Shown here piece after piece: positions 1 to 64,000 of a stretch of DNA of 64,000 nt. The position numbers and the translations under genes were made by a program. The notes under the pieces were generated by a model. It saw only the letters and a list, made by a program, of their open reading frames with translations, did no database searches and had not been told where the DNA came from. This stretch comes from Agapetus fuscipes (taxonomy: Eukaryota; Arthropoda; Insecta; Trichoptera; Glossosomatidae). How positions within the stretch are numbered: the stretch's first letter is position 1; each line of letters starts with the position of its first letter. Location: NCBI GenBank assembly GCA_951799405.1, contig OX637343.1:1674001-1738000 (forward strand), given 5' to 3'.

Positions 1-69
1 AGGTTCATTGAATTTTCAAACTTCTGATACTGCTATTTCAACATATTTAGTACAGATCGAGCTCTCAAA

Positions 70-1838
70 ATGGAACAGAATCCGTAAGTGTTCATCCATG
101 TTTTTTTATACTTATCGTGCGTTTTCATTGCATTTAAACACAATTAGAAGAAATATCTGGTCTCTGTCGTGTATTTGGATTCTTTATTTTCATGAATACT
201 TATTTTTACTATCTGTTTTTCAGTGTTGAAGAGGCTGGCTTGGGTTGCGAAGAAAATGTCGCCATCTTGTCTTCGGGCCTCATGGACATCTACAAGGAGC
301 CGCTGTCTGATGTCGCGGCGAGTCTCTCAGAGCTAACGTCCAAACAGCGCAGCCTGATAGAAGCAGTCACCTTGCAGAATCAGCGATTGCAGAATTCACA
401 AAATAGCGACGCAGTCAAACTATTGGTGAGAAGGTTTACTAGGATACCTCGATGACCAGGGTTGATTTGTTTCCTTAAGCGTTTGTTTTCACCAGCCATT
501 GGTCATTTGAGATTGGGTTTTATATTGTTGGTTCACATGCGGCATGTTTAAACGCAAACTTAAACGTCAATGGCAATAGGGTTATTGCAGTGGTGAGGAA
601 AACGGTTTAAAATACTATGGTTGTGTAGAGTACATTTCAAGGATCACAACCATATATTTTTTATATAGTAAAAATAAAGATATCATTGATAATTTTCAAA
701 AATAAAATGTCGAGAATTTAAATCCCGCCAAAGCGCATTGGGACCAAAGAAACACGCTGTGACGTCAAAATTACGTAGATGGATCAATCGGTCTTCGATG
801 ACGCTAACGGTACACTCCATACATCGTGTGATCCATTGACATCACATCCGCCTAATAAAAAAAATATGTTTAATTACCCTATTGCAATGGCTTCTATTTT
901 CTGAATTTATTAAAATTATAACTTTAACAGAAAGGAATAGGGCTGAAAATTAAACAAAACTTGGTTGAGCACGATTGAAGTTGTGAAGGAGTTCAGTTTT
1001 AAATGAAACAATCAAGCCAATCTAACAATTACAAATAAATAGATGCCGTCTTTGGTACAAACTTCACAAGTGAGCAGAGCTCCGATGAAGCCACACGCAG
1101 AGGTGACAAAATGTCAGCTGAAGTCTTCAAGAAGAAGAAAAAAAGATAAGCAAAAACTAAGAACCATCTGAATCTGGACGTGAAAGCCTAAATACGTTTA
1201 AAGCATCATTTTTGTCCAACTGAAATGGTTGGCGTAATACCGGCCCCCTTATGTGTGAAAAGTAAATAGGTTCATTCACCACTTGCGACTCCTAAGGGAA
1301 AACGCAGAAAGAAGGTACACAATTTGTGTTTCTCTACTTAGGTGCGATAAAACCCATCAGAAATGATTTCCTCTGTATATTCAGCCTTCACAAGAAAAGG
1401 TGTGATCTTTACATTGTATTTCTTACACTCAGTACCCTTAGTACGAGTTGCAAAACTTGAGAAAAGTAAAGTTTACGGAAAATATTAAAGCGAGATTTCT
1501 CCCAAAATCTGCCGTTATTGTTTCTTACACTTTGTGGTCTTAGCAAAAGAGTTACAGTGATGAAGAAAATCAAGTTCAGACAAACAAAAACGGCAGATTT
1601 TGGGGGAAATCACTCATTAATAATTGCCGTAAACTTTATATTACTCAAGTTTTGCAACTCGTACTAAGAGTACTGGTCAGCAGAAGGTTTGCCTGTTCGA
1701 GTCAGCCTGAGATTATTTTTTTAATTCTAAGATTGAATAATTTTGTTTCAGTTTTCCGACATCAGTGTTTGCAGAGAGCGTCTGGTCAACATCAAGAAAC
1801 AGATGACTTCCCTGCATGACAGGACTAGCAAGCTAAAA
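70..1838 (+). CDS. BLOC1S6: BLOC-1 subunit 6 (pallidin), first three coding exons, 3' end not found
   Basis: Exons 70-83, 224-425 and 1752-1838 join in frame. The donors are gtaagt (84), gtgag (426) and gtgagt (1839), and the acceptors end at 223 and 1751. The spliced reading starts M-E-Q-N-P and gives 101 residues to the third donor. Exon 2 matches the first coiled coil of pallidin (GLMDIY...LSELTSKQ). Exon 3 carries the family signature LVNIKKQMTSLHDRTSKLK, close to the animal pallidin LVNIRKEM...HEKTSKLK. Pallidin is a small coiled-coil cytosolic subunit of BLOC-1, which serves biogenesis of lysosome-related organelles and endosomal sorting and binds syntaxin. The usual C-terminal 25-35 basic residues are missing, so a further exon is expected beyond 1839. 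Reading through the donor adds only 17 codons before a stop. I could not find the last exon among the downstream transposons. Confidence 0.8.
426..1751 (+). other. Pallidin intron 2
   Basis: Non-coding. About 500-560 is a small piece of the 240-base RTE-tail repeat described under later entries (shared CATTTGAGATTGGGTTT and CACATGCGGCATGT). A fold-back MITE lies at 1431-1674. I see nothing recognisable in 560-1430. Confidence 0.6.
1431..1674. mobile_element. Fold-back MITE in pallidin intron 2
   Basis: The outer arms, AGTACCCTTAGTACGAGTTG at 1431 and its complement ending at 1674, pair over 31 bases with one mismatch. Pairing continues inward with small differences to the shared AAAATCTGCCGTT, so each arm is about 90 bases. 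No coding capacity and no clear target duplication. Superfamily not assigned. Confidence 0.75.
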
Positions 1839-1999
1839 GTGAGTCTCCATCAAGATGCCTACCTAGAAGCCCTGAAGTTGTACATTAGTTGAGTCTTGTC
1901 TAATCACACAATGAGGCTTTCTATTTGCTGTCGAAGAAGAATTAACCATCTTCACTCCCAAGATTGTTGCAGGAATATTATATCTGTGGATCATTTCAT

Positions 2000-2410
2000 T
2001 TACTGTCTGTGTATAAAACATTGCGTTAATACTCCAATCATCAGGTTAACACAAACATGTATGATGATGATTTGTAGAGCGTTGTTTTGTGACTGCCGTC
2101 CATGCAAGGGCGCTTTCAGACTTGGCGCGGTGGTGAAAAAGTGAATCTTCATTTCCTTCTTTAAACTTTCAATTCCTTCCTTGGCCCGCACTTCAGGGGG
2201 CAGCTGATTCCAAGCGGACGGTCCTGCAATGGCGAAAGCGCGGTCTCCGAACACTGTACTTCTTTTTATATTTCTGCATGGTGCACTGACTGAGGTTAGT
2301 GCACTGTCGATAGATCGCAGAGTGAGCCCCCTCTCACTCAGACTCTTCGGGATTATCAATTCCTGCAAGTACTCTGGTGCCACTCCATGCAATGCTTTAT
2401 ACTAAGTTTT
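2000..2410 (-). pseudogene. CR1/L2-like LINE, reverse transcriptase C-terminus
   Basis: The open frame carries the tail motif typical of CR1/L2-type ORF2 proteins: a YKALHG.APEYL segment, then VFGDRAFAIAGPSAWNQLP, then a short lysine-rich end (SLKKEMKIHF). No RT catalytic motifs remain, so this is a 5'-truncated copy. The frame continues upstream past an in-frame stop near 2401. Two other pieces of the same general type lie at about 31261-31835 and 63022-63230. Confidence 0.65.
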
Positions 2411-2769
2411 AAGCCATTTGGTATTCTTGATTTAGATCTTACCAATGGATTGGCATGCAAATAATCACAAAGTTCAGGTCTAGCAGAACCTTCGCGATGT
2501 TGTCCCAGCCTGTAAACTTTGGTTACATCACCACTTGCAGTAGGTTTCTATATGATTTATTATATGTGGCACATTTTGTGAATCATCTCCAATCCTCTGA
2601 GAGAGTGTGGGCGCAACACTTTCAGGTATATTATACACAATAATATTTTTAGCTCGTTCCTTCCTTTCATTTCAGAGATAGCCTCAATAATATTAAGATT
2701 GTTTTGTTCGCAAGCGCTATTAGTGAAAGGAGGTTGGTTTCCGGAGGTTAATTTATAACATTTTAATTC

Positions 2770-2958
2770 TCACTCCAATGATGATTCCATTTCAACCGCC
2801 ATTTGACCTGTTGTCTCCAAGAGCTCAGAAAATTTTGGAGTCAGCTTAGCAATTTGTTCCTGATTTGTTTGACCATTAATGAATATATTAAATTTTGTAA
2901 TGAGGCTTTTCGCTTCTGAGATAAAATGCTTTGCTGATTTTTCTTCTGTGTTCGACAT
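2770..2958 (-). CDS. Unrecognised 62-codon open frame next to a LINE tail
   Basis: It begins M-S-N-T-E-E-K and is rich in charged and hydrophobic heptad-like residues (possible coiled coil). It stops at 2770. Its ATG lies six bases from the TTTA-rich 3' tail of the LINE at 2964-6150, so the LINE inserted just upstream of it. I do not recognise it; it may be an exon or chance. 2411-2769 holds nothing I can name. Confidence 0.2.
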   Translation of the reverse strand: MSNTEEKSAKHFISEAKSLITKFNIFINGQTNQEQIAKLTPKFSELLETTGQMAVEMESSLE

Positions 2959-2963
2959 TTTGA

Positions 2964-5900
2964 GATTTATTTATTTATTTATTTATTTATTAATGGCACT
3001 TAGTGCCTTTTACATTAAATAGATACAGAGTTTCAAAAATAATACAAATACATAAAAATACCAAAAAGAACAACATGTATAAAATTACAGTGAATAAAAA
3101 AGATATGCTAGTGCAAAATGATAATATGAGAATTTACAATAGGTAGGTAAAACTTAAGTATAGTAAGGTAATAATTTATATCAGAAATATTAAATAATAT
3201 GGTGAAAACAATATATTTACGAGAAGCTTAATTAAAAAAAGAAAAAGAAAAAAATTGCAATTCAAAAAGCAGATATACATTGCAAAACTCACTCATTTAA
3301 AAAAAAAAAATTAAATTACATATAATACATAAGTAAAACAACAATTAATATTGGCCCCGCAGAAAGAATCTCTTCAAACCTGTCCTGTACCTATTAAAAT
3401 TATTATTAGAAGGATCAAAGTCCAACGTATATTGGTTACCAATACGTTGCATGCGATTAATGCAATTGTTGTACTCTGCAACAGTGTTGGAAGCTACAGG
3501 GCGATAAGAAACTATCTGACGAGATCCCTGTCGCGGAACAAAAAAATTAATACTTTCAAGCAACATCGGGCAATCTATTAGACCATTCTTAATTTTATAG
3601 AGTGTGAGTAAATCAATAATTTTTCTCTTATTAGACAAACTTGTTAAATTAAGTAAGGAGTTAAGGAGGATGGGGTCAAAATTAGCAAAAGGAATATTTA
3701 GTTTAAAATTAACGATTTTTAAAAATTTTGTATGAACTTTTTCAATATTGTCAATATGGACCGAGAAGTGAGGAGACCAGATGGTAGAACAGTATTCTAA
3801 AACGCTACGGACCAGTGAAGTATAAAGAATTTTTATTGTTTGTAAATCACGGAAATCTTTGGTAATTCGGAAAACAAAGCCAAGCATTTTCATACTTTTA
3901 GCGCGGATATCGTTAATGTGGGCGACAAATGAGAGTTTATGATCAAACAGAACCCCCAAGTCAGAGATGACTAAAACATTAGTTAATAAGTTATGATTAA
4001 TAACATAATCTTTAATCAATGGGTTTTTTATTCTATAAAAACGCATCACTTGACATTTGGATATATTAAGATTAAGATGATTAAGTGAACACCAGTTATT
4101 TAATCTATCAAGTGTCGATTGTAGTTTAATACAATCGTTGATTGAGTCGATCTCACGAAAATTTTTAATGTCATCCGCAAACAAAAGTACATTACAGTCC
4201 TGGACAACATTAACAATATCGTCAATGAATAATAAAAACAGCAGCGGACCAAGATGAGATCCCTGTGGGACACCACTAGTTTGTGTAAAAGGATCAGACT
4301 CAGAGTTATTTATTTTCACGATCAGGGAACGATTCATAATATAACTCCTAATCCACAACAAAAAGCTACCAGATACTCCCATTGCTTCCAGCTTCGTAAG
4401 CAAGATATTGTGAGAAACTCTATCAAAAGCTTTAGCGAAATCTGTGTAAATAACATCGATCTGTTTACGTCTACCAAGAGCCCCCGACAGAAAATTCTCA
4501 TAAGACATGAGATTAGTGGTCGTAGATCTATTGGGTAAAAAGCCATGTTGACAATTAGTTAAAGATCTAGTGACCACAAATCCAATTTTCGATAAAATCA
4601 GTTTTTCAAGCAGTGTGGGAATAGCCGAGAGCAAGTTAATAGGTCTGTAGTTTGTGACATCCTTCCTATCCTTACCTTTGAATATTGGAGTGATGTAGGA
4701 TGTCTTCCAGATAAGTGGAAAGCATCCAGAAGATATAGATAAATTAAAAATAGTGCACAAAGGTTGTGACAAACTAGAAGCACAATTCTTTAAAAAAAAT
4801 GCCGGAACCCCATCAGAGCCAGGACAAGTTAAAGGTTTCATTAATTTTATACCTGATGTAACATCAGACACTTCAAATGACAAGCTCGAGAGCTGAAAAT
4901 CAATGTGAGATGAGAAATCAAAGGACTGACCAGTATTATCAGTAGTATAAACACTTTTAAAAAACGTAGCAAATAGGTTGGTACTTCTCCCACATTATTG
5001 TTAGATATAGTTTTCTGACTCTCATTTTTGAGAGATCGTGAATAATTGAAAATCTTTTTTACATCAGACCTAACAGACATTTCAATGCCATTAATATATT
5101 CATTATAACACGCTACCAAGATTTTCTTACACTGCTTTCTGTGATAATTGAAATTCTCATAATCTGGCGCTAATCTGGTCTCCTTGTACTTTTTATGAGC
5201 AAGTTTCTTCTCACAGATACAATCAATTAGATCACGGCTATACCATTTAGGGAATGATGATTTTCTAACTTTTGTAACTGGTATACACAAATCAATGGCT
5301 CCATTCAGAATGCTGTAAAACTCCTCAACCATCTCGCCTAAATTATTATTTTTCGCATTGATGAATGACCAATTGGCTTCAGACAAAAACTTGTTTACAC
5401 CTTCATAATTAGCTCAGTTAAATTACATCTATTAAGATTCGGTGATGAGTCCGATCCCAGTTCCATCCAATTAATATTTGGAAGATTATAATCTCCCACA
5501 ATAAGAAATTTAGCGTCAGGATAGGCAATCTTTAATCGCTCCACCTCATCGCAATGACTTCGATAGACCGCTATATCAGCAGAGGGCGGAATATACACTG
5601 TACCCAACACCATTTTAAAACCACTAAAAGACACTAAGATAAAAACTTGTTCAACATCTGAGTTTATCGTTTAGCTTGCGGGAATTGAGATTTCTATCCA
5701 CTGAGATCAGCACTCCACCACCTCTCACTTTAGTGCTATTGAGTTCATTTCGGTCCAGGCGGTATGTAGTGTAAGAGAAGAGCCCCAGTTCAGCAGTGTG
5801 GATATTTGGGTGAAGCCAAGTCTCCGTAAAAATGAGAATGTCGTATGCTAGGGTTGGTACTATTGAGGAAAACTCACTCACTTTAGTACAAACACCTCTC

Positions 5901-6150
5901 AGATTTTGATATAAGCAGTTTAATTTATGTCTCTGTAGTTTTTTGGTGTGCTTGAAACAATTTTTGGTGACGAGTTTATATACTTTATGGTTAAATTTGA
6001 TGAATTGAAAATAAGATTGATGAGTTTGTAAATTAAATATTAATTTAGATTTTGCAAGAAAATGTGGAACAGCAAAACACAACTTTCCACACTATTTTTG
6101 CGGTGATCCGACTTTGACATCCAAAGTTAGATTTTTAACTGCAGAGCGCG
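2964..6150 (-). mobile_element. LINE family A (Jockey/CR1 superfamily, FADD type), ORF2-only copy
   Basis: A minus-strand ORF2 in at least four frames. Endonuclease domain: about 6010-5400 (YQNLRGVCTKVSEF, ILIFTETWLH, FLIVGDYNLPNINW). Linker: about 5386-4850. RT: 4883-3345 (ITPIFKGKDRKDVTNYRP, DFAKAFDRVSHNIL, SGVPQGSHLGPLLFLLFIDD, LLFADDIKNF), ending in a KVHTKFLKIVNF thumb/tail. The catalytic box is FADD rather than YADD. The 3' end is a TTTA-type repeat (2964-2990) followed by GGCACTTAGTGCC. The same end recurs at 60620-60650, which defines the family. No ORF1 is present. At least three frameshifts make the copy dead. I could not place it in a clade. Confidence 0.85.
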
Positions 6151-6171
6151 AGCAACACGTGGGGATGTGTC

Positions 6172-6612
6172 CTAAGTGAAACCGGCACAGATCTGAGTAT
6201 TGTTGTGTTTTTGACAGCTGAAAGATTTGCCATTGCAAATGCAAACTGTTTTTTTATCTTGCCATTTTAATGCCATCATTTTGTGACTAAATTGGGCTTC
6301 AACTTCACCTTTTTTCAGTTTTAATGTTTTGAAATGGGGCGGCATTTGTTTTCTGTTCGTTCGCACTGTTCCTATAACATTTGTCCCTCCTTGTAAACGT
6401 TGGTAAAGCAGTGGCGAAGAATACCAATTATCAAGAAATAGTGTGTATCCTTTGGAGAGATAAGGTGTCATCAGCTCCATAACAATAGCATCTGAAGATG
6501 GCAATTGAGCATCTCCAACTTTTTTCCCGGCGTAAATACGAAACTGAACACAGTACCCACTGGCAGATTCACACATTTTGTAGTATTTTAAACCTTTGGC
6601 TGCGGCTGGCAT
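6172..6612 (-). pseudogene. piggyBac-like transposase, middle part
   Basis: The translation contains CESASGYCVQFRIYAGKK, then GYTLFLDNWYSSP (the second catalytic aspartate of the piggyBac DDE_Tnp_1_7 domain), then NVIGTVRTNRKQMP. It is the downstream half of a transposase whose upstream half (IDESLMKFRGALSFIQYNPS, first catalytic aspartate) lies at 8190-8270. About 1.6 kb of other elements separates them, including a Gypsy fragment. The C-terminal Cys-rich part is missing. Confidence 0.75.
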
Positions 6613-7092
6613 GCATAGATGTCATGACGTAACTTGCATACAGTACGGCTGGCATCTATGCATGTCATCGAAGTTTAAAGCTTCCCCTGACATCGGTGTT
6701 CAAATTTTTCAAACTTTTTTGTTGCTTATATTATAGGTTCACTAATATAATCTCATATTATACATATAAGAGATCTTATTTGATTTGATTGGAGATAAAT
6801 TTATTTTTTTCCTCAAAATTAAACTTCCTTGTGTTGCTCTGAAACCAAAGAAACTACAATTAAGTTAATTTTGTTACTATTTTATAAATAAATGAAATTA
6901 AAAATTTAACTCTAACAATTTTAACACTCCAAAAACAAAACATCATGGCCGTCCTTCAACATGGCCGACGTCCACCCAATCACACAAGAATACAGCTTGC
7001 TCCAATCAACGCCCTGCGCGGCAAATTCAAAAATGTATCATAATATCTTTACATCTCCCCCCCCAAGGAAAGTATTACCAAAAACAATCTTG
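6613..7092. other. Non-coding stretch within the broken piggyBac
   Basis: Contains a near-palindromic pair of GGCTGGCAT...TGTCAT blocks at about 6606-6668 in which the inner CATAGATG/CATCTATG is inverted. The remainder is AT-rich with no coding signal. It may include the end of the neighbouring Gypsy element. Confidence 0.3.
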
Positions 7093-7912
7093 CTATATAA
7101 TATGTTCGTCCTCCTCAGTTTCCTCTTCTTTATCTTCTAATGATGGAACCAGAATAAGTTTTGTGATATGAAAAAGGTTTGATTCTGTTTTTTTTCGACC
7201 AATATCTATTCTATATATTGAATTTGAAATTTTCTCAACAATTTCATATGGTCCAATTTTCAATTGGTCTAATTTGTTCCTGTTCAGTTTGTTTCCATTT
7301 TCTACGTATACTCTGTCTCCTACACTGAATGTGCAATGTTTTCGGCCTTTATCGAATAGTGCCTTGTTGTAGTTGTGTGATTTTATTGTATTCTGAAGCG
7401 CCATTTTCCTGTCCATGATCCAGTTACTATGCGATTTTTCTTGCTTTAATTCATTGGGTAAAGCCGTGACATCTGTACCATACAAAAGGTATCTTGGAGG
7501 AAAGCCTGTGACAGAGTGCTTTGTGTCATTATATTTGTTTACACATTCTTGGGCTATATTTGTCCACGCTTTCTTTTTGTTCATTTCATTTGATTTGCAT
7601 CTTATTTTATTGATTAAAGTTTGATTTAATCTTTCGTTTAAACCATTTGAGAAGGGCGTATTTACTGCCGTAAACACCATACATATTCCTTTGTTATTTA
7701 CGAATTCCCTGAATTCTTTAGAATTGATTCCTGGGTATTGGTCAGTGAGAAGCATACCGATATCCTTTGTTTCTGTAATTTTTGTAATCAGTCTTACAAA
7801 ATCATTTGCATTTTGAGTTTTTGATGTTACAAGAAATGCGTATCTGGTGAAGTGATCTACTAACAGATGTAGATATTTTTTTGTTGATCTTGAACCTCCA
7901 AAACCTCCAATT
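7093..7912 (-). pseudogene. Ty3/Gypsy-like integrase fragment
   Basis: 7912-7756 reads (with a frame change) GGFGGSRSTKKYLHLLVDHF and RYAFLVTSKTQNANDF, the start of a retroviral-type integrase core. 7755-7093 continues with LLTDQYPGINSKEFREF (second aspartate), NTPFSNGLNERLNQTL (with the glutamate), and a chromatin-facing C-terminal module (FSVGDRVYV, KIGPYEIVEKISNSIYRI). Protease, RT and LTRs were not seen, so this is an internal fragment inserted in the piggyBac copy. A Ginger-type DNA transposon integrase is the alternative reading. Confidence 0.6.
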
Positions 7913-8189
7913 ACCTAATGGATATAAAATCTAGTGATGGAATGTGCGTATAATATATATTTTTTAATAATATTATTGTGATTTACTTGTTTTTATATAA
8001 AACAACAAGTGAAAACATATGTTGAAAGTTTGTGATTTGTGTTCCTGGATAACTAATGAATATACTTTTTCATAAATTTTGAAGTTTCATCAAGTAATTA
8101 AGGTAGGAAATCAATTTATGTGTAAAAAAATAACCTCAAAAAAGTATTCCGTTCTGGCGGTGCGTATGTAGCAAATAAATTCAGAATCG

Positions 8190-8272
8190 AAAAGGTTAAA
8201 CCAAAACGAGCCCTTTTTGAGGGATTATATTGAATAAATGAAAGTGCACCACGGAATTTCATTAGACTTTCA
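8190..8272 (-). pseudogene. piggyBac-like transposase, first catalytic block
   Basis: PIDESLMKFRGALSFIQYN and PSKRARFGL are the conserved start of the piggyBac catalytic domain. They pair with the fragment at 6172-6612. The frame is cut at about 8272 by an RTE-tail repeat on the opposite strand. Confidence 0.65.
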
Positions 8273-8510
8273 TCGATAGGTTGGTATGCGGCTGACCACC
8301 CATACTGTAAAAAATGGTTCACTTTGCCAATGTCACCCCTGCTTCAGGGAAGGTCGGCAAGAGTTGCAGGGCTTATGTTCATTTGAGATTGGGTTTTTTA
8401 TATTGTAGGTCCACATGCGGCATGTGTAAGCGCGAAATTATGCATGTCTGCTTGTGGGAATGCATTTAATATGAATCTCAAATGATACATATCTTTGCAG
8501 CTTAGATTTA
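8272..8510 (+). repeat. RTE-tail repeat, copy 1 (AGATTT-tailed subtype)
   Basis: Begins AGGTTGGTATGCGGCTGACC and continues through GGTTCACTTTGCCAATGTC to a TTAGATTTAGATTTAGA tail. It belongs to a family of about nine copies in this window. The copy at 48000-48262 directly follows an RTE ORF2 C-terminus, so the repeat looks like the 3' UTR of an RTE-type LINE that mostly survives as short 5'-truncated copies. A SINE sharing that tail is the alternative. Inserted in a piggyBac transposase. Confidence 0.7.
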
Positions 8511-8588
8511 GATTTAGACTATCTATTGATGTAATTACTGACACACATTTAAACAATATTGTCTGCAATTTTATTTCAAGTACAAATA

Positions 8589-8759
8589 TTACTTTTTTTC
8601 ATTTTCAATAAGAGCTTTTTTGATTTCTCATCCTAAAGCAGTTGCAAGAGACAGTGGTACTGCATTTCCAATCTGTCTGTGTTTTTCTCTTAGTGATCCA
8701 AAAAAGTTGAAGTCATCAGGCAGACCTTGAGAGCGAGCACACTCTCTCACGATGTATAA
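8589..8759 (-). pseudogene. DNMT1: DNA (cytosine-5)-methyltransferase 1 C-terminus, decayed fragment
   Basis: The reverse strand reads [20 protein letters not shown], then [18 protein letters not shown], a TGA stop, then E-I-K-K-A-L-I-E-N-E-K-K and a final stop. This is the end of the DNMT1 catalytic domain: target-recognition edge, motif IX ([11 protein letters not shown]) and motif X ([14 protein letters not shown]). DNMT1 is the maintenance methyltransferase for CpG DNA. Readable homology resumes after the TGA (8628-8630), and the family usually has a residue there, so the stop is secondary. No splice acceptor is visible at 8751-8760 and motifs I-VIII are absent. It is a gene fragment, either captured or left by a duplication, not a working gene. 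Confidence 0.75.
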
Positions 8760-8837
8760 AATAGCAATAAACGGCGTTAGTCAGCAAAAATATGGAATAT
8801 AACAGAGTCAAAACAAGAGAAAGATATTACAATCATA

Positions 8838-9540
8838 AACTGTCTCAAAATCATCATCATCATCATCATTGGCACGACAACCTGGGGTGGGTCTTGGCCT
8901 CCCTCAGCAACCGCTGCCAGCGCTGTCTATCCAACGTCTTCCTCCTCCAGTCCCACATTCCCACTGCACGGCAATCCGCCACCACTCCATCCAGCCATCT
9001 TGAACGTGGTCTTTCCACTGTCCGGCGTCCCTCCGGGTTTGTCATCACAATCGTCTTCTCCAGGCTCCGATGGTCCATTCGCTGAATGTGCCCCAGCCAA
9101 TGCAGTCTGTTGACCTTTATTGAGCGGACCACATCAGCGTCCTGGTACAGCTTATACAGTTCGGAGTTATATCTTCTTCGCCATATGTTTCCGTCCTTTA
9201 TTGGACCATATATACGTCGAAGTATTTTCCTTTCGAAGACATTGAGAGAGCATTGGTCACGCTTGGTCAGTGTCCAGGTTTCGGAGGCATGGTTTTATTA
9301 GGGTTTTGTACAGAGTGGTTTTACATTTCCGTGACAGTAGCCTCGACTTAAATTGTTTTATGAGGCCGAAGTAGGAGCGATTAGCTGACAGTATTCTTTT
9401 TTAATTTCTTCAGCTGTATCATTCGTATCGTTTATCAAAGCTCCAAGATAGACAAAGCTGTTCACAATATCAAACTTATATTCGCCTATCCGCAGTTGTG
9501 TTGTTGTACTGTTGTTCGGGGGTCTGTCTGTCTCAAAAAA
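8838..9540 (-). pseudogene. RTE-like LINE, RT C-terminal part with (ATG)n tail
   Basis: From 9540 down: NSFVYLGALINDTNDTAEEI (RT palm/thumb junction), ERKILRRIYGP, VNRLHWLGHIQRMD, then RWLDGVVADCRA and RWQRLLREAKTHPRL at the end. These are the standard C-terminal motifs of RTE-type ORF2. The frame breaks near 9300-9360. The 3' end carries an ATG microsatellite (8849-8868), as is usual for RTE tails. 5'-truncated. Confidence 0.75.
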
Positions 9541-9972
9541 CTACAACTATTGCCGTTTTACCAATTAATACGGTACTTATAACTATTACGCATGTAATCA
9601 CTCGAGTGTCTAAATCAGATATGTGATAAATTGTTGATAAAACTCAAAAAAAAAAAAAACTCCGTAAAACATTACGACTGCGAAGTAAAAATTTGAATTT
9701 TGACTGATTTTAGTTGGTTCTCACAGTGACATCTATTGTCAAATTCCATAAATAAGTTTTAAAATCAAAGAGCTAATTTTTTCCTCATAGTGACATCTAT
9801 TGTCTAATTCCGTGAATAAGTTTAAAATAATATGAAATAATCTTCAACCAATAATTTACAAAAGTTTTCTCTATTGACATGTAGATGTCACAGAAAAAAA
9901 AGTAACTGTATAATTTGAACTACACACAGGCGGGGGCGTGACTAAAACCGCCAGTGTTTGGCGGCCGGTATT
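9541..9972. repeat. Short duplicated block
   Basis: The phrase GTGACATCTATTGTC plus about 30 following bases occurs at about 9727 and again at about 9788 with a few changes, a diverged direct repeat of about 65 bases. Otherwise non-coding. Confidence 0.55.
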
Positions 9973-9985
9973 TTAGCGTAAAATA

Positions 9986-10393
9986 TTATCGGCCGCCATA
10001 TCTTGGCGGCTGATATGCCGATGGGTTAAATCTTTCATTGTGTTTTGAGCAGTTGTTGCATTTAGGAGGACTCTCCTTGTTTTTGCAATCCTTGTAAGTG
10101 TGAGCTCCGCTACAGTAGGTACAGCACACGTGTTGTCCGTCTTTCTGAAGACATCTCGCTGCACTATGCCCCCACATCAGACATGAGAAGCATTGAGTCA
10201 ATAAATTAGCATCTTCCACTGGAACCTTCTGATAGCCTATGTTCACTTTAGCTTTCCTTAGTAAGGCTCTTCGTATAGTAGGGTCCAGTATATTCTGGTC
10301 CTTGATGGTGACCTGGAGAGCCGCGACGACCTTTGTAATCCCGTCCACTGCCTCCATCAGCTTCTCAAGATTCACTTGCCCCCTTGTGGGCAT
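9986..10393 (-). pseudogene. LINE ORF1 (Gag-like) C-terminus with CCHC knuckles
   Basis: The 135-codon frame has an RRM-like segment (ALLRKAKVNIGYQKVPV) followed by CX2CX4HX4C knuckles: CFSCLMWGHSAARC, CTYCSGAHTYKDC and a partial CNNCSKHN. This order is that of ORF1 proteins of R1/Jockey-type LINEs, which bind the element RNA. The N-terminus is absent, and the reading ends in unrelated sequence after the third knuckle. No matching ORF2 adjoins it. Confidence 0.7.
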
Positions 10394-10499
10394 CTTTTTA
10401 AGAAGAATAAACGGCTATATAGCCTTTTACAACATTGCGATAAATATAAATATGTAGGTACATAAGTAGGTACTGTATCTATAGGTATAAAACTAATAT

Positions 10500-11065
10500 C
10501 TTAAAATATAACACAACTTAAAATCTTAAAGATTTTAGATTTTTTTTGGCGAACAAAATATCGCTCAATGTATACTTTTATGTAAAACTTCCCCCAATGG
10601 AGAGAGGTACTCAATTCTCCAGGAGGTGATCGCGCCTGGTTGCGGCCTCTATGGACCCTTTCTGCTAGGATAGATTCCATCCGAGCTTCATGTTCTCTCT
10701 CCAAGTACATAAGGTTTTTTTCATGCTCAACAGTCTTCATTTTTATTAATCTATCTTGATAATCATCACCAATTAATGGATTGATCTGGAGCTGTGATTT
10801 CCTGTAATAATATTACAGTGTTATTTGTACTTCTTTTCAAGCAAAATATAATTGTTAACAAAAATACCTTTTCTTTGGTTTCATTTTTTGTGATGTAACT
10901 GGTCTGATGGAAATAACTGGTACTGCATCTGGATTCTGGACAACCTCTATATCCTCAGTCACATCATTTCTAATTAGTGTTATACAGAAAATTCAAAGAT
11001 AACTCACATGGATTTCCAATTTCTTCTTGTAAGTCCACGACTTCCAAGATTTCAATCATCTTAAA
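10500..11065 (-). pseudogene. Spliced-looking remnant of an unknown gene
   Basis: Three coding-like blocks are separated by GT-AG-like boundaries: about 11062-11009 (MIEILEVVDLQEEIGN, donor gtgagt), 10985-10868 (DVTEDIEVVQNPDAVP and PVTSQKMKPKK, donor gtattt), and about 10800-10635 (INPLIGDDYQDRLIKMKTVE then MYLEREHEARMESIL). The last block resembles the charged helical tail of Myb/SANT-like proteins encoded beside some DNA transposons. The first junction does not keep frame, so it is probably decayed. Function unknown. Confidence 0.35.
10540..10645. repeat. 100-base direct repeat, copy 1
   Basis: Shares TTTTTTTGGCGAA, TCAATGTATAC, AACTTCCCCCAA, GGAGAGAGGTACTC and CCAGGAGGTGAT with 11150-11260. 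This copy lacks the 12-base CTCGCGTGCGCA-like block and has a 6-base extra. Class unknown. Confidence 0.65.
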
Positions 11066-11144
11066 GTTAAAAATATACAAATTTAAAAGTAAAATTTCAC
11101 TTTAACTATATTCAATCAGATATGGCTTAGTTTTTAAGACAATA

Positions 11145-11540
11145 TTAGCAATTTTTTTGGCGAATGAAATATCTCGCGTGCGCACTCAATGTATACCTAT
11201 ATGTACCTATAACTTCCCCCAACGGAGAGAGGTACTCCAGGAGGTGATAGCGCCTGGATGTTGCCGACCACATAAGTTCAGTCTTGTTGATTTTGAGGAT
11301 AAGGCAGTTTTCTTTCATCCACCCACCCACCTCCATGATGCAAGTAGACATCCTGCTTTTAAGGTTTTCAGTCTCATTGGGCTGACACTGAGAGGATATC
11401 TGCCAATCATCAGCGTACAAATGTGCAGAGAAACCCTATTTTTCAACCATGCTCGCAATGCCGATGGTGTAAAGTACAAAAAGGACCGGACCCAGCACGG
11501 ATCCCTGCGGAAACCCAGAGGCGTGAGTAGATAGGTGAAA
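11145..11540 (-). pseudogene. LINE reverse transcriptase fragment (YADD type)
   Basis: 11530-11430 reads GSVLGPVLFVLYTIGIASM in one frame. 11420 onward continues LYADDWQISSQCQP with the catalytic YADD, then RMSTCIMEVGGWMKENCL and KTELMWSATSRR. This is the RT palm (motifs B-E) of a CR1/L2- or R1-like LINE, broken by a frameshift just before YADD. It ends abruptly in the second copy of the 100-base repeat. Confidence 0.7.
11150..11260. repeat. 100-base direct repeat, copy 2
   Basis: Partner of 10540-10645. It forms the junction at which the RT fragment is truncated, so the repeat either inserted there or is the end of the element that did. Confidence 0.65.
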
Positions 11541-12850
11541 CATCATCACAAATATGTACCGCCTGTGAATTACCACTTGCTACGAAATTACCATGAATTT
11601 CATTGGTCAGAAATTTCCCATTGAATTTGCACTCCTAATTAAAATGCTCAAATCCTATCCCAATTATAGTGAAGTTAATAAATTAATAATTAGAAAGTAG
11701 TGGGATGTAGACTTGCAGCGCGCACAGCGTAGGTATTTTTAAGGCTAACTGTGTTGGAGCACTGGGTGCATTTTACCTTTCTTCCAGACATTTTATTTAT
11801 TTTTGACTTCTTGAGACTGTGCCGGCCGTGGCAAACTGAGGGTCTGCCAGGTCGCGTAGGGGTACGGGCGGTTTACAGCTGAAACAGGTTTGAAGCAAGT
11901 TTGTGGTTATTGTTTCCTCAACGAGGAAGGAGCATGAAATTTTAAACCTAGTTACCCCAGAAGCCACGGTAGCCGCTACGGCTTCAGAGGAATAACTTTT
12001 TAGTTGCTGTATACCTTCAATGGACATGTTTAGTGTGGACTTGGAAGGTGTAATGAGTCAGCCAGTTCCTTTGTGATAAAATTGGCTTGCGGACCCTTAT
12101 CTAGTACAGCTCAAACAATTATTGTTGATCCATTGGAATCGTTCAAGTGCAGACTCACAGTGGTTAACATGGCTTGAGTCATATTAGATTTGTTTCTTAC
12201 ATGATCTTATTGTAGGCACGTGCATTGCGGTCCTTTTTCTCAGTGAGGGCTTCAACCATTGCAATAGTGTTTCTGTCGCTTGAATGTTCTTGTCACAATT
12301 TTGACACCAATAACTTCACAATTTAAATGTTCCCGTCACGTACAATATAAATCAATTTGACATATTATTAAAGCAAAACATTTTGTGGTTACTTTTATGT
12401 ATGAAAACAAGTTAATACAAAAGCCAAACAAATGACATAGCATGAAGAAAAATAATGAAAACAGCAAAAAACTAGTTATTTTGCAGCAAAAACCACATGT
12501 TCAGTCAATTATTCAGAAAACTGTCAAACAAATCATTTATAATTTTCATGAATTTTACAGTTGCACATGAATTGGAAAAGTTCAAACTATGTGATTCTTT
12601 GGACCAAAAATCCATTGCTTCGGCAACACTTCACTAAATAACTGTACTGCAAGTCTTACTCAATTTTTTTGATTTAGGAAAATAAGATGTCGACTTGTGA
12701 GTTTATTGGCAAAGTGAAATCCTTCTTGCTCTTGTAATGTGTTTTAAGTCGACAAAATATTGCCACTTAGTTAGACCACCATCACATAGAGTTTATTTGT
12801 TTTCTAAGGTGTTTTTTTTAACTAATTGGACCGTGTGACTCGGATCTAAG
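11541..12850. other. Mostly unassigned sequence
   Basis: No convincing coding region. A 76-codon minus-strand frame at 11797-12027 has no recognisable motif. 12280-12560 resembles 60035-60270 (shared ATGTTCCCGTCAC-like block and GAAGAAAAATAATGAAAAC), a diverged dispersed repeat of unknown class. Confidence 0.4.
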
Positions 12851-12879
12851 AACACAAACACAGGCATGCTAGTCTAAGG

Positions 12880-13640
12880 ATGGGCGAAAAATGTCTTAAA
12901 ATGTTTGTTACTGTCGGAAGGAGCAACTATTTTCCAATGCCCGTTTATTGCTATCAGCAGAAATACTAACGCTTGAGTGAATTGACCAGTGGATCTCCTG
13001 CGTCATCAGCTCCAAGGTCGACATAACCCTGGATAGAGTTGCCATCGTATTATTTTGGATTTTTCACGCAAAACTCTGAACGCTTCCTCGGTAAAACCAG
13101 GAGCCGCATTAATGCACTCGTGCCATTTCCTTATTGTGCTTACATGCGGTAAGCATGTATTGAACGTCTCGCGTACATAAGAATATACCCTTGGAGAATG
13201 AAAATCTAAGGTGAGAGCAAATGTACGGAGCTCCAGAGATTAGGACATTCTTTCAAACTGCTTAGCTGCAAATTCACCACAAGTATCTAGAGCATCACTT
13301 TGTTCTTGGCTAATTATTGGCCTTTGTTCTGGTAAATCCTTCAGTAATTGTGACAGTGAAATTACTTTATTTTCTAGGCGGTTGCGTGATGCGTATAAAG
13401 CATTGCAGCGAATGCAGCGACTTTTCCGTTGAGCTCATGATTCTATGTTTAAGTTTCCTTTATCTTGGTGTGTCATCAATGCGTGGAGTATAATCGTTAA
13501 CTTGAACTGTTGATGAACCTTTTGAACATTTTGACTCAGACTTCCTTGCTGATAAAGAAGTCTGGGTGTACTGTGTTCATGATTTTGTGTTATGGGATCA
13601 CCATAATTGTTTTCAAGGAAAACCTGCGACACTGCATGCT
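12880..13640 (-). pseudogene. P-element-like transposase remnant (THAP9-related)
   Basis: The reverse strand at about 13235-13040 reads LRTFALTLDFHSPRVYSYVR, then ETFNTCLPHVSTIRKWHECI and APGFTEEAF. After a frameshift it reads GYVDLGADDAGDPLVN and LVFLLIAINGHWKI at about 13035-12935. These are successive blocks of the P-element/THAP9 transposase core: the FHSP..Y motif, LPH..T...W, and the region around the catalytic aspartates. Several stops and shifts show long decay. No THAP zinc finger and no terminal repeats were seen. Confidence 0.65.
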
Positions 13641-13818
13641 GGACTATCTTGCGTAAGCCACTTCTTGTTTCATATACAGTAGAGCCTTGATAATCCGAAC
13701 TAGCAAAAACTAACCCCTGTTCGGACTCACGAAGCGTTCGGATTATAGTATGTAAGGAGAAAAAAAAACATTTTTATTCTTAAAATAGTGTTTAATTATA
13801 TACATAGTTTAAGAGGTA

Positions 13819-13929
13819 CAGTAAGCAACGAGCTGGGCTTTACATATTGACCTTGGGAACGCTCTTATTACAAGCAGCGTAAGGACTACAGTCGTAATGC
13901 AAATAAAAAGCCCGGCTCGTTGCTTACTG
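13819..13929. mobile_element. MITE inside the Tigger element
   Basis: CAGTAAGCAACGAGC at the left and its exact complement at the right, extended imperfectly by GGGCTTT/AAAGCCC, flanked by TA on both sides. 111 bases, non-coding. The ends and duplication suit a Tc1/mariner/pogo-derived MITE. Confidence 0.85.
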
Positions 13930-13979
13930 TACATTTACATAATAATTAGGTACCATAAAATACGTAAGGTGTAAATTGT

Positions 13980-15566
13980 CTATTTAGTCATAAACTGATC
14001 TATTTTAGTTTGGCGAGTCCTGTTGATGGACCAGAAAAAAGCTTTGTCCCTCAAGTTACGTAGCATCATCTTTTCCGATAAGGACAGGTCATTTTCTTCA
14101 GCCCACTCCAAGCAAGTGTTCAAAGATGATATGGCTTGTGAATGAGTAATTTTCTTGACATTTGAAGCAAAATAATCTTCAGCTAAAGACTCGTCATTCT
14201 CTTGCGTTATTTGGGTTATGATCTCATCATCAGTTATAGGATCTGTGCAATTCTCCTCTTCACTCATGGACAAGAAAGTGGAAATGGTTTCTTCTGTATA
14301 ACCACGATTACGTAAAAGACTGAGCGGGAGATCGTCTTCTACGTCGAAGTCATCATTTTCTTCTGATCTATCTTCTGTTGAATTTATTTTTTCAGGCCAA
14401 AGAGGCTTCCAAGATTTTTCGATAAGAGACGATGATACATGATCCCAACATTGCGCTAGCGAAAAAATGGCGTCTTTAATTGTGACGCTTTTTATAACAT
14501 CATGCAAGGTTAAAGCCTCATCGGCTTCTTGCTGCACGAACATTTGAATCAGGAGTTTCTTTTTGTAATTTATCTTGACATTTTGGATTACGTTTTGATC
14601 CATAGGCTGGATCAAAGGCGTACAATTTGGAGGCATGTACAGTACAGAGAAGTTGCCGTCTTCTGTTGTCAAATCTTCAGCATTTGGATGTCCAGGGGCA
14701 TTGTCTAAGAGTAGCAATGCTTTTTGTGGCAGTCCCATTTTTTTTAAATGGCGTTTGACTTCAGGAACAAAATGGCCTCTAAACCACTCGAGAAAAATAT
14801 CTCTGGTTACCCAAGCACGCCTCTGCCCTTCATAATGCACTGGTAATTTTACAGATCCAAAAGATCTTGGCTTTTTTACCTTCCCCACAACTAGCAATGG
14901 TAATTTGTGATTCCCTGTAGAGTTTGCGCAAGGCATAAAAGTTATTCGCTCTTTAGACACTTTCGACCCAGGAGCGCTAGTTTCAGCAGAAGAGGCTAAA
15001 GTTTTGTCCGGCAGAACCTTCCAAAACAATCCTGATTCGTCGGCATTGTAAATTTGTTCAGGGCAAAGGTTCTTTTCTTTTATCTCGTTTAGGAATTTTT
15101 CTTGGAATGGTTGAACAGCTTCCGTATTGCTAGAGACTTTCTCACCTGACACTTTCAGCTGACGTATGCCATGACGTTTTTTAAAATTATCAAGCCATCC
15201 TCTACTTGCAGAAAAATCCGAACCTGTTAGTTTTTTATGGAAGAATCTCGCTTTTTCCATTACGACCTCACCAGACAATGGAATGTGGCGTCGTCTTTGT
15301 TCTAAAAACCATGTGAACAGTGCTTCTTCTAGCACTGGATTCTCTGGTAATTTTAGAGTTTTTCTGAACCCTGGTCCTTTCTCAGTTTTAGCTATAAAAG
15401 ATCTCAATTTTTGCTCATTTTTCTTGAGGTCTGTAATTGTTGATTTTCCAACGCCATACTTACAAGCAAGAGAAGTTGCCGACACTCCGTCCTTTAAACT
15501 GTCTAGTATGGTGCACTTTTCGGCTATAGTCAAAGTTTTATGTTTGCGTTTTGGTGTTGGAACCAT
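13980..15566 (-). CDS. Tigger-type transposase (CENP-B HTH plus DDE_1), apparently intact
   Basis: 528 codons from M-V-P-T-P-K-R-K. The frame is open 22 codons further upstream, but the basic start KRKHKTLTIAEKC is the family's. Order: psq/CENP-B N-terminal helix-turn-helix (TIAEKCTILDSLKDGVSATS), second HTH (LFTWFLEQRRRHIPLSGEVV, then GWLDNFKKRHGI), DDE_1 catalytic core with D in YNADESGLFWK, D in ALLLLDNAPGHP and D in PLIQPMDQNVIQ, and an acidic C-terminal tail. The length and all three catalytic aspartates are as expected for Tigger transposases. There are no stops. It is centred between good terminal repeats, so it could be a recently active copy. Confidence 0.93.
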   Translation of the reverse strand: MVPTPKRKHKTLTIAEKCTILDSLKDGVSATSLACKYGVGKSTITDLKKNEQKLRSFIAKTEKGPGFRKTLKLPENPVLEEALFTWFLEQRRRHIPLSGEVVMEKARFFHKKLTGSDFSASRGWLDNFKKRHGIRQLKVSGEKVSSNTEAVQPFQEKFLNEIKEKNLCPEQIYNADESGLFWKVLPDKTLASSAETSAPGSKVSKERITFMPCANSTGNHKLPLLVVGKVKKPRSFGSVKLPVHYEGQRRAWVTRDIFLEWFRGHFVPEVKRHLKKMGLPQKALLLLDNAPGHPNAEDLTTEDGNFSVLYMPPNCTPLIQPMDQNVIQNVKINYKKKLLIQMFVQQEADEALTLHDVIKSVTIKDAIFSLAQCWDHVSSSLIEKSWKPLWPEKINSTEDRSEENDDFDVEDDLPLSLLRNRGYTEETISTFLSMSEEENCTDPITDDEIITQITQENDESLAEDYFASNVKKITHSQAISSLNTCLEWAEENDLSLSEKMMLRNLRDKAFFWSINRTRQTKIDQFMTK

Positions 15567-16461
15567 CTTTATAACCTCAAAAAACACGCCGCGCACGAGT
15601 ACAGAGCAGAAAAACGTGGAATGGACGCGCAACGTGGCAGTCGTAACTGCAGACTAATTAATAAACAACACAGCAGCGAGGCGAAGGCGAGGAAGTGGGG
15701 TGGGGTATGCAGTTCGGATTATAGCGACGTTCGGATTAGCCTGAGTACGGATTATCGAGGCTCTACTGTATTGTTGAGGCCGCAAAATGGAGAGAGCACA
15801 CATGGCTTTGAATGTTCGGTGCCCAGTCAGTCCTTTTGATAGCATCGATCCACTTCCGTAAAAAGTACAGATTGTAAGTGCAGATAAAAGTTAGTATATC
15901 TCACTATTGATTTTGTGCTTCTAGAATCTGGAGTTGTCCCCACCCGAATATCCGAACGGGGGACTATTTTACCTCTGGAGAATTTTACTTGAGATTGAGT
16001 CATGTTTTGCTGGTTCTTGGGATGCCACTTGGGCCTTTAACCCTTTGGTGGGCAAATTTTATTCTTTATATATTTTTTAAATTACTTAGCTGAAATTATT
16101 AAGTAGCCATTTGATAATATGAATGTAAAAAAAAAAGTAAAAAAATACTATAGGTAAAAAGATAATCGTGGTGGGAAGCCTAGATCCCACGGAACCATTA
16201 CTAAGACATAATTTTAGCAGAAATAAAAATCAAAATATTTTTTAAACTTATATATCGATAGTGTAGAACAGTACTGGTACATTTCAAAATCGTCCATTTT
16301 GAGGAAATGGCAATTCTATTTTTTTTAAATCATTACTAAGTCTATGTACAAAAAATTAATATGTTTTATATATCAAAATATGTGAGTTTAAGCAAGCTAT
16401 TATAATTATGTTAAAGTGTCATGGCGTTTTTAGTGTTTACTGAGTTATAGCCTAAAATTCT

Positions 16462-16950
16462 AAATGTTCCAGTCTTATTCTAGACCAAATCATTAAAACC
16501 TAGCAGATTAATGGAATATATTGAAATGTTCCAGTCTTATTCTAGACCAAATCATTAAAACCTAGCAGATTATTGGAATATATTGAAATGTTCCAGTCTT
16601 ATTCTAGATCAAATCATTAAAACCTAGCAGATTATTGGAATATATTGAAATGTTCCAGTCTTATTCTAGACCAAATCATTAAAACCTAGCAGATTATTGG
16701 AATATATTGAAATGTTCCAGTCTTATTCTAGATCAAATCATTAAAACCTAGCAGATTATTGGAATATATTGAAATGTTCCAGTCTTATTCTAGATCAAAT
16801 CATTAAAACCTAGCAGATTATTGGAATATATTGAAATGTTCCAGTCTTATTCTAGATCAAATCATTAAAACCTAGCAGATTAATGGAATATATTGAAATG
16901 TTCCAGTCTTATTCTAGATCAAATCATTAAAACATAGCAGATTAAAAGAA
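16462..16950. repeat. 62-base tandem array, 7.9 copies, TIR-like unit
   Basis: Units start at 16462, 16524, 16586, 16648, 16710, 16772, 16834 and 16896 with only a few variable positions (GACC/GATC, TTAATGG/TTATTGG). Each unit opens with AAATGTTCCAGT...TTCTAGAC. This matches the element's right terminal repeat, AAATGTTCCAGT...TTCTACAC, at 20 of 24 positions. Probably an amplified transposase-binding site. Confidence 0.9.
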
Positions 16951-17252
16951 TTTGAAACGATCCATTACTGTTTGTGAAGACTTCAACACCTCTCTTTTTG
17001 CATCGGAGGTTAAAAACGGTTGTCTTAACTTTATATTAAATTAACAAAAAGCCATTTCCAGCTATAAAACAGTATTTTATTCAATTCACAAACAATCGTC
17101 AAAAGTTTTACATTTCCATAAATTGTTATGGTAATAAAATCTTCTTATTCTATGTAGGTACATATTTTTCACATAAAATAACGTTTTAAAATAACTGAAA
17201 TTCAACTTTAAAAAATCATCCTAAAATAGTTATATCTTATTTTTATTCTTAT

Positions 17253-20200
17253 CTAATCAGACGTCTGTAGTCCTTCGTTGTAAGACCAATATACTTTCGG
17301 AATAGCATTCGACTTACAAAGTGCTAAAAGATCTTTTTGCTTTGATGCTGAAATAGTAGGCCTAACCGTAAATTTTTTATTTAGTTCCAAAACTGGCTTG
17401 CTTCTCATTTTCTGACGTACATTTATTTTCTGCATATTTCTGTCCTCGTACGTGTATGAATATTGCAAAAATGTAGGATTTTCAGGTTCCACCGAAAATT
17501 TTCTAACATCGTTCCAAACTATTTTTTCCCCGTCCAGATTATGTGTGAAATTCTTTCCAACCAGTTTACTTAGTCTTTTTAAATGAAGAATGTCGTCAAA
17601 GTTTAGATTGATGACTTGGTATAGATTACCATTCTTCTTAGCACCAAGTACAATTGAATTCCACTGAGCTGGGATATAAATTGACCCATTTTTTAAAATA
17701 CGTTTCTTTTCTTTCTCAATCATCGCATGTACACTGTCACCTTCATTTTGAGTGTGACCCACTACCAAATATTTGTGGGTTATCGATTTAATACCCAGAT
17801 GTTTTATGCAGTAGAGGTATAGAGACATCAGATATTTATTTTTATTTTGTGCAGAACAGTTGTCTGTATAAAATATGACATGTTTTCCCACACAATGTTC
17901 CTTTAGGTATTTAAATATACATGTACCAACTTCGTCGCAACCCTTGTCACCCAAAGATTCATCCCACAAGTAGCAATAACCCTTTTTATTAACAATATCA
18001 TATACCGTGCAATTGTAAACGTTAAGACGACTCTTATAATAGAAAAGAGATTCGTTTCCACAAGGTGTTTGCAGCACTGCTTGCAAATCAAAACATGCAA
18101 CAACTCTATTTTCATTATCTTCTTTTGCCAAGGCAATATCATTTTCTTTTTCGCTTCGACTCAGTTCCTTTTGCTTCTGATGAGTATTGAAGTCTTCTTC
18201 GAGGGACTGTTTTTCTAAGCCGGTAGCATTCTTGTAGGTAGAGCACAAAGAACAAGCATCCTTTTTAGGCTCGTAAAAGGAAATATTGAATTCTGTTCGG
18301 AATATGTTTCTGTACATGCTCTCAGTCACACTAGTTAAATTTTTACTTTTACAATAAGTAATGTAGTGTCTGTATAATATTTTCAAATTAAGGTCACCAT
18401 CGATGTATGTTTTTCTTGTATTTTCCCTACAATAGTGGGATTCTTTCCGTGGATATGAATTTATATGGTTCCTCACGCTTTCTTTAACCAGATCGGGTAC
18501 AATTCTGCCCTTCTTATGATGTTTGCCTCTTTTGTCTCCATCCAAAATTCCTTCTGGAGATACTTTTTTAATGGTGGTGGAAAGAAAGGAGTGTCCTATG
18601 TCCAAAGTATGAGTGAACATTTTAATGGTGGTGGAAAGAAAGGAGTGTCCTATGTCCAAAGTATGAGTGAACATTTTAATGGTGGTGGAAAGAAAGGAGT
18701 GTCCTATGTCCAAAGTATGAGTGAACATTTTAATGGTGGTGGAAAGAAAGGAGTGTCCTATGTCCAAAGTATGAGTGAACATTTGTTTGCATACTCTTAT
18801 TCTTTCTGAATTGACTACAAAATGATATCCATTATTGAGAGAACGTTTGCTAGTTTCTTTGTGAAGTGAATACTTTGGTTTGATTATACTCATACATTTG
18901 TTAACAAAATCACGCTGTCTTTCCAGGTTTCCAATATTCCAAAACTGGTCAAATATTTTTTTTCGGTTTTCCATGGAGATATTTTGTGAACATTTCAACC
19001 GACATGTTTCGTTGCAGCCTGCTCTCATTTTCCTTTCAGGTATAGACTTTCCAGTGACCGTCTTATAACGCTTACCTGTATTACGAAGTTTTTTTTTATT
19101 ATTAGCCTTCCATTGATCAGGTTTTCTAGGTCTCTTTTTGGTTAATGGCAACTCATTATCACTCTCAGAACTAGACGAAATAATAATATTTGGCTTTCTT
19201 TTCAAACCAGGCAGTGTAGAAATTCGAAACTCTTCATTCAGAGCATCCGGCGAAAGTGGTATACTGTTGATCGAATCATCTTCTGCTTGATTAGTCAAAA
19301 TATTGAGGCAATTTCTATTGTTTAGTGCTTCGTTGGAATGTTCAGTATCTGTGAAAAAGATTAAATAATTAATTTAAATAATTGCAGGACTAATCCGCCC
19401 AGAAGTTGTAACTGCAGTAAACAATAATTTTTATTATTTAAGCTTACAACTTTGTCTGAAAATTGTTTTACATACCATTTGAGATATTCCGCATATTATT
19501 TTTCGAAATCGCAGGACTAATCTGACCATAACTCGTAACTTCGATAACGGCATCCACTGTAGTATAATTTGTATTATTGAAAAATTCAGCGTTGCCTGGA
19601 AAGAAAAGAAAAATGTTATGAGTTTAAATATTTTTGACTGATGGTACTTTAGTCGTTATTTTTAAAAACAAAAATTATTTTTAAAAACTAACAGCCGTTT
19701 AACTTCACCTTAATATTTCAAGTATCCAAAAATAGTTAAATAATAGCTTACTAATTGTCCCAGTGTCATTAGTCGAAATAATTTGAATGTTCATTGGAAT
19801 TTCGCACAACAATCCAGGTTCGGAATTCGTTGGATCATTTGCATTTTGTGTCCACAACAACAGTCCAGGTTCTAACTGTGTCCGCTCATCTTCAGAATTT
19901 TTTAGAGCGCTCAGCTGTATTGGAGGCTCCAAATTGATAGGTGAATGTTCCTCCGGCGCCGTAGAAATAATTTGAATGTTCATTGGAGTTTCGCACAACA
20001 ATGGAGGCTCGGAATTCGTTGGATCATTTGCATTTTGTGTCCACAACAACAGTCCAGGTTCTAACTGTGTCCGCTCATCTTCAGAAATTTTTGGAACGCT
20101 CAGCTGTGTTGGAGGCTCCGAATTGATAGGTGAATGTTCCTCCGGCGCCGTAGAAATAATTTGAATGTTCATTGGAGTTTCGCACAACAATGGAGGCTCG

Positions 20201-23200
20201 GAATTCGTTGGATCATTTGCATTTTGTGTCCACAACAACAGTCCAGGTTCTAACTGTGTCCGCTCATCTTCAGAAATTTTTGGAACGCTCAGCTGTGTTG
20301 GAGGCTCCGAATTGATAGGTGAATGTTCCTCCGGCGCCTTAGAAATAATTTGAATGTTCGTTAGAGGAGCTTCGCACAACAATGCAGGCTCGGAATTCGT
20401 CGGATCATTCGTATTTTGTGTCCACAACAACAGTCCAGGTTCTGACTGTGTCCGCCCATCTTCAGAAATTTTTGGAGCGCTCAGCCGTGTTGGAGGGGCC
20501 AGAGTGATTGGTGAATGTTCCGCCGGTGGCATCATACAAAATGAAGCACCTGAAATAATTTTAAAAGTTTCAAGTTCATAGCGTGAATAGTTCACGAGAT
20601 AAGATCCAGTTCCAAACTGACGGACAGACACCTGGCTGATTTTCTTACATGCCAGCATACGGTGCTACGGAATCTTGTTTGAATCGGAATGAATCGGAAT
20701 TTTGTTATTTTTATTTATTTATAAGTGGATTTGTATTTTATTTAGTTTTATTTATTGAGAAAAGAAACACATGTTGACTTCTTTTATTTTTATTCTGGAA
20801 GTAACAATTTTAATTCTTCTTCTTCTATTTACTTACATAGACAATATTACCAACATGCACAAATGTGAGTTACTATTATCAAAATTACATTTTCAACACA
20901 CTCCCTTAACGAGCATATTGCATATATTGCATACATTATGAATTTAGGAATTATTACTAGTTGTTTGACTTCTTTAAATAATACATTTTGAAATAAACAT
21001 TTGATATCACTCCCTGAAAGTAGATATACAAAACATTATTCAAAAAAACAGTATCATGACTTATTATATTAACATTTATACATTAGCTTGTCTCTTATAG
21101 AAGAAAAAATTGGGTTATTCAGAGGTTTAGTAAGTATATCTGCCAGCTGTTGTTTTGATTCACACCATTTTATATTGAACCAGCCTTTGCTCAGTTCATC
21201 ACAGATGAAATGATATTTTACATCAATGTATTTACTTTTCCTGGTTGTTTGACCAGATTTAATCATTTTAAGTGTACTTTGATTATCAATGTATAGTGTC
21301 ATTCTCACATTTTTCTTCAGTAGTTCTTCAATGAAATTTTTAATAAACTTCATTTCTTGACAACAAGTGGCTGCCGATACGTACTCTGATTCTGTTGTGG
21401 ACAGTGATACACCAGTTTGTTTTCTTGAGTTCCAAGATATAGGTCCACCACCAAACAGTATAATGTATCCTGAAGTACTCTTTCTGTTTTCTTCATCATT
21501 TGCAAAGTCAGCATCACAGTATGCTTCTAGATGAATATCTTGTTCTTTTGAAACAGAATATTGTATTCCTGTATCTAAAGTACCTCTTAAATATCTTAAA
21601 ATACGTTTAACGTTGATGATATCTTGATTGGTTGGATTATTTAGATATTTACTTGCCTGATTCACGGCATATGTGACATCTATTCTTGTCTTTGTGCTTA
21701 AATAGAGCAAGCTTCCCACAGCTTCTCTATATGGATAATTTATTATTCCATTATTTTCTTGTCTACCTTTCAATTTTGTCATGGGAGTTGTCTGTGGTTT
21801 ACAGTTTTCATTCAAAAATTTCTTCACAACTTTTGCAGCATATTCTGATTGATTGACATTAATTCCTTCATCACTTATTCTTATTTTTAAACCGAGATAG
21901 GTTTCTGGTTTTTCATTTACAGTTATTTCAAAACTTTCTTTCAGACTTTTTATCAAATAGTTTATGTCTTCATCATTATTGCCAATTATCAAACCATCGT
22001 CTACATGTATGGCTAAATACAGTTGTTTTTCAGATCCATTCAATTTGAAAACTGATTGATCAGTTTTGAGTTGAATGAGATTTTCTTTCTTTAGAAAATT
22101 TGTTAATCTTTTATTCCACTGATGAGGTGCCTGTACCAGTCCATAAAGAGCTTTCTTTAGAAAACATACTTTACCTGGTACATTGTATCCTTCTGGAACT
22201 TTCATAAATATTTCTTCTTGTAAGTCTCCGTTCAAGAAAGCAGTTTTTACATCAAATGTCTTGATTATTAGATCTTGTTGTGCTGCAAGTGCCAACAGTA
22301 TACGCAATGAAGTAGTTTGCACAACTGAGCTGTATATATCTTGAAAATCTAGATTATCTTTTTTCTGTTGACATCCTCGTGCCACTAATCTTGCTTTCTT
22401 TGTTCCATCAGATTTTTCCTTGAATATCCATTTTGATGTGATCGTTTCTTTACCTCTTGCATGTTTTTCATCCACTAACATCCAAGTATTATTTTTCTCA
22501 AGAGAGAGTTTTTCTTCATCAATAGCTTTTATCCATTCTTCTTTTTCTGCCGATTTGATGCAGTCTTCATAGGTGTTAGGAATGTCTTCTTCCGTTAGCA
22601 TAGCATAGTCTTGAAATCTATTTGGTAGTCTTATTTGTCGTTGAGGTCTGACTTGGTGTGCTTCCTCATTCTCATCATCATTTATATTTTCTTCTTCTTC
22701 GTTAATGTTTTCTTCTTGTACATCTTCTTGTTCATCATCGCTTTGATTTTCTTTATTTTCTTGTTCTCCATTGATTGACAGCATAACTGTTTCAGGATCT
22801 TCTTCTTTTGGAAATTGGTTTGTGAATCTTACATCTCTTGAAATGTAGACTCTCTTTGTTATAGGATCCATGATTCTGTATCCATTCATGGCATATCCCA
22901 CGAGAATACCTTTCTTGGCTCTATCTTCTAATTTCTTCAGTCTTCCTAGATTCTTGGTAAACACTTCGGTACCAAAAATCTCCAGTCTATTTAAATCTGG
23001 TTTTTGTCGATACCAGATCTGTGCCGGTGTTACCTCAACAGCGTGTGTTGGGCTTCTATTAGTGAGATAGGTAGCAGTTTCTGTAGCATATCCCCACATT
23101 GTATTGTTTAGTCCTGATTCTTTAAGCATTGCTCTCACCTTATTCATGATAGTGAGATTCATTCTTTCTGCTTTACCGTTCAGCTGAAGAGTATCTTCTA

Positions 23201-25894
23201 TGGTATAATCAATGACTATTCCTTTATTTTTGCACCACTTTTTGAAGCTAGTGCTTCTATATTCTCCTCCTCTGTCACATCTTATTTTTGACACTTTAAG
23301 GTTAAAATGTGCTTCAGCTTCAGCTATATGGTCCTTAAGATATTCTTCTGTTTCATCTTTTGTCTTAAGTAGGTAAACTTTCAGGAAATGGGAAAAATCA
23401 TCCAGACATGTAAGTATATAGTTTTCACCATTTTCTGTTTCAGGGCTTATTTTTCCACATAGATCTGTGTGGATTATTTCAAGTGGCCTAGTCGCCCTTT
23501 TCCTGACAGAATCAAATGGGCTTCTTACCAGTTTTTCAATTGCACAAGGTTCGCAAATTTGCATCACATTTGTTTTCTTTAAAATATCTGGTACACCCTC
23601 GCACAAATTGGCGAGTTTTTTCATGTCATTGAAGTTAAGGTGTCCCATCTTCTTATGCCATTTCTTTATTACATCTTCTTGATTAACAGTGAGTAGGACT
23701 TCTTCTTCAAAGCTATTTTCATCTGTTTGTTTTAGGTCAACAAGGTAGAGACCGGTGTCAGTCTTTTTTCCTTCAAGTATTATTTCACCTTTTATTTCAG
23801 TTTCACAGTCTTTCATAATTCTTACTTTTTCGTTGTCAAAAATAACAACACCACCTTTGCTGGTTGCTTGTCCAACTGAGAATAGATTTCTGGTCAATGT
23901 CGGGACGTAAACGACATCATTCAGAATCACATTGTCCGATTCAACGGATCCTTGCTGATTTGCCTTGAGGTTTTCACCCTTTTTTTCAACTTTGATATTT
24001 ATTTCTTCAATTCTTTTGGTATTCTTTAAAATTTTCTTTTCATAAGTCATGTGTCCTGTGCATGCACTATCCACTGCAAATATTGTGTCAGCTTCTTGTT
24101 GATTCTTTACAGATAAATGTGTTTCCACAAGAAAAGCAGTTTTTCCTCCATTTCTATCTCTGTTTCTGAAGAAACATTTTTCACTGGCATGATTGTTTTT
24201 CTTGCAGTGAATGCACAGATCTTTGCCAGGTATTGGCTTAAAGAAACATTCATTTTCTTGGTGGTTTTCTCTTTTACAGAACTCACAAATTTTCTTTTTG
24301 CCTTTTATATAATTGATCTTTGACATTTTATTATCTTTATAATTTTTCTTAAAAGTTGTTTTAAAAGCTGCTTTTTCTTCGTGTATTTTTTCTTTTCCTA
24401 GCTTCTCCTCTTCTTTTGCTAGTCTGGCAATTAGATTTTCCATGTTTCTTTCTTTTTCTGCTGTCGAGTCCCATGCTGCTTCAAAATATTGGTATTTTGG
24501 TGGAAGAATTGTCATTATTTTACTGATAACCATTACATCACTTATTTTACTTGTCTCTCCGTCCATTTTGTTAAGTTGGTAGACCATGTTCTGTATGTTA
24601 CTTATATTGTTAATGACATCTTTGCTTTTGTCAAAGTTGAAATTATAAAAATCTTGAAGTAAGGACTGTACTCTTTGTATTGTGTCTTTTTTAAAAATGG
24701 TTTCCAGCTTTTTATACATTTCATTTCATTTCATTTTTATTCCTTAACTTATAGGTTGGTATGAGGCTGACCACCCATACTGTAAAAAATGGTTCACTTT
24801 GCCAATGTTACCCCTGTTTCAGGGAAGGTCGGCAAAAGTTGTGGGGCTTATGTTCATTTGAGGTTTGGATTTTATTTGTAAGTACACATTCAGCATTTGT
24901 AAGCGCGAACTACACTTGTTGGTTTGTGGGCTTACATCTGAGAGCTTTAAATGAATATATCCTTGCAACTTAGATTATATTATATTATTATATTATATAT
25001 ATATATATTATTATTATATATTATTATTATATTATTATATTATATATTATATATATTATATTATTTGAAGTTTCACAATTCACCAAGTGCACTTTAATTT
25101 TTTTGTCCAAGGTTTTCATAATTAGAAATTTTGCTTTGTAATCTTTGACGATCCATTTCTTTACTTCATCAGGCTTGTTATCTTCTGGTTTTATTTCGTT
25201 TCCTTCTACAATATCCAAGAGACCTTTAGCTCCAAACATTATTTTTATCTCGTAATTCCATATCTGGTAAGTAGAGCTATCCCTAAGGATTTGAATTCCA
25301 CTTAGTTCTTCGTTTTCTTCATTGAGAGCCATGTTTGCAGACTCGCACCACGCTTCCACGAAACACGCTTCAACTGTCAACTGTCAACAACGTCGAAGTT
25401 TTGGCCAATTTGTGTGATCGTACTGGGCCCATTACCTTTTGTTATTTTTATTTATTTATAAGTGGATTTGTATTTTATTTAGTTTTATTTATTGAGAAAA
25501 GAAACACATGTTGACTTCTTTTATTTTTATTCCGGAAGTAACAATTTTAATTCTTCTTCTTCTATTTACTTTCATAGACAATATTACCAACATGCACATA
25601 TGTGAGTTACTATTATCAAAATTACATTTTCAACACTAAACATTATCAATATAACTTAATACTTATGTTGAATGGATTTGCACTATAAATCTTCCTAATA
25701 TTGCACAATAATCGTACAAAGAAAACATCGTTGATCGATACAATCGATCAATACAAAAAAATTTGGTTACGATAAATACCTATGTAATTGAGGTTATGTG
25801 AGTGAAACTTACCCTTCTTATAATCACTTGGATAATCCATCTTGCCTTGAGCCATCTCCACCATAACCTCCGTTCTCGTCTTCGATCTTCTCAT
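17253..25894 (-). CDS. Putative transposase, DUF7869-type, four exons, uninterrupted
   Basis: Exons 25894-25813, 20549-19752, 19595-19476 and 19348-17253 (82+798+120+2096 bases) use gtaagt, gtaagc and gtatgt donors and AG acceptors, all in phase 1. Together they give 1031 residues with no stop. An in-frame TAA precedes the ATG. Order: acidic linker with four 63-residue repeats (exon 2); basic segment PDQWKANNKKKLRNTGKRYK; a Cys cluster (C-N-E-T-C-R-L-K-C); an HTH-like segment present as four 18-residue copies; CSLC; then the core FDLQAVLQTP, YCYLWDE, FYTDNCSAQNKN and VGHTQNEGDSVHAMIEKEKK, whose D, D and E are spaced like an RNase H-fold transposase. The C-terminus ends IPKVYWSYNEGLQ. Intron 1 holds the Copia. 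The family is common in arthropod genomes; its biochemistry is not known to me. Confidence 0.8.
18571..18786 (-). repeat. 54-base coding tandem repeat, four copies
   Basis: Starts at 18571, 18625, 18679 and 18733 on the plus strand. The copies look identical by eye. Each encodes M-F-T-H-T-L-D-I-G-H-S-F-L-S-T-T-I-K. Relatives I know of have one such segment, so three extra copies were added in frame. Confidence 0.95.
19770..20545 (-). repeat. 189-base coding tandem repeat, four copies (exon 2)
   Basis: Period 189 bases (63 codons), with plus-strand marks at 19787, 19976, 20165 and 20354. Each copy reads AEEHSPIN/PEEHSPIN-like, then LSxPKxSEDxRTQ, EPGLLLWTQN, NDPTNSEP and MNIQIIS. The two middle copies are nearly identical and the outer two have diverged. 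Low-complexity acidic linker; function unknown. Confidence 0.9.
21069..25332 (-). CDS. Copia Gag-Pol polyprotein, split by an RTE-tail repeat
   Basis: The Gag start (25332, MALNEENEELSGIQILRDSS) runs to about 25062. It resumes at 24719 (YKKLETIFKKDTIQ) and then stays open for 1216 codons. Domains in order: Gag UBN2; two CX2CX4HX4C knuckles (CEFCKRENHQENEC, CIHCKKNNHASEKC); protease FAVDSACTGHM; integrase HHCC (WHKKMGHLN, CEPCAIEK) and core (HTDLCGK, CDRGGEY, LNGKAERMN); RT (DVKTAFLNGDLQEEI, YGLVQAPHQWN, IHVDDGLIIGN); RNase H (YCDADFANDEENRKSTSGY, TTESEYVSA, ADILTKPL). Everything catalytic is intact. Only the nested repeat between Gag residues 90 and 91 would block translation. Confidence 0.92.
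24722..25065 (+). repeat. RTE-tail repeat, copy 2, nested in Copia gag
   Basis: ATTCCTTAACTTATAGGTTGG through TTGCAACTTAGATTATA, followed by a 90-base ATTAT/ATAT run. It splits Copia Gag at an ETSNN/YKKLE junction. The uninterrupted reading on either side dates this insertion after the Copia arrived. Confidence 0.85.
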
Positions 25895-26522
25895 AGCTGA
25901 TGTTTAGCAATTCTACAAAAATCCACGACATTCACAAAAATCTATCACCATTCACGAGAATAACCTCAAAGCTCATGTCCAGTTTAGAGATGCTTACTTT
26001 ATAATCAACCACACAAACAACAATTCCTAATTTTAGTAAAGTCTTATCTCTTTCTAAATCAATATTGAAAGACAGAGAGGTGTCTTCCATTGAGCACAGG
26101 TGTCAGCAATAAAGTGGCTTTTGTTTAGACTGACAAGTACCGAGAAAAAACGTGTGACCTTGCCTGTGGCTCAGTTCAGTACCAGTACATTTCGAAATAT
26201 TCCAATTCATCTTTTAAAGTTGAATGTTGTAGGGGAACATTTCTGAATGTTCCAATACAGTAATATTTTTATGTTAGCAATGCATTCAGTTACTTATCCG
26301 AACAAGCAAATTAGAGGATGTTGGAGTGGCGACTTGACTTGTCCCGATACTGTTTTAGATGAAGAAAAATATAACGAAAAATTTGGCATTCATAACTCAA
26401 AACCGCCTTTTTTTTAAATGTTCCAGTACTGTTCTACACCTACGATATTATGGATAAAAAAATATGGAAAATACACAATTATAGTAGGTTAACATTAAAG
26501 AAACAAAAAGGACAAAATATTT

Positions 26523-28252
26523 TTACATTTTTCCATGAAAAATTTTGAAACATGGATCCACGCAAAGTGGCACCTCGCACCCGCTGCAAATATATTTGGT
26601 ACGCTTTTCGATAGCTTTGGTACTGCAGCACCTGCACCGTCTGTAAGTGCCACCAAGTGTTGGGAGATGCTGCCCAACCCCTGTGAGACGGATTTCTTCC
26701 GGGACTGATCCTCTTTTTTCCAAAAAATGTACAGGACGTCCTCTTCTTTTTCTTGTGCAATAATCACCAATCAGCTGTCGTGCTAGTGATAATCGAAACT
26801 GCAATTGAGTTTTTGATGTTTTGGTTGGTAGCAGCTTGCATCCAACAATAAAAGAATTGACGATTGCCATATCGATCATGCTGTACATTATCCTGTCACC
26901 GACTTCCTTCCCACTTCGTACCGTTCCCTTAGCTGATCGAATCTGTCCACCCCGCCCATCACTCGATTATATTCCGAAACAACTAGAGGGCAAGAAACAG
27001 CCTTTTTTTCACCTTTTTTATCCTTTCGCTGCACAAACGTTGTCTCCAGGTGATTTGAAACGGTCGATAAAAAATGGACAGCTTTGTTATCCATCCATCG
27101 AACGGCAAGAATAATTGAGTTCCCGTTTTGAAATTGGAACTCACCTCGATTTAGTTTCTCTGTATTTGAGGTGAAAATTTGGGGCAAATTCTTTTTGTTC
27201 ACTCTCACCATTCTCATTGCATCTATACCTTTAGATTTTAGATAAAACAGTAATTTAGTGCTACTAAAAAAATTATCAAAAGTGAGTACATAATTTTGAA
27301 ATTCAAAGCCCTTACTTAGATCAACAACTACTTTTTCCCCCAAGCCAAAGGATTTTGAATAATTTGAACCCTTTCCTGTATATATATCAAATTTTAAAAC
27401 AAAACCATTTGTTGAATCAGCCAAACACCATGCTTTATAACCTCTCTTCACAGGTTTCATGGGAATGTATTGTTTCAAAGAAGATCGGCCTTTGAACTTT
27501 ATCATTGACTCATCAATAGATAAAAATGAGGAAGGGCTCATCATTGCTTGAAAATTAGTATTTAGTTAGTCCATCACTCGACGTACTTTGTGCAATTTAT
27601 CATAATTTGGGTCTGATTTTTCTTTGTTTTTTGTATTGTCATTCATATGAATGGTCTCCACTATTTTTTTTAATCGCTTAGCAGTGATTATTTTATTTAT
27701 CGCTGGTACTCCAAGAATAGGGTCAGAGCTCCAATAGTTTTTCAAATGGGGTAGCTGATGAATCCCCATTATTATTAAAATTCCAAAAAAGGCCCGAATT
27801 TCGTCAACATTGACGTCCATCCAATTATTTTTCGACTCTTGTTTGGCGTATTTGTTTGTTTCTTCCACTATAATTTCAAATATATTTTCAAAAGATTTAT
27901 CGAAAATATCGATTTCTTTGGGGTAAATGAAATCCAATTTGGAATTTCCAAACTCTTTTCTTTGGTCGTCAGGTTTTTGAAAATCTTCACAGTTCGATGT
28001 CCATTGAACTTGGGGTGTGACAAATTCTATAATATCCGGTGGTAATATCTCAATAAAATCTTCTGATTCATTTACATAGTTTTCCGTTTGAGGAAAGTGT
28101 TGAAAATCAATATTAGTATTGTCCAGTTCATCCAATTCTTCACGAGCATCTTCGTCGCACTCAGCATCTGAATATTCTTCGTCTGAAGGCAAAGAATGGA
28201 AATATTCTAATATTTCTTCCATATCCTCGAGCACATTCCATTTTTTAGCCAT
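26523..28252 (-). pseudogene. piggyBac transposase, nearly complete, with one stop and one frameshift
   Basis: Acidic N-terminus (AKKWNVLEDMEEILEYFHSL), then IRAFFGILIIMGIHQLPHLK, then after an in-frame TAA (27564-27566) the catalytic domain with D in SIDESMIKFKGRS, D in VLTFDNFFSSTK and the pair in MGGVDRFDQLRERY. A frameshift at about 26890 leads to LARQLIGDYCTRKRRGRP and the C-terminal Cys-rich module RRCRCCSTKAIEKRTKYIC..C. All four catalytic aspartates survive. About 575 residues, normal for the family. Belongs to the TTAA-ended element 16037-31207. Confidence 0.88.
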
Positions 28253-28589
28253 CTAAAAATAAAAATAAAAGTAAATAGTAACATAACAAAAATATTTAAA
28301 AAAATAGTAACATAACAAAAATATTTAAAATAAATTGCACAGAATCTGTACTCGACTTTCTTGCAAAAATTAACCCACTGTATGACGTATGTAAAGCTAG
28401 AATCATCTACCAGCTAATGCCGTTTCAATAAAAATATAATATATCAATAATAAATCAATTTTATTCCACCGCGGTGTGTACCTGCATACTCGCACAATAT
28501 GGATATAGGCATATAAATACTTAAATGAATATAAATATTTTGTTGATTTATTTGAAAAAGTACCAATTACACAAGAAAGATCCTCGACT

Positions 28590-29510
28590 CATAGGTTGGT
28601 ATGAAGCTGACCTCTGTACTGTACTGTACTGTATCCTGCCACCGTTTCATTAGGGGTGGCCGGTACCTCCGCAGATGCGCCTCCACTTTTTGCTGTCATC
28701 ACCTTTTTCATACATACTCTTCTCTTATTCTCACTCTGCAGAATCCATTATTTCGCAATCTCACCTATTTGGTCTAACCATTCTTTCCTCAGCCTTCCCC
28801 TTCCGCGCTTTCCTCTGACATTTCCTTTGTACACTTTCTTCGTTAGTTGTTTATCATCCTTTCTTTCAAGATGTCTGAACCATCTCATCGTACTTTTTTG
28901 TACTTTCATTCTCATATTCTCTTTTATACCACACTCGTTCATCACTCAAGCATTACGTACTCCATCACTCAGTGTCTTTCCAGCCATTGCTCTCAGGTAA
29001 GCCATTTCAACCGTACTTACATACTTTACTCAGCTCACATTCATTAAGCCTCACTTCCACCAACCAATATGCCATTGTGAACCGCCGATCTCATATTCTT
29101 CGTAAGTTTCCTATTTCTTGCAATTCTTCCAATCGTTTTCATTACACTTCTTCCTCTACTAGCGCGCTTTTCCAATTATTTCGTCAATTTCGCATTCGAC
29201 TCAAACTTGCTTCCCAGATAATCAAATTCTTTCACGACCTCCACTCTTTTTTCATTCAGTCTATCTCAATTTTCTCGCATTTCTCAGTCCTCCCAAAGTG
29301 TAAAAAATAATTCACTTTGTCAATGTCACCCCTGTTTCAAGGAAGGTCGGCAAGAGTTGCAGGTTTTATGTTCATTTGAGATTTGGTTTTAATTTGTAAG
29401 TACAAATTCAGCATTCGTAAGCGCGAACTTACACGTACCTGTTTGTGGGCATGCATTTCATATTAGTTTTGAATGTTTATATTTCATTGCAACTTATATT
29501 CTAGATTATT
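28590..29510 (+). repeat. RTE-tail repeat, copy 3, interrupted by an RTE LINE end
   Basis: 28590-28606 carries the start of the repeat (CATAGGTTGGTATGAAGCTG). It resumes at about 29300 (GTGTAAAAAATAATTCACTT) to 29510. Between them on the other strand is the RTE piece described next. The two halves are collinear with the uninterrupted copies. Confidence 0.75.
28607..29299 (-). pseudogene. RTE-like LINE 3' part with (ACAGT)n tail
   Basis: From 29299 down: KRVEVVKEFDYLGSKFES (RT), RGRSVMKTIGRIARN, then 28945-28748 KVQKSTMRWFRHLERKDDKQ and GKRGRGRLRKEWLDQIGE, the C-terminal motif of RTE ORF2. The element ends in three ACAGT units (about 28613-28628), a typical RTE microsatellite tail. Stops and shifts are present upstream of 28945. 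Inserted into the RTE-tail repeat. Confidence 0.75.
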
Positions 29511-30780
29511 ATAGATGGTCATTGAACCCTTCTGTATGCAAACTAGTACTTTGTATGGTGGGTAAACTTTTTAGTTATATTTTGAAAAAGTAACGACTGA
29601 TTATTATTGTTAATTATAAAATTTTAAGAATCACAGCCTTTTATCTATTTTTAACCCTTTGACTACCCAGAAAATTGCTATTACATTTTGTATGGAAAAT
29701 TTTCACTTTGTATGGCGGCTATACTTTTGATTCACTTTTTGGAAAAAATAATGATGGCAATATATAGGTTATTATTATTGTTTTACATTTGTACTACATT
29801 ATTTTTTTATTAACCCTCTAACTGCCGAGAATTTTTCCATTATTTTTTTCTTTTATATGGCAACTCCCTAAACCGAGATTATGATGAAGAAATGATTATA
29901 ATTATTAGATAGCACTATTATATAAATGGATTCACAAAAAAATTATGAAAAATCGTCGGAGCCGTTTTTGAGAAAATCGCATTTTAAATTTTCAGCTCTT
30001 CGGAAGCCATCTTGAATTTTCAAAAAAGTAAAAAAAAAAATATTACGAATTAAAGTCATAAGCTTGTTCTTTCTATCAAATCTAAAACACATTTAAATAT
30101 CTTGCATTTTAATAGGTTTTTGTAATATTTTAGATTTAAAATTTCAGGTCGTGTAAACGGTGCTTTATATTTATTTTTTCAAAAAATTTTTTTTGTTAAT
30201 TTGTAGAAATTTATGTTGTTCATAATATTGTAGAACATTATATTTTTGTTGACCCCTTAACTTTCGAGAAAATCACAATCGTTTGTTTTTTTCATATCGC
30301 AGCCCATAGACACAGATTAGTAAGAGTGTTGCCATAACTAATTTATTAAGTTAAAAATTAATTAATGGCAACTCTGAAAATTTAAGAAATATTCTTGGAG
30401 CCGTTTTTGAGAAAAGTGCAATTTTATGTTTTTTTTGTATGGCAGCCATCTTGAATTTTCAAGTTAGTGTAATGCCATGTTATTCATACTTAATATATGT
30501 CCAAAAAAGTTGATGTAGCCAAAATTTGGTATCTCTAGGTCTTATACTTTGGAAAGTGACACACACACATACATACATACATACATACATACATACATAC
30601 ATACATACATACATACATACATACATACATACAGACGGACGTTTTTGAAAGATAGTGTTTTTTGGCATGTCCTGCACCAGGACAACTCATTTCCGTGAAA
30701 ACCTCGAAATTTTTTTTTCACACCAAATCATAACTTTCTTTATAGCCTTCGGCTATAGCAAGAAAGTAAAAATAAGTAGG
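29511..30780. repeat. Diverged internal repeats with an (ATAC)n microsatellite
   Basis: No coding signal. Recurring phrases: TTAACCCTTTGACTACC (29653), TTAACCCTCTAACTGCC (29811) and TTGACCCCTTAACTTTCG (30249); GAGCCGTTTTTGAGAAAA (29969, 30400); GCCATCTTGAATTTTCAA (30008, 30448). This suggests two to three decayed copies of one unit of a few hundred bases. A perfect ATAC run covers about 30566-30632. Class unknown; it lies within the piggyBac span. Confidence 0.5.
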
Positions 30781-31260
30781 TATGAAAAATTTTCGTCACA
30801 TTTAGTTCCGTGGGATATATACTTCCCACTACTTTGACACTCGATTATAACTGAACGACATGCATATTTTCAAATATTTATTCATCAATGTAAACCTGAA
30901 TACCTACCGTAATAGAAATATAATAGTATATAGCTTAGAAAGTCCTAGACGCTGAATAAAACTTTTTTTTGTGAAAAAACTCCGGATTTTCGACAATTTG
31001 ACACAAAAAATCTCGGCCACGTCCACTCCAAGCGATGTCTTATCAACAACTGACGTTGCTTGTGAAATATTTGGTTTTAAAAAGATTCTAGAGTTTGTCA
31101 ACAGATGGCAATAGTATATTTTAATTGGGAATACCGCTTCCCAATGACTTTTTTATGACATTTCCTTATCTGGGAATACATCTTCCCACGGCCCACGAAA
31201 GGGTTAATATATTTAAGTATATCTACGCCCAGGTATTTTATTGTATCTGCTTGTTTGAGT

Positions 31261-31835
31261 ATTGAATAATAATAATAATAATAAACACAGAATTTGTATA
31301 GCGCCTTTTATGACAATGTGTCACTACAAAGACGCTTGTCCATATGATTGGACGAAGAGGTGAGTCTTGAGACTTCTTTTAAATTGCGTCTCCAAATCCA
31401 GTTCCCTCAGTGTGTCAGGAAAAGCATTCCAGGTCATTGGAGCGACTGCCCTGAATGCCCTGTCTCCAAAAACAGTGTGGGGTCTTCTTGCTGGGACTTC
31501 CCAGGCAGCTGCTTCTTGATGCAGCTGACCTCAGTGTTTGTCCACGCAAGGTTATAGTTGTTGGAGACACCAGCTCCGTCAGGTACCCCGGAGCACTCCC
31601 ACGTAGTGCTTTAAAAGTGAGCAGACCAACTTTAAAGGTAACCCTCTCAGGGATTTTCAGCCAATGCAGAGCTTGAAGGTGAGGAGTGATGTGGCAAGAC
31701 TTTGCAGCGCCATATATGAGTCTAGCTGCAGCGTTCTGCAGCGATTGAAGCCTTTTGAGCTGATTTTTGGGCTGGCCAGCATAGATCGCATTGCAGTAGT
31801 CAAGTTTGGCCCAGTATTGAACAGGTTAGGTTACA
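31261..31835 (-). pseudogene. CR1/L2-like LINE 3' end with (ATT)n tail
   Basis: From 31835: KLDYCNAIYAGQPKNQLKRL, LQNAAARLIYGAAKSCHITP, LLTFKALRGSAPGYLTELV, then in another frame VFGDRAFRAVAPMTWNAFP and FKRSLKTHLFV. These are the classic C-terminal blocks of L2/CR1 ORF2. A TAATAA repeat at 31266-31284 is the tail. One or more frameshifts. It starts 54 bases outside the piggyBac right end. Confidence 0.8.
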
Positions 31836-32010
31836 GTTTGTTTTATTTACAATAATTATGATGAATAATCACTTTAAAATTCAAATTGACTTTAATTTTG
31901 TTAATGGAAAATGGTACAATCGAAGTTTTTTCACTGAGCATTTCACATATGCTTTTGTATTTCTGCAATGTCATAGTAATTACTGAGTCTCTTTTGACAT
32001 CCAGGTTTTA

Positions 32011-32187
32011 GGCTAAGCGCGCACTGCGGTTTTTTTGACGCGCCGCGGATATTCTGTGGTCGGATACAGAATTTTGGCGGCAGCGGCGTAGACACCGCAG
32101 TGCGCGCACTATTTGCTATTATAACAAATACAACGTAAAATGGCGGTGTTTCGCTGCGCGTCAAAAAACCGCAGTGGGCGCTTAGCC
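32011..32187. mobile_element. Harbinger-like MITE (TTA duplication)
   Basis: GGCTAAGCGCGCACTGCGG... at the left pairs with ...CCGCAGTGGGCGCTTAGCC at the right over about 33 bases with few mismatches, flanked by TTA on both sides (32008-32010, 32188-32190). 177 bases, GC-rich for the region, non-coding. Confidence 0.85.
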
Positions 32188-32609
32188 TTAGTATCTTTAG
32201 TTTGGGTGCATTCTCATTGGTGGATCTCGCCATCAATATTGTTAAAATGTCAGTATTTTTTGCAACAACAGTTACTGACAGGTTATTTTCACACAAACTC
32301 ATTGCTGTTTCAGCAGTCAGCGTGTTTGCATCTCATTCAGCTTGGTGTGAAATCATTTTGCTAGCGCTTAGTTTCTCTATCATCAGTTAAGATGACAAAT
32401 CATACGGTTGAGATTGTATATCTTCCCGTATTATAGCTGCTGCTGCTGTAACTATTCTGAGACGCTCTTTGGATTTATCAGATTGTGTCTGTTGGTGCCA
32501 ATTCTTATTTATTATTTTGTCAACCGTTTCACGAAAGCAGACGATGGGAGGTTTCTTAGGACTCCTGCTTATTATCAAATTATGATCTTTTGCTTCAAAT
32601 ACTGAGTGG

Positions 32610-32875
32610 TATATTCATTATCTATAATCTATAATCTATAATCTAAGTTGCAAGCATATATTCATTTAAAGCTCTCAGATGTATGCCCACAAACAAACAC
32701 GTGTAGTTCGCGCTTACAAATGCTGAATGTGTACTTACAAATAAAATCCAAACTCAAATGAACATAAGCCCTGCAACTCCTGCCGACATTCCCTGAAACA
32801 GGGGTGACATTGGCAAAGTGAACCATTTTTTACAGTATGGGTGGTCAGCCTCATACCAACCTATAAGTCAAGGAA
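32610..32875 (-). repeat. RTE-tail repeat, copy 4
   Basis: A complement-strand copy. The tail of three CTATAAT units (32619-32643) begins it on the plus strand, and CCAACCTATAAGTCAAGGAA ends it. Near-identical in its core to copies at 39968 and 51716. Confidence 0.85.
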
Positions 32876-33003
32876 TACGAGTAATAAATGACATTATCCC
32901 ATTAAGAATTTGATACATTCGAGTTCAGATAGTGAATATTGGCATTCTTCATCATTTTCAATCTCTGTACAAAGCTTCTGAAATGCTATATCTTTTTTTA
33001 AAT

Positions 33004-34468
33004 TTAATGTAAGCTCAGTTCTGCCACTGGAACTTGTAACGATGTTTTAATATATTTTATCTCTACGAAGCAATTGGGGATTGCTTCGTTGAGATCAAGC
33101 ATCTTTTTTAGAAGTAACAAAAATTTTTGAGGTAAAGATGAAGAATCTGGTCCTACCAGATGAAGAATTTGATAGAATTTGTCCATTAGGAAACCATTGA
33201 AGGTTTGCAATCGCGTTTGAATCTACTGCTTTCTTTGCTTGTTTTGCTTACCAAGCTGGATTGAGTACAGTTTTTTTTATTTCCCAGAGATTTTTTTTTG
33301 TTAGAAGAAATTGTGGGATTAGGATTTTGAGATTTGGCTATATCCGCGAACGATCTAGTTGTTGGAGCTTCTCTCTTAGAGGCCTCCATATAGGAAATTC
33401 CCTCTTTTACCATGATTTTTTAAATGTTTTTTTGAAGGGCTAGTTCTGGGCAAGAAGTACTGGTCGCCAAATGATTGCCCTTGCAGTGCAGGCATAAGGA
33501 GGATGCTGATGTAGAAGTGCAGCTGGTACCGTCATGGTCACTGGTACATTTAAAACAACGAGGCTTGTATCTACACTGGGTTTTTGTGTGACCAAACCTA
33601 CAGCAAGAAAAACATTGTATTGTAGGGAAAAGATATATATCTACAGGGAATGATATATGATATAATGATACGTAAGGAGGGAGTCTTTGACCATCGAAGG
33701 TAAGTACGATGGTGTTCGAAGGTACCCAAGTGTTACCCTCGGGGGTATTTCTTTTATAATTTAAGTGCCGGGCTTTAATAACTAGTATATTCAGGGCATG
33801 AAGTGTCCTGAATAAGTTCCTCTACTATATTATCTAGGTTTTTAGCAGTAATTTCGTGAAAGTTCATCTTTACAATTTAAAAAAATAAAATAAAAAACTT
33901 TGTTTTAGTAACAGAGGTCGGAATACCTCTTATTACCCCAAGTCGAAAGACCTGAAAAGCAGGGATAAATGCTTTATAGTTGTTTTTTTCCGAAATAACC
34001 TTGGATAGGATGAAGGAGTTCGCGAACTCAGCAGAGCTGAATTGCAGCGAAATCCTGTTCCTACCTTCAGACCTCAATTCGTCTCGACGTGAGAAAACGC
34101 CCGAAATATATCAGGTGAAGCGAGGTCCCAGATGTTGGTGATGCCGATTTTTTTATAACATGAACAATAAATGGGCCTGGGTCAGATGATTTATAGGGTC
34201 TAGTAGTGTTAGGCGTTTGGTTAGGCAAGATTTGGGGATTGATGTTAGACACAGGAGATTGGGGTGTTATTGGTGTTTGGGGGCTATTTTTTTTCAACTT
34301 AAAATTTTCTTTTAAATTGGAGGAATCATCAGAACTTGGAGAGTCTGATGTCTCCCTCCTCTTTTTTTTACGTCGCGTTTCTTGGATCGTAACCTCGTGG
34401 GATACTTCAGGTTGGCTGTAGGAATAGGATATAGGAGGGATGTGCGGCGGCTCCCTGTCCGCCTCCAT
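33004..34468 (-). pseudogene. LINE ORF1 (Gag-like), nearly full length, frameshifted
   Basis: M-E-A-D-R-E-P-P at 34468 starts a proline/serine-rich N-terminus with a basic patch (RRKKKRRE). Then comes an RRM-like region split over two frames (VHVIKKSASPTSGTSLHLIY, RNRISLQFSSAEFANSFI), then three CCHC knuckles at 33620-33470 (CFSCCRFGHTKTQC, CFKCTSDHDGTSC, CLHCKGNHLATSTSC), and a Ser/Lys-rich tail. The order and length suit ORF1 of Jockey- or I-type LINEs, an RNA-binding chaperone-like protein. No ORF2 follows: the next feature downstream is an RTE-tail repeat. Confidence 0.75.
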
Positions 34469-34776
34469 CTTGTCTAGTTAAGGCACTGTTACTGCACTTT
34501 TTGTTTTAAGTAATTAATTAATTTTATTTAGCGAAGTTTGAGAACCGTCTGTCTGACAGTTGTCCAAACGGAAGTCACATCATCTCTTAAAGGAGCTTAG
34601 GTAACACTATAAGTTTTTTAAGGACATTTTTTAGTTCACATAAGTATAGATTCTCTCTTTGTTTGATCTTACACCTTGAAAAACATGTAGTAATTCCTTT
34701 TAATTTATTTAAAGTATAAAACTTGAGGAACAATTCATATTAATTAATGAATTATAACTAAAACTAGAGTAAAGTA
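34469..34776. other. Leader region of the LINE ORF1 and flank
   Basis: Probable 5' UTR of the ORF1 element (TCTGTCTGACAGTTGTCCAA about 34545). No other feature seen. 34730-34760 resembles 35825-35860 (GGAACAATTCATATTAATTA / GGAAACAATTCATATTGATT), so the two flanks of the mariner share a short duplicated block. Confidence 0.35.
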
Positions 34777-35728
34777 TAGGGTGTTTTTTTTAGAGGTATA
34801 GAACTTTAAGTTGGCAACACTGTTTTAACTGGCGGCCATTTTGTCAGCTGTTAAGTGATTTGTGTTTAGTTTAGTTTGGCATTTTAACATGAATAGACAA
34901 CTCGGGCAACAATTGAAGCCACACGATCACCTAGCAAGGCGTAGATTTGGTGAATGGGTCCAAAACAAGATTGCCGTTGATCCCGATTTTCATAAGAGAA
35001 TTTTGTTTAGCAATGAAGCTCACTTTTGGTCGAATGGCTACGTCAATAAAAAAACTGCCGTATTTGCAGTGAAGATAATCCTCAAGTGTATGTTGAGACA
35101 CCGTTACATCCAGAAAAACTGACTGTTTGGTGTGCTTTATGGGCCGGTGGAATCATTGGTCCACATTTTTTTTAAAAAGATGCTGGCCAGAACGTAACAG
35201 TCAATGGTGACCGCTATAGAGCCATGATTACTGACTTTTTCGTTCCTCAATTGAACAACCATGATGTGCAGGAGCTGTGGTTTCAACAAGACGGCGCAAC
35301 ATGTCACACAGCTCATGCCACAATTGATTTACTGAAGGAAACGTTTGGTAACCGCATAATTTCACGTTCCGGACCCGTGAATTGGCCTCCAAGATCGTGT
35401 GATTTAACACCACTAGATTATTTTCTGTGGGGATATGTGAAGTCGCTAGTCTACGCCGATAAGCCCGAAACGATTGACCACTTGGAGGACAACATTTGCC
35501 GCGTTATTGCCGATATACGGCAACAAATGTTGGAAAAAGTTATTGAAAATTGGACCTCCAGATTAGATTACGTCCGAGCCAGCCGTGGCGGTCATATGCC
35601 AGAAATCATATTTAAATTATAATGCCAAAAGATTATCTTTCGAATAAAGTCAACTTCATGTCAATTTTAAAAATTCATCTTTGTTTTATTCCATTTCAAA
35701 GTTCTATACCTCTAAAAAAAACACCCTT
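34777..35728 (+). mobile_element. Mariner-like DNA transposon, internally deleted
   Basis: TIRs TAGGGTGTTTTTTTTAGAGG at 34777 and the complement of AAGGGTGTTTTTTTTAGAGG ending at 35728, each flanked by TA (34775-34776, 35729-35730). Inside is a mariner-type transposase lacking its N-terminal DNA-binding half. Confidence 0.92.
34890..35622 (+). pseudogene. Mariner-like transposase, N-terminal deletion
   Basis: Starts M-N-R-Q-L-G-Q-Q-L-K-P, which already falls at the linker of the family, so the paired HTH domains are deleted. The first catalytic site reads ILFSNEAHFW (usually FSDEAHF), losing the first aspartate. A frameshift near 35060 interrupts it; 35100-35220 reads LTVWCALWAGGIIGPHFF and VTVNGDRYR. 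35224-35622 then stays open with QQDGATCHTA (second aspartate) and CDLTPLDYFLWGY (third), ending SRGGHMPEIIFKL. Dead, but could be mobilised in trans. Confidence 0.9.
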
Positions 35729-35730
35729 TA

Positions 35731-36440
35731 CAATAAAATAGGATTCACTTCTCGACTCCTCGAACCTCAACAAACATGTTGTAATTCTTTTAAACTCCTT
35801 TAGAAAGTAGAAAACTTGGGAAACAATTCATATTGATTATTATTGACTATACCTATAACCAAAATAACATAAAACAATGAGATATTCAATCATTGTCCCT
35901 TAAATCGGACGTGTTTCCATACTAATAGTTTAGTTATCATAATAATTTCATATGTGACAGTATTTAATTTATTCTGCCATATTTCTTTGGCTTTATTTCG
36001 CCAGAGTACCCTAGACTTATCTTTCTCCTGTTTGGCAATTTACCTGTACCTACATCATTTGTATGCCTGCAGAAACCTTAGGAGAATATCTAAATTGTCT
36101 GATTGGATAGATTGGCCCACCACTAGGACGTCACTCAAAGACGTCCCAGTGCCTGTCCCGGCGCTAGCATCACACACTACTCCCAATTTATCAGTGGTTG
36201 TCTGCTCCTGTTCAGCTCCACCATGCGGCAAGCAATATGGAGCCTGCGCGCCACTACCACTCTCTACCAAAAACACGCGACTCAATGTTAAATCCTCACT
36301 CAGGAACTCCTGACATAATAATATCCTTTTTTTCCTTACAAATTTACAGTTGCAAAACCAATACATTTGACTGACAATATACATACATGATATACCTATA
36401 TATAATAAACAACATAAGGTACACATAAGACACGGATGTA
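35731..36440. other. No gene recognised
   Basis: Contains the repeated mariner flank at about 35800-35870 and a short palindrome at 36120-36147 (GACGTCACTCAAAGACGTC). The 36060-36430 frames show no motif. It may include the 3' UTR of the adjoining LINE. Confidence 0.3.
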
Positions 36441-36445
36441 CACAG

Positions 36446-38150
36446 TTAACTACATATACCTAGAGATGACACCTCTAGATAAACGGAAAATGAATTAAAA
36501 GTTTCATGGAAGATGTCTATTGATATTCCATTCAACATCCTCATTGCACAGTGGATTCCATCATGCAGCATCACATTTGTTTTGGTAGATGGGAGGTAAA
36601 AGAGAGGATGGCTGCGCGCTCGGGAGTAGTGGTTGGGAGCATAGAAATTTATTTTGCTTAAAAGCGTGGGATTATGGATGTGACCATGTAGGAGTAGGAA
36701 AAAATGTTTGAGGAGATGGATGGACCGACGGGAAGATAAAGTGTGAAAGGAGGTTGCACCTAGGAGATACGCTGTAGGGAAGTACATGTAATTATCAGCA
36801 TCATATGGATAGTATCCATATTTTGCTGAATACAGTGATCTTAAGAATTTTTTATGCACTCTTTCTATCTGATTTATGTACGCCTGCTCATATGGACTCC
36901 AGATAATATCTGCATATTCTAGTACTGACAAGACAAATGCTGTGTACAATGTACGTAGAATATTACCATCATTAAAAGGTTTTGATGTACGCAAGATAAA
37001 TCCAAGGAGTTTTAGAGCTCTTAAGGACAGTTTTTTGATATGGGAGTGGAATGTAAATCTAGAATCATAGATTACGCCCAAATCCTTAATCTCGTTCACT
37101 CTATCAAGGGAAAAGTTTGATAGAGTATAAGGCAGAAAGGATAATGGCGTAGAAGAGCGCGTGAAGGAGATTACGTGGCATTTTGGTAAACTAAATTGGA
37201 GTTTGTTAGTTCCTGCCCAATCTGTAATCGCATCAAGATCAACTTGCAGCAAGTGGCTACAATCTGCTGTTTGAATTTGACGGAAAATTTTGAGGTCATC
37301 AGCAAACAGTAGGCAGTTGGAATGTTTTATGACTTTTGTAATATCATCAAAGAAAATTGAGAAAAGAGTCGGTCCAAGGTTTGAACCTTGTGGTACTCCT
37401 GAATAAGTAGGAAATATAAGAGATTCGTTACCTCGGTAATCAACAAACTGGTGTCTAGCATGAAGATATGAGGCAAAGAAACATAGGACATTGTGAGAAG
37501 CTCCAAAGTTACTAAGTTTTTGAATAAGTAAATCATGATCCACTCTGTCGAAAGCTTTGGTAAGGTCTGTGTAAACAGCATCGACTTGAATCCGATTATC
37601 CATTGAATGTGAAATATAATTATTATAAACTAGTAAATTTGTGATAGTAGATCTTTTCTCTCGAAAACCGTGTTGAGAGTCAGATAAGTTTATTTGTGAG
37701 GTAATTGAGCGTTGTAGAATACATTCAAAGAGCTTAGCCGGTGCAGCTAAGATTACAATTGGTCTATAATTTGAAATTTCCGAAGACGATCCTTTTTTGT
37801 GAATTAGGAAGATTCTTGTGACACCCCAAAGCTTTGGAAATGTAGAGCATAGAACGCTGAGATTAAATATAAACTTCAGTGAATTGCTTAAAAGAGTGGA
37901 ACATCCCTTAAGAATATAGGGAGGAAGTCCATCTGGTCATACACTGGTTTTTGGTAGCAGTTTGGAAAATGCAAAAGACATATCTTTGTCATCAACATTT
38001 GTAAGTGTTAGACTACCAGACTCGACACGTGACCTGACCATGCTCGGATCCAGGGTAGGGGGTGATGAGGCATAGGCGAATTCGAAAATCCAGCAAAAGC
38101 ATCTGCAATATCTGAGGGACGATTAAATTCGGCGCTGTTGAGTGTCAGTC
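36446..38150 (-). pseudogene. LINE family B reverse transcriptase (FADD type), 5'-truncated
   Basis: From 38150: LNSAEFNRPSDIADAFAGF (linker), 37930-37610 GLPPYILKGCSTLLSN, FLIHKKGSSSEISNYRP, SDSQHGFREKRSTITNLLVY, then 37603-36446 open for 385 codons: DLTKAFDRVDHDLLIQKL, YSGVPQGSNLGPTLFSIF, NCLLFADDLKIFRQI, KLQFSLPKCHVISF, VLEYADIIWSPYEQAYINQI, ERVHKKFLRSLYS. It is related to LINE family A (same FADD box and tail layout) but clearly a different family. The endonuclease is missing. Confidence 0.85.
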
Positions 38151-38612
38151 CGCTTTCGCTTGGCATCACAAACCTCAACAAACTTTGCATAGAAATGCAG
38201 TTTTTTCTCATTGCGCTGCTCCCAGAGTTTGCTGAATATTGTCACCCACTCCTCTTCATTTACATTCGCCATGCACTTAAGAGTGCAGGATCGCAGACAG
38301 CAGCTATTGGATGATTTAGATTGATGTAGCTTATTATTGACATCAGTATACGCTTGGCCTGCTTCTCTTTTTACTGTCCGAGAATTTCTTTTCCACTTAT
38401 GCGGCTGCCGCAATCTCTTTTTTGTCTTCCTGAAATATCCAAATAATATACATTTTTAAAACACACTAAGACACAAATTATAACACAAACGCTTTTGATT
38501 TATTTGAAGAGATATTATCAATTTAATATACATACTTACAAATTGCATGGTTCAACTGTAACATCATGCTGTGAGACCAATTGTTCCTCTTTTTCCGAAT
38601 ATTCACCTTCAT
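38123..38612 (-). pseudogene. Second DUF7869-type gene, N-terminal fragment
   Basis: Exon 38612-38540 (DIHEGEYSEKEEQLVSQHDV, acceptor ttttttcag, donor gtaagt), then an exon from about 38430 (acceptor atatttcag) reading RLRQPHKWKRNSRTVKREAG, QAYTDVNNKLHQ, C-C-L-R-S-C-T-L-K-C and EEEWVTIFSKLWEQRNEKKL. This is the same basic-plus-Cys block as in the intact gene at 17-26 kb (WKANNKKKLRNTGKRYK, CNETCRLKC, IFDQFWNIGNLERQR), though clearly another family. It is cut at about 38150 by LINE family B. No core remains. Confidence 0.6.
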
Positions 38613-38694
38613 GAATATCACTGAAAAAAACAATAATTAGTTAGGTACTTATAACAAGTATACAAGACAGTAGAGAAGGGGTATTGGCAGAGCT

Positions 38695-38880
38695 CGTTGT
38701 AACATGATGACCTGGGGAATCTTGCGTCAGGATGACACCACGCTCTGTGAATGCGGAGCTCAACAGTTCATGGATCATCTTCGGATTTGTCCCGCCTGCC
38801 CAACAAGTTGCTCCTTGGACGGCCTAATGGAGGGAAACGATGGAACGGTGGAAGTCGCCTGCTACTGGGCCAAAATAGTG
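38695..38880 (+). pseudogene. LINE ORF2 C-terminal zinc-knuckle end
   Basis: The plus-strand reading MTWGILRQDDTTLCECGAQQ, then FMDHLRICPACPTSCSLDGL, ends VEVACYWAKIV and a stop. The CxCG...H....CP pattern and final W-A-K are typical of the extreme C-terminus of several insect LINE RTs. Only about 60 codons survive. Confidence 0.55.
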
Positions 38881-38958
38881 TAGGGTCTGACTCGATGAAG
38901 AAGTAGACAATAACAATTAGAATTATTGACATCCACAAATTAAGGATAACAATACTTA

Positions 38959-39938
38959 TGCCCGCTTTCCACTGCGAGCGGAGCTGACTCCGTACGGACT
39001 CCGTTCGACTAGCAACAGTAAATTTCATAGAAGTGCTTCCACCGACAGCGAGTCAGCGGAGCGGACTGAGCGAGTACAAAGAGTTACGAAAGTGGTCGCA
39101 GAGTTGAGCGAGTTTCCAGCGGACTCCGTACGGACTCCGCTCGACTAGCAACAGTAAATTTCATAGAAGTGCTTCCACCGACAGCGGAGTGAGCGGAGCA
39201 GGCTGAGCGAGTAAAAATGACTCCGCTGTGTCATGGTCTCGGCCGCTAGTTTTCAACTGACTTCGCTCCCCCGTACCCCCCGCGCCAACCCGCGTAGTTG
39301 CGTGACAGCGATAAAACACATCATACATGATTTACAAAGACACATCATACATTATTGTATTAATTTGAAAATATTAAAATGTATGTTTTATTTCAAACAT
39401 CTACATTTTATGTTAAAAGCAAAATAATACATTACTTTTTATGTTTCGAAACAAAAAAAAAATCTTTTATTAATAATTAAAACGTTTGATCTGGGCGTAG
39501 GCTGCAACGAGCTGTCACACACTGCACATCATACATTATTTTATAAATTTGAAAATATTAAAATGTATGTTTTATTTCAAACATCTACTTTTTATGTATT
39601 AAAGCAAAATAATATATTACTTTTTATTTTTCGAAACAAAAAAAAAAACTTTTTTTACTAATAATTAAAACGTTTGATCTGGGCGTAGGCTGCAACGAGC
39701 TGTCACACACTAGTTGGCTCCGCTAAGCCAGCTGTAGATGGAAGGCAAACAACTCTTTCATCTGACTCATCTCATTTCCCGCCTAGCTCACTCCGCCGAG
39801 CTCGTTAGCTGTGGAAGGCAAATACCATTATTTTTTAAAACTCTTTCGCAATGGAAGGCCAAAACTATTTCACTACGCTCCGCTCAGCTATTTCCCGCTC
39901 CCGCTCAGCTATTTCCCGCTCGCAGTGGAAAGCGGGCA
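38959..39938. mobile_element. Non-autonomous 980-base TIR element with internal duplications (TTA flanks)
   Basis: TGCCCGCTTTCCACTGCGAG at 38959 and its exact complement ending at 39938, each flanked by TTA (38956-38958, 39939-39941). The ends and duplication suit PIF/Harbinger. Inside, a 140-base block (TCCGTACGGACTCCG...CATAGAAGTGCTTCCACCGA) occurs twice (about 38978 and 39118). A 195-base block (CATCATACATTATT...CTGTCACACACT) occurs twice in tandem (about 39340-39525 and 39530-39715). No coding region. Confidence 0.88.
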
Positions 39939-39967
39939 TTACAGTAGGCTGTTATCGTGGATATGAG

Positions 39968-40250
39968 ATATCCCATCTATAATCTATAATCTAAGTTGCA
40001 AGGATATATTCATTTAAAGCTCTCAGATGTATGCCCACAAACCAACAAGTGTAGTTCGCGCTTACAAATGCTGAATGTGTACTTACAAATAAAATCCAAA
40101 CCTCAAATGAACATAAGCCCCACAACTTTTGCCGACCTTCCCTGAAAACAGGGGTGACATTGGCAAAGTGAACCATTTTTTACAGTATGGGTGGTCAGCC
40201 TCATACCAACCTATAAGTCAAGGAATATGAATGAATAATAAATTACATTT
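39968..40250 (-). repeat. RTE-tail repeat, copy 5 (contains the Helitron empty site)
   Basis: Complement-strand copy from CTATAATCTATAATCTAAG to CCTATAAGTCAAGGAATATG. It continues AATTACATTTAAATATAAAA and CTTACAAAGAAATCTATAC at 40240-40292. The same continuation at 51976-54016 is split by a Helitron. Confidence 0.88.
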
Positions 40251-40309
40251 AAATATAAAAAAGAACAAAACCTTACAAAGAAATCTATACAAAAAAAGTC
40301 AAAAATTTC

Positions 40310-41795
40310 CTATGCAAAAAATGTAGCAATAGTTGTTTGATATACGGCAACTAGTGATGGCAGCGACGTCAGCTGCTGTTGTGCTAGTTTTACAGTCCGA
40401 AGATTCTGCACAACAATTTTGAGATGTTGCTGAGCTACTAAAGCTATCGTTGTCAGTGGTGTCAATGATGGATTCATTATCCCCATCCAGGATAAAAGAC
40501 CTAAAAAAAGAAAAGATATTTCTTCATATTGGATCTTTACTCCCATAAATATGTTTATAAATTGCTTATTCACTAAAAGCGTACTCCGGAATGGTTCTTG
40601 GATTTAGTGGGAAAACTCCTGCTGCCCTAAATCCTGATATTGCATTTCCGCTTGTCGCTGATTTTCCCCAGGCTTGGTTTAATAAGAAGCCAAACTGTAG
40701 TCTTGTTATACGGCGTCCAGGGTGCTGTTTCATCCATAACCTGCAGGATTCATAGAAGAAGGTTTTAACAGACTTAAAAACAGCAACATCCAGCGGCTGA
40801 AGATAGTGGGATGTGTGTGATGGCATCGACAGTAAGATGATGTCATTATCATTAGCAAACGCCAGCATTTTAACTGAATTGCAGTGTGTAGAATGACCGT
40901 CCAGCAAAAGGAGCACTTTGCCATCTGGTTTTCGAGGCAAGAAATGCGATTTCATCCATTCTAGAAATATGTCAGTGGTTATATAGGCGGATTTTTGTGA
41001 TATATAAACCACTGAACCTGGAGGCAGTCCATCTTCAAACTCAGGTTTCTTCCTTTTCCCTTTCATAATGCATGCAGGGGGAATAAAATTACCTTCAACA
41101 TTGCAGCAACCAATTACCGTAATTGTTTCTCCTTTTTCTGTAGATGTTGACATAGCTACAGCTTTGGAACCTTTTTCAGCCAAAACAAGACCTGGTCGGT
41201 TATTCAATTGCAACCCAGACTCGTGCATGTTGTAAATATGGCCAGGCTTATTCATTAGGTCATTATCACTGATAATCTTCTCAAGAATTTCAAAATAGGC
41301 ATTGACTTCTGCTTTATTCATCCCTCGACTTCTAGCGTATGACACTCCTTCGGATTTCCTTAATGAAATATCAGAATTCCTTTTCAGAAACATTTGCACC
41401 CAATCATAGCCCGCCTTCTCAGATTTCATATTGAATCTGTGATTAATTCCTAATTGCTCAGCATACTTGAATGAAATTCTTCTTAAATCATCAATACTCA
41501 ATGGAAAGCCTCTCGACTCCACGTCTTTTATGTGCTTGCTCAGCCTTTTTTCGTTGTCTGCACCAAAGGTTGATGATGGTCCCATAGGTCCCTTTGTGTC
41601 GTTGTTTTGTTTTAATCTTCTTTCTAATTTAGTTAGTTTAGTTCTTTCTAATGTTTTTCTGGGTATATTGTTCTTTAAAGAAGCCCTATAGGTTGTCATC
41701 CCTCCAGTTTTTACATCTGCCATTGCATTTTTGAGCTCTTCTTCACTCCAGGCACCTCGTCTAGCAGTCGCCTTCTGTAGGTATTGGTTAGGCAT
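40310..41795 (-). pseudogene. Pogo-like transposase (psq HTH plus DDE_1) with a catalytic substitution
   Basis: From M-P-N-Q-Y-L-Q-K (41795): psq HTH (GAWSEEELKNAMADVKTGG, TTYRASLKNNIPRKTL), CENP-B-type second HTH (KSEKAGYDWVQMFLKRN), DDE_1 core. The first catalytic block reads HIYNMHESGLQLNN, with H where the family has D (NVDETG). The others are normal: KVLLLLDGHSTHC and HYLQPLDVAVFKSV. 40566 is a stop, or a splice site (GTGAAT at about 40573) leads to a second exon at 40500-40310 after tttttttag. No other stops. Catalytically compromised or misread by one base. Confidence 0.82.
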
Positions 41796-41814
41796 CTGTA
41801 GAAAATATTTCATT

Positions 41815-42046
41815 TTAAAAATAAATTTAAATTAGGACATTTAAATTTATCCCTATCTCTCCCGTAAACACTATGGCCATCTCTCCCGATTTTCCGGGTG
41901 AGATGGCCACATTACGTAATAAAAGAAACTTTGCAATTTTGTAGTTAATTTTGAGGTTAGAAAAACCATAATGTGTCTTACTTCACAAAGAAAAAACGAA
42001 TACGGAAAACACTTTCATAACTTTTGTGTGACCACTTAATATGTGA
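41815..42046. other. Palindrome-bearing flank of the pogo-like gene
   Basis: Contains CTATGGCCATCTCTCCCG and, inverted, CGGGTGAGATGGCCAC at 41872-41914, a good hairpin. It may be the end of the pogo-like element; I could not find a matching inverted end beyond 40310. Confidence 0.35.
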
Positions 42047-42782
42047 TTAATGTGTGATCAGATTTATCATTGTTTTGATATCAATATCTTTATTAATTTC
42101 CAATAACAACCGTTCTTTCTGTATGGCATATTTCAGCATTGATCCCACTTGAAATTTAAATCTAAATGCATATTTGACACGACACCAACCTTCTCCTCCA
42201 TAAGTTACAGTAAAATTTTCTCTCCAGTCTTGCCATTTGGAGCTCAACGTCATTTTTATTAGCATACTGTTGTACCAATCATGACAATTTTTTTCTAATA
42301 GGTATTTTAATACCTGAATTTTTTCTTCATCATCAATAATTTCAAACCTTAGACACTCGTTCTCAAAGTTCGTTATCCATTGATCCGCATTACATGTTTT
42401 ATTTGAGAATTTGTCTATGAAAAATCTCTCAGCAGTTTTTCCTATATTTTTCTCCTCTGTCGTCTTAGATACATCATGATAGCATTGTTAGTATGTGAAG
42501 CCTTTGTTTCTTCTGTAATTTCATTTAAATATTGCTCACCAAATTGTAAGTTGTCTCCGTCAGATATATTTTCCTCAACTCTGCATTTACAGGAATCCAT
42601 ATAGAGCGCACTTCATGCCTTTTTTTTAGTGATTTTTTTATTTTTGTAAATATATCTGAGGAGTATATGGCAGTATGTTTACTTACTGGCCTTAAATCAT
42701 CTGGGATTTTAAAAACACCTCCGATCGGTGTTTCAATTGAGGTTATGCATATCACATTAGTTTTGCCATCCGTGGACCCCAA
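42047..42782 (-). pseudogene. Ty3/Gypsy-like Gag fragment
   Basis: Read over several frames from 42450: KFSNKTCNADQWITNFENEC, LRFEIIDDEEKIQVLKYLLE, KNCHDWYNSMLIKMTLSS, WQDWRENFTVTYGGEGWCRV, YAIQKERLLLEINKDIDIKT. This is the capsid-like Gag of insect Gypsy elements. 42782-42525 (ICITSIETPIGGVFKIPDDL) may be its N-terminal part. Frameshifted, no Pol nearby. Confidence 0.55.
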
Positions 42783-43200
42783 TACGACAAATGTATCGTA
42801 GTTTATTCATTTTGATCAAAATTGTAGTTTTGTAAGATTGTAATTTTTTTTACTTTTAGATCTCACAGTTGGAGTTGCTTATTATTTATAAATAAATTAA
42901 ATAACTTTAATTTTGTGAAATATATATTTTTTTAGAATTTTAGACAGTTGAAGTTGCTTATTATTTATAGGAAACTACAATCACGTCGTTTAATTCTTTT
43001 ACAATCTTATCGACTTGCACGCGCACCGTTGGCTAAATGGCTAATGGCTGTTCACCAGAAAGTAGGGAAATACCTGAGTGCCGACCGAGCGCTACAGATA
43101 AACAAGAATACCTATTAAAGGAGCTTAATACGTAGTTGTAGTTCCTTTACATGCATTTTATTAAAAGTAACTAGAAAATAGACAGAAGAAGCCAAATAAA

Positions 43201-43812
43201 TAGTGATATATTTTTTTAAACTATACATAATTGTGATCATGAAGTGGAGAAATTTCAGTCATACTGCAATCGCTATCTGTTGTTTGACTGTCTTCTGCAG
43301 ATGACGTATCAGAGTCAGTATCACTGTCACTAGCAGTCGATATGATTAAACTGTCCATTTCTGTATCCAATTGTCCATCGCTTTTAAAATTAAAACCGTT
43401 TGTAGGTGCATCCCTCCTTGCAGCGATTTGCTTGGTCAGCAAATTTGTAGTGGTACCAGCATACATAGTTACCATTACCTGGTGAAGGATGATTCCTAGA
43501 TCTCGAAGATTCTCGCGTCCTGGAAGAATTGCGAGAAGTATGACGTTTTTGAGCAGGGCGTCCTTGACGCTGCTCCGCACGAAGACTTGCGATCTCTTGG
43601 GACATGGTGTCTATTCTCTTGAACAGGTCTTGCATAGAGAAAGATTTTGCAGCGTCACCCGTTTCCTTTACTTTGGAAATTTCCATGGTGTTTGTTTCTG
43701 CAATTTTGTCTGCTACCTGCGCGAGGCGATCAAGATCAGTAGAAGGTGCACTCGGAGCAGAAGCACTCGGAGCAGAAGCACTTGCACTTTTCGTACCAGG
43801 AGTCAGAGGCAT
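43201..43812 (-). pseudogene. Mag-type Ty3/Gypsy Gag C-terminus
   Basis: 43812-43390 reads an Ala/Ser-rich start, coiled coil (LAQVADKIAETNTMEISKV, LFKRIDTMSQEIASLRAEQ), an Arg/Ser-rich stretch, then CWYHYKFADQANRCKEGCTY, the atypical nucleocapsid motif of Mag-like Gypsy Gag (CWYH..FG..A..C..PC.W). After a frameshift, 43390-43221 encodes an acidic Ser/Asp-rich tail. Just upstream (43930-43948) is TGGTGACCCGACGCG on the minus strand, which looks like a primer-binding region following an LTR. No Pol. Confidence 0.65.
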
Positions 43813-43948
43813 TTTAACACAATAGACACGTCACGATTATAGTTTAACACGTCACACTTTTTTTACGCGTATGCAAAAAAAAATATTTTTCCCCGGTAAG
43901 CCGTGGGCGCACAAAAAATGTTCAGGTTACTTTACGCGTCGGGTCACC

Positions 43949-44260
43949 ACTTTAACGATTGGGAACTGGTTTAAGAGTTATGTTTAGCTAGTTGATTAAT
44001 AAACAAGTTTATGTAATGTTCTTTTATTGAAGTACCTGATACATTGGCAGATGACACAGCATTCAGGCCCTTTGTGTTCTACCTCGCTTGCTTACCGGGG
44101 GAAGGCGCTACGCGTCGCTCAACGTGCGAGATGCGTTAATGACTTGCAATGACTAATTGCTTATGCGCTGGATTTGATGTGTGTGCACTGCGGTGGGTGC
44201 TGCCCACTTGACCAGTGCTGCCACAGTGTTTTGATTTTTTTTTTCTAAATTCTTGCGGAA
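43949..44260 (-). repeat. Probable 5' LTR of the Mag-type Gypsy remnant
   Basis: Lies immediately 5' of the primer-binding-like sequence and carries an AATAAA-like signal (plus-strand GATTAATAAACAAG). Boundaries are not visible because the partner LTR is absent. 44258-44300 has a CGGAACCC/GGGTTCCGCGG hairpin that resembles hAT-type ends and may mark another insertion. Confidence 0.35.
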
Positions 44261-44266
44261 CCCCGA

Positions 44267-44660
44267 TCATGGAACCCTAGGGTTCCGCGGAACACACTTA
44301 GAGTATAGCTGCACTAGTGTATCTTCAATTTCTTGCCAAATACTGATAATGTATTTCTTGTCAATAACATCAGTACTTGATCCTTTTTTTGTATTATTAA
44401 TAATTTCAAATAGTTTTTCCTTGTCAATTTTTTTAAAATTTTCTAACGTAATGTTGTAATTTTCTGTATCTTTATTTTGTTCATTTTGGTTTGGATCAGC
44501 CTCATCAACAATTGATTTAGTTATTTCCAGTATGCTATCAATATAATATTTATTTAGTTTTTCTGCTATTTCTTCTTCATTTTTTATTTTTGTATCATCA
44601 ATTTTTATAATTTTTTTTTTATTTAACAAACAACACAAATACATAAAAATATACATAATT
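44267..44660 (-). pseudogene. LINE family C ORF2 linker fragment
   Basis: IIKIDDTKIKNEEEIAEKLN, KYYIDSILEITKSIVDEA, ITLENFKKIDKEKLFEIINN then KGSSTDVIDKKYIISIWQEI: the stretch between endonuclease and RT domains in LINE ORF2 (the EEEIAEKLNKYYID motif precedes RT). Part of the same family as 46810-47376 and 50196-50750. Confidence 0.55.
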
Positions 44661-44685
44661 TTAAGAAAAAAAAAATATATATATA

Positions 44686-45275
44686 CACCGCCGGACAAAA
44701 AAAATTACGAGTTTACCTGCTACCGCACCGCTTGACTTTACTGAACCCTTTTTCTAAGAAATCCTTAATCGATACCTCTTTCTTTTGTTTGATAAATTAA
44801 GGACACATAGTGTCCTTAATTTATCAAACAAAATTAAGGACACATAGTGTCCTTAATTTTGTTATAAAAAATAAAGGTGAATTCACTAAGTATTAAATAT
44901 TTTAAAATTTTATAAATATGTTTAAATTTTAAATACTTTACATACTTTAAATTTTAAAAATTTAAAATAAAGCGATACGAACCTACTTCTTAAATATTAA
45001 TTAAAAAAAAACATGTCTTTTATTATTCCATCACAAACACTGGACCTTAAATGAACCATTATGGATTTCGAATTTTCGGGTAATCTGATACCTTATATAT
45101 AATGCCAATTTCTAACCACAATTCATGAGTAAGAATTTTTATTTTAACCTTGAAGTAAGGAGTAGTCATCACATATGTCAAACAATACAAAAAAACTAAT
45201 AAAATATCAAGAATAATTCATAATATGTCAATTTTAGTTTTTTTTTGGTCTCGTAATTTTTTTTGTCCGGGGGTG
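44686..45275. mobile_element. Deletion derivative of the Tc1-like element at 57564
   Basis: TIRs CACCGCCGGACAAAAAAAAT (44686) and the complement of CACCCCCGGACAAAAAAAAT ending at 45275, flanked by TA. Both ends match those of the Tc1 element at 57564-59201, but no transposase remains. Two adjacent near-perfect palindromes, each centred on GGACACATAGTGTCC, cover 44788-44863 (arms of 19 and 17 bases, 3-base loops). Confidence 0.9.
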
Positions 45276-45279
45276 TATA

Positions 45280-45574
45280 TATAGCGTACTGTGTCAATTA
45301 GATGAAAATTAGAAAAAAAAAAAATATAATATGCAGTCAAGTAGTTGTGGGGTACCTGATAAGTAATATTATTAATAGAGTATAAATGAGAGGCATGCAA
45401 AACAAGATTCAAAATGTGTAGAAATAATTTAAAAAATTAAAAGAGAAATAAAATAATTTTGAATAGGTACATATTTAACAAAAAAGAAGGAAAGATATTT
45501 TAGAAAGAATTTAGTCTCTGGCTGCAATTTATAATTACTTAAGAGTTGGTATCTCTGGGAGTAATATATTATTT
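45280..45574. other. AT-rich, no gene recognised
   Basis: Homopolymer-rich sequence between the Tc1 derivative and the LINE ORF1. Frames here show no motif. Confidence 0.4.
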
Positions 45575-46543
45575 TTATTGTGAAACAATTCTTGCCAGAT
45601 CTTCCTTGTTGTTTACACACATTGCCCTGGAAGTCTGGTTCTTTTTTACGTAAATTTTGCAATTTCGTGTCCAGACGAATAAAAAATTTCCCCCTTTGCA
45701 AGCCTCCTTGCAACTTCGTAGCAGTGTTTTGTTTTGTTGTGTGAGGTGCTCATTCACCTACAGCTGTTTGTGTTCGGCATATCCCACCTTATCAGCTGTG
45801 ATTCCTTTTAATTTCCTAACTGCTGCCAGGATAGCGTCCTTCTTCGCGACATCCCTTAGCTGGACGATGATGGTCCGAGGCCGGTTGTGCGTGTCACGCG
45901 TCGTGTGAGCCGCTCTAGACCCGTAAACAATGTCTGCCGACGTTAACTGCACGCCAACAGCACAGGCCAGAGCTAATGCTACATCCCGAGGTTCCTTCCT
46001 GGGACTCTCCGGCACACCTGCTATCTCAAGGTTTGTTTTCCTATTTGATTGTTCTGCGGCATTTAATCTCTCCTCTACAAAGCTTATGCGACTCTCAATG
46101 CCATCTACACGCACAGCCGCTTCTTCGCATATGGTGATCTTGCTTTTTAAAATGTTAACACAAGAACTTAACTCCTCGAGCCTTTCATTGTTAGCGGACA
46201 TTGTCCGCTGAAGTTCTGAAAGCTCATTGTAGATCGAGTCTACTTTTGTTCTGAGGGGACGCAGCTCTCGCAGCTCCATTTTGATTTGCCGCAACTCCTC
46301 CAACAGATCACTCTGGGTTGCAACGGGGGCAGGGGTTGCGGGAATGGCAGCTACGGCGCTTGCGTTCCTCCTGGGGTCCTCGTTCTTGCAGGATGTACAC
46401 ATCCACTGATCTCGTCTTATTTTAGTCATCTTTTTGACATTTTCGGTCGTTGATCCCGCGCACTGTCCATGGTATGAGAGGCAGCATCATCTGCACCTCA
46501 AGGCCTTCGCGGGGGAGACTGTAGATGAGCATTTCACACAATC
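45575..46543 (-). pseudogene. LINE ORF1: PHD finger, coiled coil and FP25K-like domain, two nonsense codons
   Basis: From M-D-C-V-K-C (46543): a PHD-type Cys/His set (CVKC, RCR-stop-CC, YHGQC, WMCTSC), a leucine-rich coiled coil (LLEELRQIKMELRELRPLRT, LQRTMSANNERLEELSS), then RKTNLEIAGVPESPRKEP, ADIVYGSRAAHTTRD, RPRTIIVQLRDVAKKDAIL. After a TAG (45758-45760), VNEHLTQQNKTLLR, FLFVWTRNCKIYVKK. The last half is the domain shared with the baculovirus FP protein and with ORF1 of CR1-type LINEs. Everything is one frame apart from a TGA (about 46486) and the TAG, so decay is recent. No ORF2 is attached. Confidence 0.8.
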
Positions 46544-46809
46544 CATATTAATTAAGTTGAGGATGTACACCTTTTAAAACCCAGTTTAAACTATTTACGC
46601 AGAAAAAAAATAAATATCGCGCAGCAAAAAATGCCGGTATATGTTGTTGTTACAAACGTATTGTAGACAAAAACCTAATTTGGTCAGAAATCACTCAAAA
46701 CATAATTTTATTTGAGATTTATAATTTAAAACACTTGATTATAAATTAATTTTATTCATCGGATTAAGATTGTGTGGGGAATTCTCTTTATTATTATGGT
46801 TTATTTCAA

Positions 46810-47332
46810 TTAAAACAGAGAGCAAAAACAAATGATGATATTATACAAGTAATATTTTAATATTTTGATGGTATTTGTCTGAATTTTTGGACTTACAAGT
46901 TCCTTGATTATTTTCCACATAGTTTTTTGATCTTTTCCTGCTTCCTTTATTTTGTTTTGGTATGATTCTATTTTACTTTTTCTTATCGCATCTGTAACCA
47001 TATTTTGATATTTTTTATATTCCATCCAATAAGAATTTACATCTTTTCCAGTATAATAGGTAGGAAGTACCTTGGCCATTTTAAATTTATTATAAGCAAT
47101 ATTTCTTTGTAGAGTTATTTGTTTTATTTTGTCATTGTACCATGGCTTTGTTTGCCATTTACTGATGATTGTTTTGCTGCTGGTATTTTCTTCTTTGACT
47201 CTTATTAATTTTGAAATAAAGTCCTCCCATATGCTGTTGATATTATCTTCATCTATATTGCTACTATCATATAATATTGTCTCAGTTTTGTTGTTTTTAA
47301 GCATGTCCTTTATTCTTTTTGTATCAGTTGTA
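46810..47332 (-). pseudogene. LINE family C ORF2, endonuclease-RT linker
   Basis: TTDTKRIKDMLKNNKTETIL, IWEDFISKLIRVKEENTSS, WQTKPWYNDKIKQITLQRN, MVTDAIRKSKIESYQNKIKE, KTMWKIIKELVSP: the linker region preceding RT. The 5' side is cut at 47332 by the element 47333-49230. Removing that element and one TA continues the frame upstream as M-G-V-E-K-Y-I-T-T-T-D-T-K. Confidence 0.75.
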
Positions 47333-47559
47333 GGGTGACGGGTACAGTTATTGGCCGGGGTATAGTTATTGGCCATTTCATTTTTAAAGCAAAGTAATAA
47401 GAATTCTGCTATCTCTGTTACTCATATGCAATATTACTAATGTTGTCCATCTCATTGCGAACACTTTCTAGTTCACAATTTTACCACCAGGTTTTATTAG
47501 TGACAGTTATGGTGTCTGCGGTTGTGGTTGCGGTTGACTATAGCAAATGTCTGGGAAAA

Positions 47560-48000
47560 TCTGCTATTTCTTTACACACGCTAAATTCAACGGAAAATTG
47601 CAGAGTGATGAATTTTGAGATTTGTAAGGAATATTATTACCTCAAATGAAGCCGTGGATAATAATGAAGAAAATGCCAATGAGTTTAACGAATCGGCAAA
47701 CTAATCATTAGGTCCCCTATCCAGTGATATAATGGAGTATCGTCCAAATGAACCGATAATAAAAGGAAAAAGACAGGTAGAAAGACTTTATTTTTTCCAT
47801 TAGCTCTAGAAAATATCTAACTATACTGGAGAGAAAGACTAGGGAGAAGAAGAAGTTGGAGGACAAAAATAAAGAAGCGAATAAAAGAAAAGAAGATAAC
47901 ACCGCTAAAAAAAGAAAACTTGCCGAAGAAAAAAAAGGAAAAGCAACAAAGAAAACAAAAAGTGCAAAAGAAAATACTCCTGATCAAAATGGTGATCTAA
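47560..48000 (+). pseudogene. Pogo/jerky-type transposase C-terminal remnant
   Basis: ALNSTENCRVM region, then SNEAVDNNEENANEFNESAN, stop, SLGPLSSDIMEYRPNEPIIK, then after a shift LTILERKTREKKKLEDKNKE and a Lys/Glu-rich tail (KKRKLAEEKKGKATKKTKSA). An acidic segment then KR-rich helix is the usual C-terminus of CENP-B-like transposases of insects. The catalytic part is absent. Confidence 0.5.
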
Positions 48001-48262
48001 ATCTAAAATCTAAATCTAAGTTGCAAAGATATGTATCATTTGAGATTCATATTTAATCTATTCTCACAAGCAGACACGCATATTTTCGCGCTCACACATG
48101 CCGCATGTGGATCTACAATATAACAACCTAATCCCAAATGAGCATAAGCCCTGCAACTCTTGCCGACCTTCCCTGAAACAGGGGTGGCATTGGCAAAGTG
48201 AACCATTTTTTACAGTACAGGTGGTCAGCCTCATACCAACCTGTAAGTCAAGGAATACAAGC
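48000..48262 (-). repeat. RTE-tail repeat, copy 6, attached to an RTE ORF2 end
   Basis: Complement-strand copy with an AAATCTAAATCTAAG tail. Reading the minus strand, an RTE ORF2 C-terminus stops at about 48358, a spacer of about 95 bases follows, and then this repeat. It is the arrangement expected if the repeat is the RTE 3' UTR. Confidence 0.85.
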
Positions 48263-48357
48263 AACTAATTACATCCAGTTAAACAAACTCTAAAAAATCT
48301 GCAAAATATCCATAAAAATGAAAATTGATTCTTGTCCTTAGCCGCCCACATTACAGA

Positions 48358-48567
48358 TCAGCCGCCATTTTTTCGGTCCTTACATACTTCTTTCATTTCA
48401 TCCAGAGTCACAACCTTTTTCATACAAGTTTTCCTTTTATTATGACTGTGGATATCCCATTCATTCGCAATTTCGGAAATTTGGTCCATCCATACCTTTC
48501 TCGGTCTTCCTCTACGACGAAATCCACCTATTCTTGCAAAATATACTTTTTTTGATGATGAATGCAA
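48358..48567 (-). pseudogene. RTE-like LINE ORF2, last about 65 codons
   Basis: FRRRGRPRKVWMDQISEIAN, then KRKTCMKKVVTLDEMKEVC and a stop. GRPRK.WMD is the conserved C-terminal motif of RTE proteins. Similar to but distinct from 28748-28945. Confidence 0.7.
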
Positions 48568-49230
48568 TTCAGATGATTACACTTACAGTAGTGAACAACT
48601 TTTCAGAATATTTAAAAACAGTTCATTTTAATACTATGTAGGTACCTTTTTTGTAAACTTTTTTTGTTTTTTATGTGTGCCAATAAAATAATATGCTGTA
48701 AGAATAATATAAAACAACTAATACTAAATAAAGATAATTTAAAGTCTATGTAACATCCAAATACGTAACCATTCAACAATGAATTAGCTACAAAGAAATC
48801 TTTTAATGATTAGTTCACTTTTTTGTGTTATACTATATTTTTTACTTATATTTTTGTACCTAATAACTTTTTATGAATAAAACATATATTAACATGGACA
48901 ATATGTCCCTAATTTGTGTATTTTTGCTATCCACTATGATTTCCTATTCATTTATTGATGTTTTTCATAGCCGGCCAATAACTGTCACATGTATGGCCAA
49001 TAACTGTGTAAAAATGGCCAATAGCTATAACGATCCCGTTTTCGAAGAAGAAAAGGCTGTGGATTTTTTATTATTCGCATATTGAAATATTTTTGTACAT
49101 AAATATCTTACTGGTTAAATCATAATGACAACAGTGTTTACCAAAATAATTTAACTCATATTTAAAAAAAGTTATTGATGCTCAAAGTAAAAAAAATGGC
49201 TTAACCGGCCAATAGCTATACCCGTCACCC

Positions 49231-49744
49231 TAGTTATGTATTTTTCTACTCCCATTTGGTAATTTACTAATTACAAAACGACTAACGCAATCACAATGCC
49301 ATACATTTCTACACCCGTTGCATAATGTTACATTATGCAACCGGTAACCGTGTTAAAATGAACATGTGCGCATGCGCATTGTCAGAATTGGAACCATTTT
49401 TTAATTTCAAATGTCAACCTTGTATGGGGGTATGAAGACCTGTCAATCCAAGATGGCCGCAAGCGATCAGCTGATTAGGCTTCATACAATATTAGTGATA
49501 TTCGGTAGGTAGGAATTACCGTGGTGATGAGACTTTCAGCCCTGTTCAGATGAAAATAAATAAGTATATTTTATGTGTAGAGTCAAATAAAAATTGTTAA
49601 TAGTGCTAAAGTTTATCGAATTTATTTATCGGATTGCTCCAAATAAAGCTTTCCTTTTTTCAATGGAAAATAAAAGGCTTGAAAGGAAAACAATACTAAA
49701 AATTTCACCGCAAAAATAAACAAACTCAAAAAGTTACTTGGTTA
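49231..49744. other. Flank of LINE family C, no other gene
   Basis: 49231-49270 continues the LINE C frame. The rest, including a short inverted CATAATGTTACATTATG (49321-49337), is unassigned. Confidence 0.35.
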
Positions 49745-49965
49745 ATAGGTGAGTATGAGGTTGATCACCTATGCTGTACAAATTTGGTTCACCTGCCAAT
49801 ACAACTGCAGGGCATATGTTTATTTGAGTTTTGCGTTTGAATGTTTAAGCTTATATGCAGGATGTAAAAGCGCGACCTTATACATATGTGTCGGCTTGTG
49901 GGCATGAATTCAATATGAAACCTAAATATAATTTATTTTTACAACTTAGGTTAGATTAGATAATC
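49745..49965 (+). repeat. RTE-tail repeat, copy 7, strongly diverged
   Basis: TTAATAGGTGAGTATGAGGT, TGGTTCACCTGCCAATAC, GCAGGGCATATGTTTATTTG, AAAAGCGCGACC, TGTGGGCATGAATTCAATAT and CAACTTAGGTTAGATTAGAT align in order with the other copies at lower identity, so this is an older insertion. Confidence 0.7.
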
Positions 49966-50195
49966 GAAGGGAATGATAAATCACACGTTTTGACAAAGGT
50001 AAGGTTTTAATTACTTCAAATGGACGAGTACATTATAATGACTATTATTCACTATTTTGTTAATTCTCTCATGGTCGTAGAAAAAGTATTGTATGCCACT
50101 GCACGTAATTAGTCTTTGTAACACTCGTGCTTTCTATTGTGCCATTCGGCTGCGCCTCATGGCACAAACTAGCACTCGTGTTAAAAAGATTATCA

Positions 50196-50750
50196 TTACT
50201 TGGCAGTGGCATAAATAACTATTATGTGTTTGTTGTATGTTTTTTTCCACATTTCATTGTTGATGGTAATTATGACATTAAGATGGTCTGCGATTTGGTT
50301 GTTGTTATCTATTTGGCAACTTAAATTTCCTATATTTGTAAATACTAAATCAATTAAGGTGCTTGAAGTATTTGTTACTCTAGTTTTTTCCTTAACGCAT
50401 TGTTTTTTTGCTTCCTTCTTTAACTTTTCAGCATCCTTTTTGTTATAAATGTTAATTCCTATCTGACCATTTTTCAATTTCTTTATACTATCTACAGCCA
50501 TCTCCAGATCATTCAATTTTATCTTTTTAAATTCTTTAATAGTTTTTTCGTGATTTTGTTCCTTTTTTGGCCTTATTATCGTGATCTCAGTTTGCATCTT
50601 TGCTTTATCAGCGTATGTGGGTTTCCTTTCATTATTTTTTAATTCCTCAAATCTCTCATCTATCGCTGAGATGATCTCCTCTTTGATTTCTTGTAGTCTT
50701 TCTTCTAAGAATTCTTTTAATTTTTTGGACAAGTCTTCGTTCTTCGGCAT
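50196..50750 (-). pseudogene. LINE family C, ORF1 start fused to endonuclease end
   Basis: M-P-K-N-E-D-L starts a coiled-coil ORF1 (LKEFLEERLQEIKEEIISAI, DERFEELKNNERKPTYADK) with a partial RRM-like part (DSIKKLKNGQIGINIYNKKD). After KEKTRV it switches in frame to TNTSSTLIDLVFTNIGNLSC and IADHLNVIITI, the C-terminal end of a LINE endonuclease. An internal deletion has therefore fused the two ORFs. It continues (after insertions) with 47332-46810 and 44660-44267. Confidence 0.7.
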
Positions 50751-51714
50751 TTTTATAATTTGGTTATTTTATTTTTGAGGTTAGACCGAAACTATTAAAA
50801 TTCTTAGACCAAACACTAATGAAATCCGTTTGTTCACTATCAAACATACACCTTTCAACACTTTGAGAATACTTCTTTGCTTTTAATCTCCTTGTTCAAC
50901 TAAATGCACACTTTAGCAATCAAAAAATTCTACTTTACGCTGACAGCTATCAAAACACAATGAGATGCACTGCCATCTATGATTGAGTAGTAAATTTGAC
51001 TGCAACACTTTGACTTGTCAAACTAAGTAGGTATTGAGCCGTTGTGACCGCGATTGAGATGCACGAGTGATACGTCACCGTCCAGTCGGCTTATGATTGG
51101 CTGCTGTCACAGCTTTGCAAAAATAGTCCTTATTGACTTCAATAGAGGAGCAAACATTCAAATAGTGATTTGTCCACCGGCTCGGATTGTTGGGTAAATG
51201 GAAAAAATGTATTACACCTGCCTATTATTTCTTATAGGTATTCTAGACAGATTTATTTCTTTAGAAATGCATAGGGAATACAGTTAAATACTAATATACC
51301 TGACACACACCTTTCAAATACATAAATTTTAAAATACTAGTTTGGACAAAACATGTTTTGCATGAAATTCGTGGACAAAACTCTTTTTGAATGTACATGC
51401 CCTGGACAAAACTTAGTTTGAATGAAAACCATACAGTATCATTAATATTTTTTTAGTAATTGTATTGAAAATTATAAGAATGAAAAAAAATTATTTTCTA
51501 GCCTTAAATCCTAACTGCAACTTCTTCCTCTAAACAGTCACAAGTCTCTTCTACTTCCTGTGTTTCAGTGGCAGTTGGCGTTGAAAACACTATAATATGC
51601 TTGTACCATTCAAACCGGTGGTCATTTAAATCTTGCCATCCATCACCAAACATAGCACACAGAAGCTTGTTAACATCAGCTTTCTTCTCGTTTGTGATGC
51701 CATGTTCTAATGGT
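50751..51714. other. Mostly non-coding; one open stretch of unknown identity
   Basis: 51720-51500 (minus) is open for about 70 codons (NEKKADVNKLLCAMFGDGWQ, HRFEWYKHIIVF, acidic tail, stop). I do not recognise it. It looks like a C-terminal exon of a transposon-related protein, truncated at 51716 by the RTE-tail repeat. Confidence 0.35.
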
Positions 51715-51715
51715 A

Positions 51716-51983
51716 CATCTATAATCTATAATCTAAGTTGCAAGGATATATTCATTTAAAGCTCTCAGATGTATGCCCACAAACCAACAAGTGTAGTTCG
51801 CGCTTACAAATGCTGAATGTGTACTTACAAATAAAATCCAAACCTCAAATGAACATAAGCCCACAACTTTTGCCGACCTTCCCTGAAACAGGGGTGACAT
51901 TGGCAAAGTGAACCATTTTTTACAGTATGGGTGGTCAGCGTCATACCAACCTATAAGTCAAGGAATATGAATAATAAATTACA
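51716..51983 (-). repeat. RTE-tail repeat, copy 8, interrupted by the Helitron
   Basis: Complement-strand copy, core nearly identical to copy 5. It runs to AATAAATTACA at 51983 and resumes at 53973 with TTTAAATATAAAAAAGAACA. Its LINE body (endonuclease) follows at 54037-54786. Confidence 0.88.
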
Positions 51984-53972
51984 TCTTCTATTATATAAAA
52001 ATCTAGGGGGTATTTGCGTCTGTTTTTTTCGAATTTGTAAAAATGTTTTTCTAAAAAGTGTTTCTCTTGATAAACTGAACTAACGCTCGATTCCAGAATT
52101 TTTGGTGTTTGTTTGTTTGTTTGTTTGTCCGTTTGTTTGTTTGTATATTTGTACCATTATAGGCGCCCAGACCGTTCGCAGCACGATGCTGAAATTTTGC
52201 ACACCCCCATAAAGTGTTAGTGGCTAAACAACTGTCAGGGTCCGGATGACGTCACGTGCATATTTCGCACTGCCATACAGACTGAAAGTTGAAATCTTGC
52301 CGCTGGCGGCCATTTTAAATTTACAGGCTTGATATTCGAAACAGTCATGTCTCTTAGTAATTTTAACAACTTTTGGAAGAAACTTTTTCGCAAAAAGTAA
52401 ATTCTTCAAACAACATTTGTAAATACCTACATAGAAAAAAATAAAAAATAATAACTTTCAGGTAGCACAACGGGCGCATGCATAATGTTGGAACATTGAA
52501 ATTAAGCATGCCACCTGAACATAAACAGACTTACATATTTTCAAAAACACAACAAAATACATGAAGGATTAAGAGTAGCTGCCGTACATTTTTTTTGGTT
52601 TCTTAAATATTTAACATTCAACTGGCGTTCATTTTAAAAGTCTGAAGGTTACTCAATGATCAATTTGGTTTTGCTTATGTCAACATTTTTTGAAAGAAAA
52701 CTTTTTTCAATGACATTTTTTTTCGAACAAAATTTTGAAAAACCTGATTTCCACAAAAAAGTCAAATTTAAAAGTAAAAAAATCAACTGTTTTCATGCTA
52801 CACAAACAATTATAGTTTAGCGAAATGTAATGATATGTAATAGGACAATCACGCCGAGTATATATTTTGCATACCCGCCATACCAACTAAAAAAATACGT
52901 TGCTCTGCAGGCGGCCATTTTGAATGTCTAGGCCTCATACTCGAATATAAAATGCATTTTAGTAAACCCCATAAATGTTGGAAGAAACTTTTTTTCTACG
53001 GCAAATTTCTTTGAACAAATATTTAAAAAGTAAAATTTCATACAAAGTGTCTTATATATAAAAATAAAAAAAGTTAACAAGATTTGTTTGTTAATTTTCA
53101 AAAGTCATTTTTTTCTAAACGTTCTGTCGATGGGTCGAACGTTTTCCCATACTTAGATTTTTTGTAGATTGTGAGTTTAGGCATTTTAAGGTATCTTCAG
53201 GTACCGAACAGTATCAGACACTAAAATATCGTGAAAAGTATCACAAGCAGTTTTAAGATATCAAAAGATAATTCAGAGCAGGACGAGCAGTTTGAAGACA
53301 TTTCATGACAATAAGAGCAGCTGGAACTATCTAAAAACAAAAGCACCAGTACCAACAAAACAATGCCGTACAGCGAACGCAGTCATGTTTCATGCCACTA
53401 TAAGACAATTGCAAGCAACACAGGTACGCTTACGATACCATTACCAGCAAAACGAAAAAGAGCAAAAAAGACAAGTTATACACTTAAATGATAATCAACG
53501 GGAAGAGCATCATTATAAACCATCACCAGAAAAATAAAGAGCAGAAATAAAAAGCAGGATAAAGACTTCAGCACCTGCACAACAATAGGAAGTAGCACAA
53601 TCAGGCCTGGGATTCTACCATAAAATTGTCCACTTTTTGTTGTTGTTGTTGGTCAGTTCTCATGGATCTTTTAAAAATCAGAGCAGGGGTACAAAGTGCT
53701 GGTGAAGCCTGACTTCAAACTAAAATTCCGTAATCGTGCGCAGCACGAGTAGGCAGGCTATTTAATAAGTTAAATTCGTCTTTCGTGGATTAAAGATATT
53801 CGGAACATGAAAAGAATTCAATTACCTTTTTATCACAAAATTTATTAAATTATATCTAAAAGCATTCAATGAAATAAAGAACATATGGGCAAAAAATTAT
53901 GGCGAAGCCAGACTAAAACCTGCCCGGAGGGCCTAGCAGCCAACCGTGCGAGAGCGCGGTTTGGTCTGCTAG
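51984..53972 (+). mobile_element. Helitron, non-autonomous, 1989 bases
   Basis: It begins TCTTCTATTATATAAAAATC and ends CTAG. Seven bases before the CTAG is an 8-bp hairpin (AACCGTGC GAGA GCGCGGTT). It lies exactly between A and T. The unoccupied sequence ATTACA|TTTAAATAT is present at 40241-40255, so both ends are fixed to the base. It contains a GTTT microsatellite (about 52108-52145) and no Rep or helicase motifs. An 81-codon frame at 53292-53537 is unrecognised. Confidence 0.92.
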
Positions 53973-54036
53973 TTTAAATATAAAAAAGAACAAAACCTTA
54001 CAAAGAAATCTATACAATTTTTTTTTCTAAAGAAAT

Positions 54037-54786
54037 CTAAACAATAGCTCTTACGGCTCCTCTCAATCTTTCATCCACACAGATGTAGTCAATGATTGTG
54101 CGACTTCCCACAATCTGCCTCGTGTACAGATGCACATCCTTATGCCGAAACCAAGTATTCGATGCAAAAAGACTGTGCTCCGCACACAAAGCAATCAGAT
54201 GTCGCCCATTATCATTGACTACACCTCTCCCACCAGGACCAATTATTTTCAAACATTCATCCCTCTGTGCACCTATCCATCCATTCATATCACCTAAAAT
54301 TACAATGTTTTCATTATTTTTCCTTTCATGCACAACCGCATTCAATTCATTCCAAAAACTCATTCTCACCTCCATACACTCTGAATCAACAGGAGCATAA
54401 CAGGCAACCAAGAAAAGTCTCAAACTGTTAATTTTGAATTTAACAACCAAAATCCTAGGAGAAACTCTTCGATAACCCGTTATACATCCTTTTACACACT
54501 CACTCACAATCACACCTACACCTTGCCTTTCATTCCCATCTTCCACACCTGACCAAATATACAATTCACCGTTCACTAATACTTTCTCACCATTTCCTTT
54601 CATTTTTGTTTCAGTCACACCCATTACTTTTATTCGTTTCTCTTTCATTACATTCATAATTTCTTTCTCCTTGAAATCATTCATCTTCCTTACATTCCAT
54701 GTCCCGAAAACCCATTCATTCTTTCTATGAAAATTAGTGGCGGCATTTCCACAACGTGCAGGTACAAAATTATTGTTGGTGGCCAT
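54037..54786 (-). pseudogene. RTE-like LINE endonuclease domain
   Basis: 249 codons from M-A-T-N-N-N-F. AP-endonuclease motifs in order: FGTWNVRKMNDFKEKEI, VTETKMKGNG (catalytic E), GVGVIVSE, FLVACYAPVDSE, IVILGDMNGWIGAQRDE (GDMN), NDNGRHLIALCAEH, SNTWF..K, TIIDYICVDERLR (DYI). The frame then stops at once and the 3' UTR-like repeat follows (after the Helitron), so an internal deletion removed the RT. Domain intact by eye. Confidence 0.85.
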
Positions 54787-55003
54787 TTCTACATAACAAA
54801 ATTTGAAAAACTTAGGTTAGTAAATATACACAGAAAAAAAATATTAAGCTAAAAAACATAAAATTGAAACAGAAAAAGTTAAAAGTAAAGTTAAAAAAGT
54901 TAAAAGTAATGTTAGTAAATATACAAAGAAAATATATATATATATATATATAAATAAGTAGTTAAAAAAAAAAAACTATAACTATATTGTCCATATAAAA
55001 GTC

Positions 55004-55243
55004 CACAATTTTAATTTTGCGCCATGTGCCATATTGTCCTCTTAAATCCGGTAGGTATAACACAATTTTAATTTTGCGCCATGTGCCATATTGTCCTCTT
55101 AAATCCGGTAGGTATAACACAATTTTAATTTTGCGCCATGTGCCATATTGTCCTCTTAAATCCGGTAGGTATAACACAATTTTAATTTTGCGCCATGTGC
55201 CATATTGTCCTCTTAAATCCGGTAGGTATAACACAATTTTTAT
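55004..55243. repeat. 57-base tandem repeat, four copies
   Basis: GCGCCATGTGCCATATTGTC recurs at 55019, 55076, 55133 and 55190 in identical units. Because 57 is a multiple of three, both strands stay open through it, which creates spurious repetitive frames. No element association found. Confidence 0.95.
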
Positions 55244-55669
55244 TTTTCCTTCCTGTAATTTTGTTTTTGTTCCAAAAAATTTTCAAAAATAGTTGAGGTT
55301 ATGTACCCGTATCAAAATTTTTCTTCCAAAGATGTCCAAATACAAATAATCATGATGGCAATTTGTATTTTTGTTACTAATGCACGAAAGACAGATCTTG
55401 AGCTCCTGCCAAACCACTGCGCCAGATTGTACAATCACATTTTTTTCCTTCAACCTGAACTATGAAGATCGATGGAGCGGCGGCCCAAACGGTAGGCGTG
55501 TTTGTATAATGGTCGAATATAAAGTAATTCACAGTTCCCAAGTGCTACCGTTTGCCTCTACGTCTCACAATCTACCGTAGAATGTTTGAGTAATTCAATT
55601 TTCACACCATTAAAGCATAAATGGTGTTATTTTTAATTCAAAATGCTCCAGAAAAAACCACAACAATAA

Positions 55670-56055
55670 TTAATGACAGATAGGTATAGGTATATTCGCT
55701 TTAGCAAATTCATAAGCCAGCTTCCTCACCTGGACAATTGTCAATCCATAGTGCATTTTAGAACATTGCAGGATGTATTTGTTCAATAGAGCCTCTTCTT
55801 CGGACGTGAACACTTGATTCGATGTGAACTTGGAGTTAAAGACACGCGCTGGAATGTTAGCATCGTTTTCAGTTGCTGCTTTCTTACGGAACTTCATTAA
55901 TCGGCTTTCAAGCGTTGTCGGTTTGAGATCGTATTTTCGCGCAGATTTTCTTATAGACAAGGTTTTGTCTATGACTTCCTGCATAGCACGTTTTATTGCT
56001 TCTTCATCTACTGGTCCTGTTCTAGTACCTTTTTTTATATATATTCGAGGCATGG
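55670..56055 (-). pseudogene. psq-type HTH domain (pogo-like transposase N-terminus)
   Basis: From M-P-R-I-Y-I-K-K (56055), just after a tgttacag acceptor: DEEAIKRAMQEVIDKTLSIR, KSARKYDLKPTTLESRLMKF (psq helix-turn-helix), then SEEEALLNKYILQCSKMHYG and RKLAYEFAKANI, the beginning of the second HTH. The reading stops there and no DDE core follows. Either an upstream exon is spliced to it or it is a truncated pogo-like gene. 55244-55669 holds nothing recognised. Confidence 0.65.
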
Positions 56056-56626
56056 CTCTGTAACAAAAAATACAATAATGACTACTTTCGTGGGGAACAT
56101 TCGTACAGTACGAATCTACCCCAATCAGCAATGCACGAAGGCACCCCAACCCAAAAAAACAATCAATCATATCAAAATAAAAATATCCGTTAAGGTTATC
56201 TCAAAATTAATGTTTACTTAATAAACCAGAGCATTCACTTATTATCCATAATAAATTACGTAAACGATTTGAGCAGAAGTTATTAGAGATAAATACATTC
56301 AAAAATGAATCGAAAAATTACTTACGCGGAGCGATTACAAGTTTCAACTTGTCCCGACGAAGCTAGCCGCGGCACTGCCTCCCCGCCCCGCTGTTAGTAT
56401 ATGCGTATGAGCTCGAGTCACGCACACAAATACGATCGCGTCCACGTGTTTGGCAGTGGAGTTATGACTACTGTTCGAATGCTCCCTCTGTACGAATCCT
56501 ACCTGCTCTCCCCTATAGATTAAAAACTGCTTGCGCACAAAATAAAAACACTGTAAATAAGAGGATTATTGTCTTAAAACACTATTTGAACAGTTTTGAT
56601 AGAATTAAACAAAAATGAAGGCTAAT
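56056..56626. other. No gene recognised
   Basis: Flank and possible intron 5' of the psq domain. GC-rich patch at 56370-56400. No motif on either strand. Confidence 0.3.
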
Positions 56627-56860
56627 TCAAATATTTTTGTGAGGAGCAAAATTGTGTGTTGTATTGTATTCACTACTTCTTCTTATTTCTTTTATTAAGT
56701 TCTGAAATGTTCCCAAACTAAATCTTTCCCTCAGGATTGGGTGCATCCAATAATTTTTTCCTTGGCTGTCTTTCCTCGTTTTCTTCTTAAATAATAATAC
56801 ATCACAACAAGAACTTCCTTGATGTCCATCGTGCACAGTCGCCTCGCGTAGAGTGCTTAA
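56627..56860 (-). pseudogene. PIF/Harbinger transposase N-terminus (copy B)
   Basis: MDIKEVLVVMYYYLRRKRGK in one frame, then NYWMHPILRERFSLGTFQNL and IKEIRRSSE in the next. The YW.HP...R...G.F..L..E.R block is the N-terminal signature of HARBI1-like transposases. Only this block remains. Confidence 0.6.
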
Positions 56861-56984
56861 AATTGGCACTAGCTTCGACCGTGGCCAATAAACGATTATT
56901 AATCGTATGTGTGAAGAGAGAAGCCGACATTCGATTAATATACAGATTATACAGATTATACATATAATATACAGTCAACCATTG

Positions 56985-57520
56985 GCATCCTGCCATCCTG
57001 GCAACTCGATGAATGTCTTCCTCAGAGCACAAATTGCCTTGGATAATCGGAATACTATTTTGGAGACTGTGGTTTTATGTAATCCATTCAAATCTTCCGT
57101 GCACTGCTGGATTGCTCCAGTGGCATAAACCGCACTGCCTGATTCCTGTTAAAAGCAGAATGTGATTAGACATGCCAAACAAAACCTTACTTGTACATCA
57201 AGTGTTTGTTTGGTTAATTCAAAATGATCATTTCAGGTTAGAATTATTGACATTTAATTGCCAAATTAATTACAACTATTAGGTTGAGTTAATGATTACA
57301 ATTACCTGTTACTTTTGATTTTGGTGCAGTGTTCTATTGACTCTACAAGCCACGGAACGGTGTCTTTAGACATGCGCAATCGCGCCCAAAATTCGCTTTC
57401 CAACGCTCCATATCGAGAGCACAAGGATGAAAGGTTTTAGATTTGCGCGTGCACATATATTCCATGATTTGTTCGTCATCTGAACTTTCCCTTTCCATTG
57501 CAGTATTAAAATGAATATTG
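56985..57520 (-). pseudogene. PIF/Harbinger transposase fragment (copy A)
   Basis: 57420-57310 reads EFWARLRMSKDTVPWLVESI in one frame. 57150-56985 reads SAVYATGAIQQCTEDLNGLH, KTTVSKIVFRLSKAICALRK and FIELPGWQDANG: the Y.TG..Q.......H.TTVS..........L HTH of HARBI1. The DDE_Tnp_4 core is absent. The two Harbinger pieces lie in the reverse of their natural order, so they come from two copies or a rearranged one. Confidence 0.65.
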
Positions 57521-57563
57521 TTCATTTTAGTGAAAAAAACTTTTCCCAAACGGACACACTATA

Positions 57564-59201
57564 CACCGCCGGACAAAAAAAATTACGAGTCCTCAAAAAA
57601 AACTAAAATTGACATATAATGAATTATTCTTGATATTTAATTAGTTTTTTTTTGTATTTTTTGACATATGTGATGACTACTCCTTACTTCAAGGTTAAAA
57701 TAAAAAATCTTACTCATGAATTGTAGTTAGAAATTGGCATTATATACCAGGTATCAGATTACCCGAACCTTAGAGACCCATAACGATTCATTTATGGTCG
57801 AGTGTTTGTGATGGAATAATAAAAGACATGCTATTTTGTCATTCATATTTAAGAAGTAGGTTCTTGTCGCTTTATTTTAAATGAAGGTATTTTACATTTA
57901 AACATATTTATAACATTAAAAAAAAATATATACTTAGTGAATTCACCTTTATTTTTTATAACATGTCGTAAAGCGAATCTAAAATTTCTGATGTTATTTC
58001 TCCTTCCCAGACTTGAATCAAGTTTTTTTTAATTCCTCAATGTATTTTGATTTTTTTTCCCCGACTTTTTTTTTCATAATCGCCCATAAATTTTCTATCG
58101 GGTTCAAATCAGGACTGTTCCCGGGTCACGTCAACGATTTTAAGCCAATTTTATCCTTGAATTCATTGATCTGTAAAAAAACAATAAATTATTTATCAAG
58201 TGGTCACAAAATGCAGTACAAAAAAAAAAAAATGTACTCACAGTGCGGGCTCTATGGCACGGCGCAGAATCGTCCTGAAAAATCGGGTCCGCGGTATACT
58301 GCGTAATGTCCTCGATTGTTGGAATAAGATGGTTTTTCAACACTTTTTTGTACTGGATGGCATTCATCGTACCCTGTACAAAATTTAGAGGTCCCAAACC
58401 GTACGCTGTCATGCACCCCCAAATCATGACGTAGGGTGAATGTTTAACGGTTCGAGTGACGCACGACGGATGGTATCTTTCCCCAGGTTTTCGTCGAACT
58501 ATCTTTTTGCCGTCTGGACCAAAAAGGTTGAATTTGGATTCATCGGAGAAAATAACATTTTGTCAATCCTCCAAGGTCCAATTCTTGTGCACATTCGCCC
58601 AAGCCTTCTTCATTTTGCCCGTGAGTAATGGTTTCTTTGCGGGACTTCGTGCTTGGAAACCATGCTCCAACAGCCGCCTGGACACTGTTTTTACTGAAAA
58701 TGTTGATTTGCTGGTAGACTGCACCTCTGCGTGTATTTCAGGTGCCGTTAAAAATCGATCGCGCGTAACAATTTTTTTTATTAAGCGATCATCTCGGACA
58801 GATGTCACGCGCCCACGTCTTCTTCCTTTTTTCCGTTCTATGGATCCAGTTTTTTTGAATTTAAAGAAAAAAAACCTCACTGCACCTTCTAAATACCCAA
58901 CTCGACGAGATATTTCACAATTAGATATGTTTTCTTGTGACAATGCGATTATTTTGGATTTTATCGCAATCGACATTTGCTTTGCACTTTCCATGATTGT
59001 TGTGTTATGTTCACTCAAACGCGGGTAAAACAAGACTGTTGAGACATTTTAAAATGTAAATATTGTAGAAAGGTAAAACATAGTGTCCTTAATTTATCGA
59101 CCAAAAGAAACAGGTATCGATAAAGGATTTCTTAGAAAAAGGGTACAGTAAAGTCAAGGGATGCGGTAGCAGGTAAACTCGTAATTTTTTTTGTCCGGCG
59201 G
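57564..59201 (-). mobile_element. Tc1-like transposon, one end damaged
   Basis: Left TIR CACCGCCGGACAAAAAAAAT follows a TA. The right end reads CCGCCGGACAAAAAAAATTA on the minus strand, but the terminal bases and TA are replaced by AGCTG (59201-59205). Contains the transposase 57956-58994. The shorter TA-flanked relative at 44686-45275 shows what the complete end looks like. Confidence 0.9.
57956..58994 (-). pseudogene. Tc1-like transposase (DD34E type) with an intron and two TGA codons
   Basis: From M-E-S-A-K-Q-M (58994): HTH (ISNCEISRRVGYLEGAVRFF), linker GRRRGRVTSVRDDRLIKKIV, then LTAPEIHAEVQ, core FSDESKFNLFGPDGKK (first D), FQDDSAPCHRART (second D), NSPDLNPIENLWAIMKKK (E). A TGA replaces the tryptophan usually found before NVIFSDES (58566-58568). 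Another replaces the W of the TWPGNSPDLNP-type motif (about 58124). Between APCHRART and INEFKDK lie 71 bases (58171-58241) with gtgagt and ttttttacag, a phase-0 intron. Otherwise full length. Confidence 0.88.
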
Positions 59202-59638
59202 AGCTGTCAAAAATAGATACGTAAAGACCCCAGCTTGTAACAACACCTATAGAAAATTGCTACCCAAAATTGGGTAGCAAAAATATTGTTGCTATTTGAT
59301 TATTGATATTTTTTTAGAGAAAAATACTTTTGTTTTATAAACTTTTATTCACTGCTCAAAAGGTAGCTTATAACATGGTTACAATACTTTTTATAAGAAA
59401 ACGGAAGTACACAAAGATGGCGTCTGTATTGCCAACTCTACAAATTTAATATTGTATTCCAACAATTATTTTATTGCTAGACCTGGGTTCAAAAAACCGG
59501 TTTTCAAATTGTAACCATTACCAACACATTTTTAAAAACTTTGAACAATATATTAATTAAAAACTATGACTATTTCAAAATACAAATATTTAATATATAA
59601 ATTAATTTTCTGTCATAATTCTTCTCTTATCATTCTTC
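59202..59638. other. No gene recognised
   Basis: AT-rich flank of the Tc1 element. No motif on either strand. Confidence 0.35.
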
Positions 59639-59998
59639 TTATAAAAACTTCTCCAAATCTTCTGGACGGCCAGACGCATCAACGAGTTCATCCTCGGAGA
59701 GCCACGCTTGGATGGCTTGACTCTGGTCAGTAGGTATAAGCACAGGCCGCGCCGTATGCTTCAGCTCTTCAAAACACGCTGTCCGTGGCAATGCCGATAG
59801 CCTGGAACGACTGGTTTGGGTCGGTGGCTTGGGGAAGAAGAGAGGAAGAGTTAGATCCCTCTCAAGATGAGCCGAACAAATGAAAAACAGCAGCAGGCAC
59901 CTCGGTAGTTGTAATGCTGCGAGCAGCGCAGTCACCAAAAGTGAAGGAAAGTGGTCACTGGTCACCTCCAAGAAAAACATTATATATTTTAAAAACAT
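59639..59998 (-). CDS. Unrecognised 119-codon open frame
   Basis: M-F-L-K-Y-I-M-F starts a hydrophobic N-terminus (LLVTALLAALQLP, CLLLFFICSA) resembling a signal or membrane segment. A Pro/Ser/Arg-rich middle follows, then an acidic end (AWLSEDELVDASGRPEDLEK). GC content is higher than in its surroundings. No homology recognised. It could be an exon of a host gene or part of an element; the sequence just beyond it (60035-60270) recurs at 12280-12560. Confidence 0.3.
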   Translation of the reverse strand: MFLKYIMFFLEVTSDHFPSLLVTALLAALQLPRCLLLFFICSAHLERDLTLPLFFPKPPTQTSRSRLSALPRTACFEELKHTARPVLIPTDQSQAIQAWLSEDELVDASGRPEDLEKFL

Positions 59999-60593
59999 CC
60001 CAAAAACACAATTTCAAAACTAATCACTGCACAATTTTCACGTTCCCGTCACATGAAATAAAAAATATTAAACGATTTGAAGTATTGAAGCCAAATTTGA
60101 GGTTATGTTGTATACGAAACAAATGCCGAACAAATTACATGGCCTGAAGAAAAATAATGAAAACAAAGAATTATCAAAATAAAACACCAAAAATCTCTAT
60201 TGAAATCTCTAAAAAAAGTTCTATTGCAGCAAAAAAATAACGCAGGAACACATAAATAACGTTTAGTCAATTATAATATCACAATTAATTAGGCGAATAC
60301 ACCAAAAATTAAAGAAAATTGTAGGAGCTAATTTTAGTGCAACCATCTGTCAAATTTGAAAAGAGAATAATAATATCCATTATTGAAATCAATTTGTTTT
60401 TACTTATTGCGTAAAATGGGACAGTTCTTAATTGTTTGAATTATTTTGCCATCAAAACGTGATGTGGGTTCAGATTTGAGAATACTAAAATTATTATCTG
60501 TTAGAAATTGGTTGACTTTGTCCTTATAATCTACTGAGGATCAACTAATTTTCCTTTCTTTTTTAGTGATGAGATTATAGATGGAGATTGTTC

Positions 60594-60604
<11 letters not shown>
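59999..60604. other. Dispersed repeat and possible Penelope-like scrap
   Basis: 60035-60270 is related to 12280-12560. 60545-60405 (minus) reads VDYKDKVNQFLTDNNFSIL, then EPTSRFDGKIIQTIKNC, reminiscent of the Y..K...LL.D...Y..L..DPT segment near the start of Penelope-like RTs, but too short to be sure. 60597-60619 is a T homopolymer. Confidence 0.3.
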
Positions 60605-60619
<15 letters not shown>

Positions 60620-60624
<5 letters not shown>

Positions 60625-61405
60625 TTTATTAACGGCACTTAGTGCCTTTTACATGAAATGGTTACATAGTTTCAAAAATAACACAAATACATAAAAATAC
60701 CAAAAAGATGTAAATCTATATGAAAGTAAAATGAAACAAATAAACACAATAACAAAAACTATATAAAAATAAGAATAAAAATCAAAGTTACTATCTAGAG
60801 AAAAAATATAAATCAAAAAATATAAATCAAAAATCAAATGAAATATACAAGCAACAGAAATAAAAACACTATTCATCCAAAAAGTACCTCAACAGACCAG
60901 CTCTATACCTATCAAAGTTATTGTTGGGTGGGTCAAAGTCCAGTGTACAGGTATTACCACTACGTTGAAGGCGATTTATGCAACTGTTATATTGTGCATT
61001 TGTATTGGAAGCTACAGGGCGATAAGGAACTATCTGACGAGATCCCTGTCGCGGAACAAAAAAATTAATAGTTTCAAGCAACATCGGGCAATCTATTAGA
61101 CCATTCTTAATTTTATAGAGTGTGAGTAAATCAATAATTTTTCTCCTATTAGACAAACTAGTTAAATTAAGTAAGGAGTTAAGGAAGATGGGGTCAAAAT
61201 TAGCAATAGGAATATTTAGTTTAAAATTAACGATTTTTAAAAATTTAGTATGAACTTTTTCAATATTGTCAATATGGACCGAGAAGTGAGGAGACCAGAT
61301 GGTAGAACAGTATTCTAAAACGCTACGGACCAGTGAAGTATAAAGAATTTTTATTGTTTGTAAATCACGGAAATCTTTGGTAATTCGGAAAACAAAGCCA
61401 AGCAT
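60620..61405 (-). pseudogene. LINE family A, second copy (3' part)
   Basis: RT C-terminus from MLGFVFRITKDFRDLQTIKI to the stop at 60869, then the same GGCACTTAGTGCC end and TTTA tail as 2964-3010. Very similar to 3345-3890 (only scattered differences). 5'-truncated at 61405, where it abuts LINE family D. Confidence 0.9.
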
Positions 61406-61431
61406 TTTGAGAGATGATTGTATTTACTTCG

Positions 61432-62290
61432 TCAGTTTGAGCTCCTGCCTTCCGGTCCTGATAGTGCAGATTGGTGAGGTCTTGATAAAATCCATGCAGC
61501 TGTATTTGAAACTGGATGGTTGTTATAATACGGTGTTAGTATCCGCTGCCAGTTGGATGAGAGAGTTGGAGACTCCAGGGCCCCTGGAGTCATACTCAAT
61601 AAGAGATAGTTGTTTGGAATCCTCTTTAAGGATATCAGACATGCTTGAGTCTTTTTGATGTTGAATTCAACAAGGTTGTCAGTGCCCCAACGGCTGACAG
61701 CCCTGAGATCTATATTGATCTTTGAAACTAATGATTCACGAGCAGTAGATATCGCTAAACTATTTGGGAGCTTTGCAAAAGAGAAACCGTCATGTATTGT
61801 ACTGTCATCGGCATAGCAGTGGATAGGTGCACAGGATAGTAAATCATTGATGTGCATAAGAAAAAGTGTCGGAGACAAGACAGATCCTTGGGGGACACCG
61901 GAATTGATTGGTAGCAGGGCTGATATACTACCATCAATGACTGTTTGGATAGACCTGTCTTTTAGAAAGCTGGATATCCATTCTATGAGGAGAAGGGGAA
62001 GTCCAAATGATGACAATTTGTTAAGAAGGCTGGAGTGCCAAACTCTATCGAAGGCTTTGGAAATATCAAGAGCAACAGCTTGTGTTTCACCCATAAGATC
62101 GAGGCGTCGGCCCCAGACGTGTGTGACATAAGTGAGAAGGTCACCGCTGGAGCGGTTACGGTATTGTGGTCGCTAAGCAGTTTATGGGTTTCCAGATATT
62201 CCATAAGCTTGTCATTTATGATCCTTTCCATAACTTTGGAAAGTAAGGAAGTGAACTGCCTCTTCTGTGTTAGAATTATGCAAAAACGGC
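61432..62290 (-). pseudogene. LINE family D reverse transcriptase (YADD type)
   Basis: LLSKVMERIINDKLMEYLET, HKLLSDHN, then LDISKAFDRVWHSSLLNKLS, SGVPQGSVLSPTLFLMHIND, IHCYADDSTIHDGF (YADD), VEFNIKKTQACLISLK. RT motifs 1-6 of a Jockey-superfamily LINE. The end (61500-61432) is frameshifted and is replaced at 61405 by LINE family A. 5'-truncated at about 62290 against the Copia piece. Confidence 0.82.
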
Positions 62291-62589
62291 AGGACAATTT
62301 GTTAATAGTATTTTATTCCACACAGACTTTTTCACAACCACAACATATTGTTTTTTTCTAACTGACATTCTTTTGTTTCAATTTTCAAAACCTTGTTCCA
62401 TTTTCAAACTTGTTCTTAACAAATATATATTTCATTTTATTTCAATTTCAACATACCCCCTAATGAATGAAATAAACAAAAATAAAAATGAACATAAAAT
62501 AAATAATTACCTACATAATAATAATAACATAATGATTTTCAAATTTTAACAATGGTTTGAATAGATAAAGCAAAAACACTAAATTATGA

Positions 62590-63590
62590 CATGAGCTTAT
62601 TCTTTTGATACTTGGTTACTTGGCATGAAGTAAAGGATTTGTTAAACAATCAGCAATATTTTGATCAGTTGGACAATAGAAAATATGAAACCAGCCTTTC
62701 TTGAATTCATCTTTCACTTAATGATACTTCACATCAATGTAAACACATTTCCTTGTGAATTGATTGGCTTTGATCATCTTGATACAGCTTTGATTGTCTA
62801 CATACAAATTTACATCAACTTTTCTTGAAATTAGTTCCTCAAGAAGTGTCTTGACATATTTCATTTCTTTAACGCTATGAGCAGCTGCAATATATTCAGC
62901 TTCAGTATATATACATATATTTAGATGATTTCTTTGTTTAAAAAGCGCCGTTTTCGTGTGTAGCACACCTCAAGGGCCCTTTATTTTTTGGTTTGTCTTT
63001 ATTCCTCACTCACACATAATTTTAGTCCCTAAATGACTGACTGAGCATGTATGTCTTTAATTTTTTCTTGAATGATGCGTCGGAGCTCACAGTCCTGACC
63101 TCCACGGGCAGTTTATTCCACACCAAGGGTGCGCCATTGCGGAACCCTCGGTCGCCAAAGCGTGTTGAACAAAATCTGATGGGCTCGCGGAGTCTGGCCC
63201 CACCAGACACAGCAGATGATTGTGCTACTAGAGACTGTTTACGAGAGCACCATGCAATTGGTCCTCCTGCATAGAATATATTGCAGCTGCTCATAGCGTT
63301 AAATAAAAAATAAAAAAAATAAACTGTCAATAATTTGCTTTTTTGTTGCTCTGTGTTCTTTTTATACACATTGCACAGCGTTGAATACATCTCATATGCA
63401 TTTTGGCTACTTTATATATATGAGCTTTTACTGTATTATCACTCGTTCTTAACATATAATACTGAGCCGAAGCATCTTTTGACTCCCATTCTTCAATTTT
63501 TGTAATGTCTGTTGGCTTTTCCTCGCCATTTATTAATCTTATTAATTTCTTAGCAACAATATTTTAAATATTTAAAAATTGAAATGGTAA
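62590..63590 (-). pseudogene. Rearranged Copia remnant (Gag and RNase H pieces) with a LINE scrap
   Basis: Minus order: 63560-63330 Gag (WESKDASAQYYMLRTSDNTV, then AYEMYSTLCNVYKKNTEQQK); 63275-63225 GGPIAWCSRKQSLVAQSSA of RNase H; 63225-63022 a CR1/L2-like tail (RFGDRGFRNGAPLVWNKLP, SFKKKLKTYML); 62920-62590 RNase H end (TEAEYIAAAHSVKEMKYVKT, LYVDNQSCIKMIKANQFTRK, FYCPTDQNIADCLTNPL). Protease, integrase and RT are deleted. A different family from the 20.7-kb Copia. A 27-base inverted repeat flanks the LINE scrap (62871-62897 and 63274-63300). Confidence 0.78.
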
Positions 63591-63626
63591 AACATGGTTT
63601 TAATTCACTTTATTCTTTTTGTTTTT

Positions 63627-63664
63627 GCTCGAACATTTTCGCCTAATGAGGCATCTTCAGGAGC
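63627..63664 (-). ncRNA. Hammerhead-like ribozyme motif, copy A
   Basis: On the minus strand: GCTC (helix I), CTGAAGA, T, GCCT-CATT-AGGC (helix II), GAA, AATGTT (very short helix III), C, GAGC (helix I). This is the type I hammerhead plan with the tiny helix III known from Penelope-like elements. The extra T before helix II is non-canonical. Confidence 0.5.
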
Positions 63665-63860
63665 AGAATGGTTACAAATATATTTTTATAAAATAATTTT
63701 CAAAACATTTTTTTTTTTATATTTTGTATTGTTTGTGTATTAACACTGTGAAAATTCATTTTGTTTCAATTTATAATTTTTGGATGAAATTTTTCAAGCA
63801 AAACACTGTTTATTTTCACTATAGACTTTATTTAAAAGATTAAAATCTTTAAAACAAAAT

Positions 63861-63897
63861 TACGAACATTTTCGACCTAGAAGGTCATCATCAGGTA
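63861..63897 (-). ncRNA. Hammerhead-like ribozyme motif, copy B
   Basis: On the minus strand: TAC, CTGATGA, T, GACCT-TCT-AGGTC, GAA, AATGTT, C, GTA. Same plan as copy A, with helix I and helix II changed on both sides so that pairing is kept. Flanks are also loosely alike (AT-rich, then a T run). Confidence 0.5.
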
Positions 63898-64000
63898 TGA
63901 TTTGATTACAGAAATTAATTTTATTTTATGAAATTTTTTTTTTTTTTTTCCAAAACAAAAACAAACAAACAAACAATATTTTAATTTCTTTCTCCCACAT

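Follow-up and report, generated by a model that had tools for sequence, protein, structure and literature searches.

A spliced DUF7869 gene as the very probable transposase of a mobile DNA transposon in Agapetus fuscipes

In the window analysed here (64,000 nucleotides of Agapetus fuscipes DNA, part of contig C11 in the 618-Mb genome), a long spliced gene of the DUF7869 type lies between matching inverted repeats. The locus thus raises the question of whether this gene encodes the enzyme that moves the DNA between the repeats and, if so, to which group of transposons the element belongs. We consider it near certain that the element is a mobile DNA transposon and put the probability that DUF7869 is its DDD/E transposase at about 0.92. 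The features to which the text refers are the following (window coordinates):

16252-16255, no strand: ATAT target duplication, left copy
16256-26444, minus strand: DNA transposon, 10,189 bp including the nested copia
16256-16289, plus strand: left terminal inverted repeat, CGATAGTGTAGAACAGTACTGG... (24-base core 16261-16284)
16462-16944, no strand: subterminal array, 7.8 units of 62 bp, with degenerate inverted copies of the left end
17253-19348, minus strand: exon 4, with an N-terminal CX3CX3C motif and the DUF7869 catalytic domain
17604-18191, minus strand: predicted catalytic RNase H-like domain (D429, D504, D546/E553, numbering of the exon-4 ORF)
18566-18784, minus strand: in-frame 54-bp tandem repeat, 4 units
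19476-19595, minus strand: exon 3
19752-20549, minus strand: exon 2, carrying an in-frame 189-bp tandem repeat
20700-25636, minus strand: retrotransposon in intron 1 read as copia, outside the transposon proper (LTRs 20700-20899 and 25437-25636)
25813-25894, minus strand: exon 1
26411-26444, minus strand: right terminal inverted repeat (24-base core 26416-26439)
26445-26448, no strand: ATAT target duplication, right copy

The element begins with CGATAGTGTAGAACAGTACTGG... and, read on the minus strand, with CGTAGGTGTAGAACAGTACTGG..., with ATAT on each flank; the span proposed in the initial annotation is precisely what lies between both ATAT copies. The 24-base inverted repeats described there were recovered at the two cores, with 23 of 24 positions identical, and their pattern (up to three mismatches) matched twice in the window and never in 100 shuffles. 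Extended by the flanking ATAT, the inverted match of the ends reaches 38 nt at 87%. The terminal inverted repeats and the target duplication of fixed length (4 bp) by which DDE/D cut-and-paste DNA transposons are recognized are both present.

A genome search with the two flanks joined over a single ATAT returned 22 rows, including the window's own two flanks. Ten places matched along the full 304 bases at 98-99%, six over 302 bases at 81-87%, and four partially; the junction, checked in two of the ten, reads TTATATATTATGG in both with no extra base. Empty sites, suggested earlier as a check, were thus found, and since ten sites lack the element and hold a single ATAT, it was inserted into a repeated sequence, adding four bases. 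The insertion point had been placed within a piggyBac, which is borne out by a TTAA|CCCTTTGG end at 16037, in our reading a piggyBac end, and by an ORF at 26888-27565 that matches DDE_Tnp_1_7, the piggyBac-type domain of Pfam; the far end of this surrounding piggyBac was looked for and not found.

On the minus strand, the exons follow one another in the order 25894-25813, 20549-19752, 19595-19476, and 19348-17253. Joined across three introns, all of them GT-AG, they give 3096 nt and 1031 codons with a single, terminal stop, in agreement with the four-exon model annotated initially. The codon number is inflated, because the window copy holds extra tandem-repeat units: four of 54 bp, versus one each in the copies on C3, C23, and C24 and two each in those on C46 and C143, and four matches to the marker of the 189-bp repeat, versus three in each of the same five copies. 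Under the same splicing, the C3 copy has 913 codons. The subterminal 62-bp units are 98% alike; in seven of them, among the pairs listed, the left end recurs in degenerate, inverted form (78-80% over 33-38 nt). The subterminal motif was counted 8 times in the window, 3 times each in the copies on C3, C23, C30, C46, and C143, once in that on C24, and 10 times at a further locus (C3:4704630); such end-like units may bind the transposase. Another tandem duplication, of about 125 bp, occurs in one copy of a related family (B). The 54-, 62-, 189-, and ~125-bp duplications could be traces of slipped repair after excision. The insertion in intron 1, which we take from its translated ORF to be a copia, has LTRs that are 98.5% alike over 200 bp and an ORF running in the same direction as the transposase gene, and it falls between the aligned pieces when the window copy is compared with other copies. 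Given the tandem expansions and this copia, the description of the element as intact holds for its reading frame and not for the rest, and the window copy is not the best one to define the transposon, as had been proposed for it.

Other copies with the 24-base ends do exist: a genome search with their pattern gave 13 hits (8 forward, 5 reverse), versus one for the backward-read control. Five pairs span 10,179 (the window), 5372, 4564, 4635, and 1330 bp between the 24-base blocks, and three ends are single, two of which, on C46 and C143, share an identical 40-base flank and probably represent one duplicated locus. ATAT stands on both sides in four of the five pairs, the 1330-bp copy (C30) having ATAT/AATA. 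The possibility that the ends are part of a larger repeat is ruled out, since the flanks vary among insertions and an empty site exists. All four exons are kept in the copies on C3, C23, C24, C46, and C143, in each of which the donor GT of exon 2 is placed 3 bases before its window position. In the C3, C23, C46, and C143 copies, exon lengths differ from those of the window by multiples of three, which is not so for exon 2 of the C24 copy; under this splicing, internal stops are absent from the C3 copy and present in the other four.

Being palindromic and nearly constant, ATAT cannot be assigned to target or end from one family. When searched with the catalytic half of the protein, the genome gave at least 97 matches (612 candidates, 95 scored), and three related families, B, C, and D, were 43-45% identical to the window family (A) in most rows. 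They share its design: the ends open with CG and are flanked by a 4-bp duplication, nearly always ANNT. Family C, whose transposase gene has a single exon, comprises 11 end pairs ~3.27 kb apart, with duplications identical in ten (ATAT 6, ATGT 3, ACAT 1) and AATT/TATT in the eleventh; eight of nine other copies are 99.1-100% alike to the reference and the ninth 93-97%. Of the 25 pairs of family B, 8 bound short copies (248-256 bp) and 17 span 3.8-9.7 kb; the duplications are identical in 24, including ATGT, AAAT, and AGAT, the exception being AATT/ATAT, so that A, B, and C contain one non-matching pair each. The family D pattern (up to three mismatches) was matched by 868 forward and 869 reverse ends, with 0 and 0 in the backward control. 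Out of these 1737 ends, 100 were listed and 63 used (31 left, 32 right), 37 diverged ends (9 at two mismatches, 28 at three) being left out. Among the ends used, duplications were identical for 31 of 31 left ends with a mate, 17 of them non-palindromic (ATAT 13, ATGT 5, AAAT 5, ATTT 3, ACAT 2, and ACTT, AATT, and AGGT 1 each); the agreement expected by chance, for duplications drawn independently at these frequencies, is 24%. For one left end, on C26, there were two candidate mates (ATAT and ACTT), and the matching one was counted.

Since non-palindromic pairs are identical in B, C, and D, the four bases represent a duplication of the target. An assignment of ATAT to the inverted end is rejected on the same evidence, and the target origin of the 4-base duplication that had been a candidate in the window is confirmed. 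Because the search patterns of families B and D contained ATAT (up to three mismatches in all), their counts of other duplications are too low; that of family C included no duplication letters. Ends without a mate numbered 9 of 59 in family B and 4 of 26 in family C. In the direction of the element, a pyrimidine precedes the duplication at 25 of 26 family B ends, 20 of 22 family C ends, and 8 of 12 family A ends. Four pairs among the 28 listed three-mismatch ends of family D lie 255 bp apart, and many of its 1737 ends may therefore be short non-coding copies.

The window protein matches PF25273 (DUF7869) at 36.6 bits, above the Pfam gathering cut-off of 26, as do those of families C (45.8 bits) and B (32.4 bits). 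At least 150 matches in the genome exceed the cut-off (150 of 299 candidates scored), and none was found in 14 control genomes. Searches of NCBIfam and of PDB sequences gave no match up to E 1; in PHROGs, the window protein had two matches (E 0.05-0.08), both to families of unknown function, and the family C protein none. Among 120 homologues listed, 32 carry a species name; all 32 come from insects, and all are uncharacterized, hypothetical, an unnamed product, or a bare domain name.

The D, D, and E/D blocks pointed out initially are present and show almost no variation across 120 aligned homologues. In alignments from two lineages (120 and 108 homologues, each of at least 300 aa), the acids D429, D504, D546, and E553 are conserved. 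E544, from the third block as first drawn, was rejected as a catalytic residue, because its conservation does not reach 80% in both lineages. At K477, T503, and A508, the window protein has a residue other than the common one. Structure prediction, the check proposed for the fold, gave an RNase H-like fold, and with three conserved acids the predicted protein corresponds to the RNase H-like transposase of DDE/D transposons. A Foldseek search of the longer model against the PDB had no match at E <= 0.001, and the structural comparisons bear on the families represented in the lists searched; in BFVD, the short model had nine matches at E <= 0.001 (4 MutS-like, 1 viroplasmin, 1 RNase H, and 3 unnamed). 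Retroviral integrase catalytic cores, among the PDB matches to the predicted structure, have 7-15% identity in the rows listed and differ in their DNA ends and life cycle. Mariner-type transposases (Mos1, Metnase) differ in duplicating a 2-bp TA, in contrast to the 4 bp here. Taken together, the ends, the duplication, the empty site, and three families of the same design make DUF7869 very probably a DDD/E transposase, the function suggested from the start and supported by the other copies, the empty sites, and the predicted fold.

The transposases of Sola elements are referred to as DDD enzymes, and Sola2 occurs in Hydra. The element is most likely a member or a neighbour of the Sola2 group, and we think it rather likely to be of Sola2 type itself, a likening based on published descriptions of the duplications. 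The Sola2 passages of PMC3627910 give 4-bp, AT-rich target duplications (AWWT for three amoebozoan families and ATAT, AAAT, and ATTT for three more), inverted ends of 12-13 or 21 bp, and a transposase of 888 aa. The resemblance thus lies in the AT-rich 4-bp duplications, the terminal inverted repeats, and the single large transposase, and the window's ATAT fits AWWT. The differences are the wider ANNT of the DUF7869 families and the 24-base core, longer than the printed ends. The same passages contain no Sola2 end sequence, and the Sola passages of PMC5199201, PMC11071193, PMC9297572, PMC10294476, PMC4455052, PMC9783078, PMC12477816, PMC5753468, and PMC9587614 no Sola2 protein or end sequence. 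PiggyBac and Kolobok resemble the element in 4-bp duplications and DDE/D transposases; both are described as TTAA-specific in the abstract of PMC7351741 and in passages of PMC9587614, and membership of either was rejected, as the element has ATAT and its relatives ANNT.

A less likely, though tenable, reading is that the DUF7869 transposons form a separate DDE superfamily and share AT-rich 4-bp duplications with Sola2 by coincidence. Neither DUF7869 nor PF25273 was mentioned in the literature searched, which therefore gives them no Sola link, and ATGT, ACAT, AGAT, ACTT, and AGGT, found in families B, C, and D, fall outside the AWWT of the PMC3627910 passages. However, ATAT, AAAT, ATTT, and AATT all occur and fit it, as does the length of 4 bp, and since these passages give AWWT for few families, the wider range may only reflect better sampling.

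It is very improbable that the DUF7869 gene is a passenger in an element moved by a transposase of another superfamily. Transposons do carry passengers, such as Fanzor in Sola2 elements (Sola2 passages of PMC3627910), and, as the short non-coding copies demonstrate, an enzyme supplied in trans can move the ends alone; however, four families with proteins ~45% alike each retain the gene between matched ends, its product combines a predicted RNase H-like fold with conserved acids, and one family C copy that was scanned holds no other ORF of at least 300 aa. A host gene or domesticated transposase merely situated between repeats, with which the frame open across four exons would agree, is rejected on the empty sites at 10 places, the same gene and ends recurring at several places and the related families in many near-identical copies.

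Returning to DUF7869 as the transposase, the observed duplication, ends, piggyBac insertion, and sister families and the predicted fold are best explained by the following mechanism. The spliced gene would encode a DDD/E transposase, with DUF7869 as its catalytic domain, that recognizes the CG-starting inverted ends and possibly the subterminal repeats. The enzyme would excise the element and, presumably by cut-and-paste, insert it at ANNT sites with a preference for ATAT; joining to the two target strands would be staggered by 4 bases, giving rise to the 4-bp duplication. Catalysis would be carried out by D429, D504, and D546 (or E553).

We class the element among the DDD/E DNA transposons, with Sola2 as its most likely type. 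With a transposase label for DUF7869, annotators could class such genes as transposon rather than host genes. Near-identical copies with defined ends and target sites in several families make the enzyme directly testable, and an insertion tool targeting ANNT is a possible eventual use. We tentatively raise the less probable case that DUF7869 marks an undescribed transposon superfamily or a major Sola branch. If true, the group would be characterized by CG-starting ends, near-strict ANNT, a pyrimidine before the duplication in B and C, and subterminal arrays of end-like motifs, and it would be young and numerous in this genome, driving a large population of short non-coding copies.

The DUF7869 element (family A) lies within nested insertions that occupy window positions 16037-28252, in the order piggyBac, DUF7869 element, copia and a further repeat stretch, each enclosing the next. 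The innermost layer, inside the copia, lies near 24720-25065; it contains an AT-rich repeat and resembles the terminus of a further retroelement. The features flanking the element in the window were as follows:

13980-15653, (-) strand, open reading frame of 557 aa with the Pfam domains CENP-B_N, HTH_Tnp_Tc5 and DDE_1
16037, end of the piggyBac, its identity as piggyBac being our reading
26888-27565 and 27566-28252, piggyBac transposase open reading frames, in one frame with a stop between them

From its domains, the 557-aa frame is predicted to be a pogo/Tc5-like transposase.

Internal repetition was also found in L036, a copy of the related family B, where a 125-bp stretch is repeated about four times, resembling the duplications of 54, 62 and 189 bp in the window copy.

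A second DUF7869 lineage, with a different third motif, is present in the same genome (L085, G000:C16:219500-221200) and shares 89-93% identity with two Mythimna loreyi proteins across about half of its length. The Acanthoscelides obtectus protein P0160 matched this lineage at 51% identity and 60% coverage; despite this match, the Pfam search of P0160 did not find DUF7869, returning DUF4371 and MADF, and the protein is possibly a fusion or a gene-model error.

In family D, two end pairs with matching duplications were widely spaced: C2:12624550-12642837 (18.3 kb, ACAT) and C3:25951633-25960339 (8.7 kb, ATTT). Because each span contains two DUF7869 matches, they may represent composite elements or the insertion of one element into another. 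Diverged family D-like ends, ATATCGCACGTTTAATAATAAAGAG, were very abundant across the contigs of the genome (868 forward and 869 reverse in total), some of those listed being spaced 255 bp apart, and likely point to a large family of short copies.
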